Shown here: one piece after another, positions 1-64,000 of the stretch
How positions within the stretch are numbered: position 1 is the stretch's first letter
Layout: each line of letters opens with the position of its first letter
From: Desulfitobacterium metallireducens DSM 15288
GTDB lineage: Bacteria > Bacillota > Desulfitobacteriia > Desulfitobacteriales > Desulfitobacteriaceae
Assembly: GCF_000231405.2 (NCBI RefSeq)
Contig: NZ_CP007032.1
Coordinates: 2,294,001 to 2,358,000, forward strand
Reading direction: 5' to 3'
DNA length: 64,000 bases
The notes under the pieces: model-generated
Seen by the model: the letters and a program-made list of their open reading frames with translations, nothing else
The model's database searches: none
Told to the model about the DNA's origin: nothing
Translations under genes and position numbers: made by a program

Positions 1-12
1 AATACTAAGCAT
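1..12 (-). CDS. 5' end of a gene running off the left edge
   Basis: On the minus strand an AAGGAG Shine-Dalgarno (about 19-24) is followed after 7 nt by an ATG at 12-10 that reads out of the window. Only four codons (M-L-S-I) are visible, so no function can be given. The spacing and the long AT-rich upstream region suggest a real gene start. Confidence 0.35.
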
Positions 13-410
13 ATAATTTCTCCTTAAAACATATATTCTTAGGTCTTCGTCATTGTTATTACATTTCCTTCATCAGAAATGGATAGTGAAATTTAGGAAG
101 ATATAATGAACTCGTATGATATATAAGTTTCATTGTTATTAGATAGCCGTTCTAAATGACGGTACAAAAAAAACTACGATACAGTTCAAAGCCGAATCCT
201 AGTCTTTAAATTTCATAAACGGTTCGCATTATAGACATTAGACGAATTATATCTAATCTAATATAAGGAAATTTATTTTTACTCTTGATCACATTTCTTC
301 TAACATTCAACTTATTTTCATAATATTCCTGCCTATTCTGACATATTTTTGCAAAATAAACTATTTCTATTACTTTCTCCACTCACTTCCTTCTCTTTAA
401 GGCAAAAATA
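13..410. other. AT-rich intergenic region, no gene recognised
   Basis: About 400 bases separate the putative leftward gene from the ywbE terminator. The stretch is strongly AT-rich, has stops in all frames and shows no convincing hairpin, riboswitch motif or tandem repeat. It probably holds the promoter of the leftward gene, but no clear -35/-10 pair could be chosen. Confidence 0.5.
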
Positions 411-452
411 AAATGCGTTGGCTAGAAATTTGATTTCTCTACCAACGCATTT
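411..452 (-). terminator. Intrinsic terminator of the mtn/ywbE operon
   Basis: An 11-bp perfect stem (411-421 with 442-452), with a further inner pairing in the loop, is followed on the minus strand by a T-rich tail. It lies just after the ywbE stop codon and ends the salvage operon. Confidence 0.8.
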
Positions 453-458
453 ATGATT

Positions 459-659
459 TCACACTGTCTTTATAATCTCCTGAACTCTACCGATTTGTCC
501 ATCCGTCAGTCTTACTTTAATTCCTCTCGGATGTTTTTGGGAATTTGTCAAGATATCTTTAACGGTACCGCGCGTCCTTTTTCCTGTCCTCTGATCTTCT
601 TTTAAAACAATATCCACTGTGATTCCAGCCTGAATATTGCTTCTTATCTGCCCATCCAT
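459..659 (-). CDS. ywbE: YwbE family protein
   Basis: A 66-residue protein beginning MDGQIRSNIQAG. Its central K-HPRGIKVRL-DGQIGRVQ pattern is typical of the YwbE/DUF2196 family, small beta-rich proteins of unknown function in Firmicutes and other bacteria. The frame stays open upstream to 743, but that would overlap mtaD. An AGGAGG about nine bases before the ATG at 659 fixes this start. It is the last gene of the salvage operon, 16 nt after mtaD, and is followed directly by a terminator. Family assignment is fairly sure; its role is not known. Confidence 0.8.
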   Translation of the reverse strand: MDGQIRSNIQAGITVDIVLKEDQRTGKRTRGTVKDILTNSQKHPRGIKVRLTDGQIGRVQEIIKTV

Positions 660-675
660 GTTCTGAGTCCTCCTA

Positions 676-1977
676 TCAGTCCGCGAACTCCGCCGCAATC
701 CGTTTAGCCCTTTGCTCAACTTCTTGGCAAATCTTTTTAACATCCATTGTTAAAAGCTTGCGCTCTTCCATGATGAACTTTCCATCGACCATCATTGTAC
801 GTACATCACCCGCATGGGCGACATAGACGAGATGGGCTGGGATGGAAAAGCGAGGGTAGAAATGCGGTTGATCAAAGTTAATCGTGATCAAATCCGCTTT
901 GTAACCTGGAGCAAGCATGCCTATATCTTCATAACCTAAAGCCTTAGCTCCTTGAATGGTCGCCATTTCCAGAACTTCATAGGCGGGAAGGGCCGTTGAG
1001 TCTTTTTTCAACTTCTGCTGGAGGGCCGCGCTGCGCATTTCTCCGAAAAGATCAAGATTATTATTGCTCGAAGCGCCATCCGTTCCTAAGCCGACTACAA
1101 CTCCCTTCGCAATCATTTCAGGGACTGGAGCTGTGCCGCTATTCAGCTTCATATTGCTTTCAGGGTTATGGGCTACAGCGACCTTTTTCTCAGCTAAAAT
1201 ATTGATATCTTCTTCTGTAAGATGGACACAATGGGCTGCAACCACGTGGCCTCCGAAAATGCCCAGATCGTTTAACCATTGAACTGGGGTTTTTCCCTCT
1301 TGTTCTTTAATCGTATTGATCTCATCGAGTGTTTCAGCAACGTGAATATGTATACCAACGCCTCGGCGATCTGCCTCCGCTTTGACCTTCTGTAAGAACT
1401 CTCCCGAGCAGGTATAAGGAGCGTGAGGTCCGAACATGACCTGAATTCTTCCGTCGCCAGCCCCATGATAGTTCTCCACAAGCTCGATTTGTTCTTGAAA
1501 AGCCTGTTCTCCGTTGGGAGCATTCCCAATCATACCCCGTGAAAGGACTGCTCGAGTCCCTGTTTCAAGTACAGCATCTCCCACCCGATCCATATCGCCA
1601 TACATATCAAGCATCGATGTCGTTCCGGACAGAATCATTTCTGCTAAGGCCAGTTTTGTTCCCCAGTATATATCTTCTTTCCCCATTTTCGCCTCGAACG
1701 GCCAGACCTTATCTGTTAGCCAAGGCATTAGCGGAAGGTCATCAGCATAACTTCTCAGCATCGTCATCGCTGCATGGGTATGAGTATTGATCAGCCCAGG
1801 CATCACGACATCATTGGGCAAATCAAGTACGCGATCCGGTACGAAACCGGCAGGAGCTGAACCCTTCGGTCCTACTGAGAGAATACGGTCCCCTTCAATC
1901 GCAATTTCTCCTTCAGGATAAAAATCATCAGGCCCAGTCATGGGTAAGATCATCGCTCGGATTAGGGTTTTTGACAC
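676..1977 (-). CDS. mtaD: 5-methylthioadenosine / S-adenosylhomocysteine deaminase (amidohydrolase)
   Basis: A 433-residue cytosolic amidohydrolase that should deaminate methylthioadenosine, S-adenosylhomocysteine and possibly 5'-deoxyadenosine to the inosine forms. Metal-binding HTH lies at residues 66-68, with further ligands in HIHVAE, AAHCVHL and GTDGASSNNN. Length and layout (small N-terminal beta domain, TIM-barrel core, C-terminal beta return) match the MtaD/SsnA-like family. It lies downstream of a nucleoside phosphorylase, mtnA and a class II aldolase, which supports a role in by-product salvage. Repeat A1 separates it from the aldolase gene, so a separate transcript is possible. Which nucleoside is preferred cannot be read from sequence. 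Confidence 0.9.
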   Translation of the reverse strand: MSKTLIRAMILPMTGPDDFYPEGEIAIEGDRILSVGPKGSAPAGFVPDRVLDLPNDVVMPGLINTHTHAAMTMLRSYADDLPLMPWLTDKVWPFEAKMGKEDIYWGTKLALAEMILSGTTSMLDMYGDMDRVGDAVLETGTRAVLSRGMIGNAPNGEQAFQEQIELVENYHGAGDGRIQVMFGPHAPYTCSGEFLQKVKAEADRRGVGIHIHVAETLDEINTIKEQEGKTPVQWLNDLGIFGGHVVAAHCVHLTEEDINILAEKKVAVAHNPESNMKLNSGTAPVPEMIAKGVVVGLGTDGASSNNNLDLFGEMRSAALQQKLKKDSTALPAYEVLEMATIQGAKALGYEDIGMLAPGYKADLITINFDQPHFYPRFSIPAHLVYVAHAGDVRTMMVDGKFIMEERKLLTMDVKKICQEVEQRAKRIAAEFAD

Positions 1978-2036
1978 GAAAACTCACTCCTTCTACTTTC
2001 TATTCATAAAAAACCTTTAAGAATAACTAAAAAGGG

Positions 2037-2232
2037 ACCAGCAAGCGTAGCTTCTTGCACAGGAGTGAACGATTTCGCGAAGGGGCGATAAGGCAAACAA
2101 AGCTTCCGTAGCTTAGCGTAGCCATTGGTTCACTTCAGGTATTGCCCAGAGGTTTGGCGTAGCTGCTACGGAAGCGAGTGCGCCAGCCCTGGAGCGCTGA
2201 GTGAACGGATGGGCAAGAAGCTACACGACCCA
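2037..2232 (+). repeat. Family A structured repeat, copy 1
   Basis: About 195 nt that recur at 33487-33683. A 12-bp outer helix (2047-2058 with 2213-2224) encloses an 11-bp helix (2102-2112 with 2165-2175). It also has a CCAG/CTGG hairpin and an AGTGAAC heptamer present twice (2064-2070 and 2200-2206), either copy of which could pair with GTTCACT at 2128-2134. Several helix positions differ from copy 2 on both sides so that pairing is kept. It lies between the aldolase and mtaD genes, 70 nt after the aldolase stop. No protein is encoded. It may be a structured RNA, a small folded mobile element, or both. Confidence 0.8.
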
Positions 2233-2301
2233 GACCTTTTCATAATCTGATGGTGCTACGTAGTAGTATAAGATTCTACCCTAAGACTGGCAAAGTAATG
2301 C

Positions 2302-2940
2302 TTAATCTCTCTGCCCATACTGGTTTATATAATCGGATCGCAGCCCGCGCTTATCTTCGTCACTTAATTGAACCGGAGTTCCCAGCAGTCGCGACATAAT
2401 ATGGATTTGCGCGCTCTTCTCCACAATCTGGCAGACTTTAAGGGCCTCTTCAACAGAGCGCCCCACTCCGACCAAACCATGATTAGCTAGAAACACAGCA
2501 TTTTTATCAGCGAGTGATCGCACGGTAGCCTCTGCTAATTCTTCAGTGCCCGCCCGCTGGTAATCCGCGACGCTGACTTCTTCACCCACAATCATTGCGA
2601 AATCCTCGACTAAACCCGGAAGAGGAACATGGGCAACGGCATGAGCTGTCGCATAAATGGAATGGGTATGAACGATTCCTTTTACCTCTTGGCGTTGTGA
2701 GTATATGGCTCGATGGAGTTGTTCCTCAGAAGAAGGTTTACGATAGCCTTCAAGGACAACCCCTTGCATATTCATCAGCACTAAATCTTCTTCTTTTAGG
2801 GCGAGATAATCCATTCCACTGGGGGTAATCCAAAACCCATCTCGTGAATCATCCCAAGCCGAGATATTTCCCCAGGTTCCAGCCACTAAGCCAGTCTGGA
2901 TAATTTCTCGGCCAATCTCAATAATTTTTGTTTTTAGCAT
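2302..2940 (-). CDS. Class II aldolase (FucA-like), probable methylthioribulose/deoxyribulose-1-phosphate aldolase
   Basis: A 212-residue zinc-dependent class II aldolase/adducin-family enzyme. Visible marks are GTWGNIS near residue 22, PSSEEQLH with the catalytic glutamate, GIVHTHSIYAT with two metal histidines, and LANHGLVGVG with the third. The family includes fuculose-1-phosphate aldolase and methylthioribulose-1-phosphate dehydratase (MtnB). Because it directly follows mtnA (stop and start adjoin) and no mtnC/mtnD/mtnX is present, I infer an aldolase of the dihydroxyacetone-phosphate shunt. That reaction would split methylthioribulose- or 5-deoxyribulose-1-phosphate to dihydroxyacetone phosphate and an aldehyde. 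MtnB cannot be excluded. Confidence 0.8.
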   Translation of the reverse strand: MLKTKIIEIGREIIQTGLVAGTWGNISAWDDSRDGFWITPSGMDYLALKEEDLVLMNMQGVVLEGYRKPSSEEQLHRAIYSQRQEVKGIVHTHSIYATAHAVAHVPLPGLVEDFAMIVGEEVSVADYQRAGTEELAEATVRSLADKNAVFLANHGLVGVGRSVEEALKVCQIVEKSAQIHIMSRLLGTPVQLSDEDKRGLRSDYINQYGQRD

Positions 2941-3978
2941 TTAAGATCTCACCATTATTTTCAAGAGATTTACAGAAAATGGGGGCGAAACGATCCCTTT
3001 TTCCGTAATAATTCCGGTAATATACTTCGCCGGTGTCACATCAAAAGCCGGATTATAGACTGGAACATCGAGCGGAGCGGTCTGCACGCCAAATAGTTCC
3101 CGCAATTCTTGAGGATTACGTTCTTCAATCGGAATTTCCTGTCCGCTCGGCACTTTAAGATCAATCGTGGATGTTGGAGCCGCAATATAGAAAGGGATTC
3201 CATGAGCATGTGCTAAAACCGCAACGGAATACGTTCCAATCTTATTCGCGGTATCCCCATTTGCCGCTATTCGGTCAGCGCCCACGATCACGAGATCGAT
3301 TTTCCCTTGTTGCATCAGATAACCGGCCATATTGTCCGCTATGAGCGTCACCGAAATATTATCCTTCATCAACTCAAAGGTCGTCAATCGAGCTCCCTGT
3401 AAAAATGGCCGTGTCTCATCAGCATAGACATGAATATTCTTGCCCATCTGATGTGCCGCCCGAATCACGCCCAAGGCCGTTCCATATTCAACAGTAGCCA
3501 AAGCTCCCGCATTGCAGTGTGTCAATATATTGGCTTCTTCGGGGACAATCGGATTACCTTGCTCACCAATCAAATGGCAAACCCTCCGGTCGTCCTCAGC
3601 AATGCTCTCTGCCTCTACAACCAATGCCTTTCGAATCTCATCCAAATCCTCGACTTCATATAAGTCGCGCAGACGATCTTCCATCCGGCGTAAAGCCCAA
3701 AATAAATTGACAGCAGTCGGTCGCGTTTTAGTCAAACGCTCTTTTACCGTATTCATATAATCTTGAAATCCAACTCGAGTGCCAGTGTATTGTATCGCTC
3801 CTAGAGCATAGCCATAGGCAGCTGCCGCTCCGATAGCTGGCGCCCCTCTCACGACCATGCTTTCAATTGCTTCAGCCACTTCTTCATAGGTTGTTACATC
3901 ATTATAGATCGTTGTCACCGGAAGCTTTGTCTGATCTAATATTCGCAGGGAATCACCCAGCCATTCTAATGCTTTCAC
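2941..3978 (-). CDS. mtnA: Methylthioribose-1-phosphate isomerase
   Basis: A 345-residue member of the eIF2B-alpha/MtnA family. It converts methylthioribose-1-phosphate (or 5-deoxyribose-1-phosphate) to the ribulose form. The catalytic cysteine is in LTHCNAGALAT and the catalytic aspartate in VGADRIAANGD. RGAPAIG near residue 45 is the family substrate loop. The length is normal. It sits 15 nt after the phosphorylase gene and directly before the aldolase, giving the order phosphorylase-isomerase-aldolase, which matches the order of reactions. Confidence 0.95.
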   Translation of the reverse strand: MKALEWLGDSLRILDQTKLPVTTIYNDVTTYEEVAEAIESMVVRGAPAIGAAAAYGYALGAIQYTGTRVGFQDYMNTVKERLTKTRPTAVNLFWALRRMEDRLRDLYEVEDLDEIRKALVVEAESIAEDDRRVCHLIGEQGNPIVPEEANILTHCNAGALATVEYGTALGVIRAAHQMGKNIHVYADETRPFLQGARLTTFELMKDNISVTLIADNMAGYLMQQGKIDLVIVGADRIAANGDTANKIGTYSVAVLAHAHGIPFYIAAPTSTIDLKVPSGQEIPIEERNPQELRELFGVQTAPLDVPVYNPAFDVTPAKYITGIITEKGIVSPPFSVNLLKIMVRS

Positions 3979-3993
3979 ATCCCTACCGCCTTT

Positions 3994-4785
3994 CTAAAAC
4001 TTACCAGCCTCTTCATTAGCTAATCTGCACGTACAATCCTGTTCGAGACGAATCATCTGGAAGGTCTCCTCGACTAACATCGCGACCGTTTTGCCCATCA
4101 TTTTCATGCTTGATAATACTTCAGCGTGGGTTAACGGATGATCAGCAATTCCTGCCGCTTCATTCGTCACCATTGCAATTGTCGCATAACACATACCTAA
4201 TTCCTTGGCGAGCACAACCTCAGGAACACTGGTCATTCCCACCAAGTCTCCCCCTAGCATCTGATACGCTTTGATTTCCGCAGGGGTCTCAAAACGTGGG
4301 CCCTCCGTACAAACATATGTTGCTCCATCCTTCAGCGCTACTCCGAGCTTATCCGCAGCTCTGCGGATATCGTCCTGCACAGAATGACAGTATGGTTCCG
4401 TCATATCAACATGCAGAACCCCGGAGTCGCCTCCTTCATAAAAGGTTTGTGGACGACTTTTTGTAAAATCCAAAAATTGCTCGACTAAAACGAGATCACC
4501 CAGCTTATAGCGCGTAGACAAGGAGCCCACGGCTGCAGTTGCTAAGATCTGTGTAACCCCCAACTCGTTTAAAGCCCAGATATTCGCTCGGTAATTCACG
4601 AGATGAGGAGGAGTCGCATGGGTTTTACCATGCCGACTCATGAAAACAATCGTTTTTTTACTTTCACCGATTCGACCGAGATCGACTTGCACCTCTCCAT
4701 AAGGAGTCTGTACTGTTTCCTGATCATAGTCTTGCAAAGACAAATTTTCTAACCCTGTTCCGCCAATCAGTGCCAAACGGCTCAA
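3994..4785 (-). CDS. mtnP: MTAP/PNP-family nucleoside phosphorylase, probably methylthioinosine (6-oxopurine) specific
   Basis: A 263-residue trimeric-type purine/methylthioadenosine phosphorylase: GGTGL at residues 8-12, phosphate-binding SRHG at 50-53, EGPRFETPAEI at 161-171, and GMTSVPE at 183-189. The base-specificity segment reads TNEAAG with Asn208. Adenine-using MTA phosphorylases carry aspartate there, whereas 6-oxopurine enzymes carry asparagine. With a deaminase (mtaD) in the same cluster, the likely substrate is methylthioinosine or deoxyinosine made by MtaD. The start overlaps the ftsY stop by 4 nt, so the two genes are translationally coupled. Automatic annotation would probably call it MTA phosphorylase. 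Confidence 0.88.
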   Translation of the reverse strand: MSRLALIGGTGLENLSLQDYDQETVQTPYGEVQVDLGRIGESKKTIVFMSRHGKTHATPPHLVNYRANIWALNELGVTQILATAAVGSLSTRYKLGDLVLVEQFLDFTKSRPQTFYEGGDSGVLHVDMTEPYCHSVQDDIRRAADKLGVALKDGATYVCTEGPRFETPAEIKAYQMLGGDLVGMTSVPEVVLAKELGMCYATIAMVTNEAAGIADHPLTHAEVLSSMKMMGKTVAMLVEETFQMIRLEQDCTCRLANEEAGKF

Positions 4786-5735
4786 GCTTCTTCCCCCTTC
4801 TCAGGTGAGTCTTCTTCCTCCGTTTGACTAAATAAAGCATTGGCGAAATCCTGTGGAACGAAAGGACGTAAGTCCTCCATCCCTTCACCGACACCTACCC
4901 ATTTCACCGGAATCTTAACTTCCCCTTGAATTCCTAAGACGACGCCGCCTTTAGCCGTACCATCCAATTTTGTGAGAACGATTCCAGTTACTCCAGCAGC
5001 CTCCTGAAATATTTTGGCCTGTTGTAAAGCATTTTGTCCAGTTGTCGCGTCGAGTACGAGTAAAACCTCATGCGGAGCACCCGGAATTTCCCGTTCAATG
5101 ACACGTTTTACTTTCTTGAGTTCTTCCATCAAATTCACTTTATTGTGGAGGCGACCGGCAGTATCCATAATAATAAGGTCAACGCTCCGAGTTTTCGCAT
5201 AATGAATGGCATCAAAGGCCACAGCCGCAGGATCGGCACCTTCACGCTGCTTAATGACTTCCACGCCTGCACGTTGTCCCCAGATCTCGAGTTGATCAAT
5301 TGCAGCCGCTCGAAAGGTATCGCCAGCAGCAAGAATAACCTTTTTACCCTCATCTTGAAAATAATGCGCAAGTTTGCCAATGGTCGTCGTTTTCCCTACC
5401 CCGTTTACCCCGACGACCAAAAGAACGCTCGGGCCGCTTTCGGCAAATTGAAGAGGAACTTCTTCTCCTAAGAGATCCGCTATTTCTTCTTTCAGTACTT
5501 CCCGAAGTTCCTGAGCTTCAGAAAGTTTTCTTTTCTTTACTTCTTGGCGCAAACGCTGCACCAACTCAAGTGAGGTCGTAACCCCCACATCTGAACGAAT
5601 TAATACCTCTTCTAATTCTTCATAAAGATCTTCATCAATTTTCCGGCGACCGGTTAGAATTTCTTCTACCTTCGTTACGAACTGATCCCGTGTTTTTGTC
5701 AGTCCTTCTTTTAATTTTGCAAAGAAACCAGCCAA
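4782..5735 (-). CDS. ftsY: Signal recognition particle receptor FtsY
   Basis: A 317-residue SRP-receptor GTPase that docks SRP-ribosome complexes at the membrane. A helical N domain (FFAKLKEGLTKTRDQF) precedes the G domain, with GVNGVGKTTTIGKLA (G1), DTFRAAA (G2), DTAGR (G3), TKLDGTAKGG (G4) and the closing GVGEGMEDL. The frame is open to an upstream ATG at 5807, but GGGAGGAA six bases before a TTG at 5735 gives a protein that begins like other FtsYs. It follows rnc-smc, as in many Firmicutes, but has its own promoter after the smc terminator and is coupled to the salvage genes. Confidence 0.95.
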   Translation of the reverse strand: MAGFFAKLKEGLTKTRDQFVTKVEEILTGRRKIDEDLYEELEEVLIRSDVGVTTSLELVQRLRQEVKKRKLSEAQELREVLKEEIADLLGEEVPLQFAESGPSVLLVVGVNGVGKTTTIGKLAHYFQDEGKKVILAAGDTFRAAAIDQLEIWGQRAGVEVIKQREGADPAAVAFDAIHYAKTRSVDLIIMDTAGRLHNKVNLMEELKKVKRVIEREIPGAPHEVLLVLDATTGQNALQQAKIFQEAAGVTGIVLTKLDGTAKGGVVLGIQGEVKIPVKWVGVGEGMEDLRPFVPQDFANALFSQTEEEDSPEKGEEA

Positions 5736-5774
5736 GTGGATTTCCTCCCTTATGTAGGCACACCTATTGACGAT

Positions 5775-5803
5775 ATTGTACCACAATTTGGACAGGCGCT
5801 CAA
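5775..5803 (-). promoter_or_regulatory. Sigma-A promoter for ftsY and the salvage operon
   Basis: On the minus strand TTGAGC (5803-5798) and TACAAT (5780-5775) are separated by 17 bp. They lie between the smc terminator and the ftsY Shine-Dalgarno. The fit to the housekeeping consensus is good, but start-site data are lacking. Confidence 0.6.
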
Positions 5804-5809
5804 ACACGC

Positions 5810-5857
5810 AAAAAACCCTAAGTTCTACGACAATTTGTCAAAAAGAACCTAGGGGTT
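5810..5857 (-). terminator. Intrinsic terminator after smc
   Basis: Arms 5814-5826 and 5844-5857 pair with one bulge. On the minus strand they are followed by TTTTTT. The hairpin begins 20 nt after the smc stop and closes the fapR-to-smc transcription unit. Confidence 0.8.
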
Positions 5858-5877
5858 TCCTTATTCGCTGATAAACC

Positions 5878-8800
5878 TTATGCGGTTTGTGTATTCTGTT
5901 CTTCCAACTGCACGGATAAGAGCTTAGATACCCCAGACTCCTCCATCGCGATTCCATAGAGCACATCCGCTTCTTCCATCGTTCCTTTACGGTGTGAAAT
6001 AACAAGAAACTGTGTCGAATCTGCAAGGCGATGGATATACTGAGCAAACCGGCTGACGTTCGCATCATCTAAGGAAGCTTCTATCTCATCAAGGATACAA
6101 AATGGGCTCGGCTTCACCCTCAGGAGGGCAAAAAGAAGGCCAATTGCAGTTAGCGCTCGCTCTCCTCCAGATAAGAGGGAAAGAAGTTGAGGTTTCTTCC
6201 CAGGAGGCTGTGCAATGATCTCTACCCCGGTCTCTAAGAGATTGTTTGGGTCATCCAATCTCAGTTCCGCATTTCCCCCGTTAAACAGTTCCTTGAAGAC
6301 GGTCTGGAAGGCTTCGTTAACGGCTTTAAACCCTTCTGCAAAGCGCTCTGACATTGTTATATCCAGCTCACCAATCAACGCGTGTAAGGACTCGTTGGCT
6401 TCCACCAAATCCTGCTTTTGTGTCGCCAAGAACTCATGTCGGCTTAACATTTTCGGGTATTCTTCAATCGCAGCCTGATTAATCGGTCCGAGCTTTTCTA
6501 TTTGGCGCTTGAGTTCCTGAATACGGGCCCACAAAGCGGCTCGATCCAGCTCGGTCTGATAGGTTTGGACCTCATCCCAGGTTAGGGCAAATTCTTCTTG
6601 TAAGCGATTGAGCCCTGTCTCCCACTCAGTTTCCCAACGCGCTGTTCGAAGTTCTAAGGCGTGAAGCTTTTGTTCGACACTTTGTTGCTCTTGCCGTTTT
6701 TTCTGGACGACCTGCTCCTTCTCGATCAGACGAAGGGATAAGGTTTCTCTCTCCTTGCGCACCAGAAGTAGGGCTTCTTGATGCTTCATTTGAAGTTCTG
6801 AGGTTTCCACACGACGTGTTTCTAAATCCATCTGTTCTTGGCTTAGCGTTTGTTGGGCCGTTTCCAGACTTGAGCATTCTGCCTGCTTCTGCTCCAGCAT
6901 TTGAGTCAATTCAACCCACGCTTCATTCTCATGTTCTAATCGTTCTCCAGCCTGCTGAAGTTCTTGTTCCCACTTCGCAAGCTGAATCTTCGCTTCAGTC
7001 AAACGTTCTTGAATAGCCTCAGCTTCCTGACTGGCCTCTCTCGCTTTTTGTTCTTGAAGCGTAATGGCTTGACTGGACATTTCCACCCGTTCTGTAATTT
7101 CAGTTAAAGCTTGTCCCCGTTCTTGTTTGCGCTCTGTCCACGTTTTCTTCTCTTGGGCGAGCACTTCTTCACGGTCCCTGAGCGTTTCTATTTCCTTTTC
7201 CAAACGTTTAAACTGTTCACGTAAATTTTGAGCATTGGTTCGACCCACAGCAAGTTCTTGTTTCAGTCTCAAGCCCTTAGATGTGAGATCTTTACGGATT
7301 TCATCGCCTTCTCGCAGGTGGTGACTCAAAATTTGTCCTTCTTTTTCGAGTTCCGTCTGTTTAATTCTCCGAAGTTCAAGTTCCTGGCTCAACTCCTGTA
7401 TTTCCCGTGAGCGCCCCAGCAAGTTAGTCCCTTTACGTTGTTGGCTTCCCCCTGTCAATGACCCCCCGGGGTGCACTTGATCCCCTTCTAGGGTCACAAT
7501 ACGTGCTCTATAGCCCGAGGCCCGAGCCACACGGGTGGCCGCTTCCATATCACTGACGACCAAGATCCGCCCTAGTAGGGATTCCATTGCCGGTTGAAAG
7601 CGGTCAGCGAACTGAACTAAATCAACAGCAATTCCGACGAAGCCCGGGTCTTGACTAGCCTCTCGTGTAACGGTTGTCCGTCCTCCGCGAATCACATCTA
7701 AGGGCAGGAACGTCGCTCGACCCAACTGATGTGTCTTAAGATACTGTACTGCAACTTTCGCGTCTTTTTCCGTTTCAGCAACAAGATTCTGGAGACCTGC
7801 TCCTAAAGCCGTTTCAATGGCTACTTCATACCGTTTTTCAACTGTAATCAAATCAGCAATCGTCCCGCACAATCCCAGGCAAGCTTGAACCTTATTCTTT
7901 TTAGCCTGTAAAAGCTCACGCACGCCTTTTTGATAACCTTCTCGCGAGTCTTCGAGCCCTTGTAAAGCATGGTGACGCGCTTGCATCCGTTCGATCTCTC
8001 GATTAAATTCACGCAGTTTACCTTGTAATTCCTGACTTTGCTCGTTCATTGCTTGCAGCTTGACCTGATTTTGCTCAAGCTCTTCACGGGTATTCTGTTC
8101 TTGTTGTTCAAGCACTTGCAAGCCCTGAGCATGGACCTCAATCTGCTCTTGAACGCGCGTTTGCTCTAATTCTTTAATGTTTCTTTCTTCCATAACCCGC
8201 TGGACTTGGACTTGAAGGCCGGCTAAGGTATGCTCCGCCTTCTGGTAATCTTGGCTGAAATGAGTTTGCTCGGCTAAAATCTGCGCAGCCTCAGCTCTCA
8301 GCTCTTCAATCTCTTTTACTCCGGTCTTAGATTTCACATCAGCCCATCGTAATTCGTCGTCTTGTAGCTTACGACTTGATTCAGCAACCGTCCGCACTAG
8401 TACAGCTTGCTTCCCCTCTAAAGCGGTCAGTCGTTCCTCGGTTTCGTGCTTCTTCGCCAGACTTTCTTCGGCTTCTTTACTCACCCTAACCCGTTGCTCA
8501 GCGAGATATCCCTCACGTTCCTGCCGTATCCTTTGTTCTTGAATTATTAAATTCAGGGATTGCTCATTCTTATAGTTCTCTTCCTGCTGGTTTTGAATTT
8601 TTTCATCAAATTGGTTTAGGCGAAGCTTATCCTCAACCGTTTGGCTCTCCGCTTGACCCAATTCACTAATCGCGGCGGCTAGATCAAGCCGCAATTGCTC
8701 CGCTTCCGCACCCGAAAAATTAAGTTTTTCACGAACATCTCTTAAATCTCGGACGACGATTTGAATTTCAAGTTTTTGCTGTTCCTGGGTTAACGCTAAG

Positions 8801-9471
8801 GACTGCTCTGCAACCCGTGCTTGTTCAGCTAAAGGGGTCAGTTGCCCCTCAATTTCATTCACGATATCTTCTAAACGTTCTAGGTTATGTTCGGTCTCAT
8901 CCAAGCGTTTCAATGCTTCGCGTTTGCGCATCCGGTACTTTGTAATTCCTGAAGCTTCTTCAATTAAATTTCGACGTTCCTCCGATTTAAGGTTCAAAAT
9001 CTCCTCAACTCGGCCTTGTCCGATAATCGAAAAGCCCTCTTTACCAGCACCCGTATCCATGAAAAGTTCATGAATATCCTTCAAGCGACAAGGAGCACGG
9101 TTGATGAAGAATTGTCCTTCTCCATCACGGTAGACACGGCGGGTAATCGTTACTTCCTGAAAATCAAGCGCAAAAATTCCGGTGGAATTATCAAACACTA
9201 AGGATACTTCAGCCATCCCAACGGGACGCCTTACCGTACTCCCTGCAAAGATAATATCCTCCATTTTTCCGCCTCGCAGATTTTTGGCACTTTGCTCACC
9301 AAGCACCCAGCGCACAGCATCTGCAATATTACTTTTACCACTCCCGTTTGGACCAACCACAACACTCAAACCATGTCCTAACTCCAGCTTGACTTTATCC
9401 GCGAAGGACTTAAACCCTTGGATCGAAACTGACTTCAAAAAAACAGGGAACTCACTGGCCTTATTCGCCAT
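5878..9471 (-). CDS. smc: Chromosome segregation SMC ATPase
   Basis: A 1197-residue condensin subunit that organises and segregates the chromosome with ScpA/ScpB. Walker A GPNGSGKS is at residues 40-47. Two long glutamine/glutamate-rich coiled coils flank a hinge around residues 500-660. The C-terminal head carries LLSGGERALTAIGLL and Walker B ILDEIEASLDD. The length is normal. ATG at 9471 is preferred because GGAGGGG stands just upstream; an in-frame TTG at 9486 would overlap that site. The start overlaps the end of rnc by 11 nt. The order rnc-smc-ftsY is classic for Firmicutes. Confidence 0.97.
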   Translation of the reverse strand: MANKASEFPVFLKSVSIQGFKSFADKVKLELGHGLSVVVGPNGSGKSNIADAVRWVLGEQSAKNLRGGKMEDIIFAGSTVRRPVGMAEVSLVFDNSTGIFALDFQEVTITRRVYRDGEGQFFINRAPCRLKDIHELFMDTGAGKEGFSIIGQGRVEEILNLKSEERRNLIEEASGITKYRMRKREALKRLDETEHNLERLEDIVNEIEGQLTPLAEQARVAEQSLALTQEQQKLEIQIVVRDLRDVREKLNFSGAEAEQLRLDLAAAISELGQAESQTVEDKLRLNQFDEKIQNQQEENYKNEQSLNLIIQEQRIRQEREGYLAEQRVRVSKEAEESLAKKHETEERLTALEGKQAVLVRTVAESSRKLQDDELRWADVKSKTGVKEIEELRAEAAQILAEQTHFSQDYQKAEHTLAGLQVQVQRVMEERNIKELEQTRVQEQIEVHAQGLQVLEQQEQNTREELEQNQVKLQAMNEQSQELQGKLREFNREIERMQARHHALQGLEDSREGYQKGVRELLQAKKNKVQACLGLCGTIADLITVEKRYEVAIETALGAGLQNLVAETEKDAKVAVQYLKTHQLGRATFLPLDVIRGGRTTVTREASQDPGFVGIAVDLVQFADRFQPAMESLLGRILVVSDMEAATRVARASGYRARIVTLEGDQVHPGGSLTGGSQQRKGTNLLGRSREIQELSQELELRRIKQTELEKEGQILSHHLREGDEIRKDLTSKGLRLKQELAVGRTNAQNLREQFKRLEKEIETLRDREEVLAQEKKTWTERKQERGQALTEITERVEMSSQAITLQEQKAREASQEAEAIQERLTEAKIQLAKWEQELQQAGERLEHENEAWVELTQMLEQKQAECSSLETAQQTLSQEQMDLETRRVETSELQMKHQEALLLVRKERETLSLRLIEKEQVVQKKRQEQQSVEQKLHALELRTARWETEWETGLNRLQEEFALTWDEVQTYQTELDRAALWARIQELKRQIEKLGPINQAAIEEYPKMLSRHEFLATQKQDLVEANESLHALIGELDITMSERFAEGFKAVNEAFQTVFKELFNGGNAELRLDDPNNLLETGVEIIAQPPGKKPQLLSLLSGGERALTAIGLLFALLRVKPSPFCILDEIEASLDDANVSRFAQYIHRLADSTQFLVISHRKGTMEEADVLYGIAMEESGVSKLLSVQLEEQNTQTA

Positions 9472-10252
9472 GGTTCTCCCCTCCAAGTTCCTCTAAAACT
9501 TGCTGAGCAGCCTTTTGTTCCGCTTCTTTTTTAGTTCGACCTACCCCTTGACCTCTAAGTTTACCTTTCAAGAAAACGCCGGCCGTAAACCGTTTATTAT
9601 GATCTGGGCCTTCTTCTGCTAAAATCTGATAACTCACTTCAGATTCATCATGTTGCGCTTTTTCTTGAAGCGTCGTCTTATAATCCCCGTAATTTCCTTG
9701 GGCAACTTCCTCAATCTCCGGTGTTAACAAATCAAGAATGACACGTCGGGCTTCTTGAAGTCCGTATTGAAGGTATATCGCGCCAATGACCGACTCAACC
9801 GCATCAGCGAGAATTGAAGGTCGTTCCCGTCCCCCTGAGACTTGCTCTCCTTTTCCCAGTAAGAGTTCTTTTCCTAATTCAATCTTCTGAGCTATGCGCG
9901 CCAAAGTCGATTCGTTAACCACTGCCGCCCGCATTTTTGTGAGCTCACCTTCGGGTCGTTCCGGATATTTCAAATAGAGATATTCCGCAATCACAAAATC
10001 CAAGATGGCATCTCCCAAAAATTCCAAACGTTGATTATTCTCCACACCAGACTTTGGATTTTCAAACAAGTAGGAAGGATGCGTAAGGGCTATCTTAAAG
10101 AGTCGATTAGGAAAGGGGTTAAGTTCCAAACGCTTTGCGAGTTGCAAGCCGATTGGATTTTTCCGCATTGGAACAGTATTCACTCTCCGGCGAGAGCTTT
10201 TGCCCTCACCGGATTTTTTCATATCAACCCTGTCTCGTTGTTTTTGTATCAC
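9461..10252 (-). CDS. rnc: Ribonuclease III
   Basis: A 263-residue double-strand RNA endonuclease that processes rRNA precursors and structured mRNA. The catalytic signature NNQRLEFLGDAILD spans residues 72-85. The second acidic site lies in ADAVESVIGAIYL, and a C-terminal dsRNA-binding domain begins near residue 190. The basic N-terminal extension of about 35 residues is longer than usual. GTG at 10252 is supported by GGAG nine bases upstream, inside the short gap after fabF. It is probably co-transcribed with the fatty-acid genes and smc. Confidence 0.95.
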   Translation of the reverse strand: MIQKQRDRVDMKKSGEGKSSRRRVNTVPMRKNPIGLQLAKRLELNPFPNRLFKIALTHPSYLFENPKSGVENNQRLEFLGDAILDFVIAEYLYLKYPERPEGELTKMRAAVVNESTLARIAQKIELGKELLLGKGEQVSGGRERPSILADAVESVIGAIYLQYGLQEARRVILDLLTPEIEEVAQGNYGDYKTTLQEKAQHDESEVSYQILAEEGPDHNKRFTAGVFLKGKLRGQGVGRTKKEAEQKAAQQVLEELGGENHGE

Positions 10253-10265
10253 TTTGTCTTACTCC

Positions 10266-11510
10266 TTATTCCTCCATATACTTCTTGATTACAATTGTAG
10301 CATTGTGACCTCCAAATCCAAAGGTATTCGACATCGCAATATCCACATTTTTTTCGCGGGCTTGATTGGGTACATAGTCCAAATCGCAATGAGGATCAAC
10401 TTCCCCATAGTTTATCGTAGGTGGAATAACCCCATTTTGAATCGTTAACACACAAGCGATTGCTTCGATTGCTCCCGCCGCGCCCATCAAGTGGCCTGTC
10501 ATTGATTTTGTCGAACTAATCGCCACTTTATCGGCACAATCCCCAAAGACGATTTTAATCGCTGCCGTTTCGGTCGAATCATTTGCACCAGTACCCGTTC
10601 CATGGGCATTGATATAATCTATCTCTTCAGGCATAACTCCAGCACTCTCTAAAGCTTTGCCCATCGCACGAGCCGCACCAGCACCCCCTGGAACGGGAGT
10701 TGTAATATGATAGGCGTCCGAAGTACTCCCATACCCTATCAATTCAGCATAGATCTTCGCATTGCGTGCTTTGGCATGTTCCAGAGATTCAAGAATTAAG
10801 ATACCTGCACCTTCACCCATAACGAAGCCGGTCCGACGCGCATCAAAGGGACGAGATGATGCTTTAGGATCTTCCTTTTCCGTCGACATGGCTTTCATCG
10901 AACAGAAGCCTGCAAAGGCTAAGGGAGTTAGCGGAGCTTCAGTTCCTCCTGCGACAACGATATCCACTTCGCCTCTTTCAATCAGACGCATCGCTTCGCC
11001 GATCGCATTGGTTGCAGAAGCGCACGCGGTAACAACAGTGGAACTCGGTCCCTGTAATCCAAACTCGATCGACACATGTCCTGCTGCCATGTTACTGATC
11101 AGCATCGGAACGAAAAAGGGACTGACCCGGCCTGGGCCCTTGGCCATTAGAACTTCCTTCTGTTCCTCAAAAGTTGTCACTCCGCCAATTCCACAGCCGA
11201 GTATTGTACCTGCTCGTTCCTTATCGATTTCATCTAAATCAAGTCCTGAATCACGAATGGCCATTTTCGCCGCAGCAACCGCAAATTGGGCGAAACGATC
11301 CATGTGACGGCTCTCTTTTTTATCAAGCCAATCCGTAGGTTCAAAATCTTTAACTTCACCTGCTACTTTTGTTGGCATATTGCTGACATCAAAACGGGTC
11401 ACAAAATCAAGGCCAGACTCACCCTGACTTAAACTTTTCCAAAAATCTTCGATCGTATTTCCAACGGGAGAAATAACTCCCATACCTGTAATCACTGTAC
11501 GATGTTGCAA
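10266..11510 (-). CDS. fabF: 3-oxoacyl-ACP synthase II
   Basis: A 414-residue condensing enzyme that elongates acyl-ACP with malonyl-ACP in fatty acid synthesis. The Cys-His-His triad is seen in TACASATNA (near residue 165), HGTGTGAND (near 305) and TGHLMGAAG (near 342). The frame runs to 11579, but AAGGAGG followed by TTG at 11510 gives a protein starting LQHRTVITGMG, matching the family N terminus. It is the last synthesis gene before rnc, 31 nt after the flavoprotein fabK2. Confidence 0.96.
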   Translation of the reverse strand: MQHRTVITGMGVISPVGNTIEDFWKSLSQGESGLDFVTRFDVSNMPTKVAGEVKDFEPTDWLDKKESRHMDRFAQFAVAAAKMAIRDSGLDLDEIDKERAGTILGCGIGGVTTFEEQKEVLMAKGPGRVSPFFVPMLISNMAAGHVSIEFGLQGPSSTVVTACASATNAIGEAMRLIERGEVDIVVAGGTEAPLTPLAFAGFCSMKAMSTEKEDPKASSRPFDARRTGFVMGEGAGILILESLEHAKARNAKIYAELIGYGSTSDAYHITTPVPGGAGAARAMGKALESAGVMPEEIDYINAHGTGTGANDSTETAAIKIVFGDCADKVAISSTKSMTGHLMGAAGAIEAIACVLTIQNGVIPPTINYGEVDPHCDLDYVPNQAREKNVDIAMSNTFGFGGHNATIVIKKYMEE

Positions 11511-11541
11511 CGAAACAACCTCCTTACTTCGATTTAATCGA

Positions 11542-12489
11542 TCACTCAGCACGCAGTATTTCAGTCTTAATATCTTCAAAAATTTGGGACACTGATAAAA
11601 CTTTTTGGGCTTTGGTATATTTGGCCCCCGAAAAAACTAAGCCTTCTTGAACATTTCCTTGCTGAGCCTTATTCAAGCGATCCATAATACAAAAATTTGC
11701 TCCACAATCTTTTAAGCAACGGTCACATTTTTTAGGACGAACATCTCCATCATTCTCAAGCTCATCCGTAAAGGGATTACGAATAGCCCGTCCAGGTAAA
11801 CCCACTGGGCTGTGAATAATCCTCATATCTTCTTCACGAGCGTTGAGTAAATGGGCTTTCCATTCTGGCGCTGCACTACTTTCTTCACTTAGGGCAAAAC
11901 GTGTTCCCATTTGGACTCCGTCAGCTCCAAGCCGCAATATCTCGACCACATCCTGCCCATTCATCACGCCACCAGCCCCTATAACAGGGATTTTCACGGC
12001 TTCTCTGACTTCAGGAAGAATTTCACGCATGGATCGATCCGTACCTAAGTGTCCACCCGCTTCAGTCCCCTCAACAATAACTGCGGCTGCCCCAAGCTTT
12101 TCGGAAATTCGGGCAAGCTTAGCGGTCGAAACGATCGGTACAACTGGAATTCCAGCTTCTTTACCCCATCCAAACATATCCCGTGAAAATCCAGCACCCG
12201 ATACTAAGACGTCAATTCTTTCATCAAATGCGGCTTTCACAAGTTGAGCAAATTCTCGGACCGCAAACATAATGTTTACCCCGATGATGCCCTGCGTTCT
12301 TTTCCGAGCTTCTCGGATTTCCTGACGCAATTCTTCGACTGTAAGACCACTCCCGGCAATTAAACCAATTCCCCCTTCTTCTGCGACAGCAGCCGCTAAA
12401 GGAGCCATAGAAATTCGTACCGCCATGCCTCCCTGAATAACGGGAACCTTGGCGACTAAGTTTGCAATATGGAGTTCAGGTATTTTCAC
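11542..12489 (-). CDS. FabK/nitronate-monooxygenase-like flavoprotein with a C-terminal cysteine cluster
   Basis: A 315-residue TIM-barrel FMN protein (2-nitropropane dioxygenase/FabK superfamily): VIQGGMA near 17-23, GTEAGGH with His147, VIGAGGV and GVQMGTRF. It is a paralog of the fabK at 14613-15560. Unlike that protein it carries Cys255, Cys258, Cys262 and Cys267 (CX2CX3CX4C), which may bind a metal or iron-sulfur cluster. Within a fab operon a second enoyl-ACP reductase is possible, but nitronate monooxygenase or another oxidoreductase role fits as well. GTG start with AGGAGG seven bases upstream. Confidence 0.8.
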   Translation of the reverse strand: MKIPELHIANLVAKVPVIQGGMAVRISMAPLAAAVAEEGGIGLIAGSGLTVEELRQEIREARKRTQGIIGVNIMFAVREFAQLVKAAFDERIDVLVSGAGFSRDMFGWGKEAGIPVVPIVSTAKLARISEKLGAAAVIVEGTEAGGHLGTDRSMREILPEVREAVKIPVIGAGGVMNGQDVVEILRLGADGVQMGTRFALSEESSAAPEWKAHLLNAREEDMRIIHSPVGLPGRAIRNPFTDELENDGDVRPKKCDRCLKDCGANFCIMDRLNKAQQGNVQEGLVFSGAKYTKAQKVLSVSQIFEDIKTEILRAE

Positions 12490-12559
12490 TGATTTTCCTC
12501 CTGTTCAACCTTCAATTTGTAATCATCTTATGCTCAAGTCTTTCCATCTTTATATGAAA

Positions 12560-12580
12560 CCCTTCAGGTCACCTGAAGGG
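12560..12580. repeat. 21-bp palindrome between acpP and fabK2
   Basis: CCCTTCAGGT and ACCTGAAGGG form perfect 10-base arms around one base. On the minus strand the sequence continues TTTC, so it could be a second weak terminator hairpin or a protein site. It does not resemble a FapR half-site. Confidence 0.5.
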
Positions 12581-12606
12581 AGAATCTCAGTTAGTTTTAG
12601 GTTAAA

Positions 12607-12636
12607 GAAAGTCCCGCAGTGCTCTACGGGACTTTC
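12607..12636 (-). terminator. Hairpin after acpP, possible partial terminator
   Basis: A perfect 10-bp stem (12607-12616 with 12627-12636) lies directly after the acpP stop. On the minus strand only TTT follows, so read-through into fabK2 and fabF is likely. It may raise acpP output relative to downstream genes. Confidence 0.55.
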
Positions 12637-12642
12637 TAGGCA

Positions 12643-12870
12643 CTATTGGTTTTCTTTGATGTAGTTTACTGCATCTCCAACAGTACGAATCTTTTCCGCA
12701 TCCTCGTCCGGAATATCCAGATCGAATTCTTCTTCAAGAGCCATAATAAGTTCAACAATATCCAAAGAATCTGCATTTAACTCTGTGAAGGAAGTTTCTA
12801 AGGAAATTTCTTCCTCATCTACCCCAAGTTGATCCACGACGATAGATTTTACTTTATCATAAATTGCCAT
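12643..12870 (-). CDS. acpP: Acyl carrier protein
   Basis: A 75-residue acidic carrier for growing acyl chains, with the phosphopantetheine site Ser35 in ADSLD and the four-helix ACP pattern. ATG at 12870 gives the usual MAIYDKVK start; the Shine-Dalgarno AGGAGG is 12 bases away, and an in-frame TTG three codons earlier is an alternative. It is flanked by fabG upstream and hairpins downstream, which probably uncouple its high expression from fabK2/fabF. Confidence 0.96.
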
Positions 12871-12911
12871 GTTGCCCAATCACCTCCTCTCACAGATATA
12901 CATTAACACAT

Positions 12912-13655
12912 TTACATCAACATTCCACCATCTACAGCAAGCACCTGTCCTGTAATGTAGGACGCAGCTGGAGATGCGAGGAATAAAACGGTCTGAGCAA
13001 CTTCTTCTGGAGATCCAATCCGTCCCAAAGGAATTCCGTGTTGAATCTGTTCTTTAACTTCTTCAGGTAAGCTTTCCGTCATGTCTGTAGAAATATACCC
13101 AGGAGCAACCGCATTAACGCGCACTCCGCGCGAAGCAAGCTCCTTAGCCATCGACTTACTAAAACCGATAATTCCTGCTTTCGCTGCGGCATAGTTGGCT
13201 TGCCCAGCATTACCTGAAACCCCTACTACAGATGAAATATTGACAATCACCCCTGAACGTTGCTTCATCATGCTTTTGCTTACAGCTTTACTGCTCAGGA
13301 ACACGCCTTTAAGGTTTGTATTAAGAACCGCATCCCAATCGGCCTCTTTCATCCTTAATAATACATTATCCCGAGTGATACCCGCATTATTCACGAGAAT
13401 ATCTATTTTTCCATAGGTATCTACAGTTTTCTTGACCAGGCGATCGACATCCGAGGCTTGGCTGACGTCCGCTTGCACGGCAATTGCCTGTCCGCCCAAG
13501 TCCTCAATCATTGTTACGGTTTTCTCGGCCTGATCGGCATGACCTGCGTAATTCACAACGACTTGAGCTCCAGCTCGAGCCAATTCGAGGGCTATGGCTC
13601 GACCAATTCCGCGCCCAGCTCCTGTTACAATGGCCACGCTGTTTTTCAGAAACAT
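12912..13655 (-). CDS. fabG: 3-oxoacyl-ACP reductase
   Basis: A 247-residue short-chain dehydrogenase that reduces 3-oxoacyl-ACP with NADPH. The nucleotide motif TGAGRGIG is at residues 11-18, NNAG at 89-92, and the catalytic residues are Ser142, Tyr155 and Lys159 (YAAAK). The C-terminal [14 protein letters not shown] is typical. The start codon is one base from the fabD stop, so expression is coupled. Confidence 0.96.
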
Positions 13656-13656
13656 T

Positions 13657-14598
13657 TTATCTACTCTCCTTTAAATATGCAAGTGACTTTTCTAAACTTG
13701 CTAAATTATTGACATTGAGGAGGGTGGCCTCAGGTACTATTTTTTTAACGAGGCCCGCCAGAACTCTACCCGATCCTAATTCAAGGAAGGTATCCACACC
13801 TTGTTCCTGAAGATACCGAATGGATTGCTCCCAGAGAACTGGGGCACTCACTTGATTGACTAAGCTTTCGATAATCTGATCCGATTCTTGGATCACTTGA
13901 GCATTAATATTAGCAATCACGGGATGAGCGGGAGTTTTCCAGTCAACCTGGTCTAAGACCGTCCTTAAATTCTCCCCTACATTTTTCATATAGGGAGAAT
14001 GAAAAGCACCACTCACGGCGAGAAGAATTCCACGCTTGGCTCCCAAAGCCTTTGCTTTCTCGATAGCCCGTAGAACAGCCGTAGCCTCTCCAGAAATGAC
14101 AACTTGACCAGGGCAGTTATAGTTAGCCGGCCCCACCCATTCCTCGCCTTCACAGGCTTCACGGCATGCTTCTTTAACTTTAGTTTTATCGAGTCCTAGG
14201 ATTGCCGCCATACTGCCTTTTCCTGCAGGCATCGCGGCCTGCATCAGTTCTCCACGCTGACGAACCACCTTAAGGGCCTCTTCGAGCGTTAAACTGCTCG
14301 CTGCCAGATGTGCTGAATATTCTCCCAAACTATGCCCTGCCACAAAATCAGGCTCAATTCCTGCACTTTGAACTGCTTTCCAAGCTGCAGCACTAACTAA
14401 GAGTAAAGCGGGTTGTGTATTTTCCGTCTGCCGCAAAACCTCTTCCGGACCTTCAGACATCACGCGTGCCCATTCTTCGCCTAAAACGCGATGGCACGTC
14501 TCAAGAATATCACGTCCTTCAGGAAGATTGAAAAGTTCTTGCCCCATGCCTACAGCCTGTGAACCTTGACCAGGAAATAGGAATGCCAATTTTCCCAT
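13657..14598 (-). CDS. fabD: Malonyl-CoA:ACP transacylase
   Basis: A 313-residue enzyme that loads malonyl groups onto ACP. FPGQGSQ is at residues 8-14, nucleophile Ser90 in GHSLGEYSA, and the His partner in the SGAFHSPYM segment near 200. Normal length and start. Lies 14 nt after fabK and adjoins fabG. Confidence 0.96.
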
Positions 14599-14612
14599 CT
14601 TTTTTCTCCTTC

Positions 14613-15560
14613 TTAAAACGTAAAACGTTCCTTCAATTTTTGAATTTCCTGTTCTGCTCCATCAATGACGTCTCGAACAATTGCTGCCGCAGGCTCGATC
14701 CGGGTAACCGCCCCAGCAACTTGACCTGACATCACTGAGCCATTTTGAATGTCTCCCTCGACCATAGCGATCCGTAATCTTCCTGCCCCCAATTTTTCAA
14801 GTTCAGCTACAGGGGTTCCGACCTTCTCCAATTCGGTCAATTCACGCGTAAAGTGGTTAACCAAACAACGGACAGGATGCCCTGTCGATTGTCCAGTAAC
14901 AACGGTGCTCCGATCTTTCGCTTTAAGAATAGCTTCTTTGACCTTAAACGGAATTGTACATTCCTCAGCACACATAAAACGGGTTCCCATTTGAACCCCT
15001 TCTGCTCCAAGGGCAAGAGCTGCCAACAAGCCTCGACCATCAACAATTCCACCCGCCGCGATGACTGGAATCTGGACCGCATCAACGACCTGCGGGACTA
15101 AAGGTAATGTCGTCGTTTCGCCAACATGTCCCCCTGATTCCATCCCCTCAGCGATGAGGGCATCCACTCCAGCTCTCTCCAAGCGTTTTGCTAAAGCTAC
15201 TGAAGCCACCACGGGAATAATCTTGGTCCCTACTTCTTTTAAGGCTTGAACATATTTTCCAGGATTCCCTGCGCCTGTGGTGATGACAGGTACCCTTTCT
15301 TCTAAAACGACTTGCATCACCTCTTCAACAAAAGGAGACATGAGCATCACATTGATTCCATAAGGTTTCGAGGTTCTGGCTTTCACCTTCTTGATTTCTG
15401 CTCTTACCCAATCCGCTGGTGCATTACCCGAACCAATTATTCCAAGTCCCCCCGCCTCTGATACAGCGGCTGCCAGTTCACCTGTTGCTACCCAAGCCAT
15501 TCCCCCTTGAAAAATGGGGTATTCAATATTTAATAAATCACAAATTCGGCTTTTGATCAT
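14613..15560 (-). CDS. fabK: Enoyl-ACP reductase II (FMN-dependent)
   Basis: A 315-residue flavoprotein that reduces trans-2-enoyl-ACP, the last step of elongation, in place of FabI. It begins MIKSRICDLLNIEYPIFQGGMAW, has GMESGGHVG with the active-site histidine, VIAAGGIVDGRG and GVQMGTRF, and a helical C terminus. It sits between fabH and fabD as in other Clostridia. It lacks the cysteine cluster of its paralog near 12 kb, so this copy is the better candidate for the main reductase. Confidence 0.93.
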   Translation of the reverse strand: MIKSRICDLLNIEYPIFQGGMAWVATGELAAAVSEAGGLGIIGSGNAPADWVRAEIKKVKARTSKPYGINVMLMSPFVEEVMQVVLEERVPVITTGAGNPGKYVQALKEVGTKIIPVVASVALAKRLERAGVDALIAEGMESGGHVGETTTLPLVPQVVDAVQIPVIAAGGIVDGRGLLAALALGAEGVQMGTRFMCAEECTIPFKVKEAILKAKDRSTVVTGQSTGHPVRCLVNHFTRELTELEKVGTPVAELEKLGAGRLRIAMVEGDIQNGSVMSGQVAGAVTRIEPAAAIVRDVIDGAEQEIQKLKERFTF

Positions 15561-15634
15561 CCCTAAGCACCCTTTCTCATCCTATCACTCTAGAGCTATA
15601 TCTTTTGGCTATCCTAATATTCTCTTCGCTGCAC

Positions 15635-16627
15635 TTATCGTTTTGCCCACTTAAGTACTGTACCACCCCAGGTTAATCCTGCGCCAAAGCCAACCATCAA
15701 AAGATTGTCACCATATTTTATTCGTCCGCCCCGAGCTGCTTCATCTAAGGCGACCGGGATTGAAGCACCCGACATATTACCATACCGATCCAGATTAACA
15801 AAGACCTTCTTAGAATCAATACCGAGTCGTTTAATTGAAGCATCGATGATCCGCAAGTTGGCTTGATGCGGAATAAAGAGGTCGATATCCTCCTTCTGCA
15901 GCCCTGCTTTGTCAATCACTTTGTGCGCAGTTTCTCCCATGATTCGTACCGCAAATTTAAACACTTCACTGCCAGCCATACTGAGCGTATGCATTTTGTT
16001 CTGTACGGTTTCAACGGTCGCCGGGTTTTTAGAACCCCCTCCCAGCATCGCTAAGAGATGACCGCCAGCCCCATCTGCCCCAAGCTCAAAGCTCTTAAAA
16101 CCATACCCTTCCTCCACAGGCTGGATCACTGCCGCTCCAGCACCATCTCCAAAGAGTACACAGGTTGAGCGATCTTCCCAGTTGAGTATTTTACTTAAGG
16201 TTTCTGCTCCAATAACTAAAACTGTACGATACAGCCCGGTTGCCACAAATTGAGCTCCCGTGGTAATCCCATACAAAAAGCCTGTACAAGCCGCTGATAA
16301 ATCAAAAGCAGCCGCATTTTTAGCACCCAATCGATCTGCCACAAGACCTGCCGTCGCCGGAAAAGCATAGTCTGGAGTCACTGTGGCAACGATGACAAGG
16401 TCAATCTCCTCTGGAGCCACCTTGGCATCTTCTAACGCCCGTAGAGCCGCCTCATAGCAAAGGTCTGATACGGAGGAATCCGGATCAGCGATATGCCGTT
16501 CTTTAATCCCTGTCCGGCTCACAATCCACTCATCATTCGTATCTACAATCTTCTCCAAATCACCATTCGTTAAAACCTTTTCAGGGAGATATGATCCAGT
16601 ACCGACAATTCCTACACTATTTAACAT
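15635..16627 (-). CDS. fabH: 3-oxoacyl-ACP synthase III
   Basis: A 330-residue initiating condensing enzyme (acyl-CoA plus malonyl-ACP). The triad is Cys114 in SAACTGF, His in PHQANLRI and Asn in GNMSGAS. ATG at 16627 with GAAGGAG four bases upstream is chosen; the frame remains open a further 43 codons into plsX, but that extension has no family similarity. Gap to plsX is 16 nt. Confidence 0.96.
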   Translation of the reverse strand: MLNSVGIVGTGSYLPEKVLTNGDLEKIVDTNDEWIVSRTGIKERHIADPDSSVSDLCYEAALRALEDAKVAPEEIDLVIVATVTPDYAFPATAGLVADRLGAKNAAAFDLSAACTGFLYGITTGAQFVATGLYRTVLVIGAETLSKILNWEDRSTCVLFGDGAGAAVIQPVEEGYGFKSFELGADGAGGHLLAMLGGGSKNPATVETVQNKMHTLSMAGSEVFKFAVRIMGETAHKVIDKAGLQKEDIDLFIPHQANLRIIDASIKRLGIDSKKVFVNLDRYGNMSGASIPVALDEAARGGRIKYGDNLLMVGFGAGLTWGGTVLKWAKR

Positions 16628-16643
16628 GGTGCTCCTTCTTTCC

Positions 16644-17639
16644 TCACTTTTTAACCAAGGGTAACTCCTCACGAATCTTTTCGATAAATTGGCTTTCCAC
16701 ACATTCACGTGCCACCCGAACCGCATTAAAGATTGCTTTTTGTTTAGAACTTCCATGACAGATCACGCTAATCCCATTCACTCCCAACAAGGGAGCGCCA
16801 CCATATTCGGCATAGTCCATCATTTGAGCAATTTCTTTTAAGCCAGGTTTAATCGCGAGTGCTCCTAATTTGCGAACCGGTGTCGCAGTAATTTTCTCTT
16901 TTATGAGTTGAAAGATAGCTCCAGATAACCCTTCTGTTGTCTTTAAAACAATGTTTCCTACAAAACCCTCGCAAACGACAACATCAGCTCGGCCATAAGG
17001 AAAATCTCGTCCCTCAATATTGCCGATAAAATTAATGGGGGCTTCTTTCAAAAGGGGATAGGTTGTCTGGGCTAATTCATTACCCTTCGTCTCTTCCGTT
17101 CCAATGTTTAAAAGCGCCACCCGCGGATGGGTAAACCCTAAAATTTTCTCAGCATAAATGCTTCCCATGATGGCATACTGAACCAGATGTTCCGGTTTAG
17201 CATCAGGATTAGCTCCCACATCTAAGAGGAGCTTACCCCCTTCTAAGGTCGGTAGCACAGTCCCAATCGCGGGGCGTTCAATCCCTTTGATACGACCTAA
17301 GCCTAACAAACCAGCGGCCATTTGTGCGCCAGTACTACCAGCGCTGACCACCGCATCCGCTTCTCCTTCTTTAACCATTCGGGTAGCCACAACAATTGAA
17401 GCATCCTTTTTTTTACGGACCGCATTAGCGGGATGCTCGTCCATGCTAATAACCTCAGTTGCTTCTCTCAGAGATAAATTTCGTGGTCGATCAGAGGTAG
17501 GCAGGAACTCATTTATACGCTCAGACTGCCCCACCAAAATAATTTCAGTTTCTGGATAAGCTTGTGCTGCCTGAACGGCTCCTTTGACAATTTCTTCAGG
17601 AGCATAATCCCCTCCCATAGCATCGATGGCAATTTTCAT
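16644..17639 (-). CDS. plsX: Phosphate acyltransferase PlsX
   Basis: A 331-residue enzyme that makes acyl-phosphate from acyl-ACP for phosphatidic acid synthesis with PlsY. It starts MKIAIDAMGGDYAP, the family hallmark, followed by GSTGAQMA and LLDVGANPD. It lies 20 nt after fapR and before fabH, the standard Firmicute order, and should be under FapR control. Confidence 0.96.
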   Translation of the reverse strand: MKIAIDAMGGDYAPEEIVKGAVQAAQAYPETEIILVGQSERINEFLPTSDRPRNLSLREATEVISMDEHPANAVRKKKDASIVVATRMVKEGEADAVVSAGSTGAQMAAGLLGLGRIKGIERPAIGTVLPTLEGGKLLLDVGANPDAKPEHLVQYAIMGSIYAEKILGFTHPRVALLNIGTEETKGNELAQTTYPLLKEAPINFIGNIEGRDFPYGRADVVVCEGFVGNIVLKTTEGLSGAIFQLIKEKITATPVRKLGALAIKPGLKEIAQMMDYAEYGGAPLLGVNGISVICHGSSKQKAIFNAVRVARECVESQFIEKIREELPLVKK

Positions 17640-17659
17640 CTCAATTACCCTCCAAATCT

Positions 17660-18238
17660 TTATAGATTAATCTCTGCATCGAAACCAAAAAGTATCCAAT
17701 GCCCAGTTAAAACATCTTCTTGTTCTACCTGCGCCACGATATCAACCCAATATTTGTTCCCTTTTCGTTTCAGCACTCGCCCTTGTGTAATCACCGTTTG
17801 GCCAAGATGGGCTGGACGAAGGAATTTCAGTTCAACGCTACCTGTTACCGCCATTTCCGCGTCTACAAGTGCTATTGCTAAGGAGTTTGCTTGAGCGAAT
17901 AAATGATGTCCGCGCGCGACTCTCGCTTTATCAAGAACCATGTTCTCCTCAATAAGCATCTCAGAACGGCCAAAATCTCCGACCTTAAGTTCCATGAGCC
18001 GGCCAATGACTTCCTGCTCTTCAAGAGACTTTAAGGTGCCATATGCTTCATGCGCGACAGCCCTCGTCCGTTCACGCAGTTCTGGAATCCCTAAATCGGT
18101 TCGATCCAGACGAATCGTTGACACGCTTACACTAAAGTGTTTCGCTAGCTCTTCATCCGTTGAAAAGGGATTCTTTTCAATTTCCTCTAGGAGCGCTTGA
18201 TGCCTCTCCTGTTTATGATGTCGAGTCAATTTTCTCAC
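17660..18238 (-). CDS. fapR: FapR, malonyl-CoA-responsive repressor of lipid synthesis
   Basis: A 192-residue regulator with an N-terminal DeoR-like helix-turn-helix (DEELAKHFSVSVSTIRLDR, about residues 28-46) and a C-terminal hot-dog effector domain (ARGHHLFAQANSLA). FapR represses fab/plsX genes until malonyl-CoA binds. GTG at 18238 gives the expected MRKLTR start, but the ribosome site is weak (GAGA). The putative operator and promoter end about 30 nt upstream, so the leader is short. It heads the lipid operon and probably controls itself. Confidence 0.94.
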   Translation of the reverse strand: MRKLTRHHKQERHQALLEEIEKNPFSTDEELAKHFSVSVSTIRLDRTDLGIPELRERTRAVAHEAYGTLKSLEEQEVIGRLMELKVGDFGRSEMLIEENMVLDKARVARGHHLFAQANSLAIALVDAEMAVTGSVELKFLRPAHLGQTVITQGRVLKRKGNKYWVDIVAQVEQEDVLTGHWILFGFDAEINL

Positions 18239-18254
18239 CGCATTCTCATTTTGT

Positions 18255-18295
18255 GACCTGGTACTAATTATAGCTCAGTTAAAATCTCTTTTCAA
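18255..18295 (-). promoter_or_regulatory. Promoter with overlapping putative FapR operator
   Basis: TTGAAA (18295-18290) and TATAAT (18272-18267) are 17 bp apart on the minus strand. Overlapping and following the -10 box is TTAGTACCAGGTCAC, whose left half matches the TTAGTACC half-site of Bacillus FapR operators. The right half is degenerate. Operator position over the -10 region suits repression. Confidence 0.7.
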
Positions 18296-18330
18296 CCAAA
18301 GATCAATTGAAATAAAGCAGAAATATGTAT

Positions 18331-18356
18331 AAAAAAAGGAGCCCATAATGGACTCC
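18331..18356 (-). terminator. Intrinsic terminator after rpmF
   Basis: An 8-bp stem with one G-U pair (18338-18345 with 18349-18356) is followed by seven T on the minus strand. It separates rpmF from the FapR-controlled operon. Confidence 0.85.
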
Positions 18357-18368
18357 TTTTTACTGAAC

Positions 18369-18548
18369 TTATTCTCCCATGGAGATAACTTCTTTTGCCT
18401 TATAATAACCGCAGCTTGGGCAAACGTGATGCGCTAATTTCGGTTTATGGCATTGGGGGCATTCGATGTGGTTTGGTGCAGTTAACTTCCACATAGCCCG
18501 ACGTTTACGTACTCTCGATTTGGATTGGCGATGTTGACCGACACCCAT
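18369..18548 (-). CDS. rpmF: Ribosomal protein L32
   Basis: A 59-residue protein beginning MGVGQHRQSKSRVRKRRAMW, basic at the N terminus. Two CXXC pairs (Cys30/Cys33 and Cys43/Cys46) make a zinc-binding L32. GGGGGTG lies just before the ATG. It follows yceD, the usual partner gene, and is closed by its own terminator. Confidence 0.96.
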   Translation of the reverse strand: MGVGQHRQSKSRVRKRRAMWKLTAPNHIECPQCHKPKLAHHVCPSCGYYKAKEVISMGE

Positions 18549-18578
18549 AATTACACCCCCTTTAAGCTTTCAAAAGCC

Positions 18579-19094
18579 TTAATCTCTCTTCGACCACTGG
18601 GCCAGCGCCGCTAAACGCGGGTCAGTCTGCTCAAGCACACACTCACAAGAGGTATGATTCCGATTAACTCCACAGACTGGGCAAAGCCCTTGGCACTCTG
18701 GAGAGCAGATAAATCTCATCGGTAGAGCCAACACGATCTGTTCAAAAATCCGTTCATTGATTTCTATTTCATCTTTCTCAAAGATGAAAGCAGATTCACT
18801 CTGTTCTTCTTCAGCCATAGCCATACCGCCATAAACCCATTCATCCTCATACGATAATTCGAGCGGATAAATAATGTCGTCTAAGCAGCAACCGCACTGC
18901 GTTTTGAACTTTGTTTGAACCTTGCCTAGAACAAGAAGGGATTTTCCCAGGTTGGTCACCTGAAGTTGAACGCGTACAGGAGCTGCAAAAGACAGCCCAT
19001 TAAGTTCCGATTCATAAGCAGAAAAATCTTCTTCTAAATCAAAATGAGCTATTCCGTTCTCATTACGGCGAACTTGAGCAACATTAACCTTCAC
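18579..19094 (-). CDS. yceD: YceD/DUF177 family protein
   Basis: A 171-residue acidic protein of the DUF177 family, nearly always encoded before rpmF and linked in other bacteria to 23S rRNA accumulation. Cysteines in KTQCGCCLD near residue 67 and the C-terminal CSPECQGLCPVCG cluster, with the later CEC, are the family marks. The GTG at 19094 is chosen for its GGAG at 8-base spacing; an in-frame ATG seven codons upstream at 19115 is possible. Confidence 0.88.
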   Translation of the reverse strand: MKVNVAQVRRNENGIAHFDLEEDFSAYESELNGLSFAAPVRVQLQVTNLGKSLLVLGKVQTKFKTQCGCCLDDIIYPLELSYEDEWVYGGMAMAEEEQSESAFIFEKDEIEINERIFEQIVLALPMRFICSPECQGLCPVCGVNRNHTSCECVLEQTDPRLAALAQWSKRD

Positions 19095-19159
19095 GCTTAA
19101 CACTCCAATACACAACCATTATTATAGTTGGCACAATTTTCTTTGTCAAGGAAAACTCC

Positions 19160-20356
19160 TTAACCTTTCACGACCTCATACGTATCCATTGCAATCATCA
19201 GTTCTTCATTCGTTGGGATAACAAGGACACGACAACGGGCATCTTCAGTCGAGATATCAATTTCTTGACCTCTGATTTTATTCTTTTCAGGATCGATTTC
19301 AACCCCAAGATAAGAGAGGTTTCCAGCTATGCTTTCACGCATTGTTGCGGAATTTTCTCCCAATCCTGCTGTAAAGATGATTGCATCTGCTCCATTGAGC
19401 ACTGCAGCATATGAACCAATATATTTCTTGACGTCATGAGCAAAGACATTAAGGGCTAATTGAGCACGATAATTACCTTCCTCAGCTGCGCCTTCAATAT
19501 CACGGAAATCACTGCTCACTCCAGATACTCCGAGAACGCCGCACTTCTTATTTAAGAAATCATTGACTCTCTTCGAGGTAAGATCTTCCTTCTGCATGAT
19601 ATAAGATACGATCGCAGGGTCGAGATCGCCTGAACGAGTTCCCATCATCAATCCTTCCAAAGGAGTAAAGCCCATAGAAGTTTCAACCGATTTTCCACCA
19701 TCGATTGCGGTAATGGAGGAACCATTTCCTAGATGGCAGCTAATCAGCTTCAGATCTTCGAGAGGGCGACCTAACAGAGCAGCTGCACGTTGACTGACAT
19801 ATTTGTGGGAAGTTCCGTGGAAACCATATTTCCGAATTTTATATTGTTCATAAAGTTCATAAGGAAGACCATAGATAAACGCTTCAGGCGGCATTGTTTG
19901 ATGAAAAGCGGTATCAAAGACTGCAACTTGAGGAACACCAGGCATTAAGTCTTTGCAGGCTTCAATTCCGGCGATATTCGGCGGATTGTGGAGAGGCGCA
20001 AGCTCGACACATTCTTCGATTGCTTTGATGACTTCATCATCAATTAAAACCGATTGAGCAAATTTTTCTCCGCCGTGTACAACGCGGTGACCCACAGCTT
20101 CAATTTCTTTAAGATCCTTAACAACCCCATATTCCGGATTAACCAAAGCATCTAAAACCAGTTTGATGGCTATCGTATGGTTGGTGATCTCTGCTGTAAT
20201 AATTTCTTTTTCGCCACCTGCTTTGCGATGCGTTAACACCGATCCAGGCATACCAATCCTTTCAACTAATCCTTTAGCTGAAGGTTGTTTTGTTTCTGTG
20301 TCTAAGAGCTGATACTTTAGAGATGAGCTCCCGCAGTTAATAACAAGAATGTTCAC
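19160..20356 (-). CDS. ackA: Acetate kinase
   Basis: A 398-residue ASKHA-fold kinase that interconverts acetyl-phosphate and acetate with ATP formation. It starts [17 protein letters not shown], has HRVVHGG near residue 120, [10 protein letters not shown], the phosphate loop SCHLGNGSS and [12 protein letters not shown] start with AAGGAGG upstream. No pta lies beside it. The gene begins after the terminator of the patatin-like gene, so it has its own promoter, and may be transcribed into yceD-rpmF. Confidence 0.97.
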
Positions 20357-20408
20357 GTTTGTACCTCCTAAATTCCTTTTCCACCCATTTTCTCTCTTTA
20401 GTTTGCCC

Positions 20409-20438
20409 CAAAAAAACTACTTCTTATCAAAGAAGTAG
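20409..20438 (-). terminator. Intrinsic terminator after the patatin-like gene
   Basis: An 8-bp stem (20418-20425 with 20431-20438) is followed on the minus strand by TTTTTTT. It lies between the patatin-like stop and the ackA start. Confidence 0.85.
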
Positions 20439-20507
20439 ATTTGTCGAGACATCTTTTTCATTTCAAAACACTTTTAGTTTATCACACTCCGTCCCATTTT
20501 CAACCCC

Positions 20508-21269
20508 TCACAAGAAAATCCGACGAATTTCCGAAGATTTCGCCGCAGCGGCTTGATACCCTAAGTCAATAGCTTCATTTGCAATTTCAAATTGCAAGCT
20601 GCCAATATGCCCCACTTCTGGTTGGATGAGCAAGTCAGCTCCGCTTGATCCTAACCGAAAAACTTCTTCCTCTAATATTTCCACCGATTGAAGCAAAACA
20701 TCCATTGCATTATTAATTTTTGTTGAAAGTCCTTTTTTAACATCAACTGCTAAAATCTTGTCCGCTCCCATTTCCCGGCCCACATGGATGGGTAAGCGAT
20801 TTTTAACCGCGCCATCCACTAACAGATGGCCCTGATATCGAAACGGTTGAAACACGCCAGGTATCGAAATGCTCGCCCTGACTGCCTGGGCGACGCTTCC
20901 CTCTTTAAATACCACTAATTCACCTGTTTCAATATCCGTTGCAACAATAGCTAATGGAATTTTGAGTTCCTCGAAACTGAGATTTTTCGTTAAAAGCCGC
21001 ATCGCTTCGAGCACTTTATCGCCTTTAATGAAACCTCCTCGCGAGACAGAAATATCAAATAATTGGCGACTAAAACCCGGATGACTAAGGAGTCGTTCCA
21101 AACGATAGAGATCAATTCCTGCTGCATAGAGCGCTCCAAAGATCGCACCGATGCTGCACCCAACGACTAAATCTATTGTTATTTCTTCTTCTGCCAGTGC
21201 CTGAAGGAAGCCAAGATGAGCAAATCCTCGCGCGCCTCCCGCTCCCAAGATCAACCCATTTTTACTCAT
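20508..21269 (-). CDS. Patatin-like phospholipase family protein (RssA type)
   Basis: A 253-residue patatin-fold serine hydrolase. The oxyanion glycines GAGGARG are at residues 9-15, the nucleophile elbow GCSIG at 37-41 with Ser39, and the catalytic aspartate Asp152 in VDGAVKN, making a complete Ser-Asp dyad. There is no signal peptide, so it is probably cytosolic. Related proteins (RssA/YchK) have poorly known substrates, likely lipids or acyl esters. Single gene, divergent from ylbJ, with its own terminator. Confidence 0.88.
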   Translation of the reverse strand: MSKNGLILGAGGARGFAHLGFLQALAEEEITIDLVVGCSIGAIFGALYAAGIDLYRLERLLSHPGFSRQLFDISVSRGGFIKGDKVLEAMRLLTKNLSFEELKIPLAIVATDIETGELVVFKEGSVAQAVRASISIPGVFQPFRYQGHLLVDGAVKNRLPIHVGREMGADKILAVDVKKGLSTKINNAMDVLLQSVEILEEEVFRLGSSGADLLIQPEVGHIGSLQFEIANEAIDLGYQAAAAKSSEIRRIFL

Positions 21270-21363
21270 TTAACTCCTCCTCATCCCCATAATCTTGAAA
21301 ATCTTACTTCTATGACTTAGTAAGCTTCCATATAAATTATGTATGATGAAAGGCGGGTGAATT

Positions 21364-22530
21364 ATGGCAGCAGCAATCCGCACTCTTCCTTTTTTTCTTT
21401 TAGCTCTTGCCATGTTTTTATACCCTCAGGAAGTCGTCTCTTCAGCGGCAACCGGGTTAACCCTTTGGTGGACATTTGTTTTGCCAGCCTTACTCCCTTT
21501 TTTTATTCTCTCGGAACTCTTAATGGGAGCAGGCTTCATTCATTTTCTGGGCATACTCCTCGAGCCTTTAATGCGGCCTTTCTTTCACCTTCCCGGAAAG
21601 GCTTCTTTTGTCATGGCTATGGGCTATACCTCCGGAATCCCCATTGGCGCCGTTCTCACTTGTAAGTTACGTCAGCAGAACCAATTAACTCAAATCGAAG
21701 GAGAACGTCTCTTGGCCTTCACCAGTAACCCCAGCCCTGGATTTATGTTTGGAGCAGTCGCCTCGGGAATGCTGGGCAGACCGGAGCTCGGTCTTGTCTT
21801 AGCTGGAGCCGTCTATTTATCAAACCTTATCATTGGTATTCTCTTTCGATTTTATCGGTATCAACCTGTCGAGGGACACATAAGTGCTTCGATTTCTTTA
21901 AAAAGAGCCTGGCAGGAGCTACTCACAGCTCAAGATCAGGATGGACGCCCGTTTGGGCAACTTTTAGGTGACGCTGTGAGGCAAAGTGTCCAGACTGTTT
22001 TACTCGTTGGAGGGTTTATTACCTTTTTCTCTGTCCTTATTAACTTATTGAACGCTACGCATCTTACAACAGGTTTGGCCCTTATTCTCGAGTCGTTAAC
22101 GGGTGGTCATTTTACATTACCCAGGGTGACGGCAGGGGTGAATGCACTCTTTGAAACGACCTTAGGTTGTCGTACCAGCCTCCAAGCTTTCTCTGGGCTT
22201 AACGTTCAGGTGGCGGTCCTGAGTGCGGTTCTGGCCTGGGGTGGACTTTCGGTATTTGCACAGGTTGCAAGTTTTACGAGTTTAACTGATCTCCGCTTCT
22301 CAGCCTTTTTACTTGGGCGCGTTCTGCAAAGTATCTTAGCCCCAATTTTGAGTCAAATTTTACTCCTTTTTATCAAGGTTCCCGCATCTTCTCCCCTATT
22401 TCCAATCTCCTCTTTGAAAACGGCGACTGGCTTTTTATTGACTTGGCGGCTCAGCGTTTGGGTCTTCTGCGGTGTTATGATTTTTTTCCTCATTTCGGCC
22501 CTTGGGGTTCGTTTTCTGACTCAAAAATAA
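21364..22530 (+). CDS. ylbJ: Sporulation integral membrane protein YlbJ
   Basis: A 388-residue polytopic membrane protein with about ten hydrophobic segments and nucleoside-transporter-like gate regions (PSPGFMFGAV near residue 120). Family members are needed for spore formation in Bacillus, where the gene is mother-cell expressed. GGCGGGTG stands before the ATG. The gene is alone on the plus strand, divergent from the patatin-like gene with a 94-bp gap. No confident sigma-E promoter could be marked there. Confidence 0.88.
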   Translation: MAAAIRTLPFFLLALAMFLYPQEVVSSAATGLTLWWTFVLPALLPFFILSELLMGAGFIHFLGILLEPLMRPFFHLPGKASFVMAMGYTSGIPIGAVLTCKLRQQNQLTQIEGERLLAFTSNPSPGFMFGAVASGMLGRPELGLVLAGAVYLSNLIIGILFRFYRYQPVEGHISASISLKRAWQELLTAQDQDGRPFGQLLGDAVRQSVQTVLLVGGFITFFSVLINLLNATHLTTGLALILESLTGGHFTLPRVTAGVNALFETTLGCRTSLQAFSGLNVQVAVLSAVLAWGGLSVFAQVASFTSLTDLRFSAFLLGRVLQSILAPILSQILLLFIKVPASSPLFPISSLKTATGFLLTWRLSVWVFCGVMIFFLISALGVRFLTQK

Positions 22531-22553
22531 TGAACAAAACGCCATATTGAAAA

Positions 22554-22578
22554 AGAGGCGACCATTTTGGTTGCCTCT
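22554..22578. terminator. Terminator between convergent ylbJ and the rsmD unit
   Basis: Arms 22554-22563 and 22569-22578 pair with one G-U. The T tail is strong on the minus strand (TTTTT) and weak on the plus, so it mainly ends the rsmD/coiled-coil transcript. Confidence 0.75.
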
Positions 22579-22599
22579 TCGTCCCATAGCTCATTCCCT

Positions 22600-23097
22600 T
22601 TATTCTGCTGATTCAACTTTCTTTTCACGTTGATCCTGTTTAGCTAATGTTCTCAGCTCTTCTCTGTTCTTACGCAGTGCCTGCAAGGTCTCACCGACAC
22701 TCTTTTCAACCCGTTGTAAAAGCTCATCTGTATATTGGACCGCTCCCAGCTTAACTTCTTTCGCATAGTTTTGGGCTTGGCGAGCAAGGTCTTCTGCATA
22801 ACTTTGGGCTTGTTTGGAGACTTCATTTTCACCGGCTAATTTTTCAACATAAGATTTACCGCGTTCTAAAATATGGTCAGCCTCAGCTTTTGCTTCATCA
22901 AGGATTTTTTGACGTTCATAGAGCACTCTTTGCGCCTCCCGAATTTCATCCGGCAAAGAGGTTCTCATTCGATCAATGAGTTCAAAAATCTGCGAATCAT
23001 CTACCAATACTTTTCCAGTCATCGGAATTTTTGTCCCGCGGTCAACGATTTCCTCTAATTCCTCTAAAATTTCAAAAACATCGTGTTCCAAAGCCAT
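22600..23097 (-). CDS. Coiled-coil protein of unknown function
   Basis: A 165-residue, charged, almost fully helical protein. A short N-terminal part (EILEELEEIVDRG) precedes a long heptad-rich segment from about residue 60 to the end, with alternating Glu/Lys/Gln and YAEDLARQAQNYAKEV-like repeats. It resembles the peripheral stalk of ATP synthase subunit b and parts of DivIVA, without a membrane anchor, Walker motif or catalytic site. Databases often name such proteins ATPase, which the sequence does not support. Six nt separate it from rsmD, so the two are probably co-transcribed. Confidence 0.7.
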   Translation of the reverse strand: MALEHDVFEILEELEEIVDRGTKIPMTGKVLVDDSQIFELIDRMRTSLPDEIREAQRVLYERQKILDEAKAEADHILERGKSYVEKLAGENEVSKQAQSYAEDLARQAQNYAKEVKLGAVQYTDELLQRVEKSVGETLQALRKNREELRTLAKQDQREKKVESAE

Positions 23098-23103
23098 CCT
23101 CCC

Positions 23104-23649
23104 CTATTCTATACATCTCTGAATGTACCAGATTTTCGTATCTCCATATTCACTGGTTTTACGAATTTCAAACGGTTCACTAAGCTGAAGTTCTTCTTCA
23201 GACGCCGTTTCGGCAATAATCACTCCAAATTCAGTGAGGCGGCAAGGTTCACTAAGCGAACTTAGCGCTTTGCTTACCAACTCCTGTCGGTAAGGAGGAT
23301 CAAGAAAGATTAAATCAAATCTTGCTTCTGGATATTGCTTCAGAAACTCAAAAGCATCCATGCTATAAAGTTTGGCTTGAGCCTCCCCTATAAGCGTTAA
23401 ATTCTCTTGGATAACTTTTTGAGCTGTATACGCTTTTTCAACAAGGACCACTTCTTGTGCTCCTTGGGAAAGCGCTTCTAGAGCCAAATTTCCTGTTCCT
23501 GCAAAAAGATCAAGGACTCGTGCGTCTTGCACTTTCTCCCTTAGGACATTAAAAATTGCACCTTTTACTTTATCCGCCGTAGGACGAGTATCCATTCCCG
23601 ATACCGTTTTTAGTTTGCGTCCTCGCATCTCCCCGGCAATAATTCGCAT
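23104..23649 (-). CDS. rsmD: 16S rRNA (guanine966-N2)-methyltransferase
   Basis: A 181-residue SAM-dependent methyltransferase. It starts MRIIAGEMRGRKL, with TRPTADKVKGAIFNVL, the SAM loop LDLFAGTGNLALEAL and the catalytic DPPY (FLDPPYRQ). ATG at 23649 is set by GAGGAG seven bases upstream; the frame is open 20 codons further without similarity. In other Clostridia it precedes coaD; here a coiled-coil gene follows instead. Confidence 0.94.
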   Translation of the reverse strand: MRIIAGEMRGRKLKTVSGMDTRPTADKVKGAIFNVLREKVQDARVLDLFAGTGNLALEALSQGAQEVVLVEKAYTAQKVIQENLTLIGEAQAKLYSMDAFEFLKQYPEARFDLIFLDPPYRQELVSKALSSLSEPCRLTEFGVIIAETASEEELQLSEPFEIRKTSEYGDTKIWYIQRCIE

Positions 23650-23714
23650 AGATGTTCTCCTCGATATTGAGATAGAAATAACCATCACTCTAAAATATAA
23701 TAATTGCACAATAA

Positions 23715-23742
23715 TTGACGTTAAAAGACAAGTTATTATAAG
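23715..23742 (+). promoter_or_regulatory. Plus-strand sigma-A-like promoter for a candidate small RNA
   Basis: TTGACG (23715-23720) and TATAAG (23737-23742) with a 16-bp spacer. Transcription would start near 23749 and run into an intrinsic terminator about 150 nt later, with no gene in between. Confidence 0.55.
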
Positions 23743-23748
23743 TATACC

Positions 23749-23900
23749 ACAGCCTGTTATTTTCTTAACAAATTTTTTGTATATTTTCCCTTAATCCACA
23801 AATACTATTTTTCGGTAGGATAAATTTCTACCTTTCCCCCACCAGTTCTTCCTTCGTTTCTCCTCTTGATCACTGGTCGTGAGGGCCAGTGATTTTTTTG
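23749..23900 (+). ncRNA. Candidate small RNA with C/U-rich segments
   Basis: About 150 nt between a promoter-like sequence and a strong intrinsic terminator: stem 23869-23878 with 23884-23893, then seven T. No ATG-initiated reading frame lies inside. Single-stranded C/U-rich stretches near 23831-23842 and 23857-23865 are complementary to Shine-Dalgarno sequences, as in several Firmicute regulatory RNAs. Alternatives are a leader of gpr that terminates early, or the upstream region of rsmD on the other strand. Function is inference only. Confidence 0.45.
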
Positions 23901-23972
23901 TACGTATCAGAAAGTATAAGTTTTTATCGGTAGATAGTATAAGTGCAACTAAGGCTTCCGCCTGCGCTAAGG

Positions 23973-23992
23973 CTTGGCGCAAGCCAAGTTTT
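23973..23992 (+). terminator. Short GNRA-loop hairpin with T tail before gpr
   Basis: CTTGGC, loop GCAA, GCCAAG, then TTTT. It is preceded by a CTAAGGCTT direct repeat at about 23949 and 23967. It lies 55 nt before the gpr ATG and may be an attenuator or a second stop for upstream transcription. Confidence 0.45.
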
Positions 23993-24046
23993 CTTTATTT
24001 CCTTTACGCAAAAGTTTGAAAATTAACTGTGGGAGGTTAAATTTGT

Positions 24047-25033
24047 ATGAAAAAATCAGATTTCATCCGAGAATTTAATGTCAATATTGATATGGCTGTT
24101 GAAGCTCATGAAATTCTTCGTGGAGAAAGCGAGGATGAGATTCCAGGCGTACGAATGAGCAAAGCCGAATTTGATCACGCCGTTATTACCACAATTGATA
24201 TCGAAACAGAACAAGGGGTTCAAGAAATGGGACGCCCTCAAGGAACCTACATCACCATTGATGCTCCAGACATTCGCCAAAATAATTATTTAGTTCATAA
24301 TGAAATTAGTGAAATTCTTGCAAAAGAACTCGTTAATTTGATGAACCTCAACGATAACTCAAGTGTTCTAATTGTTGGCTTAGGAAATTGGAATGCAACT
24401 CCCGATGCTTTAGGCCCTCAAGTGATTGATAAAACTTTGGTTACTCGCCATCTTTTTCAACTTTCTCCAGACGAACTCAAGGGAAAATTAAGAAATGTAA
24501 GTGCCATCGCCCCTGGAGTACTTGGCATCACTGGAATCGAAACGGCAGAGATTATTCGTGGTCTTGTCGAGCATGTTAAACCGGATTGGGTCATTGCCAT
24601 TGATGCTTTGGCCGCGGGTTCCCTCGAACGGATCGGCACTAGCATTCAAATTTGTGATACAGGGATCTCACCCGGCTCAGGCGTAGGAAATCGACGCGTC
24701 GGCATTAACGAAGAAACTTTAGGTTGCAAAGTGGTCGCTATTGGTCTACCCACCGTTGTCAATGCGGCAATTATCGCTCACAGCTGTCTGGACGGGTTAC
24801 TTGATGAGCTGAAAACCAGTCCCAGTCTTTACAAGCTCTATAAGGGATTTAATTCAGATACATTGGAACATATATTAACTCAAGCTTTATCCCCATACAC
24901 AAATAATCTAATGGTGACTCCAAAGGAAATTGATACTCTAATTAAAAGTGCGGCTCGAATTATTGCCGGTGCTTTAGGGATGTGTCTGCACCCGGGAATT
25001 ACGCGTGAAGAATATCAGACGTATCTACAATAA
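24047..25033 (+). CDS. gpr: Germination protease GPR
   Basis: A 328-residue endoprotease that degrades small acid-soluble spore proteins at germination. It starts with FNVNIDMAVEAHEI, the family pro-region. VGLGNWNATPDALGP near residue 108, DALAAGS near 186 and GTSIQICDTGISPGSGVGNRR near 198 are hallmarks of the aspartic-type GPR fold, related to HybD. GGGAGG lies before the ATG. The upstream region holds two terminator-like hairpins, so vegetative read-through is probably blocked. A SASP-like mini gene with a GPR cleavage motif lies 260 nt downstream on the other strand. Confidence 0.96.
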   Translation: MKKSDFIREFNVNIDMAVEAHEILRGESEDEIPGVRMSKAEFDHAVITTIDIETEQGVQEMGRPQGTYITIDAPDIRQNNYLVHNEISEILAKELVNLMNLNDNSSVLIVGLGNWNATPDALGPQVIDKTLVTRHLFQLSPDELKGKLRNVSAIAPGVLGITGIETAEIIRGLVEHVKPDWVIAIDALAAGSLERIGTSIQICDTGISPGSGVGNRRVGINEETLGCKVVAIGLPTVVNAAIIAHSCLDGLLDELKTSPSLYKLYKGFNSDTLEHILTQALSPYTNNLMVTPKEIDTLIKSAARIIAGALGMCLHPGITREEYQTYLQ

Positions 25034-25049
25034 GAGTCATTGATTTTTC

Positions 25050-25207
25050 TTGCAAGCAAAGTTACGTTACAGACACTCGGACGGACGCTCGCAGACCAAG
25101 CTAAGGGCATAACTGCTAGATGCAAGTTACGGGATTTCCTCCCAATTCGCCGTGCAGATCTGCTATGCCGTCCATGGTGCAGTCTGCACTAGGTACGTCC
25201 TGTGACC
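25050..25207 (+). repeat. Family B dispersed repeat, copy 1
   Basis: About 158 nt starting 17 nt after the gpr stop. Blocks shared with 33189-33329 include CTCGCAGACCAAG, TAACTGCT, CCTCCCAATTCGCC, GTCCATGG and CGTCCTGTGAC. CTTGCA near the 5' end can pair with TGCAAG near 25110. This copy carries an 18-nt insertion with the palindrome GCAGATCTGC after the AATTCGCC block. No coding potential. Confidence 0.75.
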
Positions 25208-25244
25208 CTCAACATATTTCTATTTACTAGTCATCGAACAGAAA

Positions 25245-25266
25245 AGAGCGGGAAAATTCCCGCTCT
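25245..25266. terminator. Bidirectional terminator between gpr and the mini-SASP gene
   Basis: A perfect 22-bp palindrome, AGAGCGGGAAA followed by its complement, with T-rich flanks on both sides. It serves the convergent gpr and SASP-like genes. Confidence 0.85.
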
Positions 25267-25291
25267 TTCTGTATCCCTATTCTTAAACGTC

Positions 25292-25411
25292 TTAAGTATT
25301 CGGGAACTTCTTATGCTTACGATTCGCAATCCCAATCTCTTGAGCAACCTCATACTTAAATTTCTCAAGCTCTGCTGTTAAAGGAATTCCCGGATTTTTT
25401 TGATCAGCCAT
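25292..25411 (-). CDS. Short SASP-like spore protein
   Basis: A 39-residue protein, MADQKNPGIPLTAELEKFKYE followed by VAQEIGIANRKHKKFPNT. The ELEKFKYEVAQEIGI part matches the first conserved half of alpha/beta-type small acid-soluble spore proteins, including the glutamate/aliphatic site cut by GPR. The usual second half is missing (family length about 60-75). A strong GAGGAGGG six bases before the ATG shows it is expressed. A weak sigma-G-like pair (TCTATA, 18 bp, CATTCTT) lies about 110 bp upstream. It could be a truncated SASP or a distinct short spore peptide. Confidence 0.7.
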   Translation of the reverse strand: MADQKNPGIPLTAELEKFKYEVAQEIGIANRKHKKFPNT

Positions 25412-25596
25412 GCTTAGCCCTCCTCTTATTATGTTCTTTAGGAGCAGACCTACATCGCTGCTACTTCACTTTTTTGCTCTTGATTTTCTACTGTTATTAT
25501 TTTTCATAAGAATGCAAGTGATACCCGGGAATTATAGAGAAAACAAATTTTAAAAACCAAGAACACAAAAATATACCAATCATAATTTTCAAATTC

Positions 25597-28026
25597 TTAA
25601 TGCAATCCCACGTTATCTAAAGAGTAGTACTTATCGACTTCTCGCCATAATTCCTCATAGTCCTGCGGATGAGCCAAGATCTTTTGTGCCACCTGATAGG
25701 CTTGTTCAACAATTCGGGCATCTTGGGAAAGATTAGCTAACCTTAGTTCCATTACCCCATGTTGCCGAGTTCCAAGGATCTCGCCAGCTCCCCGCAATTT
25801 CAGATCCTCCTCCGCAATTTTGAACCCATCCTGAGTCTCACAAAGGACCTCTAATCTCCGACTATCTTTAACCGAAGACATGAGGATGCAAAACGACTGT
25901 TCACTTCCCCTGCCGACCCGACCGCGGAGTTGATGAAGTTGAGCCAAGCCGAAACGTTCAGCATTTTCAATAACCATTACGGACGCGTTAGGGACATTAA
26001 CACCGACCTCGACCACCGTGGTCGAGACCAAGATATCGGTCTCTCCCGCCTGAAAGTTCTGCATCACCGCTTCCTTTTCAGGACCTTTCATCCGACCATG
26101 CAGAAGAGCCACGTTCCGATGGGGGAATCGTTGACAAAGCGATTCATAGCGTTCCGTTGCAGAAATAAAGTCCATATGCTCAGATTCATCAACAAGGGGG
26201 CAGACGACGTAAATCTGATGACCTTTTTCCATTTCCTCTTCCAAAAATTTCTCCAGATTAGAACGTCCTCGCTCTGAGAGTTTACGCGTGATAATCGGCT
26301 TCCGGCCTTTGGGCATTTCGTCCAAAGCCGATAGTTGTAAATCCCCATAAAGCGTTAAGGCTAAGGTTCTGGGAATTGGCGTAGCTGTCATTACCAGAAC
26401 ATGGGGATTTTGTCCTTTTGATTGGAGCATGGTTCGTTGCTTTACTCCAAAACGATGTTGCTCATCCGTCACAGCCAATCCTAAAGCCTTAAACACCACC
26501 GTTTCCTGAATAATCGCATGCGTACCTACCACAATCTGAGCGGTACCCTCGGCTATTTCCTCAAGGACTTTCTCTCGCTCGCTCCGAGTCTGACCGCCGA
26601 GCAAGCAAACAACTCGAATCCCCAGTGGCCTAAAAGCCTCTCGCAAGGATTGAACATGCTGAAGCGCTAATATTTCAGTTGGAGCCATCATCGCACCCTG
26701 ATAACCCGAACCTACTGCTTTGAGAAGAGCCGCCATCGCAACGGCCGTTTTTCCGGAGCCAACATCTCCCTGAACAAGTCGTGTCATTCCCTTTGAACTC
26801 TCCATATCTCGAAAAATCTCGTGAATGACACGTTTCTGGGCAGTAGTGAGTTCGAACGGAAGTCCCTTCACGAAATCTTCAACTAAGGTTTGCCCCCCTG
26901 TCAGAATAGGACTTTCTTCCCTCTCTACCCCTTGGCGTAACCGAGCGACGGCTAATTGCAGAAAGAGAACTTCTTCAAACACAATCCTTTCACGAGCCTG
27001 CCCCAAGCGTTGAAATGAACTTGGAAAATGGATTTCACGATAGGCTTGAGGACGGTCTAACCCTATTTGAAATTCTTGGGGGAAAACTTCCGGAAAATAC
27101 GTCGGGACTTGGGAAATAACACCTCTAACTAGATTACGAATAACCTTTGAGGAAAGGCGAGCCGTTTCCGAATAGATCGGGATAATCTCTGGCGGTGTAC
27201 CTGTGCCTGTTTTAATAATATCTGTAGCTTGTAGTTCTGGGACTCTTTTCTGCCACCGCACTTTTCCGGTAACCGTTACTAGTGTCCCCACCGGAAACTG
27301 TTTCAATATAAAAGTTTGATTAAACCATACCGCAGTAAATAGATGTCCATCTTGCTCGATCGAGAGTTTCACGATCTTCATACGAGCTTTGGTTATTTGA
27401 CCAGAAACTACCTTGCCACTGACCGTCGCTAATTCGCCGTCTTTAAGCTCTTCAATCCGCAACAAACGACGATTCTCATAGCGCCTCGGAAAATAAAGCA
27501 ACAAATCCTTGTCCGTTTGAACCCCCAAGTGTTCTAACTGTTTCGCCCGTTCTGGTCCTACCCCTTTGAGATATTGGAGAGAATGCTCTTTAGGTTCCGA
27601 TTTTGGTTTTATCGAAATGGGTTTCTCCAAAACATCCTTGACGGGAACACCTTCTACCGGATTCAGTTTTTCTGGAGCTAATTCTTTTTGAGGAGATGCT
27701 TCTCGATTAGATTCTTCTGACGTCATGGGATTTCGTTTTAATTCACTCGAATCAGAAGAGCTCAAATTCACATTGTCAATAAAACGCCGCAAATGAGCTA
27801 GAGCTTCTCTGCGTTGCAACGGACTCAACGCTGCATAATTTTGAGCAATTGTTGTGAGTATTTGCCGATCATTGTTCGGTGCCAATTGTTCCAAGCGTCG
27901 CAAGATACCCGTCAGGAAGAAGTGAAAGCCGCCAACGACTCCCGTATCACTGCATCCCTGCTTTTCTTCTGCCACGATAGCCCTCTTTAGATTTTGAAGA
28001 ACAAGTTTTTCTTGACTCGATATCAT
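25597..28026 (-). CDS. recG: ATP-dependent DNA helicase RecG
   Basis: An 809-residue helicase that remodels stalled replication forks and Holliday junctions. The wedge domain starts with LKGVGPERAKQLEHLGV near residue 153. Helicase motifs are GDVGSGKTAVA (Walker A), DEQHRFG (Walker B), MTATPIPRTLAL (III), STTVVEVGVNVPNA and QLRGRVGRG (VI). About 130 residues precede the wedge, so the protein is longer than the usual 680-700. The start overlaps the sdaAA stop by 4 nt (ATGA), which supports ATG at 28026. Confidence 0.95.
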   Translation of the reverse strand: MISSQEKLVLQNLKRAIVAEEKQGCSDTGVVGGFHFFLTGILRRLEQLAPNNDRQILTTIAQNYAALSPLQRREALAHLRRFIDNVNLSSSDSSELKRNPMTSEESNREASPQKELAPEKLNPVEGVPVKDVLEKPISIKPKSEPKEHSLQYLKGVGPERAKQLEHLGVQTDKDLLLYFPRRYENRRLLRIEELKDGELATVSGKVVSGQITKARMKIVKLSIEQDGHLFTAVWFNQTFILKQFPVGTLVTVTGKVRWQKRVPELQATDIIKTGTGTPPEIIPIYSETARLSSKVIRNLVRGVISQVPTYFPEVFPQEFQIGLDRPQAYREIHFPSSFQRLGQARERIVFEEVLFLQLAVARLRQGVEREESPILTGGQTLVEDFVKGLPFELTTAQKRVIHEIFRDMESSKGMTRLVQGDVGSGKTAVAMAALLKAVGSGYQGAMMAPTEILALQHVQSLREAFRPLGIRVVCLLGGQTRSEREKVLEEIAEGTAQIVVGTHAIIQETVVFKALGLAVTDEQHRFGVKQRTMLQSKGQNPHVLVMTATPIPRTLALTLYGDLQLSALDEMPKGRKPIITRKLSERGRSNLEKFLEEEMEKGHQIYVVCPLVDESEHMDFISATERYESLCQRFPHRNVALLHGRMKGPEKEAVMQNFQAGETDILVSTTVVEVGVNVPNASVMVIENAERFGLAQLHQLRGRVGRGSEQSFCILMSSVKDSRRLEVLCETQDGFKIAEEDLKLRGAGEILGTRQHGVMELRLANLSQDARIVEQAYQVAQKILAHPQDYEELWREVDKYYSLDNVGLH

Positions 28027-28886
28027 ATAAAATCAACCTTGATTCTCTGACCTGTTTTCGTTACGGCTAATCCACCCTGAGCCGTTTCTCGAAGGCTGCA
28101 AGGCATCTGTTTACCGATCTCATTCATAGCATCAATCACTTCATCAAGAGGGATCTTACTCTCCACACCCGCTAAAGCCATTTCTGCTGCAGTAAGTGCT
28201 ATCGTTGCAGCCGTAGCATTTCGTTTAACACAGGGAACTTCAACAAGCCCCGCAACGGGGTCACAGACCAACCCTAACAGGGATTTCATCGCTATCGCGG
28301 CTGCATTTCCTGTCTGAGTCGGCGTTCCCCCAGCAAGTTCAACAGCAGCAGCTGCTGCCATCCCCGCCGCTGACCCGATTTCAGCCTGACAACCCCCCTC
28401 GGCCCCTGAAACATTAGCTCGATCTGCAACGACCATTCCAACCCCAGCTGCCGTAAAAAGTGCGGTTTCCAAGTCCGCTTCAGAACAACTCAGAGACTCC
28501 TCCACCGTTAGAAGCACAGCGGGTAAAACCCCACAGGAACCTGCTGTAGGCGCTGCGACAATTTTCCCCATTGTCGCATTGACTTCAGCTACAGCTAACG
28601 CTCTGGCGATGGCTCCGCCTATTCTTTCCCCAGTAAGGCTCTTCCCACTCTTCCAACGATCATAAACTTTAGACGCATCGCCTCCGACAAGTCCTGAAAG
28701 TGAGTGACGCTCCTCCAGTAATCCTGTTTGGACAGCTGCTCGCATGACATTCAAGTTTACTCGCATTCGCTCCCGTAATTCGGATTCTGTCTTCTCAGAC
28801 TCTTCGGCTTGCTCCGCAATGACAATCTCACCAATTTTTAATCCTTTTTCTTCAGCAAGCTGAACATAATCTTGATAAGCACGCAT
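28023..28886 (-). CDS. sdaAA: L-serine dehydratase, iron-sulfur dependent, alpha subunit
   Basis: A 287-residue subunit that carries the 4Fe-4S site. Conserved cysteines occur in TAGSCGVLPAV, EGGCQAEIG, and CDPVAGLVEVPCVKRNA. With the beta subunit it deaminates serine to pyruvate and ammonia. Glycine/alanine-rich helices typical of the family fill the middle. It lies 12 nt after sdaAB and overlaps recG by 4 nt. Confidence 0.95.
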   Translation of the reverse strand: MRAYQDYVQLAEEKGLKIGEIVIAEQAEESEKTESELRERMRVNLNVMRAAVQTGLLEERHSLSGLVGGDASKVYDRWKSGKSLTGERIGGAIARALAVAEVNATMGKIVAAPTAGSCGVLPAVLLTVEESLSCSEADLETALFTAAGVGMVVADRANVSGAEGGCQAEIGSAAGMAAAAAVELAGGTPTQTGNAAAIAMKSLLGLVCDPVAGLVEVPCVKRNATAATIALTAAEMALAGVESKIPLDEVIDAMNEIGKQMPCSLRETAQGGLAVTKTGQRIKVDFI

Positions 28887-28898
28887 AAACGCTCCTCC

Positions 28899-29570
28899 TT
28901 ACTCCAGTGGTTCAATTGCCAGGGCTTGATAAACAGCGGGAAGTTTAATCATTAAAGCTAGAGCAGCCGGCTCGATCGTTTGATCAGCTTCAACAATGGT
29001 CAACGCCTGAGCGCCTTTCTTTTCTCGGGAAACATGCATTTGAGCAATATTGATCTGAGCTGTGGCTAAAAGTGAAGTGACTTGTGCCACCACTCCAGGT
29101 AAGTCCTGATGTAAAAGAACCAACGTATAATAATCTCCCATAACCTCAACCTGAAATTCATTGATCCTCGTTATAATAATTCGTCCACCACCAATTGACG
29201 ATCCAATCACTTCGACGACCTTTCCATCCCTTCCCGTCAATCGAAACTTTACCGTGTTCGGATGGACTTCGCCTAAGTTTTGGGTCTTAAAACGAATATT
29301 AACCCCTTTTTCCTCCGCTATCTGAATAGCTTTGGGAATCCGTTCATCGTCGGTATGCATACCGAGAATTCCCGCAACCAATGCCAAATTCGTACCATGT
29401 CCTTTTCCGGTTTCTGCGAAGGAACCATGCAAGGTAATCTCCGCCTCCGTTGGTTCAACCCCTAAAATTTTTAATGCCATAGCACCAAGACGAACTGCTC
29501 CTGCCGTATGGGAACTCGAAGGTCCCACCATCACAGGTCCAATTAAATCAAAGACAGTACTCTTACTCAA
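28899..29570 (-). CDS. sdaAB: L-serine dehydratase, iron-sulfur dependent, beta subunit
   Basis: A 223-residue subunit with GPVMVGPSSSHTAGAVRLG near residue 10, the substrate-binding serine-rich loop, and a C-terminal ACT domain (YTLVLLHQDLPGVVAQVTSLLA) that may sense serine. TTG at 29570 is chosen because GGAGG precedes it by 8 bases; the frame is open five codons more to a TTG at 29585 that overlaps the ribosome site. First gene of the sdaAB-sdaAA-recG unit. Confidence 0.94.
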   Translation of the reverse strand: MSKSTVFDLIGPVMVGPSSSHTAGAVRLGAMALKILGVEPTEAEITLHGSFAETGKGHGTNLALVAGILGMHTDDERIPKAIQIAEEKGVNIRFKTQNLGEVHPNTVKFRLTGRDGKVVEVIGSSIGGGRIIITRINEFQVEVMGDYYTLVLLHQDLPGVVAQVTSLLATAQINIAQMHVSREKKGAQALTIVEADQTIEPAALALMIKLPAVYQALAIEPLE

Positions 29571-29623
29571 ACTTTCAACCTCCAAATGAGTATACCGACT
29601 TTGGAAAATGCTTAGCTATTGTA

Positions 29624-29651
29624 AATCCCCCCGGAATCTACCGGAGGGATT
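29624..29651 (-). terminator. Hairpin after fakA
   Basis: A GC-rich stem of about 11 pairs (29624-29634 with 29641-29651) lies 16 nt after the fakA stop. The T tail is poor, so it may end transcription weakly or protect the 3' end. Confidence 0.55.
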
Positions 29652-29666
29652 GATCTCATCATTTTA

Positions 29667-31361
29667 TTATTCTACCCCTAAAATATAATAATAAAGGGGT
29701 TGGTTACCGGGATAAAGTTCGACTTCAATAGAGGGTATTTCACTTTCCAACCACTCTCTGAGCTTCTCTGCCTCTTCTTGCGGAGTTTCTTCTCCATAGA
29801 AGATCGTAACTAGGTCATGCTCTCGCCATTCCATTTTTTCAAGGATAGCTTGAGCCACCTGTAACGCTTCCTGACCTGTAATTTGAATGACATCTTCAAC
29901 CAGTCCAAGAATGTCTCCTTCGTTGATCTCTAAACTTCCAAATTGAGAGTCTCGAACAGCGTATGTGACTTCTCCTGATTGAATCTGAGTTAATCCCATT
30001 TCCATGTTCTGCGCGTTTTCCTCCGGATTCCCTTCCGGATCGTAATTGACCAGAGCTGAAATTCCTTGCGGTATGGATTTAGTAGGGATGATAAAAACAT
30101 TTTTATCCGTAATAATGTCCTTAACTTGATTGGCGGCCATTACAATATTTCCATTATTGGGGAGAATATATACATTTTTAGCGGGTACTTTTTGGACAGC
30201 TTCTACTAAATCCTCAGTGCTGGGATTCATCGTTTGGCCTCCAAATATCACTTCATCTACCCCTAAACTCTTCAGGACCTCCGCAATACCTTGTCCCATC
30301 GCTACAGCGACAATTCCATGCTCTTTCAGCGTTTGCTCTCCCATTGCTAGAGGAGTCTGTTCAGTGCTTTCCAAAGGGGCTTCTTTTTCTTTATTTTTCA
30401 GCGCATGGGCCATCGCTTCATTTTGTGAGAGCATATTATGAATTCCAACTTCATGCAATGAGCCAAACTGAATAGCGTAATCAAGAATGTTTCCTGGATT
30501 TTTAACATGAATATGAATCTTGACCACTTCGTCCGTACCAACAACCAACATTGAATCTCCTCGATCGCTTAAATCCTGACGGATCTGATCAACATTCAAG
30601 TTTTTTCCCTTGACTAAAAACTCGGTACAGTAAGGAAACTCGAGATTCTCCACGACAAGGAATCCTGCTGGAGCTCCTTGTGATTGAATCTCCTGCTGGA
30701 TAGGAGAAGCGGAAATCTCCTCTTGATCATGACCCTCGAGAGCTGAAATCCAGCCTCCTATAATATAGAGGAATCCTTGTCCTCCAGCATCGACTACTCC
30801 AGCTTGCTTGAGCGTCGGCAACATATCAGGTGTCTTCGCAAGGGTTTGCTGTCCCTTCAGATAAGCTTCTTTAAGCGTTTCTACGGAGTCACCGCCCTGT
30901 TTTGCTCGCGCTAATGCACCTTTAGCCATTTCTCGCGAGACCGTAAGGATCGTCCCTTCAACAGGTTTCATAACCGCTTTGTAAGCTGTATCAACTCCAG
31001 TTTGTAAGGCTTGCGCAATCTGCAAAGCCGAAACTGTTTTTTGCCCTTCTACGCCCTTAGCAACTCCACGAAGAAGTTGAGAGAGAATCACTCCTGAATT
31101 TCCACGTGCTCCCATGAGCGAGCCCATCGATACCGCTGCAGCAACTTCTGCCACAGATCCACCCGAAGTTTTCTCTGCATCCGTCACTGCGGACTGAATG
31201 GTTAAATTCATATTCGTGCCCGTATCTCCATCTGGAACGGGGAAAACGTTTAGTGCATCCACTTCGCTTTTTTTAAGTTCTAACGCTTTGGCTCCCGCCC
31301 GCATCATCGATTTCCATTGCTGTCCATTGATGCGTTCTCCTGTTTCCGTAGCTGGTTTCAA
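29667..31361 (-). CDS. fakA: Fatty acid kinase subunit A (DhaL/DAK2 domain, YloV)
   Basis: A 564-residue cytosolic kinase. The N-terminal DhaL domain binds ATP and magnesium (NVFPVPDGDTGTNMN near residue 40, then GARGNSGVILSQLLRG), followed by a middle domain and a C-terminal DegV-like region (GGQTMNPSTEDLV). FakA phosphorylates fatty acids held by a FakB/DegV protein for use by PlsY. No fakB is in the window. It follows asp23 by 27 nt, the standard rpmB/asp23/fakA arrangement, and links with the plsX route encoded near 17 kb. Confidence 0.9.
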   Translation of the reverse strand: MKPATETGERINGQQWKSMMRAGAKALELKKSEVDALNVFPVPDGDTGTNMNLTIQSAVTDAEKTSGGSVAEVAAAVSMGSLMGARGNSGVILSQLLRGVAKGVEGQKTVSALQIAQALQTGVDTAYKAVMKPVEGTILTVSREMAKGALARAKQGGDSVETLKEAYLKGQQTLAKTPDMLPTLKQAGVVDAGGQGFLYIIGGWISALEGHDQEEISASPIQQEIQSQGAPAGFLVVENLEFPYCTEFLVKGKNLNVDQIRQDLSDRGDSMLVVGTDEVVKIHIHVKNPGNILDYAIQFGSLHEVGIHNMLSQNEAMAHALKNKEKEAPLESTEQTPLAMGEQTLKEHGIVAVAMGQGIAEVLKSLGVDEVIFGGQTMNPSTEDLVEAVQKVPAKNVYILPNNGNIVMAANQVKDIITDKNVFIIPTKSIPQGISALVNYDPEGNPEENAQNMEMGLTQIQSGEVTYAVRDSQFGSLEINEGDILGLVEDVIQITGQEALQVAQAILEKMEWREHDLVTIFYGEETPQEEAEKLREWLESEIPSIEVELYPGNQPLYYYILGVE

Positions 31362-31388
31362 TCTAGATCCTCCTAATCTTTCACCGGA

Positions 31389-31745
31389 TTACTCAAGCAC
31401 ACGAACGCCTTGAACATTCACGTTCACTTCAGCAACATGAAGCCCGGTCAGGTTTTCTGTCGTATATCGTACTCGTTCCATGACATTCGTTGCGACTTCG
31501 GAAATATTCACTCCATAGCCAACAACAATGTATAGATCGATAACCACTTGGTTATCATCAATTTTAACCATTACCCCTCGGGCCAAATTTTCACGACCCA
31601 GCAATTCGGTAAACCCATCGGTTATCTTACGAGAAGACATTCCCACCAAACCATAACATTCTACAGCAGCCGCTCCGGCAATTGTCGCGATAACTTCTTC
31701 CGAAATATCAATTTTCCCTAAATTGTTGTTAATTTCTTTACCCAT
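31389..31745 (-). CDS. yloU: Asp23/Gls24 family envelope stress protein
   Basis: A 118-residue Asp23-family protein (IDISEEVIATIAGAAAVECYGLVGM, then VVIDLYIVVGYGVNI and a valine-rich end). Family members are abundant envelope-associated proteins; YloU itself has no known activity. ATG at 31745 with AAGGAG about 11 bases upstream is preferred over in-frame codons further upstream. Divergent from rpmB and co-directional with fakA. Confidence 0.9.
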   Translation of the reverse strand: MGKEINNNLGKIDISEEVIATIAGAAAVECYGLVGMSSRKITDGFTELLGRENLARGVMVKIDDNQVVIDLYIVVGYGVNISEVATNVMERVRYTTENLTGLHVAEVNVNVQGVRVLE

Positions 31746-31918
31746 CTTACGGATCTCTCCTTCCGGCATCGTCCATATCGTCACTATTCTATCAATTATA
31801 AACGAAATGTTCAATAATTTATATCTTCTTAGAATAAAACTGGCAAAAACCTTGCCAATCCTTAAAACATTTGATAAACTGTTATAGTGTCATTTCCGGT
31901 GTAAAGGAGGTAAGATCA

Positions 31919-32110
31919 ATGGCGAATGTTTGTGCTATTTGCGGAAAAGGGATTTCTACGGGTATTCAGGTCAGTCACTCCCATATCCGGACCAAACGGA
32001 CTTGGAAACCGAACCTGCAAAAGGTTCATGCCATCGTTGACGGCACTCCGACCCGGATCAGAGTTTGCACTAGATGCCTACGTTCCGGCAAAGTTCAACG
32101 CGCTGTTTAA
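31919..32110 (+). CDS. rpmB: Ribosomal protein L28
   Basis: A 63-residue protein, [15 protein letters not shown], with zinc-type pairs Cys5/Cys8 and Cys50/Cys53. AAAGGAGG lies before the ATG at 31919; an in-frame ATG 16 codons upstream has no ribosome site. Single-gene unit with two terminators after it, divergent from asp23-fakA. Confidence 0.97.
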
Positions 32111-32133
32111 TTCTTGTGCGTTTTGTCCAGTAA

Positions 32134-32158
32134 AGCTCGGCTGATGTCGGGCTTTTTT
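32134..32158 (+). terminator. Intrinsic terminator after rpmB
   Basis: Eight-pair stem with two G-U pairs (32134-32141 with 32146-32153), loop TGAT, then TTTTT. Lies 24 nt after the rpmB stop. Confidence 0.85.
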
Positions 32159-32210
32159 CATTGAATTGAATTGAATTGATTTAATTTACACTAGATTGCG
32201 AAGCGGTCTG

Positions 32211-32243
32211 GAGCATCTCACGTTATGAGACGCTCTTTTTTTT
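32211..32243 (+). terminator. Second terminator after rpmB
   Basis: Arms 32211-32220 and 32226-32235 pair with one mismatch, then eight T. Preceded by a short GAATT tandem run at 32163-32180. It faces the end of hslO and insulates it. Confidence 0.8.
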
Positions 32244-32267
32244 ATCCATCAAAGACTTTACGAGCAA

Positions 32268-33155
32268 TTACTTTGCTTGTTCGTAAAGCTCCATTAACTC
32301 TTTTTCATCAAATTGATAATGCTCATTGCAGAAGTGGCATACCAATTCAGCTTGCTTATCTTGGAGAATTTCCTTAAAACCTTCCCGGCCTAAGCTAATT
32401 AAAGTTGCTCCAACTCGCTCTTTTGAGCATGAACACTGAAATCCTGCCGGCCGTTTTTCTAAAACCTGATATGATAGCCCCCCTAATAAAGTCTGAACCA
32501 TCTCTTCCATTGAACGGCTTTCAGAAGCAATTTTACTAATTCCTTCAGGCAACTTATTAATTTGCTCCTCAATTTTTTCTATACATTCTTCTGATGCTCC
32601 AGGTAAAAGCTGTATTAACATTCCGCCAGCACCCATAACCTGATAATCGCGTTCAACAAGAACTCCTAATAGAGTTGCTGAAGGAATTTGCTCTGAATTC
32701 AAGAGATAGTGGGCAAGATCCTCGGCAATTTCTCCACTGATCAAAGGTACCATACTCGTAAAATTCTCGCCGTTTTCTAAACTTTTACTGACAGCGAATT
32801 CCCCTTGCCCGACGGCTTGTGCTACATCAAGTTTTCCATTCTCATTGAGAGGCAAATCTGTAAAGGGTTCATGGACATAGCCACGGACTTCCCCTTGGGC
32901 ATTGCCAACAGCTACAACTCCACCTAATGGACCATTCCCCAAAAGACGAATCGTTATACTTTCGTTACCTTTAAGTGAACTCGCTAGAAGTAGAGATGCT
33001 GTCATCAGTCGGCCTAAAGCAGCTGTTGCCACTGGAGACGTTTGGTGCCGACTACGGGCCTCTTCCACAAGATCAGTAGTCTTAGCCACAACCCAGCGTG
33101 CTTGGCCCTCTAGAAGGGTTCCTAGCCATATCTCATCATGTATATCGTTTGACAT
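32268..33155 (-). CDS. hslO: Redox-regulated chaperone Hsp33
   Basis: A 295-residue holdase chaperone switched on by disulfide formation. The C-terminal zinc switch is present as CSC (FQCSCSKERV) and CXXC (LVCHFCNEHY). The core begins DEIWLGTLLEGQARWVVA. ATG at 33155 has AAAGG 12 bases upstream and ATG at 33164 has it at 3, so either is possible. The frame stays open to 33227, but those codons lie in repeat B2 and are not credible. Single gene. Confidence 0.94.
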   Translation of the reverse strand: MSNDIHDEIWLGTLLEGQARWVVAKTTDLVEEARSRHQTSPVATAALGRLMTASLLLASSLKGNESITIRLLGNGPLGGVVAVGNAQGEVRGYVHEPFTDLPLNENGKLDVAQAVGQGEFAVSKSLENGENFTSMVPLISGEIAEDLAHYLLNSEQIPSATLLGVLVERDYQVMGAGGMLIQLLPGASEECIEKIEEQINKLPEGISKIASESRSMEEMVQTLLGGLSYQVLEKRPAGFQCSCSKERVGATLISLGREGFKEILQDKQAELVCHFCNEHYQFDEKELMELYEQAK

Positions 33156-33188
33156 TAACTTCATCATCCTTTGCTTATGTAAATGGTT

Positions 33189-33329
33189 TTGCAAGCAGAG
33201 TTGCGTTACAGACGCTCGGACGTACACTCGCAGACCAAGTTAGGGGCTTAACTGCTGTATGCAAGCTGTGGAATACCCTCCCAATTCGCCGTCCATGGCT
33301 CACGGTCAGCGAGTCACGTCCTGTGACTC
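33189..33329 (+). repeat. Family B dispersed repeat, copy 2
   Basis: About 141 nt matching 25050-25207 but without the 18-nt palindromic insertion. A 7-bp hairpin, GAGTCAC, loop GTCCT, GTGACTC (33311-33329), ends it; in copy 1 the same loop is kept while the arms differ but still pair in part. It lies 34 nt upstream of the hslO ATG, in opposite orientation to hslO. Confidence 0.75.
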
Positions 33330-33486
33330 GTCCCACTATATGAAGAGCCGTTCTGCCCAAGCTTGGTGCCTGCTCGCCTTGAGTCCTTACTTACTGTAAT
33401 CGCAACTCGCTTCGAAGAATACTCGGGTACAGCTTCGCAAAATACTAGGGCAGGAAACTCAAAAAGCTTACCTAAAAATTCAAATT
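33330..33486. other. Spacer between repeats B2 and A2
   Basis: About 155 nt with no gene. Short inverted sequences occur (CTGTA with TACAG about 33415-33434, CTTCGAAG at 33410-33417). It has no second copy in the window. It could be part of a composite element with its neighbours. Confidence 0.4.
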
Positions 33487-33683
33487 TGACCTTGTAAGCG
33501 TAGCTTCTCACACAGGAGTGAACGATTTCGCGGAGGGGCGGTAGGGGACACGACGCTTCCGTGGGATAGCGTGCCACTTGGTTCACTTGCAGAAGGCAGA
33601 AGGGTTTGGCTAAGCTCCCATGGAAGCGAGTGTGCCAGCCCTGGAGCGCTAAGTGAACGGATGTGTGAGAAGCTACACGACCC
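33487..33683 (+). repeat. Family A structured repeat, copy 2
   Basis: Same element as 2037-2232. The outer helix is a perfect 15 bp here (33500-33514 with 33662-33676). The inner helix is 12 pairs (33555-33566 with 33616-33627) with one G-U. Conserved blocks include AAGCGTAGCTTCT, TTGGTTCACTT, GCCAGCCCTGGAGCGCT and AGAAGCTACACGACCCA. It lies 42 nt beyond the thiN stop, opposite in orientation to thiN, as copy 1 is to the aldolase gene. Confidence 0.8.
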
Positions 33684-33724
33684 AAGATTTCTTAATAAAC
33701 AATAGCACTGCTGATCAGGGATAC

Positions 33725-34354
33725 CTATGCGAGCACCACCAGCAAAACGATGCCTTCTTCGACCTCAACCACAGCCTCTTCGCCGAGGAAGACATTACTA
33801 ATCCCACGCGGAGAATCCTGTAATATAACATCCCCTTGCAAAGGGTAATATAGTCCTTCAGTGGTGACACGAGCTTTTTCAGATACTGGAATAAGCGAAA
33901 GTTCTTGTCCTGCTCGACCCTTAAGTTCTTCTCTGCCTTGAAGCAGATAAATTTCATGAAGTGGATCTTTAATATGAATACAGTAACCTCTTTTATGAAA
34001 ATTGAGCAGGAGCGCCAGATTTCCCAAGAGATGATCGACACGTCCCCCTGTTGCACCATAAAGCCACAGTGTTTGCGGGTTCAGCTGACTTACCGCATAC
34101 TCCAACGCAAGCTCAAGATCGGTCTCATCCTTTTCCCGAGGAAATTGCTCAATATGCACTTTCTTTTGGCGGCATAATTCTAAATTTCCCGGAGTAATTG
34201 AATCTAAATCTCCAATCAAAACCTTGGGTACACGTCCAGATTGGAGGGCATAGTTTCCTCCCCCATCTGCACAGATCAACATATCGTATTGAGCCAGTTC
34301 TCGGCTTCCCCAGTCCACATCCCATTCTCCATTGGCTACAACTGCAACTCTCAC
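33725..34354 (-). CDS. thiN: Thiamine pyrophosphokinase
   Basis: A 209-residue enzyme that makes thiamine diphosphate from thiamine and ATP. Motifs are CADGGGNYAL, IGDLDSI, FPREKDETDLELAL and GATGGRVDHLLGN. The start is a GTG at 34354, one base after the rpe stop, with GGAG nine bases upstream. An open frame to 34444 would overlap rpe. It ends the long array from priA, matching rsgA-rpe-thiN of Bacillus. No ordinary terminator follows; repeat A2 does. Confidence 0.93.
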   Translation of the reverse strand: MRVAVVANGEWDVDWGSRELAQYDMLICADGGGNYALQSGRVPKVLIGDLDSITPGNLELCRQKKVHIEQFPREKDETDLELALEYAVSQLNPQTLWLYGATGGRVDHLLGNLALLLNFHKRGYCIHIKDPLHEIYLLQGREELKGRAGQELSLIPVSEKARVTTEGLYYPLQGDVILQDSPRGISNVFLGEEAVVEVEEGIVLLVVLA

Positions 34355-34355
34355 T

Positions 34356-35030
34356 TTACTTTGCTCCGTCCTTAGGGTTTCCAGCCGCTTTACGAATATC
34401 TTGAATGGCTTTACATGGATCAGTCTGACCAAATACTGCTGCACCTGCTACTAAAATTTCAGCACCTGCTTTAACTGCCGCTGGCGCCGTCTCAGCGTTA
34501 ATTCCTCCATCAACTTCAATTTGGCAGGAAGAATGCCTCTGCTGCAAATACGTCCTTAAGACTTCAATTTTAGGAAGAACTCCCGGAATAAATTTTTGAC
34601 CTCCAAAGCCAGGATTAACGCTCATAATAAGAACCATATCGAGCTCTGGTAATATGTATTTCAAACCATCCAAGGGGGTCGCTGGATTTACAGCTACACC
34701 TGCTGATAAACCTAGCGCTTTAATCTGTTGAACTGCCCTATGAATGTGCGGAGTTGCTTCGAGATGAACAGTAATATGATCCGCTCCAGCATCAGCAAAA
34801 TCTTGAATATAGCGTTCCGGCTGTTCAATCATCAAATGCACATCAAAAAACATCTTTGATTGAGGGCGCAAGGCTTTGACAACAAGCGAACCAATCGTCA
34901 GATTCGGGACAAAATGACCATCCATTACATCGATATGTAGGAATTCAGCCCCTGCTTCTTCAACCGTACGAACCTGCTCGCCCAATCGGGAAAAATCGGC
35001 GGAAAGAATTGAAGGTGCAATCTTTAACAT
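34356..35030 (-). CDS. rpe: Ribulose-phosphate 3-epimerase
   Basis: A 224-residue TIM-barrel enzyme of the pentose phosphate pathway. IAPSILSADFSRLG is at residues 4-17, HIDVMDGHFVPN carries metal and catalytic residues, SVNPGFGGQKF is the phosphate region, and EVDGGIN the second aspartate. ATG at 35030 with GAGAGGAG upstream; start and rsgA stop nearly touch. Confidence 0.96.
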   Translation of the reverse strand: MLKIAPSILSADFSRLGEQVRTVEEAGAEFLHIDVMDGHFVPNLTIGSLVVKALRPQSKMFFDVHLMIEQPERYIQDFADAGADHITVHLEATPHIHRAVQQIKALGLSAGVAVNPATPLDGLKYILPELDMVLIMSVNPGFGGQKFIPGVLPKIEVLRTYLQQRHSSCQIEVDGGINAETAPAAVKAGAEILVAGAAVFGQTDPCKAIQDIRKAAGNPKDGAK

Positions 35031-35032
35031 TT

Positions 35033-35926
35033 CTAATATCTCCTCTCGGCAGCAATAACTTCTTCTAAAAACAAGCAATAATGTTCATATCTCGATTTCT
35101 CAATTTGCCCCGATTCGACTGCTGCCTTAATGGCGCAATCCGGTTCCTTATGGTGCACACAGCTCGTAAACCGACATTTTCCCGGTACATCTGCAAATTC
35201 AGGAAAAAACAAAGTCAGTTCTTCTCGTTTCATCTTGGGCAAATAAAGAGATGAAAATCCTGGAGTATCGGCAAGCAATCCTTCCCCGCATACCATTAAC
35301 TCAACATGCCGAGTCGTATGGCGACCACGCTTTAATTTACGACTAATTTCTCCTGTCTTTAATTCAAAACCGGGTTCCAAGGCATTAACCAAGCTCGATT
35401 TACCCACTCCCGATGGGCCGGCAAGTACAGTAACCTTATCTTTGAGATGTTCCCGAACTTCAGCAATTCCTTGCCCTGTTCGCGTCGAAACTTTAATAAG
35501 ATCATAATGCAAGTTTTGATAAAAATCTAAGCTTGAAATTGAATTCTCTGCTGTTGCATCTTCACTGTTTACTTCAGCTTGATCCACTTTATTTAGGATA
35601 ATCACGGGTTTAATGCCAACCTCTGAGACCTGAATCAGTAGACGATCGAGCAAGTTGAGATCAGGACGAGGGGAAACGAGAGCAAAGACGAGAAAGGCCT
35701 GATCCACATTGGCTATTGTCGGGCGAACCAGAGAATTCCGCCGTTCTTCGACTTTTTCAATCGTTGCCTTATTCCCATTACTCGGGAGAATTTGGACACG
35801 ATCCCCGGTTAGAAACTCCTGTCCTTGAATGCGAAAGCGACCGCGTAGGGAACATTCCCATACTCGGCCCTCCGCATAGACATAATAAAATCCGCTATAC
35901 CCTTTGAGCAAAATACCTGCTATCAT
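35033..35926 (-). CDS. rsgA: Ribosome small-subunit-dependent GTPase A
   Basis: A 297-residue circularly permuted GTPase for late 30S assembly. An N-terminal OB fold (to about residue 70) is followed by the G domain in the order NKVD (G4), GPSGVGKSSLVNAL (G1), DTPGFSS (G3), and then a zinc finger with CRFTSCVHHKEPDC. Lies 21 nt after prkC, a conserved pairing with the kinase. Confidence 0.95.
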   Translation of the reverse strand: MIAGILLKGYSGFYYVYAEGRVWECSLRGRFRIQGQEFLTGDRVQILPSNGNKATIEKVEERRNSLVRPTIANVDQAFLVFALVSPRPDLNLLDRLLIQVSEVGIKPVIILNKVDQAEVNSEDATAENSISSLDFYQNLHYDLIKVSTRTGQGIAEVREHLKDKVTVLAGPSGVGKSSLVNALEPGFELKTGEISRKLKRGRHTTRHVELMVCGEGLLADTPGFSSLYLPKMKREELTLFFPEFADVPGKCRFTSCVHHKEPDCAIKAAVESGQIEKSRYEHYCLFLEEVIAAERRY

Positions 35927-35947
35927 TTTTTCCCTTTCATCTTGCGA

Positions 35948-37639
35948 TTAAGCCAATGGCCCGGGGCCATCCGACACCGTGATGGTTATAACCGTACCGG
36001 GCGGGATTGGATCCCCTGGTTTGGGATTTGTCGCCATAACCGCCTCTTTCGGATATTCAGTTGAACTCTCTTTGACAATCACAACTTTTAAATTCATTTG
36101 ATTAACTAAAATATTCTGTGCTTCTGTTACGGATTTACCCACCAAATTGGGCATCACTTGGTTATTATTGAATGTTCCTGCGCTCACTTGCAGATCAATC
36201 TTTCCATTCTTAGCCCAAAGAATATCTGCAGGAGGATTTTGTCCTACGACAATCCCTGCTGGTAAATTTGAGGTCGTATCTTGAGTAACGTTAACATCCC
36301 CTGTAAAGCGAGCAGTCTTAAGTGCATTTTTGGCGTCTTCCTCAGTCATCTTACCGGTCTTCAGATTAGGCATCTTAAGCATTTCCGGTCCTTTACTCAC
36401 CCAAATTTTAATGGTTCGTCCATCTTTGACTAGTGTATCGGCAACTGGATCTTGACTACTGATTTTCCCTTTCTCTACCGTATCGCTATACTCTTCCGCC
36501 GGCGGATTCGAATCGAGTTTCAAATTTGATTTTTCCGCCATGAACCCTGCCTCGATAACCGTATGACCGACAAAATTCGGAACTTTCGTTGTTCCTCCAC
36601 CAATATAATTTCTAAACCCAAACCCGATTACGCCGATTAGAAGCAGGATGACGGCTGCCGTAACCCAAATCCATCTTTTACGTTTTTTCTGAGGCTGATT
36701 TGGCTTCGGTTCCTCATCTTTTGAATAAGCTGATAAGGCTGCATTCACTCCATTACTTAAGGACTTATGAATACGAGTGCTGTCTAGATCTTCCTCGAGT
36801 GGTCTTTCTATCTTACGAATCGGTTCTCCATTTTGGATATGGTTTAAATCCTCAACAAATTCTACAGCGGTTTGATAGCGCCGCTCTGGGGCTTTAGCAA
36901 TTGCCTTGAGGATTACATTTTCGATTCCTTGGCTAATCCTTGGATTCAGCTGACTCGGAGGAACTGGATTTTCTTGAAGATGTTTAAGCGCAATAGCGAC
37001 CGGAGTTTCTCCATCATAAGGAACTTTCCCCGTTAATAACTCATAGAGTATAATTCCCAGAGAGTATAGATCCGATTGCTCATTGGTCTGAACTCCTTTA
37101 GCCTGTTCAGGTGATAGATAATGAACAGAGCCAATTATATCTCCAGTATGAGTCATCGTCGCTGCAGAAACTGCTCTTGCGATTCCGAAGTCCGTTACTT
37201 TTGCTCGTCCATCTGCAGTCACAAGAATATTATGAGGTTTAATATCCCGATGAATAATGTGGTGCTCATGAGCATGACGGATCGCTTCGGCGATTTGTCT
37301 CGCCAAATTAATACTCTGTTCAGACGACAAGGGCGCATAATTACGGATGAGTTCCTTAAGATTTTGCCCTTCAACATACTCCATCACAATATATTCTGTA
37401 TCCCCGTCTTTGCCCACGTCATAAATCGAGACTATATTCGGGTGAGAAAGACTAGCAGCCGACTGAGCCTCTCTCCGAAAACGACGTACAAAATCATCAT
37501 CTGATGCAAATTGCTCGCGAAGAACTTTAATCGTCACAACACGATTAAGCAGGAGGTCCTTGGCCTTATAGACAATAGCCATTCCCCCGACTCCGATCTT
37601 TTCAATAATTTCGTAGCGATCGCTTAATACTTTGCTCAT
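35948..37639 (-). CDS. prkC: PASTA-domain Ser/Thr protein kinase
   Basis: A 563-residue membrane kinase that senses muropeptides or lipid II. The Hanks-type domain spans about residues 10-275, with GVGGMAIVYKA, Lys38, HRDIKPHN and VTDFGIAR. A linker leads to one transmembrane helix near 330-350, then three extracellular PASTA repeats (PNFVGHTV, PNLKTGKM, PNLVGKSV). In spore formers PrkC can trigger germination. The stop of pbpA overlaps its start by 4 nt. Confidence 0.95.
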   Translation of the reverse strand: MSKVLSDRYEIIEKIGVGGMAIVYKAKDLLLNRVVTIKVLREQFASDDDFVRRFRREAQSAASLSHPNIVSIYDVGKDGDTEYIVMEYVEGQNLKELIRNYAPLSSEQSINLARQIAEAIRHAHEHHIIHRDIKPHNILVTADGRAKVTDFGIARAVSAATMTHTGDIIGSVHYLSPEQAKGVQTNEQSDLYSLGIILYELLTGKVPYDGETPVAIALKHLQENPVPPSQLNPRISQGIENVILKAIAKAPERRYQTAVEFVEDLNHIQNGEPIRKIERPLEEDLDSTRIHKSLSNGVNAALSAYSKDEEPKPNQPQKKRKRWIWVTAAVILLLIGVIGFGFRNYIGGGTTKVPNFVGHTVIEAGFMAEKSNLKLDSNPPAEEYSDTVEKGKISSQDPVADTLVKDGRTIKIWVSKGPEMLKMPNLKTGKMTEEDAKNALKTARFTGDVNVTQDTTSNLPAGIVVGQNPPADILWAKNGKIDLQVSAGTFNNNQVMPNLVGKSVTEAQNILVNQMNLKVVIVKESSTEYPKEAVMATNPKPGDPIPPGTVITITVSDGPGPLA

Positions 37640-39054
37640 TTGGATTCACCTGCTTTCTGACTTAATGCCATTTCGATCATATCGCGGGCAATTGGTGCTG
37701 CTGCGCCCCCGCCTGTTCCCCCGTGCTCCACCATCACAGCAACTGCTATCCGAGGAGATTCGGCTGGTGCAAAAGCAATATACCACGCATGTGTTTTAGC
37801 ATTCCCACCAGGCTCAGCTGAGCCTGTTTTGGCGGCCACTTGAATTCCTACAATTCCACCTGGTGCCGCAGTCCCATCATTTACAGCGGCGATCATCGCA
37901 CTTTTAATTTTATCTGCTTCCTCGCTTGATAAAGCGGTTAACCAAGATTTTGGGCTCGTTTTATAGAGAATATTTTGCTGATCATCCAATACCTGATCCA
38001 CAATATAGGGGGTCATAATAACCCCATGGTTAGCAATTCCTGCGGCGACCAAGGCCATATGGAAAGGACTCACCAACACCTCACCTTGACCAAACGTACT
38101 TGCCGCAAGCAGATTGGTATTCAATTGCTTAGGGATAGATGACTGATTCGTAATTTGGCTCGGTGAAATGGGTAATTCAAAGGGAATCGTTTGGCCAAAG
38201 CCAAACCCTCTAACCGCGTTAAGAAATTGTTTATCACCACTCCGCACTCCGAAGGTCGCAAAATAGGTGTTGCAGGAATCAGCAAGGGCTGTATCATAGT
38301 TCACCCAACCATGGGCTTTATCATTCTGTTCCGGAATAACCTGTCCGTTAATGATCGTCGATCCAGTACAATTATACAGATCCCCCGTATTAACCCCTGA
38401 ACGCAAGATCGCAGCCGAAGTAATGACCTTCATTGTTGAACCCGGCGGATATAGAGCAAATGCCCTATTCACAAAAGGGCTTCCAGGTCTACTACTCAAT
38501 TCTGCCCAGTTTTGATCAAGAGAATTGGGATCAAATCCGGGTTGACTGACTAGCGCCAAAACTTCCCCAGATCTAGGATCAAGCGCAACTGCTGTTCCTT
38601 GCTTACCTTTGAGTCCCTCATAAGCGACCTTCTGCAACTGATAATCCAAGGTCAAAACAACGTCATTTCCCTTTCGAGGAAGCTGAAAGGTTTGTTTTAT
38701 TTCCTGTGTAGCCGTAGCGTCTTTTATTCCTAACAGCCAATCTCCGAACGCAGCTTCCATCCCTGCCGAACCATGCTGCAGGGTAGCATATCCTATCAAA
38801 GGTTCAAGCGCTTCCCCTTTTGGGTAGATTCGCTTTTTCTGGTTGTCCGTTGTTTGTGTCTGGGCCAAGATTTCGCCATTTCGATCAAAAATTCCTCCTC
38901 TAACGACACGCTCTTCCATGAGGATAAGACGGCGGTTTGCTGGATTTTCTAGCAATGCATCAGAGCGTACGACCTGCCAATAAACCAACCCAAAACTCAG
39001 AAAGATAAAGCTGATCGAAAAGCCTAAAGCGATGTAGCGTAATCCTTTCTTCAT
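37636..39054 (-). CDS. pbpA: Penicillin-binding protein, class B-like transpeptidase (PbpA type)
   Basis: A 472-residue transpeptidase with an N-terminal membrane anchor (residues 6-28) and a short dimerisation region, then the penicillin-binding domain: STMK at 206-209, SCN at 260-262, KTGS near 407. It is small, like mycobacterial PbpA and sporulation PBPs. It overlaps ftsW/rodA and prkC by 4 nt on each side, so a SEDS glycosyltransferase, transpeptidase and PASTA kinase are made together. Confidence 0.92.
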   Translation of the reverse strand: MKKGLRYIALGFSISFIFLSFGLVYWQVVRSDALLENPANRRLILMEERVVRGGIFDRNGEILAQTQTTDNQKKRIYPKGEALEPLIGYATLQHGSAGMEAAFGDWLLGIKDATATQEIKQTFQLPRKGNDVVLTLDYQLQKVAYEGLKGKQGTAVALDPRSGEVLALVSQPGFDPNSLDQNWAELSSRPGSPFVNRAFALYPPGSTMKVITSAAILRSGVNTGDLYNCTGSTIINGQVIPEQNDKAHGWVNYDTALADSCNTYFATFGVRSGDKQFLNAVRGFGFGQTIPFELPISPSQITNQSSIPKQLNTNLLAASTFGQGEVLVSPFHMALVAAGIANHGVIMTPYIVDQVLDDQQNILYKTSPKSWLTALSSEEADKIKSAMIAAVNDGTAAPGGIVGIQVAAKTGSAEPGGNAKTHAWYIAFAPAESPRIAVAVMVEHGGTGGGAAAPIARDMIEMALSQKAGESK

Positions 39055-40337
39055 ACAGCATACCCCCTCTCCTTGCTCTTTAAAGTAAAGGGGCCATCCG
39101 CTGCTACTTGGGAAATATTAGCCAAGATTCCTAAGAGCAGAAAGTGAACCAGCATGGAACTTCCCCCATAGCTCACCCAAGGTAAAGGGATTCCTGTCAA
39201 AGGTAATAGTTTTGTCACTCCTGCCAAGATAATCAACGTCTCTGTGCCAATGAGAATTCCAATTCCAGCCGCTAAGATCTGCCCAAAACGATCAATAGCT
39301 CTCATACTCACGCGGAAGGCACGTAAGACGACAATCAAGAAAAGCAATAGAACTGCCATGGCACCTGCAAATCCGATTTCTTCAGAAATGACAGCAAAGA
39401 TGAAGTCTGTACTCGCAGCAGGAACCTGAAACGATCCAATTCCATTTCCTAACCCTGTTCCAAGAATTCCTCCTCCTGCGATCGCAAAGAGGGATTGGGC
39501 GATTTGATACCCATCTCCTGCGGAATCAATCCACGGATTGAGCCAAGTTGCAATTCGCACCTGGACATGATGAAACAAGAAATAGCCGATTGTCCCTGTT
39601 CCAGCAAGCATAGGTAAGGAGATACCTAAGTAGAGGGGGCGCTCAGTCACTGCATAGAGCAGAAGCACAAAGAGAGAATAGAACACCAAAGCTGTTCCTA
39701 AACTTTTTTGCGCCGCCAACAAACCCAGAGAAAACCCACTCATAATCAAAAAGGGTCCTAATGTGCGCCAGTCGGGTAAAGAAAATCTCCAGACTTGAAC
39801 CGTACCCACTCGGAGGAGCTCTTCATGCTCGCCCAAATAGGAAGCGAGGAAAAGGAGTAAGGCAATTTTGACCAATTCCTCGGGTTCAAAACTAAAACCT
39901 CCAATAGTTAGCCAACTGGTTGCCCCACCTGAAGTTACACCAAATACTAAGGTTAATAAAAGCATGGCAACAGCAGCTAAGCCCCAGAGATATTGATAAC
40001 GACCCAACTTACGATAATCTCTGAGTACAAAAATAACCAAATAAAAGGCCAAAAGGCCAATATTTGCCCACCGAAACTGACGAATAGCCAATTCTGGACG
40101 TATCCGAGTCAAAAACACCAAACCAATGACCACAATGGTCTGAACTGTGGCTAAAAGCAACGGATCTCCCTTGTAATCCGTTATCTTTTCCACCAGTAAA
40201 CCCAGCAAAAGTAGAGCGGAAAACACCCCCGCTTGCCAGAGAATCTGTTGATTTGCCCGCTCCTCTAAAAGCAAGACGATCAGGCCAACCCACAAGACCA
40301 TTAAATTAAGAAGGCGAAGCATTCCGTATCCCTTCAT
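39051..40337 (-). CDS. FtsW/RodA/SpoVE family (SEDS) glycosyltransferase
   Basis: A 428-residue polytopic membrane protein with about twelve helices, expected to polymerise lipid II with the adjacent PBP. LTFGVTSGGATSWLTIGGFSFEPEELVKIALLLF-type residues near 135-165 and PLTGIPLPWVSYGGSSM near the C terminus are SEDS hallmarks. ATG at 40337 is placed after GGAG that overlaps the phosphatase stop. The context resembles actinobacterial rodA-pbpA; whether it acts in division, elongation or spore cortex is not shown. Confidence 0.9.
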   Translation of the reverse strand: MKGYGMLRLLNLMVLWVGLIVLLLEERANQQILWQAGVFSALLLLGLLVEKITDYKGDPLLLATVQTIVVIGLVFLTRIRPELAIRQFRWANIGLLAFYLVIFVLRDYRKLGRYQYLWGLAAVAMLLLTLVFGVTSGGATSWLTIGGFSFEPEELVKIALLLFLASYLGEHEELLRVGTVQVWRFSLPDWRTLGPFLIMSGFSLGLLAAQKSLGTALVFYSLFVLLLYAVTERPLYLGISLPMLAGTGTIGYFLFHHVQVRIATWLNPWIDSAGDGYQIAQSLFAIAGGGILGTGLGNGIGSFQVPAASTDFIFAVISEEIGFAGAMAVLLLFLIVVLRAFRVSMRAIDRFGQILAAGIGILIGTETLIILAGVTKLLPLTGIPLPWVSYGGSSMLVHFLLLGILANISQVAADGPFTLKSKERGYAV

Positions 40338-40341
40338 TTTG

Positions 40342-41061
40342 TCACTCCATAATACAGCCTAAGGCTGTAAAATTATCCGGAGCTCCTCGGTCAAGAATGA
40401 GCTGCCGCATCCGTTCAAAATGCTCTTCCCAAGAGCCTGTCTGAGATAACTCTTGAATCAACTCCTGCTCCGTTATCACATTAGAAAAGCCATCCGTGCA
40501 GAGCAAGAAAAAATCTCCCGGTTGGCAATCGAAACATCCTGAATCCACTTTGACCTCTTGAGATGTGCCGACGGCTCGAACGAGAACATGGCGTTGGGGA
40601 TGTTTTTCAGCCTCTTCGGGGGAAATTTGCCCCATCCGAACTAATTCCTCGACAAGTGAATGATCCACGGTCAAGGGGATCAAGTTTCCTTTACGCCACA
40701 AATACCCTCGACTATCGCCAACATGGGCGATTACAACCTGATCTGCCTTAAAAACTAAAACGGTTAAGGTTGTCCCCATACCTTCATTTTCCGGATTTAC
40801 GGTAGAAGCCTCAAACACTCTGCGGTTGGCTTGAATCAAGGCTTGCTTAACCCAGTCTAATACCGCATCTTCCCCCAATCCTTCAAGTTCTGGAGATGCC
40901 TCAGACAACACTTCCAGTGCTGTACGCGATGCAACTTCTCCTGCAAGATGCCCCCCCATGCCATCGGCTACAGCATAGAGACCATACTGGGAAAGAACAA
41001 GCAGAGAATCTTCATTATTTTTCCGGACACACCCAGTTTCACTAAAGCTTACTACTTTCAT
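40342..41061 (-). CDS. stp: PP2C-type Ser/Thr protein phosphatase
   Basis: A 239-residue metal-dependent phosphatase that reverses PrkC phosphorylation. Motifs are RKNNEDS near residue 14, ADGMGGH near 34, GDSRGYLW and LLCTDGFSN. ATG at 41061 with GAGGTGG upstream gives the standard MKVVSFSETG start; the gene overlaps the end of the small FHA gene by 20 nt. Confidence 0.95.
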   Translation of the reverse strand: MKVVSFSETGCVRKNNEDSLLVLSQYGLYAVADGMGGHLAGEVASRTALEVLSEASPELEGLGEDAVLDWVKQALIQANRRVFEASTVNPENEGMGTTLTVLVFKADQVVIAHVGDSRGYLWRKGNLIPLTVDHSLVEELVRMGQISPEEAEKHPQRHVLVRAVGTSQEVKVDSGCFDCQPGDFFLLCTDGFSNVITEQELIQELSQTGSWEEHFERMRQLILDRGAPDNFTALGCIME

Positions 41062-41488
41062 TTTGCCACCTCGAATACTGGAAGGTAATACTTCCAATTT
41101 TCACATAATCACCAGCGACTAATTGGACTGAAGAATGAATTCGCTCTCCGTTAACCCAGGTTCCATTCGTGCTTCCGAGGTCTTCGATGGTGGTTACACC
41201 TTTTTTATAACGAATCAATGCGTGGTCGATCGACGCAAAATGATCCGCTAAAACCACGTCATTATGCTTTCCGCGTCCCAATTTTAGTCCTTTGCCCTCT
41301 ATGCGGAAAGCTCTTCCTTTAGGTAAGAGTTCCCCACCAGAGAGCACTTCCAAACGTCCATACTCCTGCTCTCCGTTACGGATCCCCTTAAATTGGAGAT
41401 CTCCCATAAGAGCAGTAAGAACCCTAAATAAGTATAAATAAATAAGAACGATAAAGAGGAGACGCCCCAAAACCACAATGAATTGCAT
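41042..41488 (-). CDS. Membrane-anchored FHA-domain protein (FhaB-like)
   Basis: A 148-residue protein: one N-terminal membrane helix (residues 4-27), a linker, and a C-terminal FHA domain with LGRGKHNDVVL, SIDHALI and DLGSTNGTWVNG, which binds phosphothreonine. It resembles mycobacterial FhaB/FipA, a PASTA-kinase partner in cell division. Lies between fhaA and the phosphatase gene. Confidence 0.88.
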   Translation of the reverse strand: MQFIVVLGRLLFIVLIYLYLFRVLTALMGDLQFKGIRNGEQEYGRLEVLSGGELLPKGRAFRIEGKGLKLGRGKHNDVVLADHFASIDHALIRYKKGVTTIEDLGSTNGTWVNGERIHSSVQLVAGDYVKIGSITFQYSRWQNESSKL

Positions 41489-41502
41489 AGATACCTCCGA
41501 GC

Positions 41503-42306
41503 CTATTCCCGACGAAGAGCCATTACGGTTTGCCCGATTTCAATTCGGTCTCCCGGGACAAGAATTTGCTTTGTAACACGTTGACTATTAAGACAAGTTC
41601 CATTCGTACTCCCTAAATCATCGACTTCCCAGCCAGTCCCCATGCGACTTATTCTAAGATGTCTTCGGGATACTTCCACATCCTTAAGAACGATCTCACA
41701 TTGACCATGCCTCCCGACATAAATAACGTCTTCTTTAAGTGGAAACTTTTTCCCTTGATCTGAACCTTCTAAGACTTCGAGAAAATACTGCGATTTCCTT
41801 CCTTGTTCTAAAGGATCAGCAAGACTTAAAGGTCCCGTACTCTGCAAAATATTGGTCTGATCTCGCCAAGATTCCGGTGCAGAACTGTCTTCGCTATACT
41901 TTTCCTCGTAATCCTCATCCGCTTCCCAATTGATCTCGATGGAATCATCAAAATCGACTTCAACAAACATTTCACACGGTTTAACCGTATCATCAGAATG
42001 AAGTTCGATCGAAGGTTTACTCAAAAAGGTAAAACCACTGCGTTGCCCTTCTGCATAAATGTATTTAGAAAGTTCGAGTAGAAACGCATCACCGAAGCTC
42101 GCTAAAGGACTCCAATCGCTGGAATGAAGGAAGACCCGATAAACATTAGGAACATAGACCTGTGAGATGCTCACTTGCTTGTTTTTATGCATGGCTTTAA
42201 CAAGTTCTTTGGCAATTTCAACAGGCTGAAGGCGGGTCGCGTTTTTCTTAAAAACCCCAGTAAATAGATGTTCAGCTACTTCTTCAAAACGGGCTAGAAG
42301 GCTCAT
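41503..42306 (-). CDS. FhaA-like protein with DUF3662 and FHA domains
   Basis: A 267-residue soluble protein. The N-terminal DUF3662 domain (LARFEEVAEHLFTGVFKKN to about residue 120) and an acidic linker lead to a C-terminal FHA domain (VGRHGQCEIVL, SRRHLRI, DLGSTNGTCLNS). In mycobacteria FhaA binds phosphorylated MviN and PASTA-kinase targets. Its start overlaps the rlmN stop by 4 nt. This architecture is mainly known from Actinobacteria and some Clostridia. Confidence 0.9.
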   Translation of the reverse strand: MSLLARFEEVAEHLFTGVFKKNATRLQPVEIAKELVKAMHKNKQVSISQVYVPNVYRVFLHSSDWSPLASFGDAFLLELSKYIYAEGQRSGFTFLSKPSIELHSDDTVKPCEMFVEVDFDDSIEINWEADEDYEEKYSEDSSAPESWRDQTNILQSTGPLSLADPLEQGRKSQYFLEVLEGSDQGKKFPLKEDVIYVGRHGQCEIVLKDVEVSRRHLRISRMGTGWEVDDLGSTNGTCLNSQRVTKQILVPGDRIEIGQTVMALRRE

Positions 42307-43367
42307 TTCTCGTCACTCTCCCACTGGCGTCGCAGTTGTCCACAGGCTGCATCAATATCTGTTCCTTTTTCTTCACGAAGGGAAACCGGGATACCTCGTT
42401 GTTCGAGGACTCGCGCAAAGCCCTGAATTTCAGCGCCATCCGGCCGAGCCATTCCCGTCTCCACAACGGGGTTTACAGGGATCAAATTGACATGCGCGAG
42501 TTGCCCTTGCAAAAGCTGAGCAACTTCCTCTGCTGCTTTATGCGTCGCCTGACCTGCAATTAAAGCAACTTCAAACGTAATTCTTCGGTTCGTTCTTTCC
42601 GTATACTCCTGGCAAGCTTTCATTAGCTCTTCCAGAGGATAACGGCGATTAATCGGGATTAAGTCATTGCGAATCTCATTATTGGCACTATGTAAGGAAA
42701 CAGCTAACCCAACTTGAGGATTATCCTGCGCCAATTGCCGGATTTTCGGAGCAACACCGCTCGTTGAAATGGTCATCCGCCTCATCCCAATATTTTGACC
42801 CGCCTCCTGATTAAGAATTTGAATCCCCTTCAAGACCTCGTCATAATTGAGCAACGGTTCTCCCATACCCATAAAAACGACATTTGTCACTTGAAAATCA
42901 GGATCCTCTTGGCGCATCGCATGGGTAATATCGAGAATTTGTCCCACGATTTCCCCTGAGGAAAGATTTCTTTGCCATCCCCCTAAACCTGTGGCACAAA
43001 AAGCACACCCGACTGGACAACCTACCTGAGTAGAAACACAGACCGTTCGACGATTTCGACTTTTCACACGGTCATAATCCATTAACACACATTCGATGCT
43101 CTGTCCATCGGCCAGTTCGAATAAAAATTTCCGGGTTTCATCCTGAGAAACCTGCTCCTTGAGTTGAAGAAGCGGTACTAGTATCAAACGCTCCTGAATT
43201 TTTATGAGATCCGCTTTTCCGATATTTTTGATCTCATCCCAATTTTGAACCGCTTTCTGTTGAATCCAATGAAAGAGCTGACGTCCTCTGAATTTCGGTA
43301 CACCTATTTCCTGGCAAGCTAAAATAAGTTCAGCCTCAGTCAACCCTCTTATATCACTTCTCACCAT
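42303..43367 (-). CDS. rlmN: Dual-specificity 23S rRNA/tRNA adenine C2-methyltransferase
   Basis: A 354-residue radical-SAM methyltransferase for A2503 of 23S rRNA and A37 of some tRNAs. The cluster motif is CPVGCAFC (CX3CX2C), followed by GMGEPLLNYDEV. The C-terminal DIDAACGQLR holds the methyl-carrying cysteine. ATG at 43367 with AGGTG six bases upstream is preferred to GTG three codons earlier. Confidence 0.95.
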   Translation of the reverse strand: MVRSDIRGLTEAELILACQEIGVPKFRGRQLFHWIQQKAVQNWDEIKNIGKADLIKIQERLILVPLLQLKEQVSQDETRKFLFELADGQSIECVLMDYDRVKSRNRRTVCVSTQVGCPVGCAFCATGLGGWQRNLSSGEIVGQILDITHAMRQEDPDFQVTNVVFMGMGEPLLNYDEVLKGIQILNQEAGQNIGMRRMTISTSGVAPKIRQLAQDNPQVGLAVSLHSANNEIRNDLIPINRRYPLEELMKACQEYTERTNRRITFEVALIAGQATHKAAEEVAQLLQGQLAHVNLIPVNPVVETGMARPDGAEIQGFARVLEQRGIPVSLREEKGTDIDAACGQLRRQWESDEK

Positions 43368-43390
43368 AGTATTCACCTAATTCCTTCCAG

Positions 43391-44752
43391 CTAAACTTCC
43401 ACCCGCTGAAATTTAGCTAAGAAAAACCCATCCATCCCGTGACGATGAGGCAAAATTTGCAGCATTCCTTTTTCTGCTTGTCGAATATCTTTTTCTTCGT
43501 CTAAGGAAAACGGCAGAGTATCTAATAGATTAACCGGTTTAAATTCGGGGTGAACCTTGCGAAACGCTTTGACCACCTCAAAATTTTCTTCGGGTTCAAC
43601 CGTACACGTCGAATAAACCAGTTCTCCGCCAAGAGCCACACATTGGGCCGCTCTCTCTAAGATTTCGAGTTGCAAAGACGGAAGCTTCCCAATTTCCTCT
43701 TCTTCTTTGTTCCATCTGAGGTCAGCCCGCCGACGAATGACTCCTAGCCCTGAACACGGCGCATCCACCAAAACCTTTTGACAAGTGCCATTTTCGATAC
43801 CTGGCAATTCTCGTGCATCTCCCGCTTGAGCTTGAATATTGGTAATCCCCAAGCGTTCTGCCAGCTGAGCAATCAACTCGACTTTATGAGGATGGATGTC
43901 AAAGGCCAGAATTTTCCCTTGATTTTTCATTTTCTGAGCAAGATGAGTTGTTTTTCCTCCAGGTGCCGCACAAGCATCCAAGACAATATCACCGGGTTGA
44001 GGATTTAAAATATGAGCCACGAGTTGTGAGCTCTCATCCTGGACTGCAAAAAGGCCCTCTTGAAAGCTTGCGAGTTTATCGAGTGCTCCGGAATTTTCGA
44101 GAACTAAACTTTCGGGTACCCGCTCTCCTAAGCTGACCTCAACATTTTCCTTCTGAAGCCTGTCGACTAGCTCTTCACGGGTAATCCTCAGGATGTTTGT
44201 CCGAATCCACAACGGTGCAATCTCATTGTTCGTTTGACAGAGCGCTTCGGTCTCTTCAAAACCATAGCGTTTGAGCCAACGTTTGACCATCCATTCCGGA
44301 TGAGAATAACGAGCCGATAAATAGCGCACTGCCTCTCTTTGCGGATTTGGCCAGCGAATATTCCAACCCTGGTCAAGGACCTTGTGAAGAACGCTGTTAA
44401 CTAAACCCGCATACTTTACCTGGCGTCGTTTGGTCATCTCCACTCCTTCATTAACCGCCGCAGAAGCAGGGATTTTCGATAAATAGAGGAGTTGAAAAGC
44501 GCTAATCCGTAAAATCCAGCGTACTTCATGGGGTAAACCAGAAAGAGGAGTACGCAAATGCCGCCTCAACGCATAATCCAAAGTCAGTCGATTTTTTAAA
44601 GTCCCATTAACCAACTGGGTAATGAGCTGTCGGTCTCTTCCATCCTCAACCTCTCTTAATTCTCTTTGCAAAAGGAGGTTTGCGTAAGCTTCCTCTTCAT
44701 CGACTCGGCGAAGAATACGAACGGCTCGTTCCCGTGGTGTCAACTTAATCAT
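43391..44752 (-). CDS. rsmB: 16S rRNA (cytosine967-C5)-methyltransferase
   Basis: A 453-residue enzyme with an N-terminal NusB-like RNA-binding domain (to about residue 140) and a C-terminal methyltransferase: DACAAPGGKTTHLA, DAPCSGLGVIRRRADLRW and STCTVEPEEN, with the two catalytic cysteines. The ATG at 44752 overlaps the stop region of the zinc protease gene and has GGAAGAG upstream. Alternative in-frame starts lie 2 and 7 codons upstream. Confidence 0.94.
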   Translation of the reverse strand: MIKLTPRERAVRILRRVDEEEAYANLLLQRELREVEDGRDRQLITQLVNGTLKNRLTLDYALRRHLRTPLSGLPHEVRWILRISAFQLLYLSKIPASAAVNEGVEMTKRRQVKYAGLVNSVLHKVLDQGWNIRWPNPQREAVRYLSARYSHPEWMVKRWLKRYGFEETEALCQTNNEIAPLWIRTNILRITREELVDRLQKENVEVSLGERVPESLVLENSGALDKLASFQEGLFAVQDESSQLVAHILNPQPGDIVLDACAAPGGKTTHLAQKMKNQGKILAFDIHPHKVELIAQLAERLGITNIQAQAGDARELPGIENGTCQKVLVDAPCSGLGVIRRRADLRWNKEEEEIGKLPSLQLEILERAAQCVALGGELVYSTCTVEPEENFEVVKAFRKVHPEFKPVNLLDTLPFSLDEEKDIRQAEKGMLQILPHRHGMDGFFLAKFQRVEV

Positions 44753-45434
44753 CCCCATCTCTTCCTTGCGCAATCATCACAAAACGCAAAAGTTGTAAGA
44801 GAGCTGATAAAGCTGCTGCAACATACGTCAGTGCAGCTGCACTTAGAACTTTGCGGGCTCCCCTTGCCTCATCCTGGGCAAGCATCCCATTGCTTTGGAG
44901 TAAAGCCATTGCTCGATTACTCGCATTGTACTCGACAGGTAAAGTGATCAATTGAAAGAGAACAGCGAGCGAAAACGCGAGAATTCCTACCTGTAAAAGC
45001 CAATCAAAAGCAGGAATAAACAATCCTGCTATGATCAAAATCGGTCCTAAGCTACTCCCAAAATTGGCAGCAGGTACAAAAGTCGAACGAAGTTGCAACG
45101 GAAAATAACCTGTTGCGTGTTGAATCGCATGACCTGACTCATGCGCGGCAACCGCTAAGGAAGCTAAAGAGTTTCCTTGATAAACTCCTTCACTGAGACG
45201 AACTGTACGATCCCGTGGATCATAGTGATCCGACAGCCTACCCGCAACCGGCTCAATTCGAACATCATAAAGGCCATTGGCTTGTAGAATTGCCCTAGCT
45301 GCTTGCGCTCCGGTATATCCTGCACGAGAATAGACTTTCGAATACTTACCATAGGTTGACGAAATTTTTCCTTGCGCATAAATGGATAAAATAATCGCCG
45401 GAATCAGTAATATATCCCAAAAACCAAAAAACAT
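44745..45434 (-). CDS. Membrane zinc metallopeptidase (YugP family)
   Basis: A 229-residue membrane protein with a zinc site HESGHAIQH (HEXXH) near residue 92 and several hydrophobic helices, including one at the N terminus and two near the C terminus. YugP-type neutral zinc peptidases are common in Firmicutes; the substrate is unknown. It is inserted between fmt and rsmB, which are adjacent in Bacillus. Confidence 0.85.
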   Translation of the reverse strand: MFFGFWDILLIPAIILSIYAQGKISSTYGKYSKVYSRAGYTGAQAARAILQANGLYDVRIEPVAGRLSDHYDPRDRTVRLSEGVYQGNSLASLAVAAHESGHAIQHATGYFPLQLRSTFVPAANFGSSLGPILIIAGLFIPAFDWLLQVGILAFSLAVLFQLITLPVEYNASNRAMALLQSNGMLAQDEARGARKVLSAAALTYVAAALSALLQLLRFVMIAQGRDGDD

Positions 45435-45448
45435 AGTTTATTTCCCCC

Positions 45449-46405
45449 TTATTGGCCTAATATTTCTCCAACCTGCGCCCGCCGTCCGAGGAAAAAATCT
45501 CGAGCAGGCATCGATTTCTTACCTGCAGGTTGAACTTCCTGAACAAGGATTTGCCCTAAACCCGTCTGTAGGACAATCCCCTCTTTGATAACTCGCACTA
45601 CTTCTCCTGGTACTCCAACTCTTTCTTCAGAATCAACTAACGAAGGGTCTGAAGCACTATTCAAGCCACTTCTCCAGATTTTCAAATTCTCCTGATGAAA
45701 GGTTGTAAACGAGCCAGGATGCGGATTTAAAGCTCGAATCTGATTATGAATCTCCCGTGCACTACGCGTCCAGTCGATTTCCTCATGTTCCCGTTTCAGC
45801 AAAGAAGCATAACTTGTCTCTCCTACTTGCGGTTCAGGAACCAAAATCCCCCGTTCCAGATGGTCAAGCGTTTTTAGCAAAAGCTCCGCCCCTAAATGCG
45901 CAAGTGATGGTTCAATTTCACCTGTAGTCGCCTCTTCAGATATCGGATAAACTGCTTTAAGCAACATATCTCCAGTATCTAATCCTTTATCCATTAGCAT
46001 CGTTGTTACACCGGTTTCAGTTTCCCCATTCATAATTACCCAATGGATAGGGGCTGCACCGCGATATTTAGGGAGAAGGGATGCATGAACATTGATACAC
46101 CCTTTGGGCGGAAGTTTAAGAATATCTGAAGACAGAATTTGCCCGTAGGCAACAACGATTATCACTTCAGGAACAAGTTCCCGAAGTTGCTCAATAGCTT
46201 CAGGGATCTTAATCCGTTCAGGTTGAAAGACGGGGAGTTCTAGTTGTTCAGCCGCCACTTTCACTGCACTTGGCTTCAGTTTTTTTCCTCGCCCTGCCGG
46301 TCGATCCGGCTGAGTGTATACCCCACAGACCTGATGACCCTGAGCGACTAAAGCGCGCAAGGTAGGTACTGCAAACTCTGGCGTCCCCATAAAAACTAAA
46401 CGCAT
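45449..46405 (-). CDS. fmt: Methionyl-tRNA formyltransferase
   Basis: A 318-residue enzyme that formylates initiator Met-tRNA. It starts MRLVFMGTPEFAVPTL and has NVHASLLPKYRGAAPIHW with the catalytic Asn/His and GVTTMLMDKGLDTGD. A C-terminal OB-like domain begins near residue 210. 18 nt after def, the conserved def-fmt pair. Confidence 0.97.
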   Translation of the reverse strand: MRLVFMGTPEFAVPTLRALVAQGHQVCGVYTQPDRPAGRGKKLKPSAVKVAAEQLELPVFQPERIKIPEAIEQLRELVPEVIIVVAYGQILSSDILKLPPKGCINVHASLLPKYRGAAPIHWVIMNGETETGVTTMLMDKGLDTGDMLLKAVYPISEEATTGEIEPSLAHLGAELLLKTLDHLERGILVPEPQVGETSYASLLKREHEEIDWTRSAREIHNQIRALNPHPGSFTTFHQENLKIWRSGLNSASDPSLVDSEERVGVPGEVVRVIKEGIVLQTGLGQILVQEVQPAGKKSMPARDFFLGRRAQVGEILGQ

Positions 46406-46423
46406 ACTTGTAATCCTTTCTCT

Positions 46424-46879
46424 TTACCGTGCCCGATGAGTCTTATGTGCTTTATCAACGAAGAGAATCCCTTCCAAGTGGTCAATTTCATGTTGGCAAG
46501 CCCGCGCAAAAAATCCCGTAGCTTCCACCCTTTGAAGTTCTCCCTGACGATTCAAGCCTTCTACAGTAACCTTAGCTGCACGCACAACTTCGCCGGTTAC
46601 GCCTGGAATGCTCAAACATCCTTCACTGTCATCATCTTCGCCTTCTTGAGCAACAATGACCGGATTGATAAATTCAACCGGGCCCTCCCCTACATCGATG
46701 ACAACCACCCTTTTGGAGATCCCGATTTGCGGAGCGGCTAGACCTACCCCATCCGCTTCATACATCGTATCCAACATATTGTCCAAAAGCTTAACTATAT
46801 TAGGCGTAACCTCTTTTACATCCTTTGCCTTTTCACGAAGAACATCAGCACCTATTTCAACGATTTGATAAACTGCCAT
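46424..46879 (-). CDS. def: Peptide deformylase
   Basis: A 151-residue metalloprotease that removes the N-formyl group from nascent proteins. Motif 1 [10 protein letters not shown], motif 2 EGCLSIPG with the metal cysteine, and motif 3 QHEIDHLEG with two metal histidines are intact. Lies 60 nt after priA. Confidence 0.97.
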
Positions 46880-46939
46880 AATTGTCTTCCCCTTTCATCC
46901 TTCTATTATAATCTATTTTTTTCTGAATAAAAAATGGAG

Positions 46940-49207
46940 CTAGCCCATGGAAAGCGGATCCACTTCTATATTGAGTTGAACGCCTTGGCTTGACGAATCC
47001 TGCGCGTATTTTTGTACTCCCTGATGCAAAAATGCTCTTAAAGGTTCTAAACGTTTACCTTTAACCAAAACCTGCCATCGAAATTTATTTTTAAGCCGCG
47101 CTAAAACTGCTGGTGCGGGTCCAAGGATAACTAAATCATTATACCCACCTTCGTTATTCAATATTCCCAGCCTAAGAAATTCAGTGAGACTATGTGCGGC
47201 CTTAATCACTCGATCTTCTTTTTCATGGAGTAAAATAACCCGGATGACATGAGTAAACGGAGGATATCGTCGATCCTTCCGATACTTAATTTCTTCCCAA
47301 AAGAAATGCAGATAATCATGTTGCGAAGCCAATACTATCGCCCGATCCTTGGGAGAATACGTTTGAAAAACGACTTCACCAGGTTTATTGCTCCGACCCG
47401 TTCTCCCCGCGACTTGGGTTAAGAGTTGGAATGCTCTTTCTTTCGCTCGAAAATCGGGCATATTGAGCAATTGATCAGCGGCAATAACTCCCACTAATGT
47501 AACATTAGGAAAGTCTAACCCCTTGGCCAACATCTGGGTACCGACCAAAATATCTGCTTCCTGCTTTCTAAAGGTCGAAAGGATTCGATTATAATTCTCG
47601 GGAGCACGCGTTGTATCCCAATCTAAACGAAGAATCCGCGACTTCGGAAATAGCCCCTGTAATTCTTCTTCCACGCGCTGTGTTCCCTGACCAAAAAAGC
47701 GAATATAGCGGCTTCCACATTCTGGGCAGACATGAGGTGGAACCTCTTCATGGTTACAATAATGACAGCGCATCACCTGTCCATTGCTATGATAAGTCAA
47801 CGCAACATCACAGTCAGGACAGCGTACAACATAACCACATTCCCGACAATTCACAAACGTAGAATACCCTCGTCGATTTAAGAAAATCATACTTTGTTCC
47901 TGTGTCTCAAGTCGAGAACGTATTTTACTCTGTAAAGCCACAGAAAACATACTCCGGTTGCCCTTCATCAGTTCCTCCCGCATATCCACGATCTCCACAG
48001 GAGGAAGAGGACGATCAGCAACTCGATGTTCCATCTTTGTGAATCCTATCTGACCAGTTTGAGCCGCCGCATAAGCTTCAAGCGAGGGCGTCGCACTTCC
48101 GAGAACCACAACTCCTTGATGTTGTTCCATTCGTTTTCGTGCAACATCGCGAGCATGATATTTAGGATTTTCATCCTGCTTATAAGCTCCCTCATGTTCT
48201 TCATCTAAAATGATCAGCCGCAAATTCGTCAAGGGGGCAAAAACTGCGGAGCGTGCACCTATGACGAGTTTGACCTGACCCTTTAAAATCTCTTGCCAGG
48301 CTTTAACCTTTTCCCCGGATTTCAACCCCGAGTGCATAACAATGACCTGGTGCCCAAACTGTTTTTGAAAATAATAAGCGACCTGTGAGGTTAAAGAAAT
48401 CTCCGGAACAAGAAGAATGGCTGTCCCCCCTTGAGCAATCACTTTGGTGATAACCTCCCGGTAGACTTCCGTTTTTCCACTTCCCGTTACACCGTGTAAA
48501 AGTATCGTTTGATAGGCTTTACCATCCAGCGCTTTCTCAATCCCCTGACAAGCTTCTGCTTGTTCAGGTGTTAACTTCCAACCTTCTGTAATGAGTTTAG
48601 CTTCAAGCAACTGCGTCTCACCCGGAGGTTGTTTCCGCGCACCCGCTGGAATTCCTGATGTGAACCGAGACTCTATTCTCAGCCAACCTTGATTCAGTAA
48701 TTCGTCCATTTTTCCTTGACTAAAGCCAGAGCGTTTTAGAAATACACTCAGAGGCAGAGCCTTTTGCTTTGCACGAAAAAGTACTGTAAACCCCTTATAA
48801 ACTTCAGGGTCTAAGAACTTTAGCGTCTGAACATCCTCATCTTCTTTCGAGGCTAGAGGAACAACCCACTCTTCCACTTTTCCCTTCATCAGCGGCCAAA
48901 CAGTATGCAGACTTTGAGCGATTGGACAAAGGGTTCTTTCTGCCATCCATAGGGCAAGATTCAGTAAATCCTCAGGAATCGCTAAAGCATCGTCAACCAC
49001 TGCTAGAACATCTTTTAAAACATGTTCCTTCGCCTCTTCAGGTAAAACGTCAGCCCTTCTTAAGACAATTCCTTGAACCTGCCGATGCCCAAGAGGAACG
49101 ATAACACGCATCCCCACCTTAAGTGTTAACAATTGAGGTACTCGGTAATGAAATATTTGATCGAGGCGACGATTCGCGACATCGACAAGAATTTCTGCAT
49201 ACTGCAA
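46940..49207 (-). CDS. priA: Primosomal protein N' (replication restart helicase)
   Basis: A 755-residue helicase that reloads the replisome at abandoned forks. N-terminal DNA-binding domain; GVTGSGKTEVY (Walker A near residue 245); LDEEHEGAYKQ (Walker B); zinc-binding cysteines in CRECGYVVRCPDC, CHYCNHEEV and CPECGSRY; then GRTGRSNKPG. TTG at 49207 follows GGAGG by six bases, giving LQYAEILVDVA; an ATG-like extension to 49234 would include the ribosome site. First gene of the long array ending at thiN. Confidence 0.95.
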   Translation of the reverse strand: MQYAEILVDVANRRLDQIFHYRVPQLLTLKVGMRVIVPLGHRQVQGIVLRRADVLPEEAKEHVLKDVLAVVDDALAIPEDLLNLALWMAERTLCPIAQSLHTVWPLMKGKVEEWVVPLASKEDEDVQTLKFLDPEVYKGFTVLFRAKQKALPLSVFLKRSGFSQGKMDELLNQGWLRIESRFTSGIPAGARKQPPGETQLLEAKLITEGWKLTPEQAEACQGIEKALDGKAYQTILLHGVTGSGKTEVYREVITKVIAQGGTAILLVPEISLTSQVAYYFQKQFGHQVIVMHSGLKSGEKVKAWQEILKGQVKLVIGARSAVFAPLTNLRLIILDEEHEGAYKQDENPKYHARDVARKRMEQHQGVVVLGSATPSLEAYAAAQTGQIGFTKMEHRVADRPLPPVEIVDMREELMKGNRSMFSVALQSKIRSRLETQEQSMIFLNRRGYSTFVNCRECGYVVRCPDCDVALTYHSNGQVMRCHYCNHEEVPPHVCPECGSRYIRFFGQGTQRVEEELQGLFPKSRILRLDWDTTRAPENYNRILSTFRKQEADILVGTQMLAKGLDFPNVTLVGVIAADQLLNMPDFRAKERAFQLLTQVAGRTGRSNKPGEVVFQTYSPKDRAIVLASQHDYLHFFWEEIKYRKDRRYPPFTHVIRVILLHEKEDRVIKAAHSLTEFLRLGILNNEGGYNDLVILGPAPAVLARLKNKFRWQVLVKGKRLEPLRAFLHQGVQKYAQDSSSQGVQLNIEVDPLSMG

Positions 49208-49288
49208 ACGAACGCCTCCTTCAAAATCCTTCACCTATTAAAAATATATTTTATCATAATTAACATAAAAAATAAGGAGTAGGGCAAA

Positions 49289-49375
49289 ATGAAATGGGGA
49301 AATTTCTCCCTTAAGCGAAATCGCAGAAAAGCGAAAACAATGCAGGAAAAGCCGGTGACTGACTCAGAAGTTTGA
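49289..49375 (+). CDS. Possible 28-residue basic peptide
   Basis: MKWGNFSLKRNRRKAKTMQE followed by KPVTDSEV, with AAGGAG about nine bases before the ATG. It is divergent from priA. No family is recognised and no clear promoter or terminator was found, so it may be chance. The good ribosome site is the only support. Confidence 0.25.
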   Translation: MKWGNFSLKRNRRKAKTMQEKPVTDSEV

Positions 49376-49446
49376 GAACTTCCTGACATTAGTCCCGGCC
49401 TTCCTGTAGTTAGGCAATAGTACATGCCAATAGTATGACTATGGAT

Positions 49447-49767
49447 CTAGCCTATCGTTACCGCTGTTCCAGAGACACTGACCATTAACATACTGCCACT
49501 TTGCCCAATGACTTCATAATCGATATCAATCCCGACGACTGCATTCGCCCCAAGCTGCATTGCCTTCTGTTCGAGTTCATGCATTGCAACTTGCCGAGCG
49601 TCCTGAAGTTTTTCTTCATAAGCCCCAGATCGTCCCCCAATAATATCAGTTATACTTGCAAAAATATCACGAACAACATTTGCTCCCATAATGGCTTCCC
49701 CAGCAATTACTCCATGATAGGTTAAAATTTGCTTACCCTCAATACTTGGTGTCGTTGTTAAGAGCAT
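49447..49767 (-). CDS. YbjQ/UPF0145 family protein
   Basis: A 106-residue protein of the YbjQ family, proposed to be a small pentameric beta-rich fold sometimes called a heavy-metal-binding domain. Hallmarks are [29 protein letters not shown] near residue 22-50 and [14 protein letters not shown]. No metal-binding cysteines occur, so that label is not supported. AGGAGG precedes the ATG. Single gene. Confidence 0.9.
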
Positions 49768-49869
49768 GACTAAATCCTCCTCACATAAACAACCTTGTTC
49801 ATTATAAAAATTTTACCATAAACTGAAGCATGAGTAAAATCGTAGTTTTATCCCCAAATAAAAAAAGTC

Positions 49870-49899
49870 TTGCTAAACTCTTTTTATCTATGGTATGCT
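49870..49899 (+). promoter_or_regulatory. Promoter for uraA
   Basis: TTGCTA and an extended -10 (TGGTATGCT) with an 18-bp spacer, about 30 nt before the attenuator hairpin. Moderate match. Confidence 0.5.
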
Positions 49900-49922
49900 C
49901 TATGCAAGGAAAATAACCGTGA

Positions 49923-50023
49923 CCTTTAAATTAGTCCCGTGAGACTAAGAAGGGAATGGCGGCCATGAATAAAATGGATCATGGGCACCTCTTTCTTGCT
50001 TGCGGGCAGGGAAGAGGTTTTTT
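49923..50023 (+). promoter_or_regulatory. PyrR-type transcription attenuator upstream of uraA
   Basis: A hairpin TTAGTC/GACTAA (49931-49948) has the hexaloop CCGTGA, which fits the PyrR binding-loop consensus CNGNGA. A lower CCTT/AAGG helix and an internal loop complete the binding-loop shape. Downstream a terminator (49987-49995 with 50010-50018, then six T) ends 22 nt before the uraA ATG. UMP-bound PyrR would favour termination, lowering uracil uptake. pyrR itself is not in the window. Confidence 0.75.
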
Positions 50024-50045
50024 GTTTAAAGAAGGAGGCAACATA

Positions 50046-51278
50046 ATGCAAAAAGAAGTTCAGATCCACGAAAGACTCACCCTTGCCCAGACGATTCCCC
50101 TTGGTTTACAGCATGTATTTGCGATGTTTGGTGCAACCGTCCTCGTACCGTTCCTAACAGGGCTCAGCCCATCCGTAGCGCTCCTTTCCTCAGGGATTGG
50201 GACCATCATCTTTTTACTTCTAACCAAAAGTAAAGTTCCTGCTTATCTTGGTTCCTCGTTTGCCTACATTGGTGCCCTAACCTACTTCGTCAAAGATCAG
50301 AACAATATGGCATCCGCTATGGGCGGCGTCTTAATCATCGGCCTTATCTACCTTGTTATGTTTTTACTCATGTCTGTCTTTGGTACAGCTTGGATTCATA
50401 AAGTCGTTCCACCCGTTGTTGCCGGACCGGTTGTTGCGATTATTGGTTTTAGCCTAACTCCAACCGCTGTGGGCATGGCCGCTTCGAACTGGTATATTGC
50501 CGGATTCACCTTAGCCTTAGCTATGATCTTGTCGGTTTATGCCAGAGGATTTTTGAAACTCATCCCCATTTTGATTGCAATCATCATCGGTTATATCGCA
50601 GCTGCAATCACAGGAATAGTTGACTTCAGTCCAGTCGCAGCATCCTTTCAACAATTGATCGTTTTCCCCGTTAATTTTACGACCTGGCAGTTCCCCAGCA
50701 TGGATAAAACCGCAATCCTTATGATGGCTCCGCTCGCCTTTGTTACCATCATTGAAGACCTCGGTCATATGATTGTACTCGGCAATATTACCCACTCTGA
50801 CCCCATCGAGGATCCTGGATTCCATCGTGTCCTTGCTGGAAATGGTTTAGCTACGATTGCAGCCAGCTTTTTCGGTGGTCCTCCAGTAACCACTTACGGA
50901 GAAAATATTGGGGTTCTCGCAGTCACCCGTGTCTATAGTACGTTCAATCTCTGGGTCGCCGCTGTTATCGCAATTATTCTCAGTTGCTTTAATCCCCTTC
51001 AAGCTTTAATCATGTCCATCCCGACAGCTGTCATGGGTGGAGTATCCGTCCTCCTCTTTGGAATGATCGGAGTAGCAGGGATTCGAACTTTGATCGAATC
51101 GAAAGTGGATCTGTCGGATTCCAAGAACCTCATGATTGCCTCAGTCATCTTCGCTCTGGGAATTGGCGTCACGAATCATGGTGTAGCCTGGGCAACCATC
51201 GTTGGTATTATCCTAAACCTTGTTCTCAGTGGGGCAAAAGCAGAAAATGATAAAGCTTCTGCCGACAAAGCTGCCTAA
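50046..51278 (+). CDS. uraA: Uracil permease (NCS2 family)
   Basis: A 410-residue membrane transporter of the uracil/xanthine NCS2 family. LGLQHVFAMFGATVLVPFLTG near the N terminus and the substrate motif region with EDLGHMIVLGNI and GGPPVTTYGENIGVLAVTRVYS mark a uracil permease; about fourteen helices are seen. AAGGAGG precedes ATG 50046; an upstream in-frame ATG at 49956 lies inside the attenuator and is unlikely. Regulated by the PyrR-type leader; single gene with its own terminator. Confidence 0.94.
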   Translation: MQKEVQIHERLTLAQTIPLGLQHVFAMFGATVLVPFLTGLSPSVALLSSGIGTIIFLLLTKSKVPAYLGSSFAYIGALTYFVKDQNNMASAMGGVLIIGLIYLVMFLLMSVFGTAWIHKVVPPVVAGPVVAIIGFSLTPTAVGMAASNWYIAGFTLALAMILSVYARGFLKLIPILIAIIIGYIAAAITGIVDFSPVAASFQQLIVFPVNFTTWQFPSMDKTAILMMAPLAFVTIIEDLGHMIVLGNITHSDPIEDPGFHRVLAGNGLATIAASFFGGPPVTTYGENIGVLAVTRVYSTFNLWVAAVIAIILSCFNPLQALIMSIPTAVMGGVSVLLFGMIGVAGIRTLIESKVDLSDSKNLMIASVIFALGIGVTNHGVAWATIVGIILNLVLSGAKAENDKASADKAA

Positions 51279-51297
51279 ATTATAAAACGCAGGTAAA

Positions 51298-51345
51298 CAG
51301 GGGACTGTTACATTGAACAATTCGTTCAAACGTAACAGTCCCCTG
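51298..51345. terminator. Bidirectional terminator between uraA and the MATE gene
   Basis: A perfect 14-bp stem (51298-51311 with 51332-51345) whose loop contains TTGAAC/GTTCAA. Serves the convergent uraA and MATE genes; T tails are modest. Confidence 0.8.
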
Positions 51346-51368
51346 TCTTTGTTGACTATTATACTAAT

Positions 51369-52742
51369 TTACTGTGCCTCAATCTCTTGCGAAACCGCCT
51401 TAGATATCTTAGACATTTTCTTCATTTCTAAAAAGAGAACGGTTCCAGTCAACGTCACCGATAATAGATCAGCAATCGGCGCGGTTCTCCAAACTCCTTC
51501 AATTCCCCAGAAGTGTGGCAGAATGAGTAGGAGAGGAATGAATATAAGCACCTGCCTCGATAAGCTCAAGATCGTGGATTGAACGGGTTTGCCGACGGCT
51601 TGGAAATAATTTGAGCCTACAATCTGAAAACCAACGAACGGAATCATGGCAAAAAACGTGACCAGAGCATGTGCCGCCAATTGTGTCAGGACAGCATCTC
51701 CATTACTGAAAAGTTCTACAATTTGGGTATCATAGGTTCGAATGAAAATGTAACCCACAATAGCAAGAATCGTACTCCCTATAATTCCTTTTTTCAAAGT
51801 TTCTTTCACGCGCTCATACTGCTTAGCTCCATAGTTAAAACCGATCAAAGGTTGAGCACCCTGACTAATCCCGACAATCGGCATAAAAAGCATCATAGCC
51901 ACACTCATGATAATACCCGCTGCTGAAAGCGCTATATCTCCACCATAGGCCATTAACGTTTTATTTAAAATCGTTTGTTGCACACTGTTAGCAATTTGCA
52001 TGGCAAAAGGAGCAAAACCTATCGAAACAATACTCATTACGATAGGGATTTGAGGCTTCAGATTTTTAAGTCTAATTTTAATCTTACTTCGGCCTTGAAG
52101 AAAATAACTAAGCACCCAAATTGCTGAGATCGTTTGACCTGATATGGACGCTAATGCTGATCCTTTGATACCCAACCCTAGTTTAAAAATAAAGATATAG
52201 TTCAAAATCGTGTTCACCACCGTACCGATGATTTGGGTTAACATTGCAACCCGAGGATTTCCTTCCGCACGGATAAAGTTATTCATCCCAAAAGAAATCG
52301 CTCCCGGTACTGCTCCTAACATAATAATATGTGTAAAATCACGAGCATAGGGTAAAACCTCTTGACTGGCACCAAACAGCTTTAAGATCGGGTCAGAAAA
52401 GAACAAATAGATTCCTGAAATTATTAAAGGTAATAGGACTAACAAAAGGGTAGCATTACCCGCTATTTTTTCTGCCTCTTCTTTTTTCTGTTCCCCAAGA
52501 CGGATTGAAATCAATGCCGTTGCCCCTACTCCGATGAGCATGGCAACAGCCATTAATATAATCATAATTGGAAAAGCCACAGTGGTTGCAGCGATTCCGA
52601 TAGAACCTACACCTCGACCCACAAATATTCGGTCAATCACATTATAAAGTGAATTCACCAACATACCGATGATTGCTGGAAGCGAAAATTCCAGGAGTAA
52701 CTTGCCAATATTCCCATTTCGGATATCTAAATTTTTTGCCAT
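51369..52742 (-). CDS. MATE family multidrug efflux transporter
   Basis: A 457-residue, twelve-helix membrane exporter of the MepA-like MATE branch (LLEFSLPAIIGMLVNSLYNVIDRIFVG at the N terminus; GISQGAQPLIGFNYGA near residue 300). It should expel cationic compounds using a sodium or proton gradient. Lies 37 nt after a MarR-type repressor gene, as in MepRA, and is probably co-transcribed with it. Substrate unknown. Confidence 0.9.
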   Translation of the reverse strand: MAKNLDIRNGNIGKLLLEFSLPAIIGMLVNSLYNVIDRIFVGRGVGSIGIAATTVAFPIMIILMAVAMLIGVGATALISIRLGEQKKEEAEKIAGNATLLLVLLPLIISGIYLFFSDPILKLFGASQEVLPYARDFTHIIMLGAVPGAISFGMNNFIRAEGNPRVAMLTQIIGTVVNTILNYIFIFKLGLGIKGSALASISGQTISAIWVLSYFLQGRSKIKIRLKNLKPQIPIVMSIVSIGFAPFAMQIANSVQQTILNKTLMAYGGDIALSAAGIIMSVAMMLFMPIVGISQGAQPLIGFNYGAKQYERVKETLKKGIIGSTILAIVGYIFIRTYDTQIVELFSNGDAVLTQLAAHALVTFFAMIPFVGFQIVGSNYFQAVGKPVQSTILSLSRQVLIFIPLLLILPHFWGIEGVWRTAPIADLLSVTLTGTVLFLEMKKMSKISKAVSQEIEAQ

Positions 52743-52779
52743 AAAGACACTTTCACTTCTTTCTTTGATTCTAGAACTG

Positions 52780-53226
52780 CTATATCTTTTTCATAAACTT
52801 AACCACGAACTGTAAGCTCTCTAGAAATTGTTGGGTTTCTTTCGAATCAACATCACGCAATAGTTCAGTAACTTTTTGCGAATAAAATTTTATAACTTTA
52901 TCCGTTACTTCTATTCCACTAGGACTTAAAGAAATTAAAGACTTTCTGCGATCATTGAGATCATTTGAGCGAATCACGAAGTTATTTTCAACTAACCCGT
53001 CAACCAGTGTGGTCAAACTGCCCTTTTCAATATTAAGCATTTTCCCAATCTCAGTTAAAGTGATGTGCTCATGCTGGTACAAGATACTCAAGATTTTCAT
53101 TTGGTTCTTTTTTAAGCAGGGCAAATTACAAGAGTCATGTCGAGAGCGGAGAAAAATTTTTTCGTAAAATAATCCCATAAAATTAAGCAATAGATCATAG
53201 ATTTCTTTAGCGTTCTCAGAATTCAT
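52780..53226 (-). CDS. MarR family transcriptional regulator
   Basis: A 148-residue winged-helix repressor. LTEIGKMLNIEKGSLTTLVDGLVENNFVIR forms the recognition helices (about residues 55-85), followed by the wing NDRRKSLISLSPSG. ATG at 53226 with GGGGGTGA upstream is preferred to TTG five codons earlier. A palindrome upstream is the likely operator, so it should repress itself and the MATE gene until a drug binds. Confidence 0.9.
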   Translation of the reverse strand: MNSENAKEIYDLLLNFMGLFYEKIFLRSRHDSCNLPCLKKNQMKILSILYQHEHITLTEIGKMLNIEKGSLTTLVDGLVENNFVIRSNDLNDRRKSLISLSPSGIEVTDKVIKFYSQKVTELLRDVDSKETQQFLESLQFVVKFMKKI

Positions 53227-53278
53227 ATTTATCACCCCCAAGAGGTAGAATTACTTCCGTTGTCTTCTTTGTCAGAAT

Positions 53279-53307
53279 ATTAGAATTCAGACAATTAGAA
53301 TTCTAAT
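53279..53307. promoter_or_regulatory. Putative MarR operator
   Basis: A perfect palindrome ATTAGAATTCTAAT (53294-53307) and a partial copy ATTAGAATTC (53279-53288), 15 bp apart, lie about 55-80 bp before the regulator's start codon. Two sites on one face of the helix are typical for MarR-type control. Confidence 0.65.
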
Positions 53308-53388
53308 AGTAAGAATACTTATCTAGTATAAGAGAAACGATCTTATAAATCAATCTTAATATAGCTTATCTTTTGTTAATTTAGCATT

Positions 53389-53430
53389 TAAAAAAACACG
53401 TTGAGCAAAATCACTTTTACACAACGTGTT
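53389..53430 (-). terminator. Intrinsic terminator of the modABC operon
   Basis: A 9-bp stem (53395-53403 with 53422-53430) is followed by TTTTTT on the minus strand, just after the ATPase gene stop. Confidence 0.8.
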
Positions 53431-53438
53431 TTCCTGAT

Positions 53439-54101
53439 CTAATTAACTTTCAATTTTTGAATCGTTTCCTGTCTTCCTTGATGTATTTTGAGGATTTGAT
53501 CTCCTAGAATTTCAGCTTCATGACTATCATGAGTCACTATGATAAAGGGTATTTGCCACTGTTTTTGAACCTTGAGCAACTCCTGTTGAAGTTGATCCCG
53601 CGTATCCTGGTCTAAAGCGGATAAGGGTTCATCCAAAAGCATAAGTTCGGGTTCAGTCATCAAAGCACGTGCCAGGGCAACCCGTTGTTTTTCTCCACCA
53701 GAAATCTGCGTAGGATAACGCCCTTTGAGGTGCCCAATCTTTAACGTTTCAAGAACATCTGCAACCGCAAAGTTACGCCCTGTAGAATGTTCTTTTTTCT
53801 GCTTACCATATAATATATTTTGTTCAACGGTCATGTGAGGAAACAGAGCATAATCTTGAAAGACATACCCGATACGACGTTGTCTAGGGAAAAGGTTAAT
53901 CCTTTGTTCAGACGAAAAAACAAGCTTTTCACCGATTACGATTTCTCCCTGCGTCGGATTTTGAAGTCCGGCAACACACTGTAAAAGGGTCGTCTTCCCC
54001 GCTCCAGAAGGTCCAACAATAGCCAGTATTTGATTTTCCAGTGTGATATCGATTTTGAGTTCAAATGAGGGGAGTTTTTTCTTAAAATTCATCTTAATCA
54101 T
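53439..54101 (-). CDS. modC: Molybdate-type ABC transporter ATP-binding protein
   Basis: A 220-residue ABC ATPase: VGPSGAGKTTLLQ (Walker A near residue 30), ISGGEKQRVALARAL (signature) and LMLLDEPLSALD (Walker B). Full-length ModC proteins (about 350 residues) carry a C-terminal TOBE/Mop domain that is absent here, so oxyanion feedback through it is not possible. ATG overlaps the modB stop. Molybdate versus tungstate cannot be decided. Confidence 0.88.
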   Translation of the reverse strand: MIKMNFKKKLPSFELKIDITLENQILAIVGPSGAGKTTLLQCVAGLQNPTQGEIVIGEKLVFSSEQRINLFPRQRRIGYVFQDYALFPHMTVEQNILYGKQKKEHSTGRNFAVADVLETLKIGHLKGRYPTQISGGEKQRVALARALMTEPELMLLDEPLSALDQDTRDQLQQELLKVQKQWQIPFIIVTHDSHEAEILGDQILKIHQGRQETIQKLKVN

Positions 54102-54786
54102 TTATTACCCCTCTTTTCAATTGGCGCCTAGACCCTTTTCCCCAACGATTCAGTCCATAAATAACAAGGAAACTAAATACCGTCATAATTAAGACAAGAA
54201 TTGTCGCTTCTTGTGTCATCCCTGATTCACTATAGAAATAAATGGCCAATGGCATCGTTTGTGTTTTCCCCGGAATATTTCCGGCGATCATTAATGTCGC
54301 ACCAAATTCTCCTAAAGAACGAGCAAAAGCCAATACAAATCCTGCGAGAACTCCATTCCAGGCTAAGGGAAGAGTTATTGTAAAGAATACTCTCACTTCT
54401 CCCGCACCCAGAGTACGCGCCGCATTTTCAAGATTGGGGTCGACGCTTTCAATAGCCGCCTTTACGGATTGATACATTAATGGGAATGACACGACCACTG
54501 CCGCTATAATAGCTCCCCATAAGCTAAACACAACTTGGATGTGAAAGACAGACTCCAGCAGTTTACCCAGAGGTCCATTCTTCCCGAAAAGATAGAGCAG
54601 CATAAAGCCCACGACTGAGGGCGGCAGCACCAACGGCAAAGTGAGAATTGACTCCACTACGTCTTTGCCGAAAAAATCGCGTTTTGCCATATGCCCTGCA
54701 ATAGGAATTACAAGACAGCTAACGATAAATACTGAGGAAACAGCTACTTTTAAAGATAACAGAATGGGTATAAAGCTAAACTCCAT
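54094..54786 (-). CDS. modB: Molybdate ABC transporter permease
   Basis: A 230-residue permease with about five or six helices. The cytoplasmic EAA loop reads ESVDPNLENAARTLGAGEVRVFFTITLPL, and ARSLGEFGATLMIAGNIPGKTQT near residue 165 is the ModB hallmark. Lies 32 nt after modA and overlaps modC by 8 nt. Confidence 0.93.
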   Translation of the reverse strand: MEFSFIPILLSLKVAVSSVFIVSCLVIPIAGHMAKRDFFGKDVVESILTLPLVLPPSVVGFMLLYLFGKNGPLGKLLESVFHIQVVFSLWGAIIAAVVVSFPLMYQSVKAAIESVDPNLENAARTLGAGEVRVFFTITLPLAWNGVLAGFVLAFARSLGEFGATLMIAGNIPGKTQTMPLAIYFYSESGMTQEATILVLIMTVFSFLVIYGLNRWGKGSRRQLKRGVIND

Positions 54787-54818
54787 CGAACTCTCCTATA
54801 ACTCCACTATTTATTTCT

Positions 54819-55625
54819 TTATTTAAGAATTGAAAATCCATACTTTTCAAAAACGTGTTGTGCTTCAGCGCTTTGCAGGTATTTAAGAAAATCCGCAGCG
54901 ACTTGCTGATTCTTCGTCGCGGCTACAATCCCTGCCGGATAAACAATGGCCTTATGACTGTCCGCAGGGACTGTCAGCGCAATTTTAGCTTGGGTTGATC
55001 CTTGAGCATCGGATTTATAGACAAATCCTGCTTCCACGTTCCCCGTTTCAACATAGCTCAACACTTGAGTAACATCTTTTGCTAATACCAACTTCGGTTG
55101 CAATTTATCCCATAAGTTGAGCTTTGTCAAGGATTCCTGAGCATATTTTCCAGCCGGGACAGACTCTGGCGTTCCAATACTTATTTCTTCTACGCTGGAC
55201 TTCGTAAGATCTTGAAGAGACTTGACATCGGTATTATCTTTACCCACCACAAGGACTAAGTCATTTCCGACCAGATTAATGACGCTATCTTTAATCAAGA
55301 GATTTTTCTGATTAAGGGCATCAACTTGGGATGTTCCTGCGGAAATAAAAAGATCAGCCGGGGCCCCCTGTTCAATTTGCTTTTGGAGAGTGCCAGAACC
55401 GCCAAAATTGAACGTAAGCTTGACTCCCGGTTCTTTCTGAGTATACATCTTTTCCAACTCTGTGAGGGAATCCTTTAAACTTGCTGCGGCGGAAACCAAA
55501 ATTTCCTGAGATTGAACCTGTGTATTGCTTTTAGAAAGTTCGTTTGGGGTCCCTATTCCACACCCCAATAAAGTAAAGGATAGACTCAACATCACTAACC
55601 CCAAAAAAACGACTGACTTTTTCAC
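54819..55625 (-). CDS. modA: Molybdate-binding lipoprotein
   Basis: A 268-residue substrate-binding protein. A signal peptide ends in lipobox LLGC near residue 22. ILVSAAASLKDSLTEL, FNFGGSGTLQKQIEQGAPADLFISA and the distal VETGNVEAGFVYKSDA match ModA oxyanion contacts. GTG start with AAGGAGG upstream. First gene of the operon; divergent from a HTH/binding-protein regulator. Confidence 0.94.
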   Translation of the reverse strand: MKKSVVFLGLVMLSLSFTLLGCGIGTPNELSKSNTQVQSQEILVSAAASLKDSLTELEKMYTQKEPGVKLTFNFGGSGTLQKQIEQGAPADLFISAGTSQVDALNQKNLLIKDSVINLVGNDLVLVVGKDNTDVKSLQDLTKSSVEEISIGTPESVPAGKYAQESLTKLNLWDKLQPKLVLAKDVTQVLSYVETGNVEAGFVYKSDAQGSTQAKIALTVPADSHKAIVYPAGIVAATKNQQVAADFLKYLQSAEAQHVFEKYGFSILK

Positions 55626-55728
55626 TTAAAATCCTCCTTATAATATTATGTAATCAACCCGTTCAGTCAGTTTCAGTTTGTTTTTATTCATTTATGTAGA
55701 TTTGCATCAATCGTAAGCCAATCACCAG

Positions 55729-55747
55729 CTAACATAAACTAACATAA
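55729..55747. promoter_or_regulatory. Direct repeats between modA and its regulator, candidate operator
   Basis: CTAACATAA occurs twice at a 10-bp period, close to one helical turn, midway between the divergent genes. It could bind the adjacent regulator. No match to the E. coli ModE palindrome. Confidence 0.4.
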
Positions 55748-55812
55748 CTGAATTCGACTTCATTATACAATATGTTATAATAAAAAGGAATAATAATTTG
55801 TGAGAAAGTCAG

Positions 55813-56772
55813 GTGAACTTAGTTTTGCCAAATGATATATCCTATACGCCCGAAGAAGTCGCCAAGATCCTTAAGATTTCGAAATTCACAGTTTATGAGC
55901 TCATAAAACGAGGTGAGCTAACCGCTTACCACATTGGTCGCAAGGTACGGGTCGAAGGGGCTGACCTGGAAAACTATATTCAAAAAGCAAAATCCGTGGA
56001 TACACCCTTCGCTGCAGCACCTACCTCTGCTTCGGGAAATCAAGGTAACCCTCAAGCTGTTGCGGAAGAAGGCTTAGTGATCTGCGGACAAGATATGATC
56101 TTAGATATCTTGACACGCCACTTAGAAAAGCAGTTTCCACATATTCGCTTTCTGCGTCAGTATATTGGGAGCATTGATGGACTGACTGCACTCTATCGAG
56201 GTCTAGCGAACGTCGTCACTGCTCACTTATGGGATAGTGATACCGATGAATATAACATTCCTTATGTTCGAAGGATGTTACCTGGCCACTCTGCAACGAT
56301 TATTAACTTAATTTATCGATTCGAGGGGTTCTATGTGGCTAAAGGAAATCCCAAGGGAATCTTCTTCTGGGAAGACCTGGTAAGACCAAATGTCCACTTT
56401 ATTAATCGTGAGCGCGGATCAGGTGCCCGTGTCTTACTTGATGAAAAATTAAGGGTACTTAATATAAACCATACCTCTATCCAAGGATATACCGAAGAGG
56501 AAATGAGCCACGTTGCTGTGGCGAGCAAAGTCGCCAGAGGTGAAGCGGACGTAGGCTTGGGGATTGAGAAAGCGGCTCTCCAAGTGAACAATCTTGACTT
56601 TATCCCGTTGCAAAAAGAGCGCTACGATCTGGTTGTACGTCAAGAGGATTTAAAAAAGCCACATTTTCAAGCTTTATTAAGCATCCTTAATTCTACTGCT
56701 TTTCGCAATGAAGTTCTCGGAATTGGCGGGTATGATATATCGCAAATGGGACAGGTCATCGCAACGGTTTAA
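55813..56772 (+). CDS. Excisionase-type HTH fused to a PBP-like (molybdate/substrate-binding) domain
   Basis: A 319-residue predicted regulator. The N terminus (YTPEEVAKILKISKFTVYELIKRGELTAYHIGRKVRV, residues 11-48) is a MerR/excisionase-like DNA-binding fold. After a linker, residues 90-319 match the PBP-like domain found with molybdate genes (GSIDGLTALYRGLANVVTAHL, RERGSGARVLLDE, VARGEADVGLG). Divergence from modABC suggests control of molybdate uptake by sensing the anion. Start GTG 55813, or TTG 55825 which has AGGTGA upstream. Confidence 0.88.
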   Translation: MNLVLPNDISYTPEEVAKILKISKFTVYELIKRGELTAYHIGRKVRVEGADLENYIQKAKSVDTPFAAAPTSASGNQGNPQAVAEEGLVICGQDMILDILTRHLEKQFPHIRFLRQYIGSIDGLTALYRGLANVVTAHLWDSDTDEYNIPYVRRMLPGHSATIINLIYRFEGFYVAKGNPKGIFFWEDLVRPNVHFINRERGSGARVLLDEKLRVLNINHTSIQGYTEEEMSHVAVASKVARGEADVGLGIEKAALQVNNLDFIPLQKERYDLVVRQEDLKKPHFQALLSILNSTAFRNEVLGIGGYDISQMGQVIATV

Positions 56773-56800
56773 ACGAATTGCCTGTGCCATGAAGGCAAAA

Positions 56801-56850
56801 AACAGGGCAGTTCACTGTGTAACTGAAAGTTAACAGTGAACTGCCCTGTT
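56801..56850. terminator. Terminator between the mod regulator and metK
   Basis: A perfect 18-bp stem (56801-56818 with 56833-56850), flanked by A/T on both sides. Lies between convergent genes and can act in both directions. Confidence 0.85.
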
Positions 56851-56861
56851 ATAATTAAAGT

Positions 56862-58052
56862 TTAGAAACCGGCTTGTTGACGAAGAGCATCTGCTTTATC
56901 CGTTCTTTCCCATGGAAGATCCAGATCGATACGACCAAAGTGGCCATAGGCAGCGGTTTGACGATAGATTGGACGACGAAGATCCAGGGATTTAATAATC
57001 CCAGCCGGACGAAGATCAAAATTCTTTTGAACCAACTCACCAATCTTGTCTTCAGAAATCTTGCCGGTACCAAAAGTCTCCACCAAAACTGAAACAGGAT
57101 GAGCAACCCCGATCGCATAGGCTAATTGAATTTCACAGCGATCAGCTAAACCTGCTGCAACAACATTTTTAGCCACATAGCGCGCAGCATATGCCCCAGA
57201 ACGGTCAACTTTTGTGGGATCTTTACCGGAGAAAGCACCGCCACCGTGACGAGCCATACCACCGTAAGTATCAACAATGATTTTCCGACCCGTTAAACCG
57301 GCATCCCCTTGTGGACCACCGATGACAAAACGTCCAGTTGGATTGATAAAATAACGTGTTTTTTCGTCGAGAAGTTCATTTGGAACAACCGGGAGTACAA
57401 CATGTTCTAAAAGATCGCGACGAATCTGCTCCTGCGAAACTTCAGGATGATGTTGAGTAGAGATAACAATCGTATCAATTCGTACTGGGCGATTGTCTTC
57501 ATACTCAACCGTGACTTGGGTCTTCCCGTCTGGTCGAAGATAGTCTAAAAGATCCGATTTGCGAACTTCACTAAGACGGCGCGATAACTGATGTGCCAAA
57601 TCGATCGGGAGTGGCATATAGCTTACCGTTTCATTAGTGGCATAACCAAACATCATGCCCTGATCGCCCGCACCGATGGATTCAATTTCATCATCGGTCA
57701 TTTCCCCAGTTTTAGCTTCTAAAGCCTTGTCCACACCGAGGGCAATATCTGCAGACTGTTCTCCGATTGAAGTAAGCACTGCGCAAGTATCGGCGTCAAA
57801 ACCATATTTAGCACGCGTATATCCGATTTCACGAATCGTTTGACGAACGACACGTGGAATATCAACGTAGCAATTCGTCGTTATCTCACCACTCACTAAG
57901 ACTAGACCGGTGGTGACCGAAGTTTCACATGCTACCCGAGCATTTGGATCTTGTGCAAAAATTGCATCAAGAATCGCATCAGAAATCTGATCACAGATTT
58001 TATCAGGATGTCCTTCGGTCACAGATTCTGAGGTAAATAATTTTTTGACCAC
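56862..58052 (-). CDS. metK: S-adenosylmethionine synthetase
   Basis: A 396-residue enzyme making SAM from methionine and [35 protein letters not shown] and [15 protein letters not shown] are the family signatures. Start overlaps the coaBC stop by one base, so it belongs to the yicC-remA-gmk-rpoZ-coaBC unit. No SAM riboswitch or S-box is seen upstream, unlike metK of Bacillus. SAM use yields the by-products handled by the salvage genes at 0.7-4.8 kb. Confidence 0.97.
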
Positions 58053-59263
58053 TATACGTCCTCCTTTGTTACACCGAGCAACTCAGCAATCTTATCTCGA
58101 AGATGCCGAGCGACCTCCAGCTTATTCATTTGGGGCAAATCTATTCTTCTCCCATCTGGGAAGAGAAAGCTAACAATATTGGTAAGGCTTCCAAAGCCTG
58201 AACCCTGGCGAGTTACGTCATTGGCAACAAGCATATCCACATTCTTCCGCCGCATTTTTTCCTGGGCATAATCAATTAAGTTCTCGGTTTCGGCGGCAAA
58301 ACCCACAAGAATTTGCTTTGATTTAATTTTCCCCAGCTCAGCTAGAATATCTGGATTGGGCACGAGTTCTACCCAGAGGCTAGTTCCCTGCTTTTTGATT
58401 TTCTGAGACGCATTCTCTTTAGGACGATAGTCGGCTACCGCTGCCGCCTTAACAATGACATCCATCTTCGGAAATTCCTCCAACACGACATCATGCATTT
58501 CTTGGGCAGTCATCACCGAAATCCGCTTAACCCCCTTGGGAATTGGCAAATCAGTAGGTGCACTGACTAGAATGGTTTCTGCTCCAGCCTCCTGGCAGGC
58601 TTGTGCTATAGCATAACCCATCCGGCCCGACGAGCGGTTTCCTAGATAGCGTACCGGATCGAGGGGTTCTTGTGTCCCTCCAGCTGTTATTAACACTTTT
58701 TTGCCGGAAAGCAAAGTAGATGAAGTGAAAAACTGAATCAATTCTTCAACTATCTCAGCAGGTTCACTCATCCGGCCATCTCCATTCGTTCCACAGGCTT
58801 GAAAGCCCTTGGCTGGCCCGATGAATTTGACTGAACGCATGCATAGCGTCTCTAAATTCTGTTGAGTCGCAGGATGATGAAACATGGCATGATTCATAGC
58901 AGGAGCCACAAAAATTGGAACCTGAGCAGCCAAAAGAACCGTTGTTAGAAAATCATCGGCAATTCCAACTGCCATTTTAGCCAGTAAATTAGCCGTAGCC
59001 GGGGCCACCAGTACGGCATCAACATGCTCTGCTAACGCAATATGCTCGACATTCCAACGCTTAGGTTCATCAAACATTTCGACATAAACAGGATTCGCGG
59101 ACAAGGTTCGCAAAGTCAAGGGAGCAATAAATTCCGTTGCTCCCTTTGTCATAGCAACATGAACCTCTGCACCTAACTTGCGAAGTCGGCTCACAATTTC
59201 AGCGGCTTTATATGCTGCTATCCCGCCTGATACACCCACTAAGATTTTCTTCCCGCGAAGCAT
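58052..59263 (-). CDS. coaBC: Phosphopantothenoylcysteine decarboxylase / phosphopantothenate-cysteine ligase
   Basis: A 403-residue bifunctional enzyme of coenzyme A synthesis. The N-terminal flavodoxin-like CoaC ([36 protein letters not shown]) is followed from about residue 190 by CoaB ([36 protein letters not shown]). Adjoins rpoZ and metK with one-base overlaps. Confidence 0.96.
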
Positions 59264-59469
59264 TACTTTAGGCCCTCGTGCGTGAGTTCAAATCGAAGTT
59301 TACCTTTCGCAATATCTTCCAATGCCTGGCTCACGGGTTTAACCCCATGGGCGTTTGCTTCATACTCCGGATCTTCCATAAGCGCCCGAGCACGCTTTGC
59401 TGTAGCAAGAACAAGCGTATATTTACTATCCACCTTGCTCATCAATAAATCAAGTGAAGGTTGTTTCAA
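59263..59469 (-). CDS. rpoZ: RNA polymerase omega subunit
   Basis: A 68-residue protein with the omega pattern [16 protein letters not shown] and [17 protein letters not shown]. It aids assembly of RNA polymerase. Two nt after gmk, the conserved gmk-rpoZ-coaBC order. Confidence 0.94.
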
Positions 59470-59471
59470 AA

Positions 59472-60074
59472 TTACACCCCCTGGAAATCATAAGGTTTTC
59501 TTTTTACACGACACTTTTCGGCGACAAGTATGTTTTTGAGCTTATCAACCGCTTTGTCTAGCTCATCATTAACAATCACATAATCATACTCTGTCACATA
59601 GCTAAGTTCACGCGTTGCTGTTTCTAAACGTTTGCGAATCACATCTTCTGATTCCGTCCCCCGTTTATGAATTCGCTCCGAAAGCACGCTCAAGGACGGT
59701 GGAACCACAAAGACAAAAACGCCATGAGGAAATCGTTTTTTAATCTGTAAAGCCCCTTGAATTTCAATTTCCAAAATAACATCGATACCCGCTTGCAGGG
59801 ACTGTTCTACGGCAAACTGAGGAGTTCCATAATAGTTCTCGCAAAATTCAGCCCATTCGAGAAGTTCATCGTTTTGAATCATCGATTGAAACTCTTCCCG
59901 TGTACGAAAGAAATAATCTACTCCATCTACTTCACTCGGGCGAGGATTTCGAGTCGTTGCCGAAACCGAATATTTAACATCCGGCAATTGCCTTAAAAGC
60001 TCGTGACAAATCGTCCCTTTTCCAGCACCCGATGGCCCTGAGAGAACAATCAATAATCCATTACTCTTTTCCAC
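59472..60074 (-). CDS. gmk: Guanylate kinase
   Basis: A 200-residue nucleotide kinase, GMP to GDP. Walker A is [12 protein letters not shown] at residues 12-23, followed by [19 protein letters not shown] and the GMP-binding [10 protein letters not shown] segment. Lies 11 nt after remA. Confidence 0.97.
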
Positions 60075-60085
60075 TCTGGTCCCCC

Positions 60086-60358
60086 TTAATCTGCCGGATC
60101 CTCTTGGGAATTCGTATCCTTACTGGACAAACGATGGGCGACAGTCTCGGGTTGTACTGCTGAAAGAATGACATGATGACTATCACAGATAATCACAGCA
60201 CGCGTGCGGCGACCATAGGTAGCATCAATAAGCATACCTGCATCCCGCGCTTCTTGGATAATCCGCTTAATCGGAGCAGATTCCGGGCTTACAATAGAAA
60301 TAATTCGATTAGCAGAGACAATATTACCAAACCCTATGTTGATCAGCTTGATATCCAA
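60086..60358 (-). CDS. remA: RemA family extracellular matrix regulator
   Basis: A 90-residue DNA-binding protein (DUF370/RemA), [14 protein letters not shown] at the start, then [13 protein letters not shown] and [12 protein letters not shown]. In Bacillus RemA activates biofilm and osmoprotection genes. TTG at 60358 follows GGAGG by seven bases; an ATG seven codons earlier overlaps the ribosome site. The 17-residue C-terminal tail is longer than in Bacillus. Confidence 0.92.
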
Positions 60359-60371
60359 AATAAACCCTCCG

Positions 60372-61253
60372 TTACTCAAGATTTTGGACTTGTTCCCTAA
60401 TTTTCTCCAGCTCGCTTTTCACTTCAACCACATGTTGAGCAATTCTTACATTATTCGCTTTTGAGCCTATTGTATTGATTTCTCGGTTCATCTCTTGTAC
60501 CAGAAAGTCGAGCTTACGTCCTACCGGTTCTGAACTTCGTAAAGTTTGACGAGCTTGATCTAAATGACTTTGTAAGCGAACCAACTCTTCGGTAATCGAA
60601 ACCCGATCTGCAAAGATCGCCACTTCATTGGCAAGCCGAGCTTCATCCACAACAGAATTTTCCCCCAACAAGAGTTGAATTCTTTCCCGTAGACGATTTT
60701 GGTAATCAGGCACCATACTTTCCGATAAGCTAGAAATCTGATCTTTCTCATTTGAGATGGTATCTAATCGTTTGAGAAGATCTTCTGCAAGCTTTTCTCC
60801 CTCAATTTTCCGCATCTCCATAAAACCAAGCAGTGCTTGACTGACTGCACCGTTCAAGGTCTCCCATAGAAGGTCTAAATTCATTTCCTCATCTTCTACA
60901 GCAAGAACTTCCGGTAAAGCGGTCAAACGATAGATATCGGTCTCATACGCTGTTTCAAGGGCTAAAGCAAGTTCCTTCAAGGTTTTATCATACGACAGGG
61001 CTAAATCTTTGTCAACCTTCACCAATCTCTTTTTTTCTTCCGTTTCCTTAACATTGATAAAGACATCAATCCGGCCCCGTTGGATCTTTTCCTGAAGAAA
61101 CTTGCGGATTCGTTCTTCAAAACTCACCATATTCCGTGGTAACCGAACTGAAGCCTCAAAAAAACGATGATTGACTGATTTTAACTCTACCGTAAAATGA
61201 TACCCATAGCCTGAATCTTCTCCCCTACCAAAACCGGTCATACTATTCGCCAT
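60372..61253 (-). CDS. yicC: YicC family endoribonuclease
   Basis: A 293-residue YicC/YloC protein, [12 protein letters not shown] at the start and the conserved C-terminal [25 protein letters not shown]. coli YicC is an endoribonuclease involved in RNA decay. The start is uncertain: ATG 61253 has only a weak ribosome site; ATG 61280 lies about six bases from the predicted transcription start. First gene of the gmk-metK unit. Confidence 0.92.
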
Positions 61254-61292
61254 TTCTAAAGCCCAGCTTTCTTCCTTCATATATTATGTACT

Positions 61293-61322
61293 ATTATATA
61301 TACCCGTTTTTAGGAAAAGCAA
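61293..61322 (-). promoter_or_regulatory. Promoter of the yicC-to-metK operon
   Basis: TTGCTT (61322-61317) and TATAAT (61298-61293) with an 18-bp spacer on the minus strand, about 40 bp before the chosen yicC start. Confidence 0.6.
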
Positions 61323-61351
61323 ATAATTTGAGTTGACCCTACAAAGGATGG

Positions 61352-61383
61352 AATAAAGACTGTCCCTGACAATAGAGACAGTC
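61352..61383 (-). terminator. Intrinsic terminator after dapF
   Basis: Ten-pair stem with one G-U (61358-61367 with 61374-61383), then TTTATT on the minus strand; 10 nt after the dapF stop. Confidence 0.8.
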
Positions 61384-61392
61384 TCAAAATCT

Positions 61393-62256
61393 CTATTGAG
61401 TTATCTTGTCATCAAGAATTATCCCTCTAAACACATAGGTCGCCGGTCCTGTCATATAGACGCGATTATCTTCACCCCACTCAATGAAAAGATCTCCACC
61501 CGGTAAATGAACGGTTACTTTTCGTTCTATCTTACCATTGAGAATGGCCGCAACCGTTGAGGCACAGGCCCCTGTTCCACACGCTAAAGTTGGCCCAGCT
61601 CCACGTTCCCAAACCTTCATTGTAATTTCCCCTCGGGAGTCCACCCGGATGAACTCAACATTGGTCTTTCTAGGAAATAGCGGATGCTTTTCAATCGCAG
61701 GTCCAAGATGCTCAAAATCCAAATTTTTATAATCATCGACAAAGATGACACAGTGAGGGTTTCCCATCGACACCGCCGTATACTCGAATTCCTGTCCCTC
61801 CACCTCAAGTTTAGCACCAACAACTGGCTCACCTTGTGCCAAGACGGGAATCAAACCGGGTTTAAGAATGGGTTCGCCCATATCTACCCGAACCCCTGTT
61901 ACTTTCTCTCCCTCAAGGGTGAGTTGTAACGTAAGAATTCCAGCTAAGGTTTCGACTTGGATTGTATTCTTCTTAATATATCCCTGATCAAAAATATACC
62001 GAGCAAAACAACGAATTCCGTTACCACACATTTCCGGCTCTGAGCCATCTAGATTAAAAATCCGCATTCTGGCATCGGCTACTTGTGAAGGAAGCACAGC
62101 AATTAAACCATCACTACCCACTCCAAATTGACGGTGACAAAGTCGACGGGCAAGTTCGGGATAGTCTCCTTCACTCTCCCCTTCTGCGGGTTGCTTATTA
62201 AAATGGTCTATAAAAACAAAATCATTACCGAGACCATGCATTTTTACAAATTCCAT
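61393..62256 (-). CDS. dapF: Diaminopimelate epimerase
   Basis: A 287-residue PLP-independent epimerase making meso-diaminopimelate for lysine and peptidoglycan. MHGLGNDFVFID at the start; catalytic cysteines in PEMCGNGIRC (near residue 80) and ACGTGACAS (near 228). AAGGAGG nine bases before the ATG. Single gene with its own promoter and terminator. Confidence 0.97.
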   Translation of the reverse strand: MEFVKMHGLGNDFVFIDHFNKQPAEGESEGDYPELARRLCHRQFGVGSDGLIAVLPSQVADARMRIFNLDGSEPEMCGNGIRCFARYIFDQGYIKKNTIQVETLAGILTLQLTLEGEKVTGVRVDMGEPILKPGLIPVLAQGEPVVGAKLEVEGQEFEYTAVSMGNPHCVIFVDDYKNLDFEHLGPAIEKHPLFPRKTNVEFIRVDSRGEITMKVWERGAGPTLACGTGACASTVAAILNGKIERKVTVHLPGGDLFIEWGEDNRVYMTGPATYVFRGIILDDKITQ

Positions 62257-62297
62257 CCATCTTGACCTCCTTCATGAATTAGAAACATGTCAGCTTA

Positions 62298-62326
62298 AAG
62301 ATACTATGGTTAATCACTCAGGTCAA
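62298..62326 (-). promoter_or_regulatory. Promoter of dapF
   Basis: TTGACC (62326-62321) and TATCTT (62303-62298) with a 17-bp spacer, about 40 bp before the dapF start codon. The rest of 62327-62472 is AT-rich and shows nothing further. Confidence 0.6.
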
Positions 62327-62472
62327 CTCAGTAGGGATTTCTTACTATATTAACAGTAATTCTACAAAACCCTCTCAATTCCTTTTCACTTTAGCCCATA
62401 TATTTCCAACAAATTTAAAAATGGTCGTGTAGTTTCGGGTCTTTTGCAATAGTCCATAATTATTTTGAACAC

Positions 62473-62502
62473 CAAAAAAGAGGCTGTTTTGCGACAGCCC
62501 CT
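62473..62502 (-). terminator. Intrinsic terminator after the Ca2+ ATPase gene
   Basis: A GGGGCTGT/ACAGCCTC-type stem (62480-62487 with 62494-62501, one mismatch) is followed by TTTTTT on the minus strand. Confidence 0.85.
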
Positions 62503-62533
62503 AGTACTATTACTGATTCATTGAGTATGAACT

Positions 62534-64000
62534 TCACTTTCCTCCGACCACTGAGGTGCGTCTATTTCCTGCATTCTTGACCAAACGCCAAAGCCCAATA
62601 AGGATCGATGGGCCACCGGCAACCCCTAAAATGATTCCCCACTGCCAGAGTTGCAACGGAGCTGTTTTAAAAATAGCTTGGAGCGGGGGCAGATAGATTA
62701 CACTCAGTTGCATTAGAGTTGAAGTTGTAACTGCGGCTACTAGGTAGGGATTAGAGAACAACCCCACTTCAAAAATACCACGCGACTCTGACTTACAATC
62801 AAAAACATGGAATAATTGGGAGAAGACCAAGGTGCTAAAAGCCATCGTCCTGGCGGTTAACATATTCCCTCCTAAGAACATACCTGTAACAAACACGATT
62901 AACGTCCCAAGTCCAATCATTGTACCGCGAATGACGATTTTTCGCGCCAACCCACGGGAGAAGATGCTTTCTCCCGGCGCTCGTGGTGGGCGGCTCATGA
63001 TATCTTTATCCACCCCATCAACCCCTAAAGCCATTGCCGGTAAACCGTCCGTAACAAGATTAACCCAAAGTATCTGGATTGCTAATAACGGGAGCGGGAG
63101 TCCAACCAGCGTTGCTAAGAACATTGTCAAGACTTCTCCCAAGTTACACGAAAGCAAATAACGGATAAACTTACGGATATTGTCATAAATTCCCCGACCT
63201 TCTTCAACTGCTGCAACGATCGTCGCAAAGTTATCATCGGCTAGAACCATAGCAGAAGCCTCTTTTGTCACATCTGTTCCCGTTTTTCCCATCGCTATTC
63301 CAATATCTGCTTCCTTAACTGCAGGAGCATCATTAACCCCATCACCTGTCATCGCTACCACTTGCTTTTTTTTCTTCAATGCCCGAACGATGCGTAGTTT
63401 ATCTTTCGGGGTAACCCGGGCATAAACCGAGATATTCATAACTCTCTTCTCTAGTTCCTCATCGGATATTTGTTCCATCTCCGCCCCTGTCATTATTCCA
63501 TGGGAATTTCCCCTTAAGATTCCAAGCTCCTGTGCCACCGCTTCCGCAGTCAGTCGATGGTCCCCCGTGATCATAACGGGTTTGATCCCCGCACGACGGC
63601 AGACTTGAATCGCTTTACCCGCACTTGCTCGAGGAGGGTCAATCATCCCCATCAAACCCACAAAGACTAAGTTTTCTTCAATCCGCTCGTCTTGTTTCTC
63701 TCCTTCACGCAGAGAACGTTCGGCGATGGCTAATACCCGTAACGCTTTGCGCGCCATTTCATCATTGGCTCGCATGATTGTACGGCGTCGAATATCCGAG
63801 ATTTCTACGATTCCCTCAGAAGTAAGCTCATTTTTACAAAGTCTGAGGATGACATCGGGTGCTCCCTTAACATACGCTTTTCGTTCATGTTTTCCTTTAT
63901 AGACAACACTCATCCGTTTACGATCTGAGTCAAAGGGAATTTCCCCAATTCGTTCTTCTTTCCGTTCTAAGGTCTCCCTCCAAATCCCAGCCTTGGCTGC
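62534..64000 (-). CDS. P-type Ca2+-transporting ATPase (P2A), 5' part outside the window
   Basis: The C-terminal part (about 488 codons) of a SERCA-like cation ATPase. The frame continues unbroken to the window end through IGEIPFDSDRKRMSVV, so the ATG at 63913 is internal. Visible: KGAPD (nucleotide site), TGDHRLTA, MTGDGVNDAPAVKEADIGIAMG (hinge), then six transmembrane helices including NLVTDGLPAMALG with ion ligands of TM6. The DKTGTLT phosphorylation site and TM1-4 lie off the right edge. Calcium is inferred from family likeness. Confidence 0.93.
   Translation of the reverse strand, partial: AAKAGIWRETLERKEERIGEIPFDSDRKRMSVVYKGKHERKAYVKGAPDVILRLCKNELTSEGIVEISDIRRRTIMRANDEMARKALRVLAIAERSLREGEKQDERIEENLVFVGLMGMIDPPRASAGKAIQVCRRAGIKPVMITGDHRLTAEAVAQELGILRGNSHGIMTGAEMEQISDEELEKRVMNISVYARVTPKDKLRIVRALKKKKQVVAMTGDGVNDAPAVKEADIGIAMGKTGTDVTKEASAMVLADDNFATIVAAVEEGRGIYDNIRKFIRYLLSCNLGEVLTMFLATLVGLPLPLLAIQILWVNLVTDGLPAMALGVDGVDKDIMSRPPRAPGESIFSRGLARKIVIRGTMIGLGTLIVFVTGMFLGGNMLTARTMAFSTLVFSQLFHVFDCKSESRGIFEVGLFSNPYLVAAVTTSTLMQLSVIYLPPLQAIFKTAPLQLWQWGIILGVAGGPSILIGLWRLVKNAGNRRTSVVGGK

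Follow-up and report, generated by a model that had tools for sequence, protein, structure and literature searches.

The window, the whole 64,000-nucleotide stretch of the Desulfitobacterium metallireducens DSM 15288 genome analysed here, contains two copies of a small folded element and sits within a single 3,176,073-base contig. Both copies lie on the plus strand, antisense to both of their neighbouring genes. The first-pass annotation had placed them at 33487-33683 and 2037-2232, which a covariance model confirmed, delimiting folded cores at 33500-33676 and 2047-2224; the same search of the window returned no third copy. The parts of the two copies are as follows.

33487-33683, plus strand: copy 1, consisting of the core and short GACC...GACCC tails; its best relatives elsewhere in the genome are 87% identical
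33500-33676, plus strand: folded core of copy 1; covariance-model match, 158.8 bits with R2
33500-33514, plus strand: copy 1, 5' arm of helix P1, partner of 33662-33676
33518-33523, plus strand: copy 1, GTGAAC on the 5' side of the conserved internal loop with the tandem G.A
33529-33539, plus strand: copy 1, 5' arm of helices P2a/P2 (CGC...GGGGC), partner of 33638-33648
33545-33551, plus strand: copy 1, 5' arm of helix P3, partner of 33630-33636
33555-33565, plus strand: copy 1, 5' arm of helix P4, partner of 33617-33627
33573-33610, plus strand: copy 1, closing helix P5 and conserved apical loop (GCCA...GGTTCAC...GGTTTGGC)
33617-33627, plus strand: copy 1, 3' arm of helix P4, partner of 33555-33565
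33630-33636, plus strand: copy 1, 3' arm of helix P3, partner of 33545-33551
33638-33648, plus strand: copy 1, 3' arm of helices P2/P2a (GCCCT...GCG), inside a block first annotated as unpaired
33653-33658, plus strand: copy 1, GTGAAC on the 3' side of the same internal loop, directly repeating the 5' half
33662-33676, plus strand: copy 1, 3' arm of helix P1, partner of 33500-33514
2037-2232, plus strand: copy 2
2047-2224, plus strand: folded core of copy 2; 185.1 bits with R2
2233-2310, plus strand: right tail of copy 2 (CTTTTCATAATCTGATGGTGCTACG...TTCTACCCTAA)

The right tail of copy 2 had no further match among the loci of the element in its own genome and, judged by eye, resembles a diverged version of the tail hairpin found beside Desulfosporosinus and Desulfitobacterium copies. 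Directly 5' of copy 1 lies a second repeat family (33200-33420), which recurs beside two other copies of the element (76% over 242 nt at L003 and 85% over 93 nt at L002) and has one further occurrence in the window, at 25061-25156 (83%). A scan around the window copies revealed no promoter- or terminator-like sequence above chance. Long open frames overlap the element at two inspected loci (L114 and L118), and a 123-aa frame runs across copy 1. We rejected such frames as genes of the element: at L114 the frame of the downstream host gene merely extends back across it. No linked open reading frame was found with stand-alone copies.

Each window copy folds on its own far beyond chance, with RNA minimum free energies of -92.7 and -85.4 kcal/mol (z = -6.4 and -4.1 against dinucleotide shuffles). 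Comparison of the two copies also bore out the four two-sided changes on which the first-pass annotation had built its case, two in the outer and two in the inner helix (G-C versus A-T and G-C versus C-G), together with one G-U pair. The outer-helix change was real with its labels exchanged, TCAC/GTGA belonging to the copy at 33487 and TTGC/GCAA to that at 2037. The block GCCAGCCCTGGAGCGCT, previously called unpaired, instead contains the 3' sides of P2 and P3. Extending the search to the genome and its relatives gave many more copies and much stronger covariation, so that the element is also far from the two-copy family originally described.

Thirty copies from the genome and its relatives yielded, with RNAalifold, one long interrupted hairpin made up of P1 (15 pairs), a GTGAAC/GTGAAC internal loop able to form a tandem G.A mismatch, P2a/P2, P3, P4 (11 pairs), P5 and an apical loop. 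In a plain MAFFT alignment of these copies, the same sequences from which the structure was derived, two-sided changes occurred at 39 of the 55 pairs compared with 19.3 ± 2.1 in shuffles (0/500), and 94.2% of pairing cells could pair, compared with 82.2% after shuffling and 32-41% with slid partners. A larger alignment of 72 distinct copies from four lineages, biased towards the structure by having been fitted to the covariance model and including a few secondary or reverse-strand matches, raised the two-sided changes to 53 of 55 pairs, with 91.4% pairing cells (65.0% shuffled, 30-39% with slid partners) and a covariation score of 0.671 versus 0.195 ± 0.006 for shuffled alignments. We give these figures without a probability because the shuffling control leaves shared ancestry in. 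P4 was the strongest covarying helix of the 30-copy alignment (two-sided changes at 10 of 11 pairs), while in P1 such changes affected 13 of 15 pairs among the 30 copies and all 15 among the 72. The stems of different lineages are unrelated in sequence, P1 and P4 having been rewritten, and for unrelated stems to share the same predicted fold is more than ancestry alone would give. We considered and dropped a pseudoknot that would pair the apical GGTTCAC with one or other GTGAAC, as the changes there were inconsistent.

The two strands are not equivalent. In all 30 copies the plus strand had the lower RNA minimum free energy (mean, -86.4 versus -72.1 kcal/mol for the complement), the plus-strand alignment of these copies folded better than its complement, and 68 of 69 single copies from four groups behaved likewise with RNA and DNA parameters alike. 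G.T pairs outnumbered A.C pairs in the genome itself (41:9), in other Desulfitobacteriaceae-like genomes (63:16) and in the Dehalobacter-side family (27:8); the ratio in heliobacteria (16:33, with 13 of the A.C pairs coming from the poorly aligned P6) did not favour the plus strand. Given this consistent preference, one strand is most likely functional, either as RNA or as single-stranded DNA, and the data favour neither form. Some letters are fixed as well: those of the tandem G.A are 96-100% conserved over four lineages, and the apical-loop GGTTnAC and GGTT (in RNA form, GGUUnAC...AGGUUU) are 93-97% conserved over all copies. This pattern suggests a factor that would read the apical loop and the tandem G.A and elsewhere require pairing only. 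Covariation in four lineages, a steady strand preference and conserved internal- and apical-loop letters thus support the selection on folding that had been proposed from the two window copies.

The genome of D. metallireducens itself holds the element at 35 places by BLAST, with 29 covariance-model matches, about 20 of them strong. Full copies are ~190 nt, the core of roughly 180 nt forming one hairpin from end to end, and the remainder are composite or truncated. Copies are intergenic and show no orientation bias to their neighbours (15 -,- versus 13 +,+). Among 74 genomes of the order, 54 gave covariance-model matches; for the class, which consists of anaerobic bacteria, the figure was 58 of 83, including Desulfitobacterium-like, Desulfosporosinus, Paradesulfitobacterium, Dehalobacter-like and heliobacterial genomes, many of which carry tens of copies. 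Outside the class, two genomes had at least 5 copies each and three had single weaker matches; those in G255 and G349, which by eye have no apical motif, could be chance matches. When GTDB contigs were scanned for the motif, hits came only from Desulfosporosinus, Heliobacterium, Heliorestis, Paradesulfitobacterium, Gracilibacter and one Clostridiales MAG, and the scan of viral contigs gave no match.

Rfam yielded nothing at gathering thresholds, and at lax ones (E<=1 for copy 1 with Rfam 15, E<=0.1 for other lineages) there was likewise no match to any family, HEARO, omegaRNA-like and IS605-linked RNAs included. Openly accessible literature on Desulfitobacterium, Desulfosporosinus and heliobacterial repeats contained no description of the family, which may be described elsewhere; PMC3733652 mentions none of Desulfitobacterium, Desulfosporosinus or heliobacteria. 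The family is thus apparently previously undescribed. The initial proposal, either a structured RNA or a folded mobile element not described before, holds in that the family is outside Rfam and mobile, and the evidence fits RNA and folded mobile DNA alike.

We assessed mobility by searching the flanks of eight copies in sister genomes. One site was cleanly empty in D. hippei (G020:3217726), a second was empty in D. hippei and internally deleted in G023 (G020:2191415), one copy was missing in G023, G030 and G063 (G020:2306640) and another was missing in G004 (G012:2782676); other flank-searched sites were also occupied in one species and empty in a sister. P. ferrireducens carries six copies at unrelated loci that are 97-99.6% identical across about 240-268 bp, plus two further copies in which, by eye, similar outer tails flank a core in the opposite orientation; tails and core thus seem separable. 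At L168 in D. hippei, ~108 nt of nested hairpin repeats (CGAAGACACTGTCTTCGCACG... and variants) sit inside one loop of the element and are missing at the orthologous site in two relatives. Together, these empty orthologous sites, near-identical dispersed copies and nested insertions show that the element is mobile. Element ends differ between lineages, and no constant target-site duplication was found at sites with clean empty counterparts, where tails were mosaic; a duplication of ATC is possible at one site (L154).

Three of five tested heliobacterial sites were occupied in both H. chlorum and H. mobile and the other two hold remnants, one partly deleted and one, in H. chlorum, a bare P1 hairpin probably left after deletion of the core between AGCGA repeats equivalent to the directly repeated GTGAAC halves; in heliobacteria the family therefore looks old and quiet. 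Old copies decay by deletion. We considered and rejected insertion into the loops of pre-existing host hairpins with P1 borrowed from the host, since empty sites in Desulfosporosinus and in Desulfitobacterium-like genomes lack P1; the bare P1 hairpin of H. chlorum is better read as a core deletion between short direct repeats than as such an insertion. Own-genome copies are at most 87% identical to copy 1, which is in keeping with the family no longer moving there.

Copies are often joined to other repeats. Composites in the genome of D. metallireducens (among L016, L018, L021, L025, L026 and L027) have an apical loop into which a module rich in hairpins, ACTTGTCCATGGATGGACTGATGTCGCGGGTGCATGGACGCACAGGAGCGACG, is built; in some of them the 5' or 3' arm of P1 contains another, TATAGGAGACTTGGCTTAGAGTTGAGGTACGAAACTCAAGCC..., giving hairpins within hairpins. 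In the Desulfitobacterium-like G012 (L149-L153, L155, L156 and L158), a larger repeat with a GGTTGGAAACGTCCTGTTTCCAACC core lies 5' of many copies; several of these repeats end like the P1 3' arm and are perhaps a version of the element with a giant inserted domain. P. ferrireducens copies (L203-L210) are surrounded, in many cases on either side, by short repeats arranged in arrays (CTGACTCCTGACTCCTGAATTCTGA is one example), which look as though they were what the element targets. At L211 and L212 (G022) and L213 (G078), at least two near-identical elements form tandem arrays with a spacing of about 240-260 nt, the whole unit being repeated.

No mobilising enzyme was found among the two candidates considered, Y1/RAYT and IS1182 transposases, nor was any match to a general transposon end or any insertion sequence sharing a terminal inverted repeat with it. 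An origin as a REPIN or REP element mobilised by a Y1 (RAYT) transposase would fit a palindromic, intergenic, high-copy repeat that often occurs in mosaics and whose own-genome copies end in GTAG/CTAC. We give this reading hardly any credence and consider it largely refuted: the Y1 transposase domain (PF01797) had no match in the genome of D. metallireducens or in the element-carrying G016, the Y1 loci examined in relatives have neither the element fold nor the tail hairpin, a REPIN is shorter than this core, and heliobacteria and Paradesulfitobacterium do not keep the GTAG end. The IS1182 family came into view through Dehalobacter-like G040, where the element lies between the left end and the transposase gene of a 2.03-kb insertion sequence (L314:4150-6179), upstream of that gene; all three examined copies of this insertion sequence are near-identical and carry the element, and a copy also lies near related IS1182 loci in G038, G056 and G058. 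A MITE derived from or mobilised by IS1182 is nevertheless very unlikely, given that the G040 transposase has no match in the genome of D. metallireducens, 70%-identical relatives in Desulfosporosinus lack the element, and stand-alone copies bear no IS1182 terminal sequence by eye. The element sits inside the insertion sequence and not at its ends, and carriers were found only in Dehalobacter-side genomes, for which reason we rejected IS1182 as a general autonomous partner; most likely it captured a copy as a passenger, which explains the association better.

Two further readings concern the fold itself. A functional RNA would be expected to covary, to keep its loop unchanged and to favour one strand, all of which is seen here, and the copies could be paralogues of a cellular structured RNA, either an sRNA or a cis-regulatory element, with a host function. 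We think this unlikely, as sites are empty in sister species, copies have no preferred orientation to flanking genes, and those in the window are antisense to both neighbours with no promoter- or terminator-like sequence beyond chance. Alternatively, the arms might co-vary by mutation alone. Template-switch (palindrome-correction) mutation at replication is an established mechanism for quasi-palindromes, and it would keep arms paired even if the fold were not selected; copies from heliobacteria and elsewhere whose P1 stems are wholly different do still pair almost perfectly. This explanation is improbable, however: correction should erase mismatches, yet the tandem G.A and internal loops persist, the process is strand-symmetric whereas nearly every copy favours one strand, and the conserved apical loop is left unexplained.

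The reading we favour, with moderate confidence, is that of a mobile element, broadly MITE-like, that is non-autonomous, interspersed in high copy number and able to fold its plus strand into a long interrupted hairpin. Compensatory change has preserved the fold in four lineages, one of the two strands is favoured, and sites are gained and lost; retention of the fold while the letters change points to RNA or single-strand-DNA machinery that recognises the fold. We infer that the folded strand itself would be the recognised form, either as single-stranded DNA at replication or as RNA, and that a host- or parasite-encoded factor may read the invariant apical loop and tandem G.A in trans, the stems needing only to pair. 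No Y1/RAYT transposase remaining in the D. metallireducens genome is the mobilising enzyme. Copies would afterwards decay through internal deletion and accept further hairpin modules in their loops. A bolder version, possible but doubtful, makes the folded strand the propagating form, with its loop read by a class-wide machine: a hairpin retro- or single-stranded-DNA element, mobilised unlike IS/MITE, REPIN or group II elements and accepting nested hairpin modules in its loops.

Like MITEs, BOX and ERIC elements, the repeat falls within 100-300 bp, is intergenic and mobile, occurs in many dispersed copies and forms an end-to-end stem-loop. BOX elements of Streptococcus pneumoniae, which are viewed as parasitic and whose sites have been compared between strains (PMC3049150), are similarly small, modular and high-copy, vary in their internal modules and are predicted to fold stably as RNA, but no sequence or Rfam relation was found, and the present element differs in its class-wide compensated fold and invariant apical loop. 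ERIC/IRU, RUP, NEMIS/Correia and other MITEs (PMC2229807) share a size of ~100-200 bp, dispersal, end-to-end stem-loops that their transcripts would form, and internal insertions. Most of them have defined terminal inverted repeats and target duplications, in contrast to the element described here, in which the terminal stem varies freely between lineages and no constant duplication was seen. BIMEs and REPINs (PMC2817692, PMC3733652) also build mosaic arrays of palindromic units; here there is no RAYT link, the fold is larger and internally conserved, and a constant GTAG tag is found only in own-genome or Desulfitobacterium-type copies. HEARO and other element-linked Rfam RNAs likewise tie a structured sequence to mobility, but the present element has no Rfam match and its stand-alone copies have no linked open reading frame. 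The best reading is therefore a class-wide non-autonomous structured repeat of the BOX/ERIC/BIME kind, new and with unusually deep conservation of its fold.

Judgements of small interspersed repeats usually rest on their sequence, and the importance of their fold has rarely been shown. The family described here supplies hundreds of copies from across a class; compensatory change has put almost all of its base pairs to the test, one strand is preferred, and the loop does not vary. With such material, what it is that recognises a bacterial repeat, as RNA or as single-stranded DNA, becomes directly testable. The element also adds a family to the known covariance models, and its polymorphic sites in Desulfosporosinus and Paradesulfitobacterium make a clear system for study.
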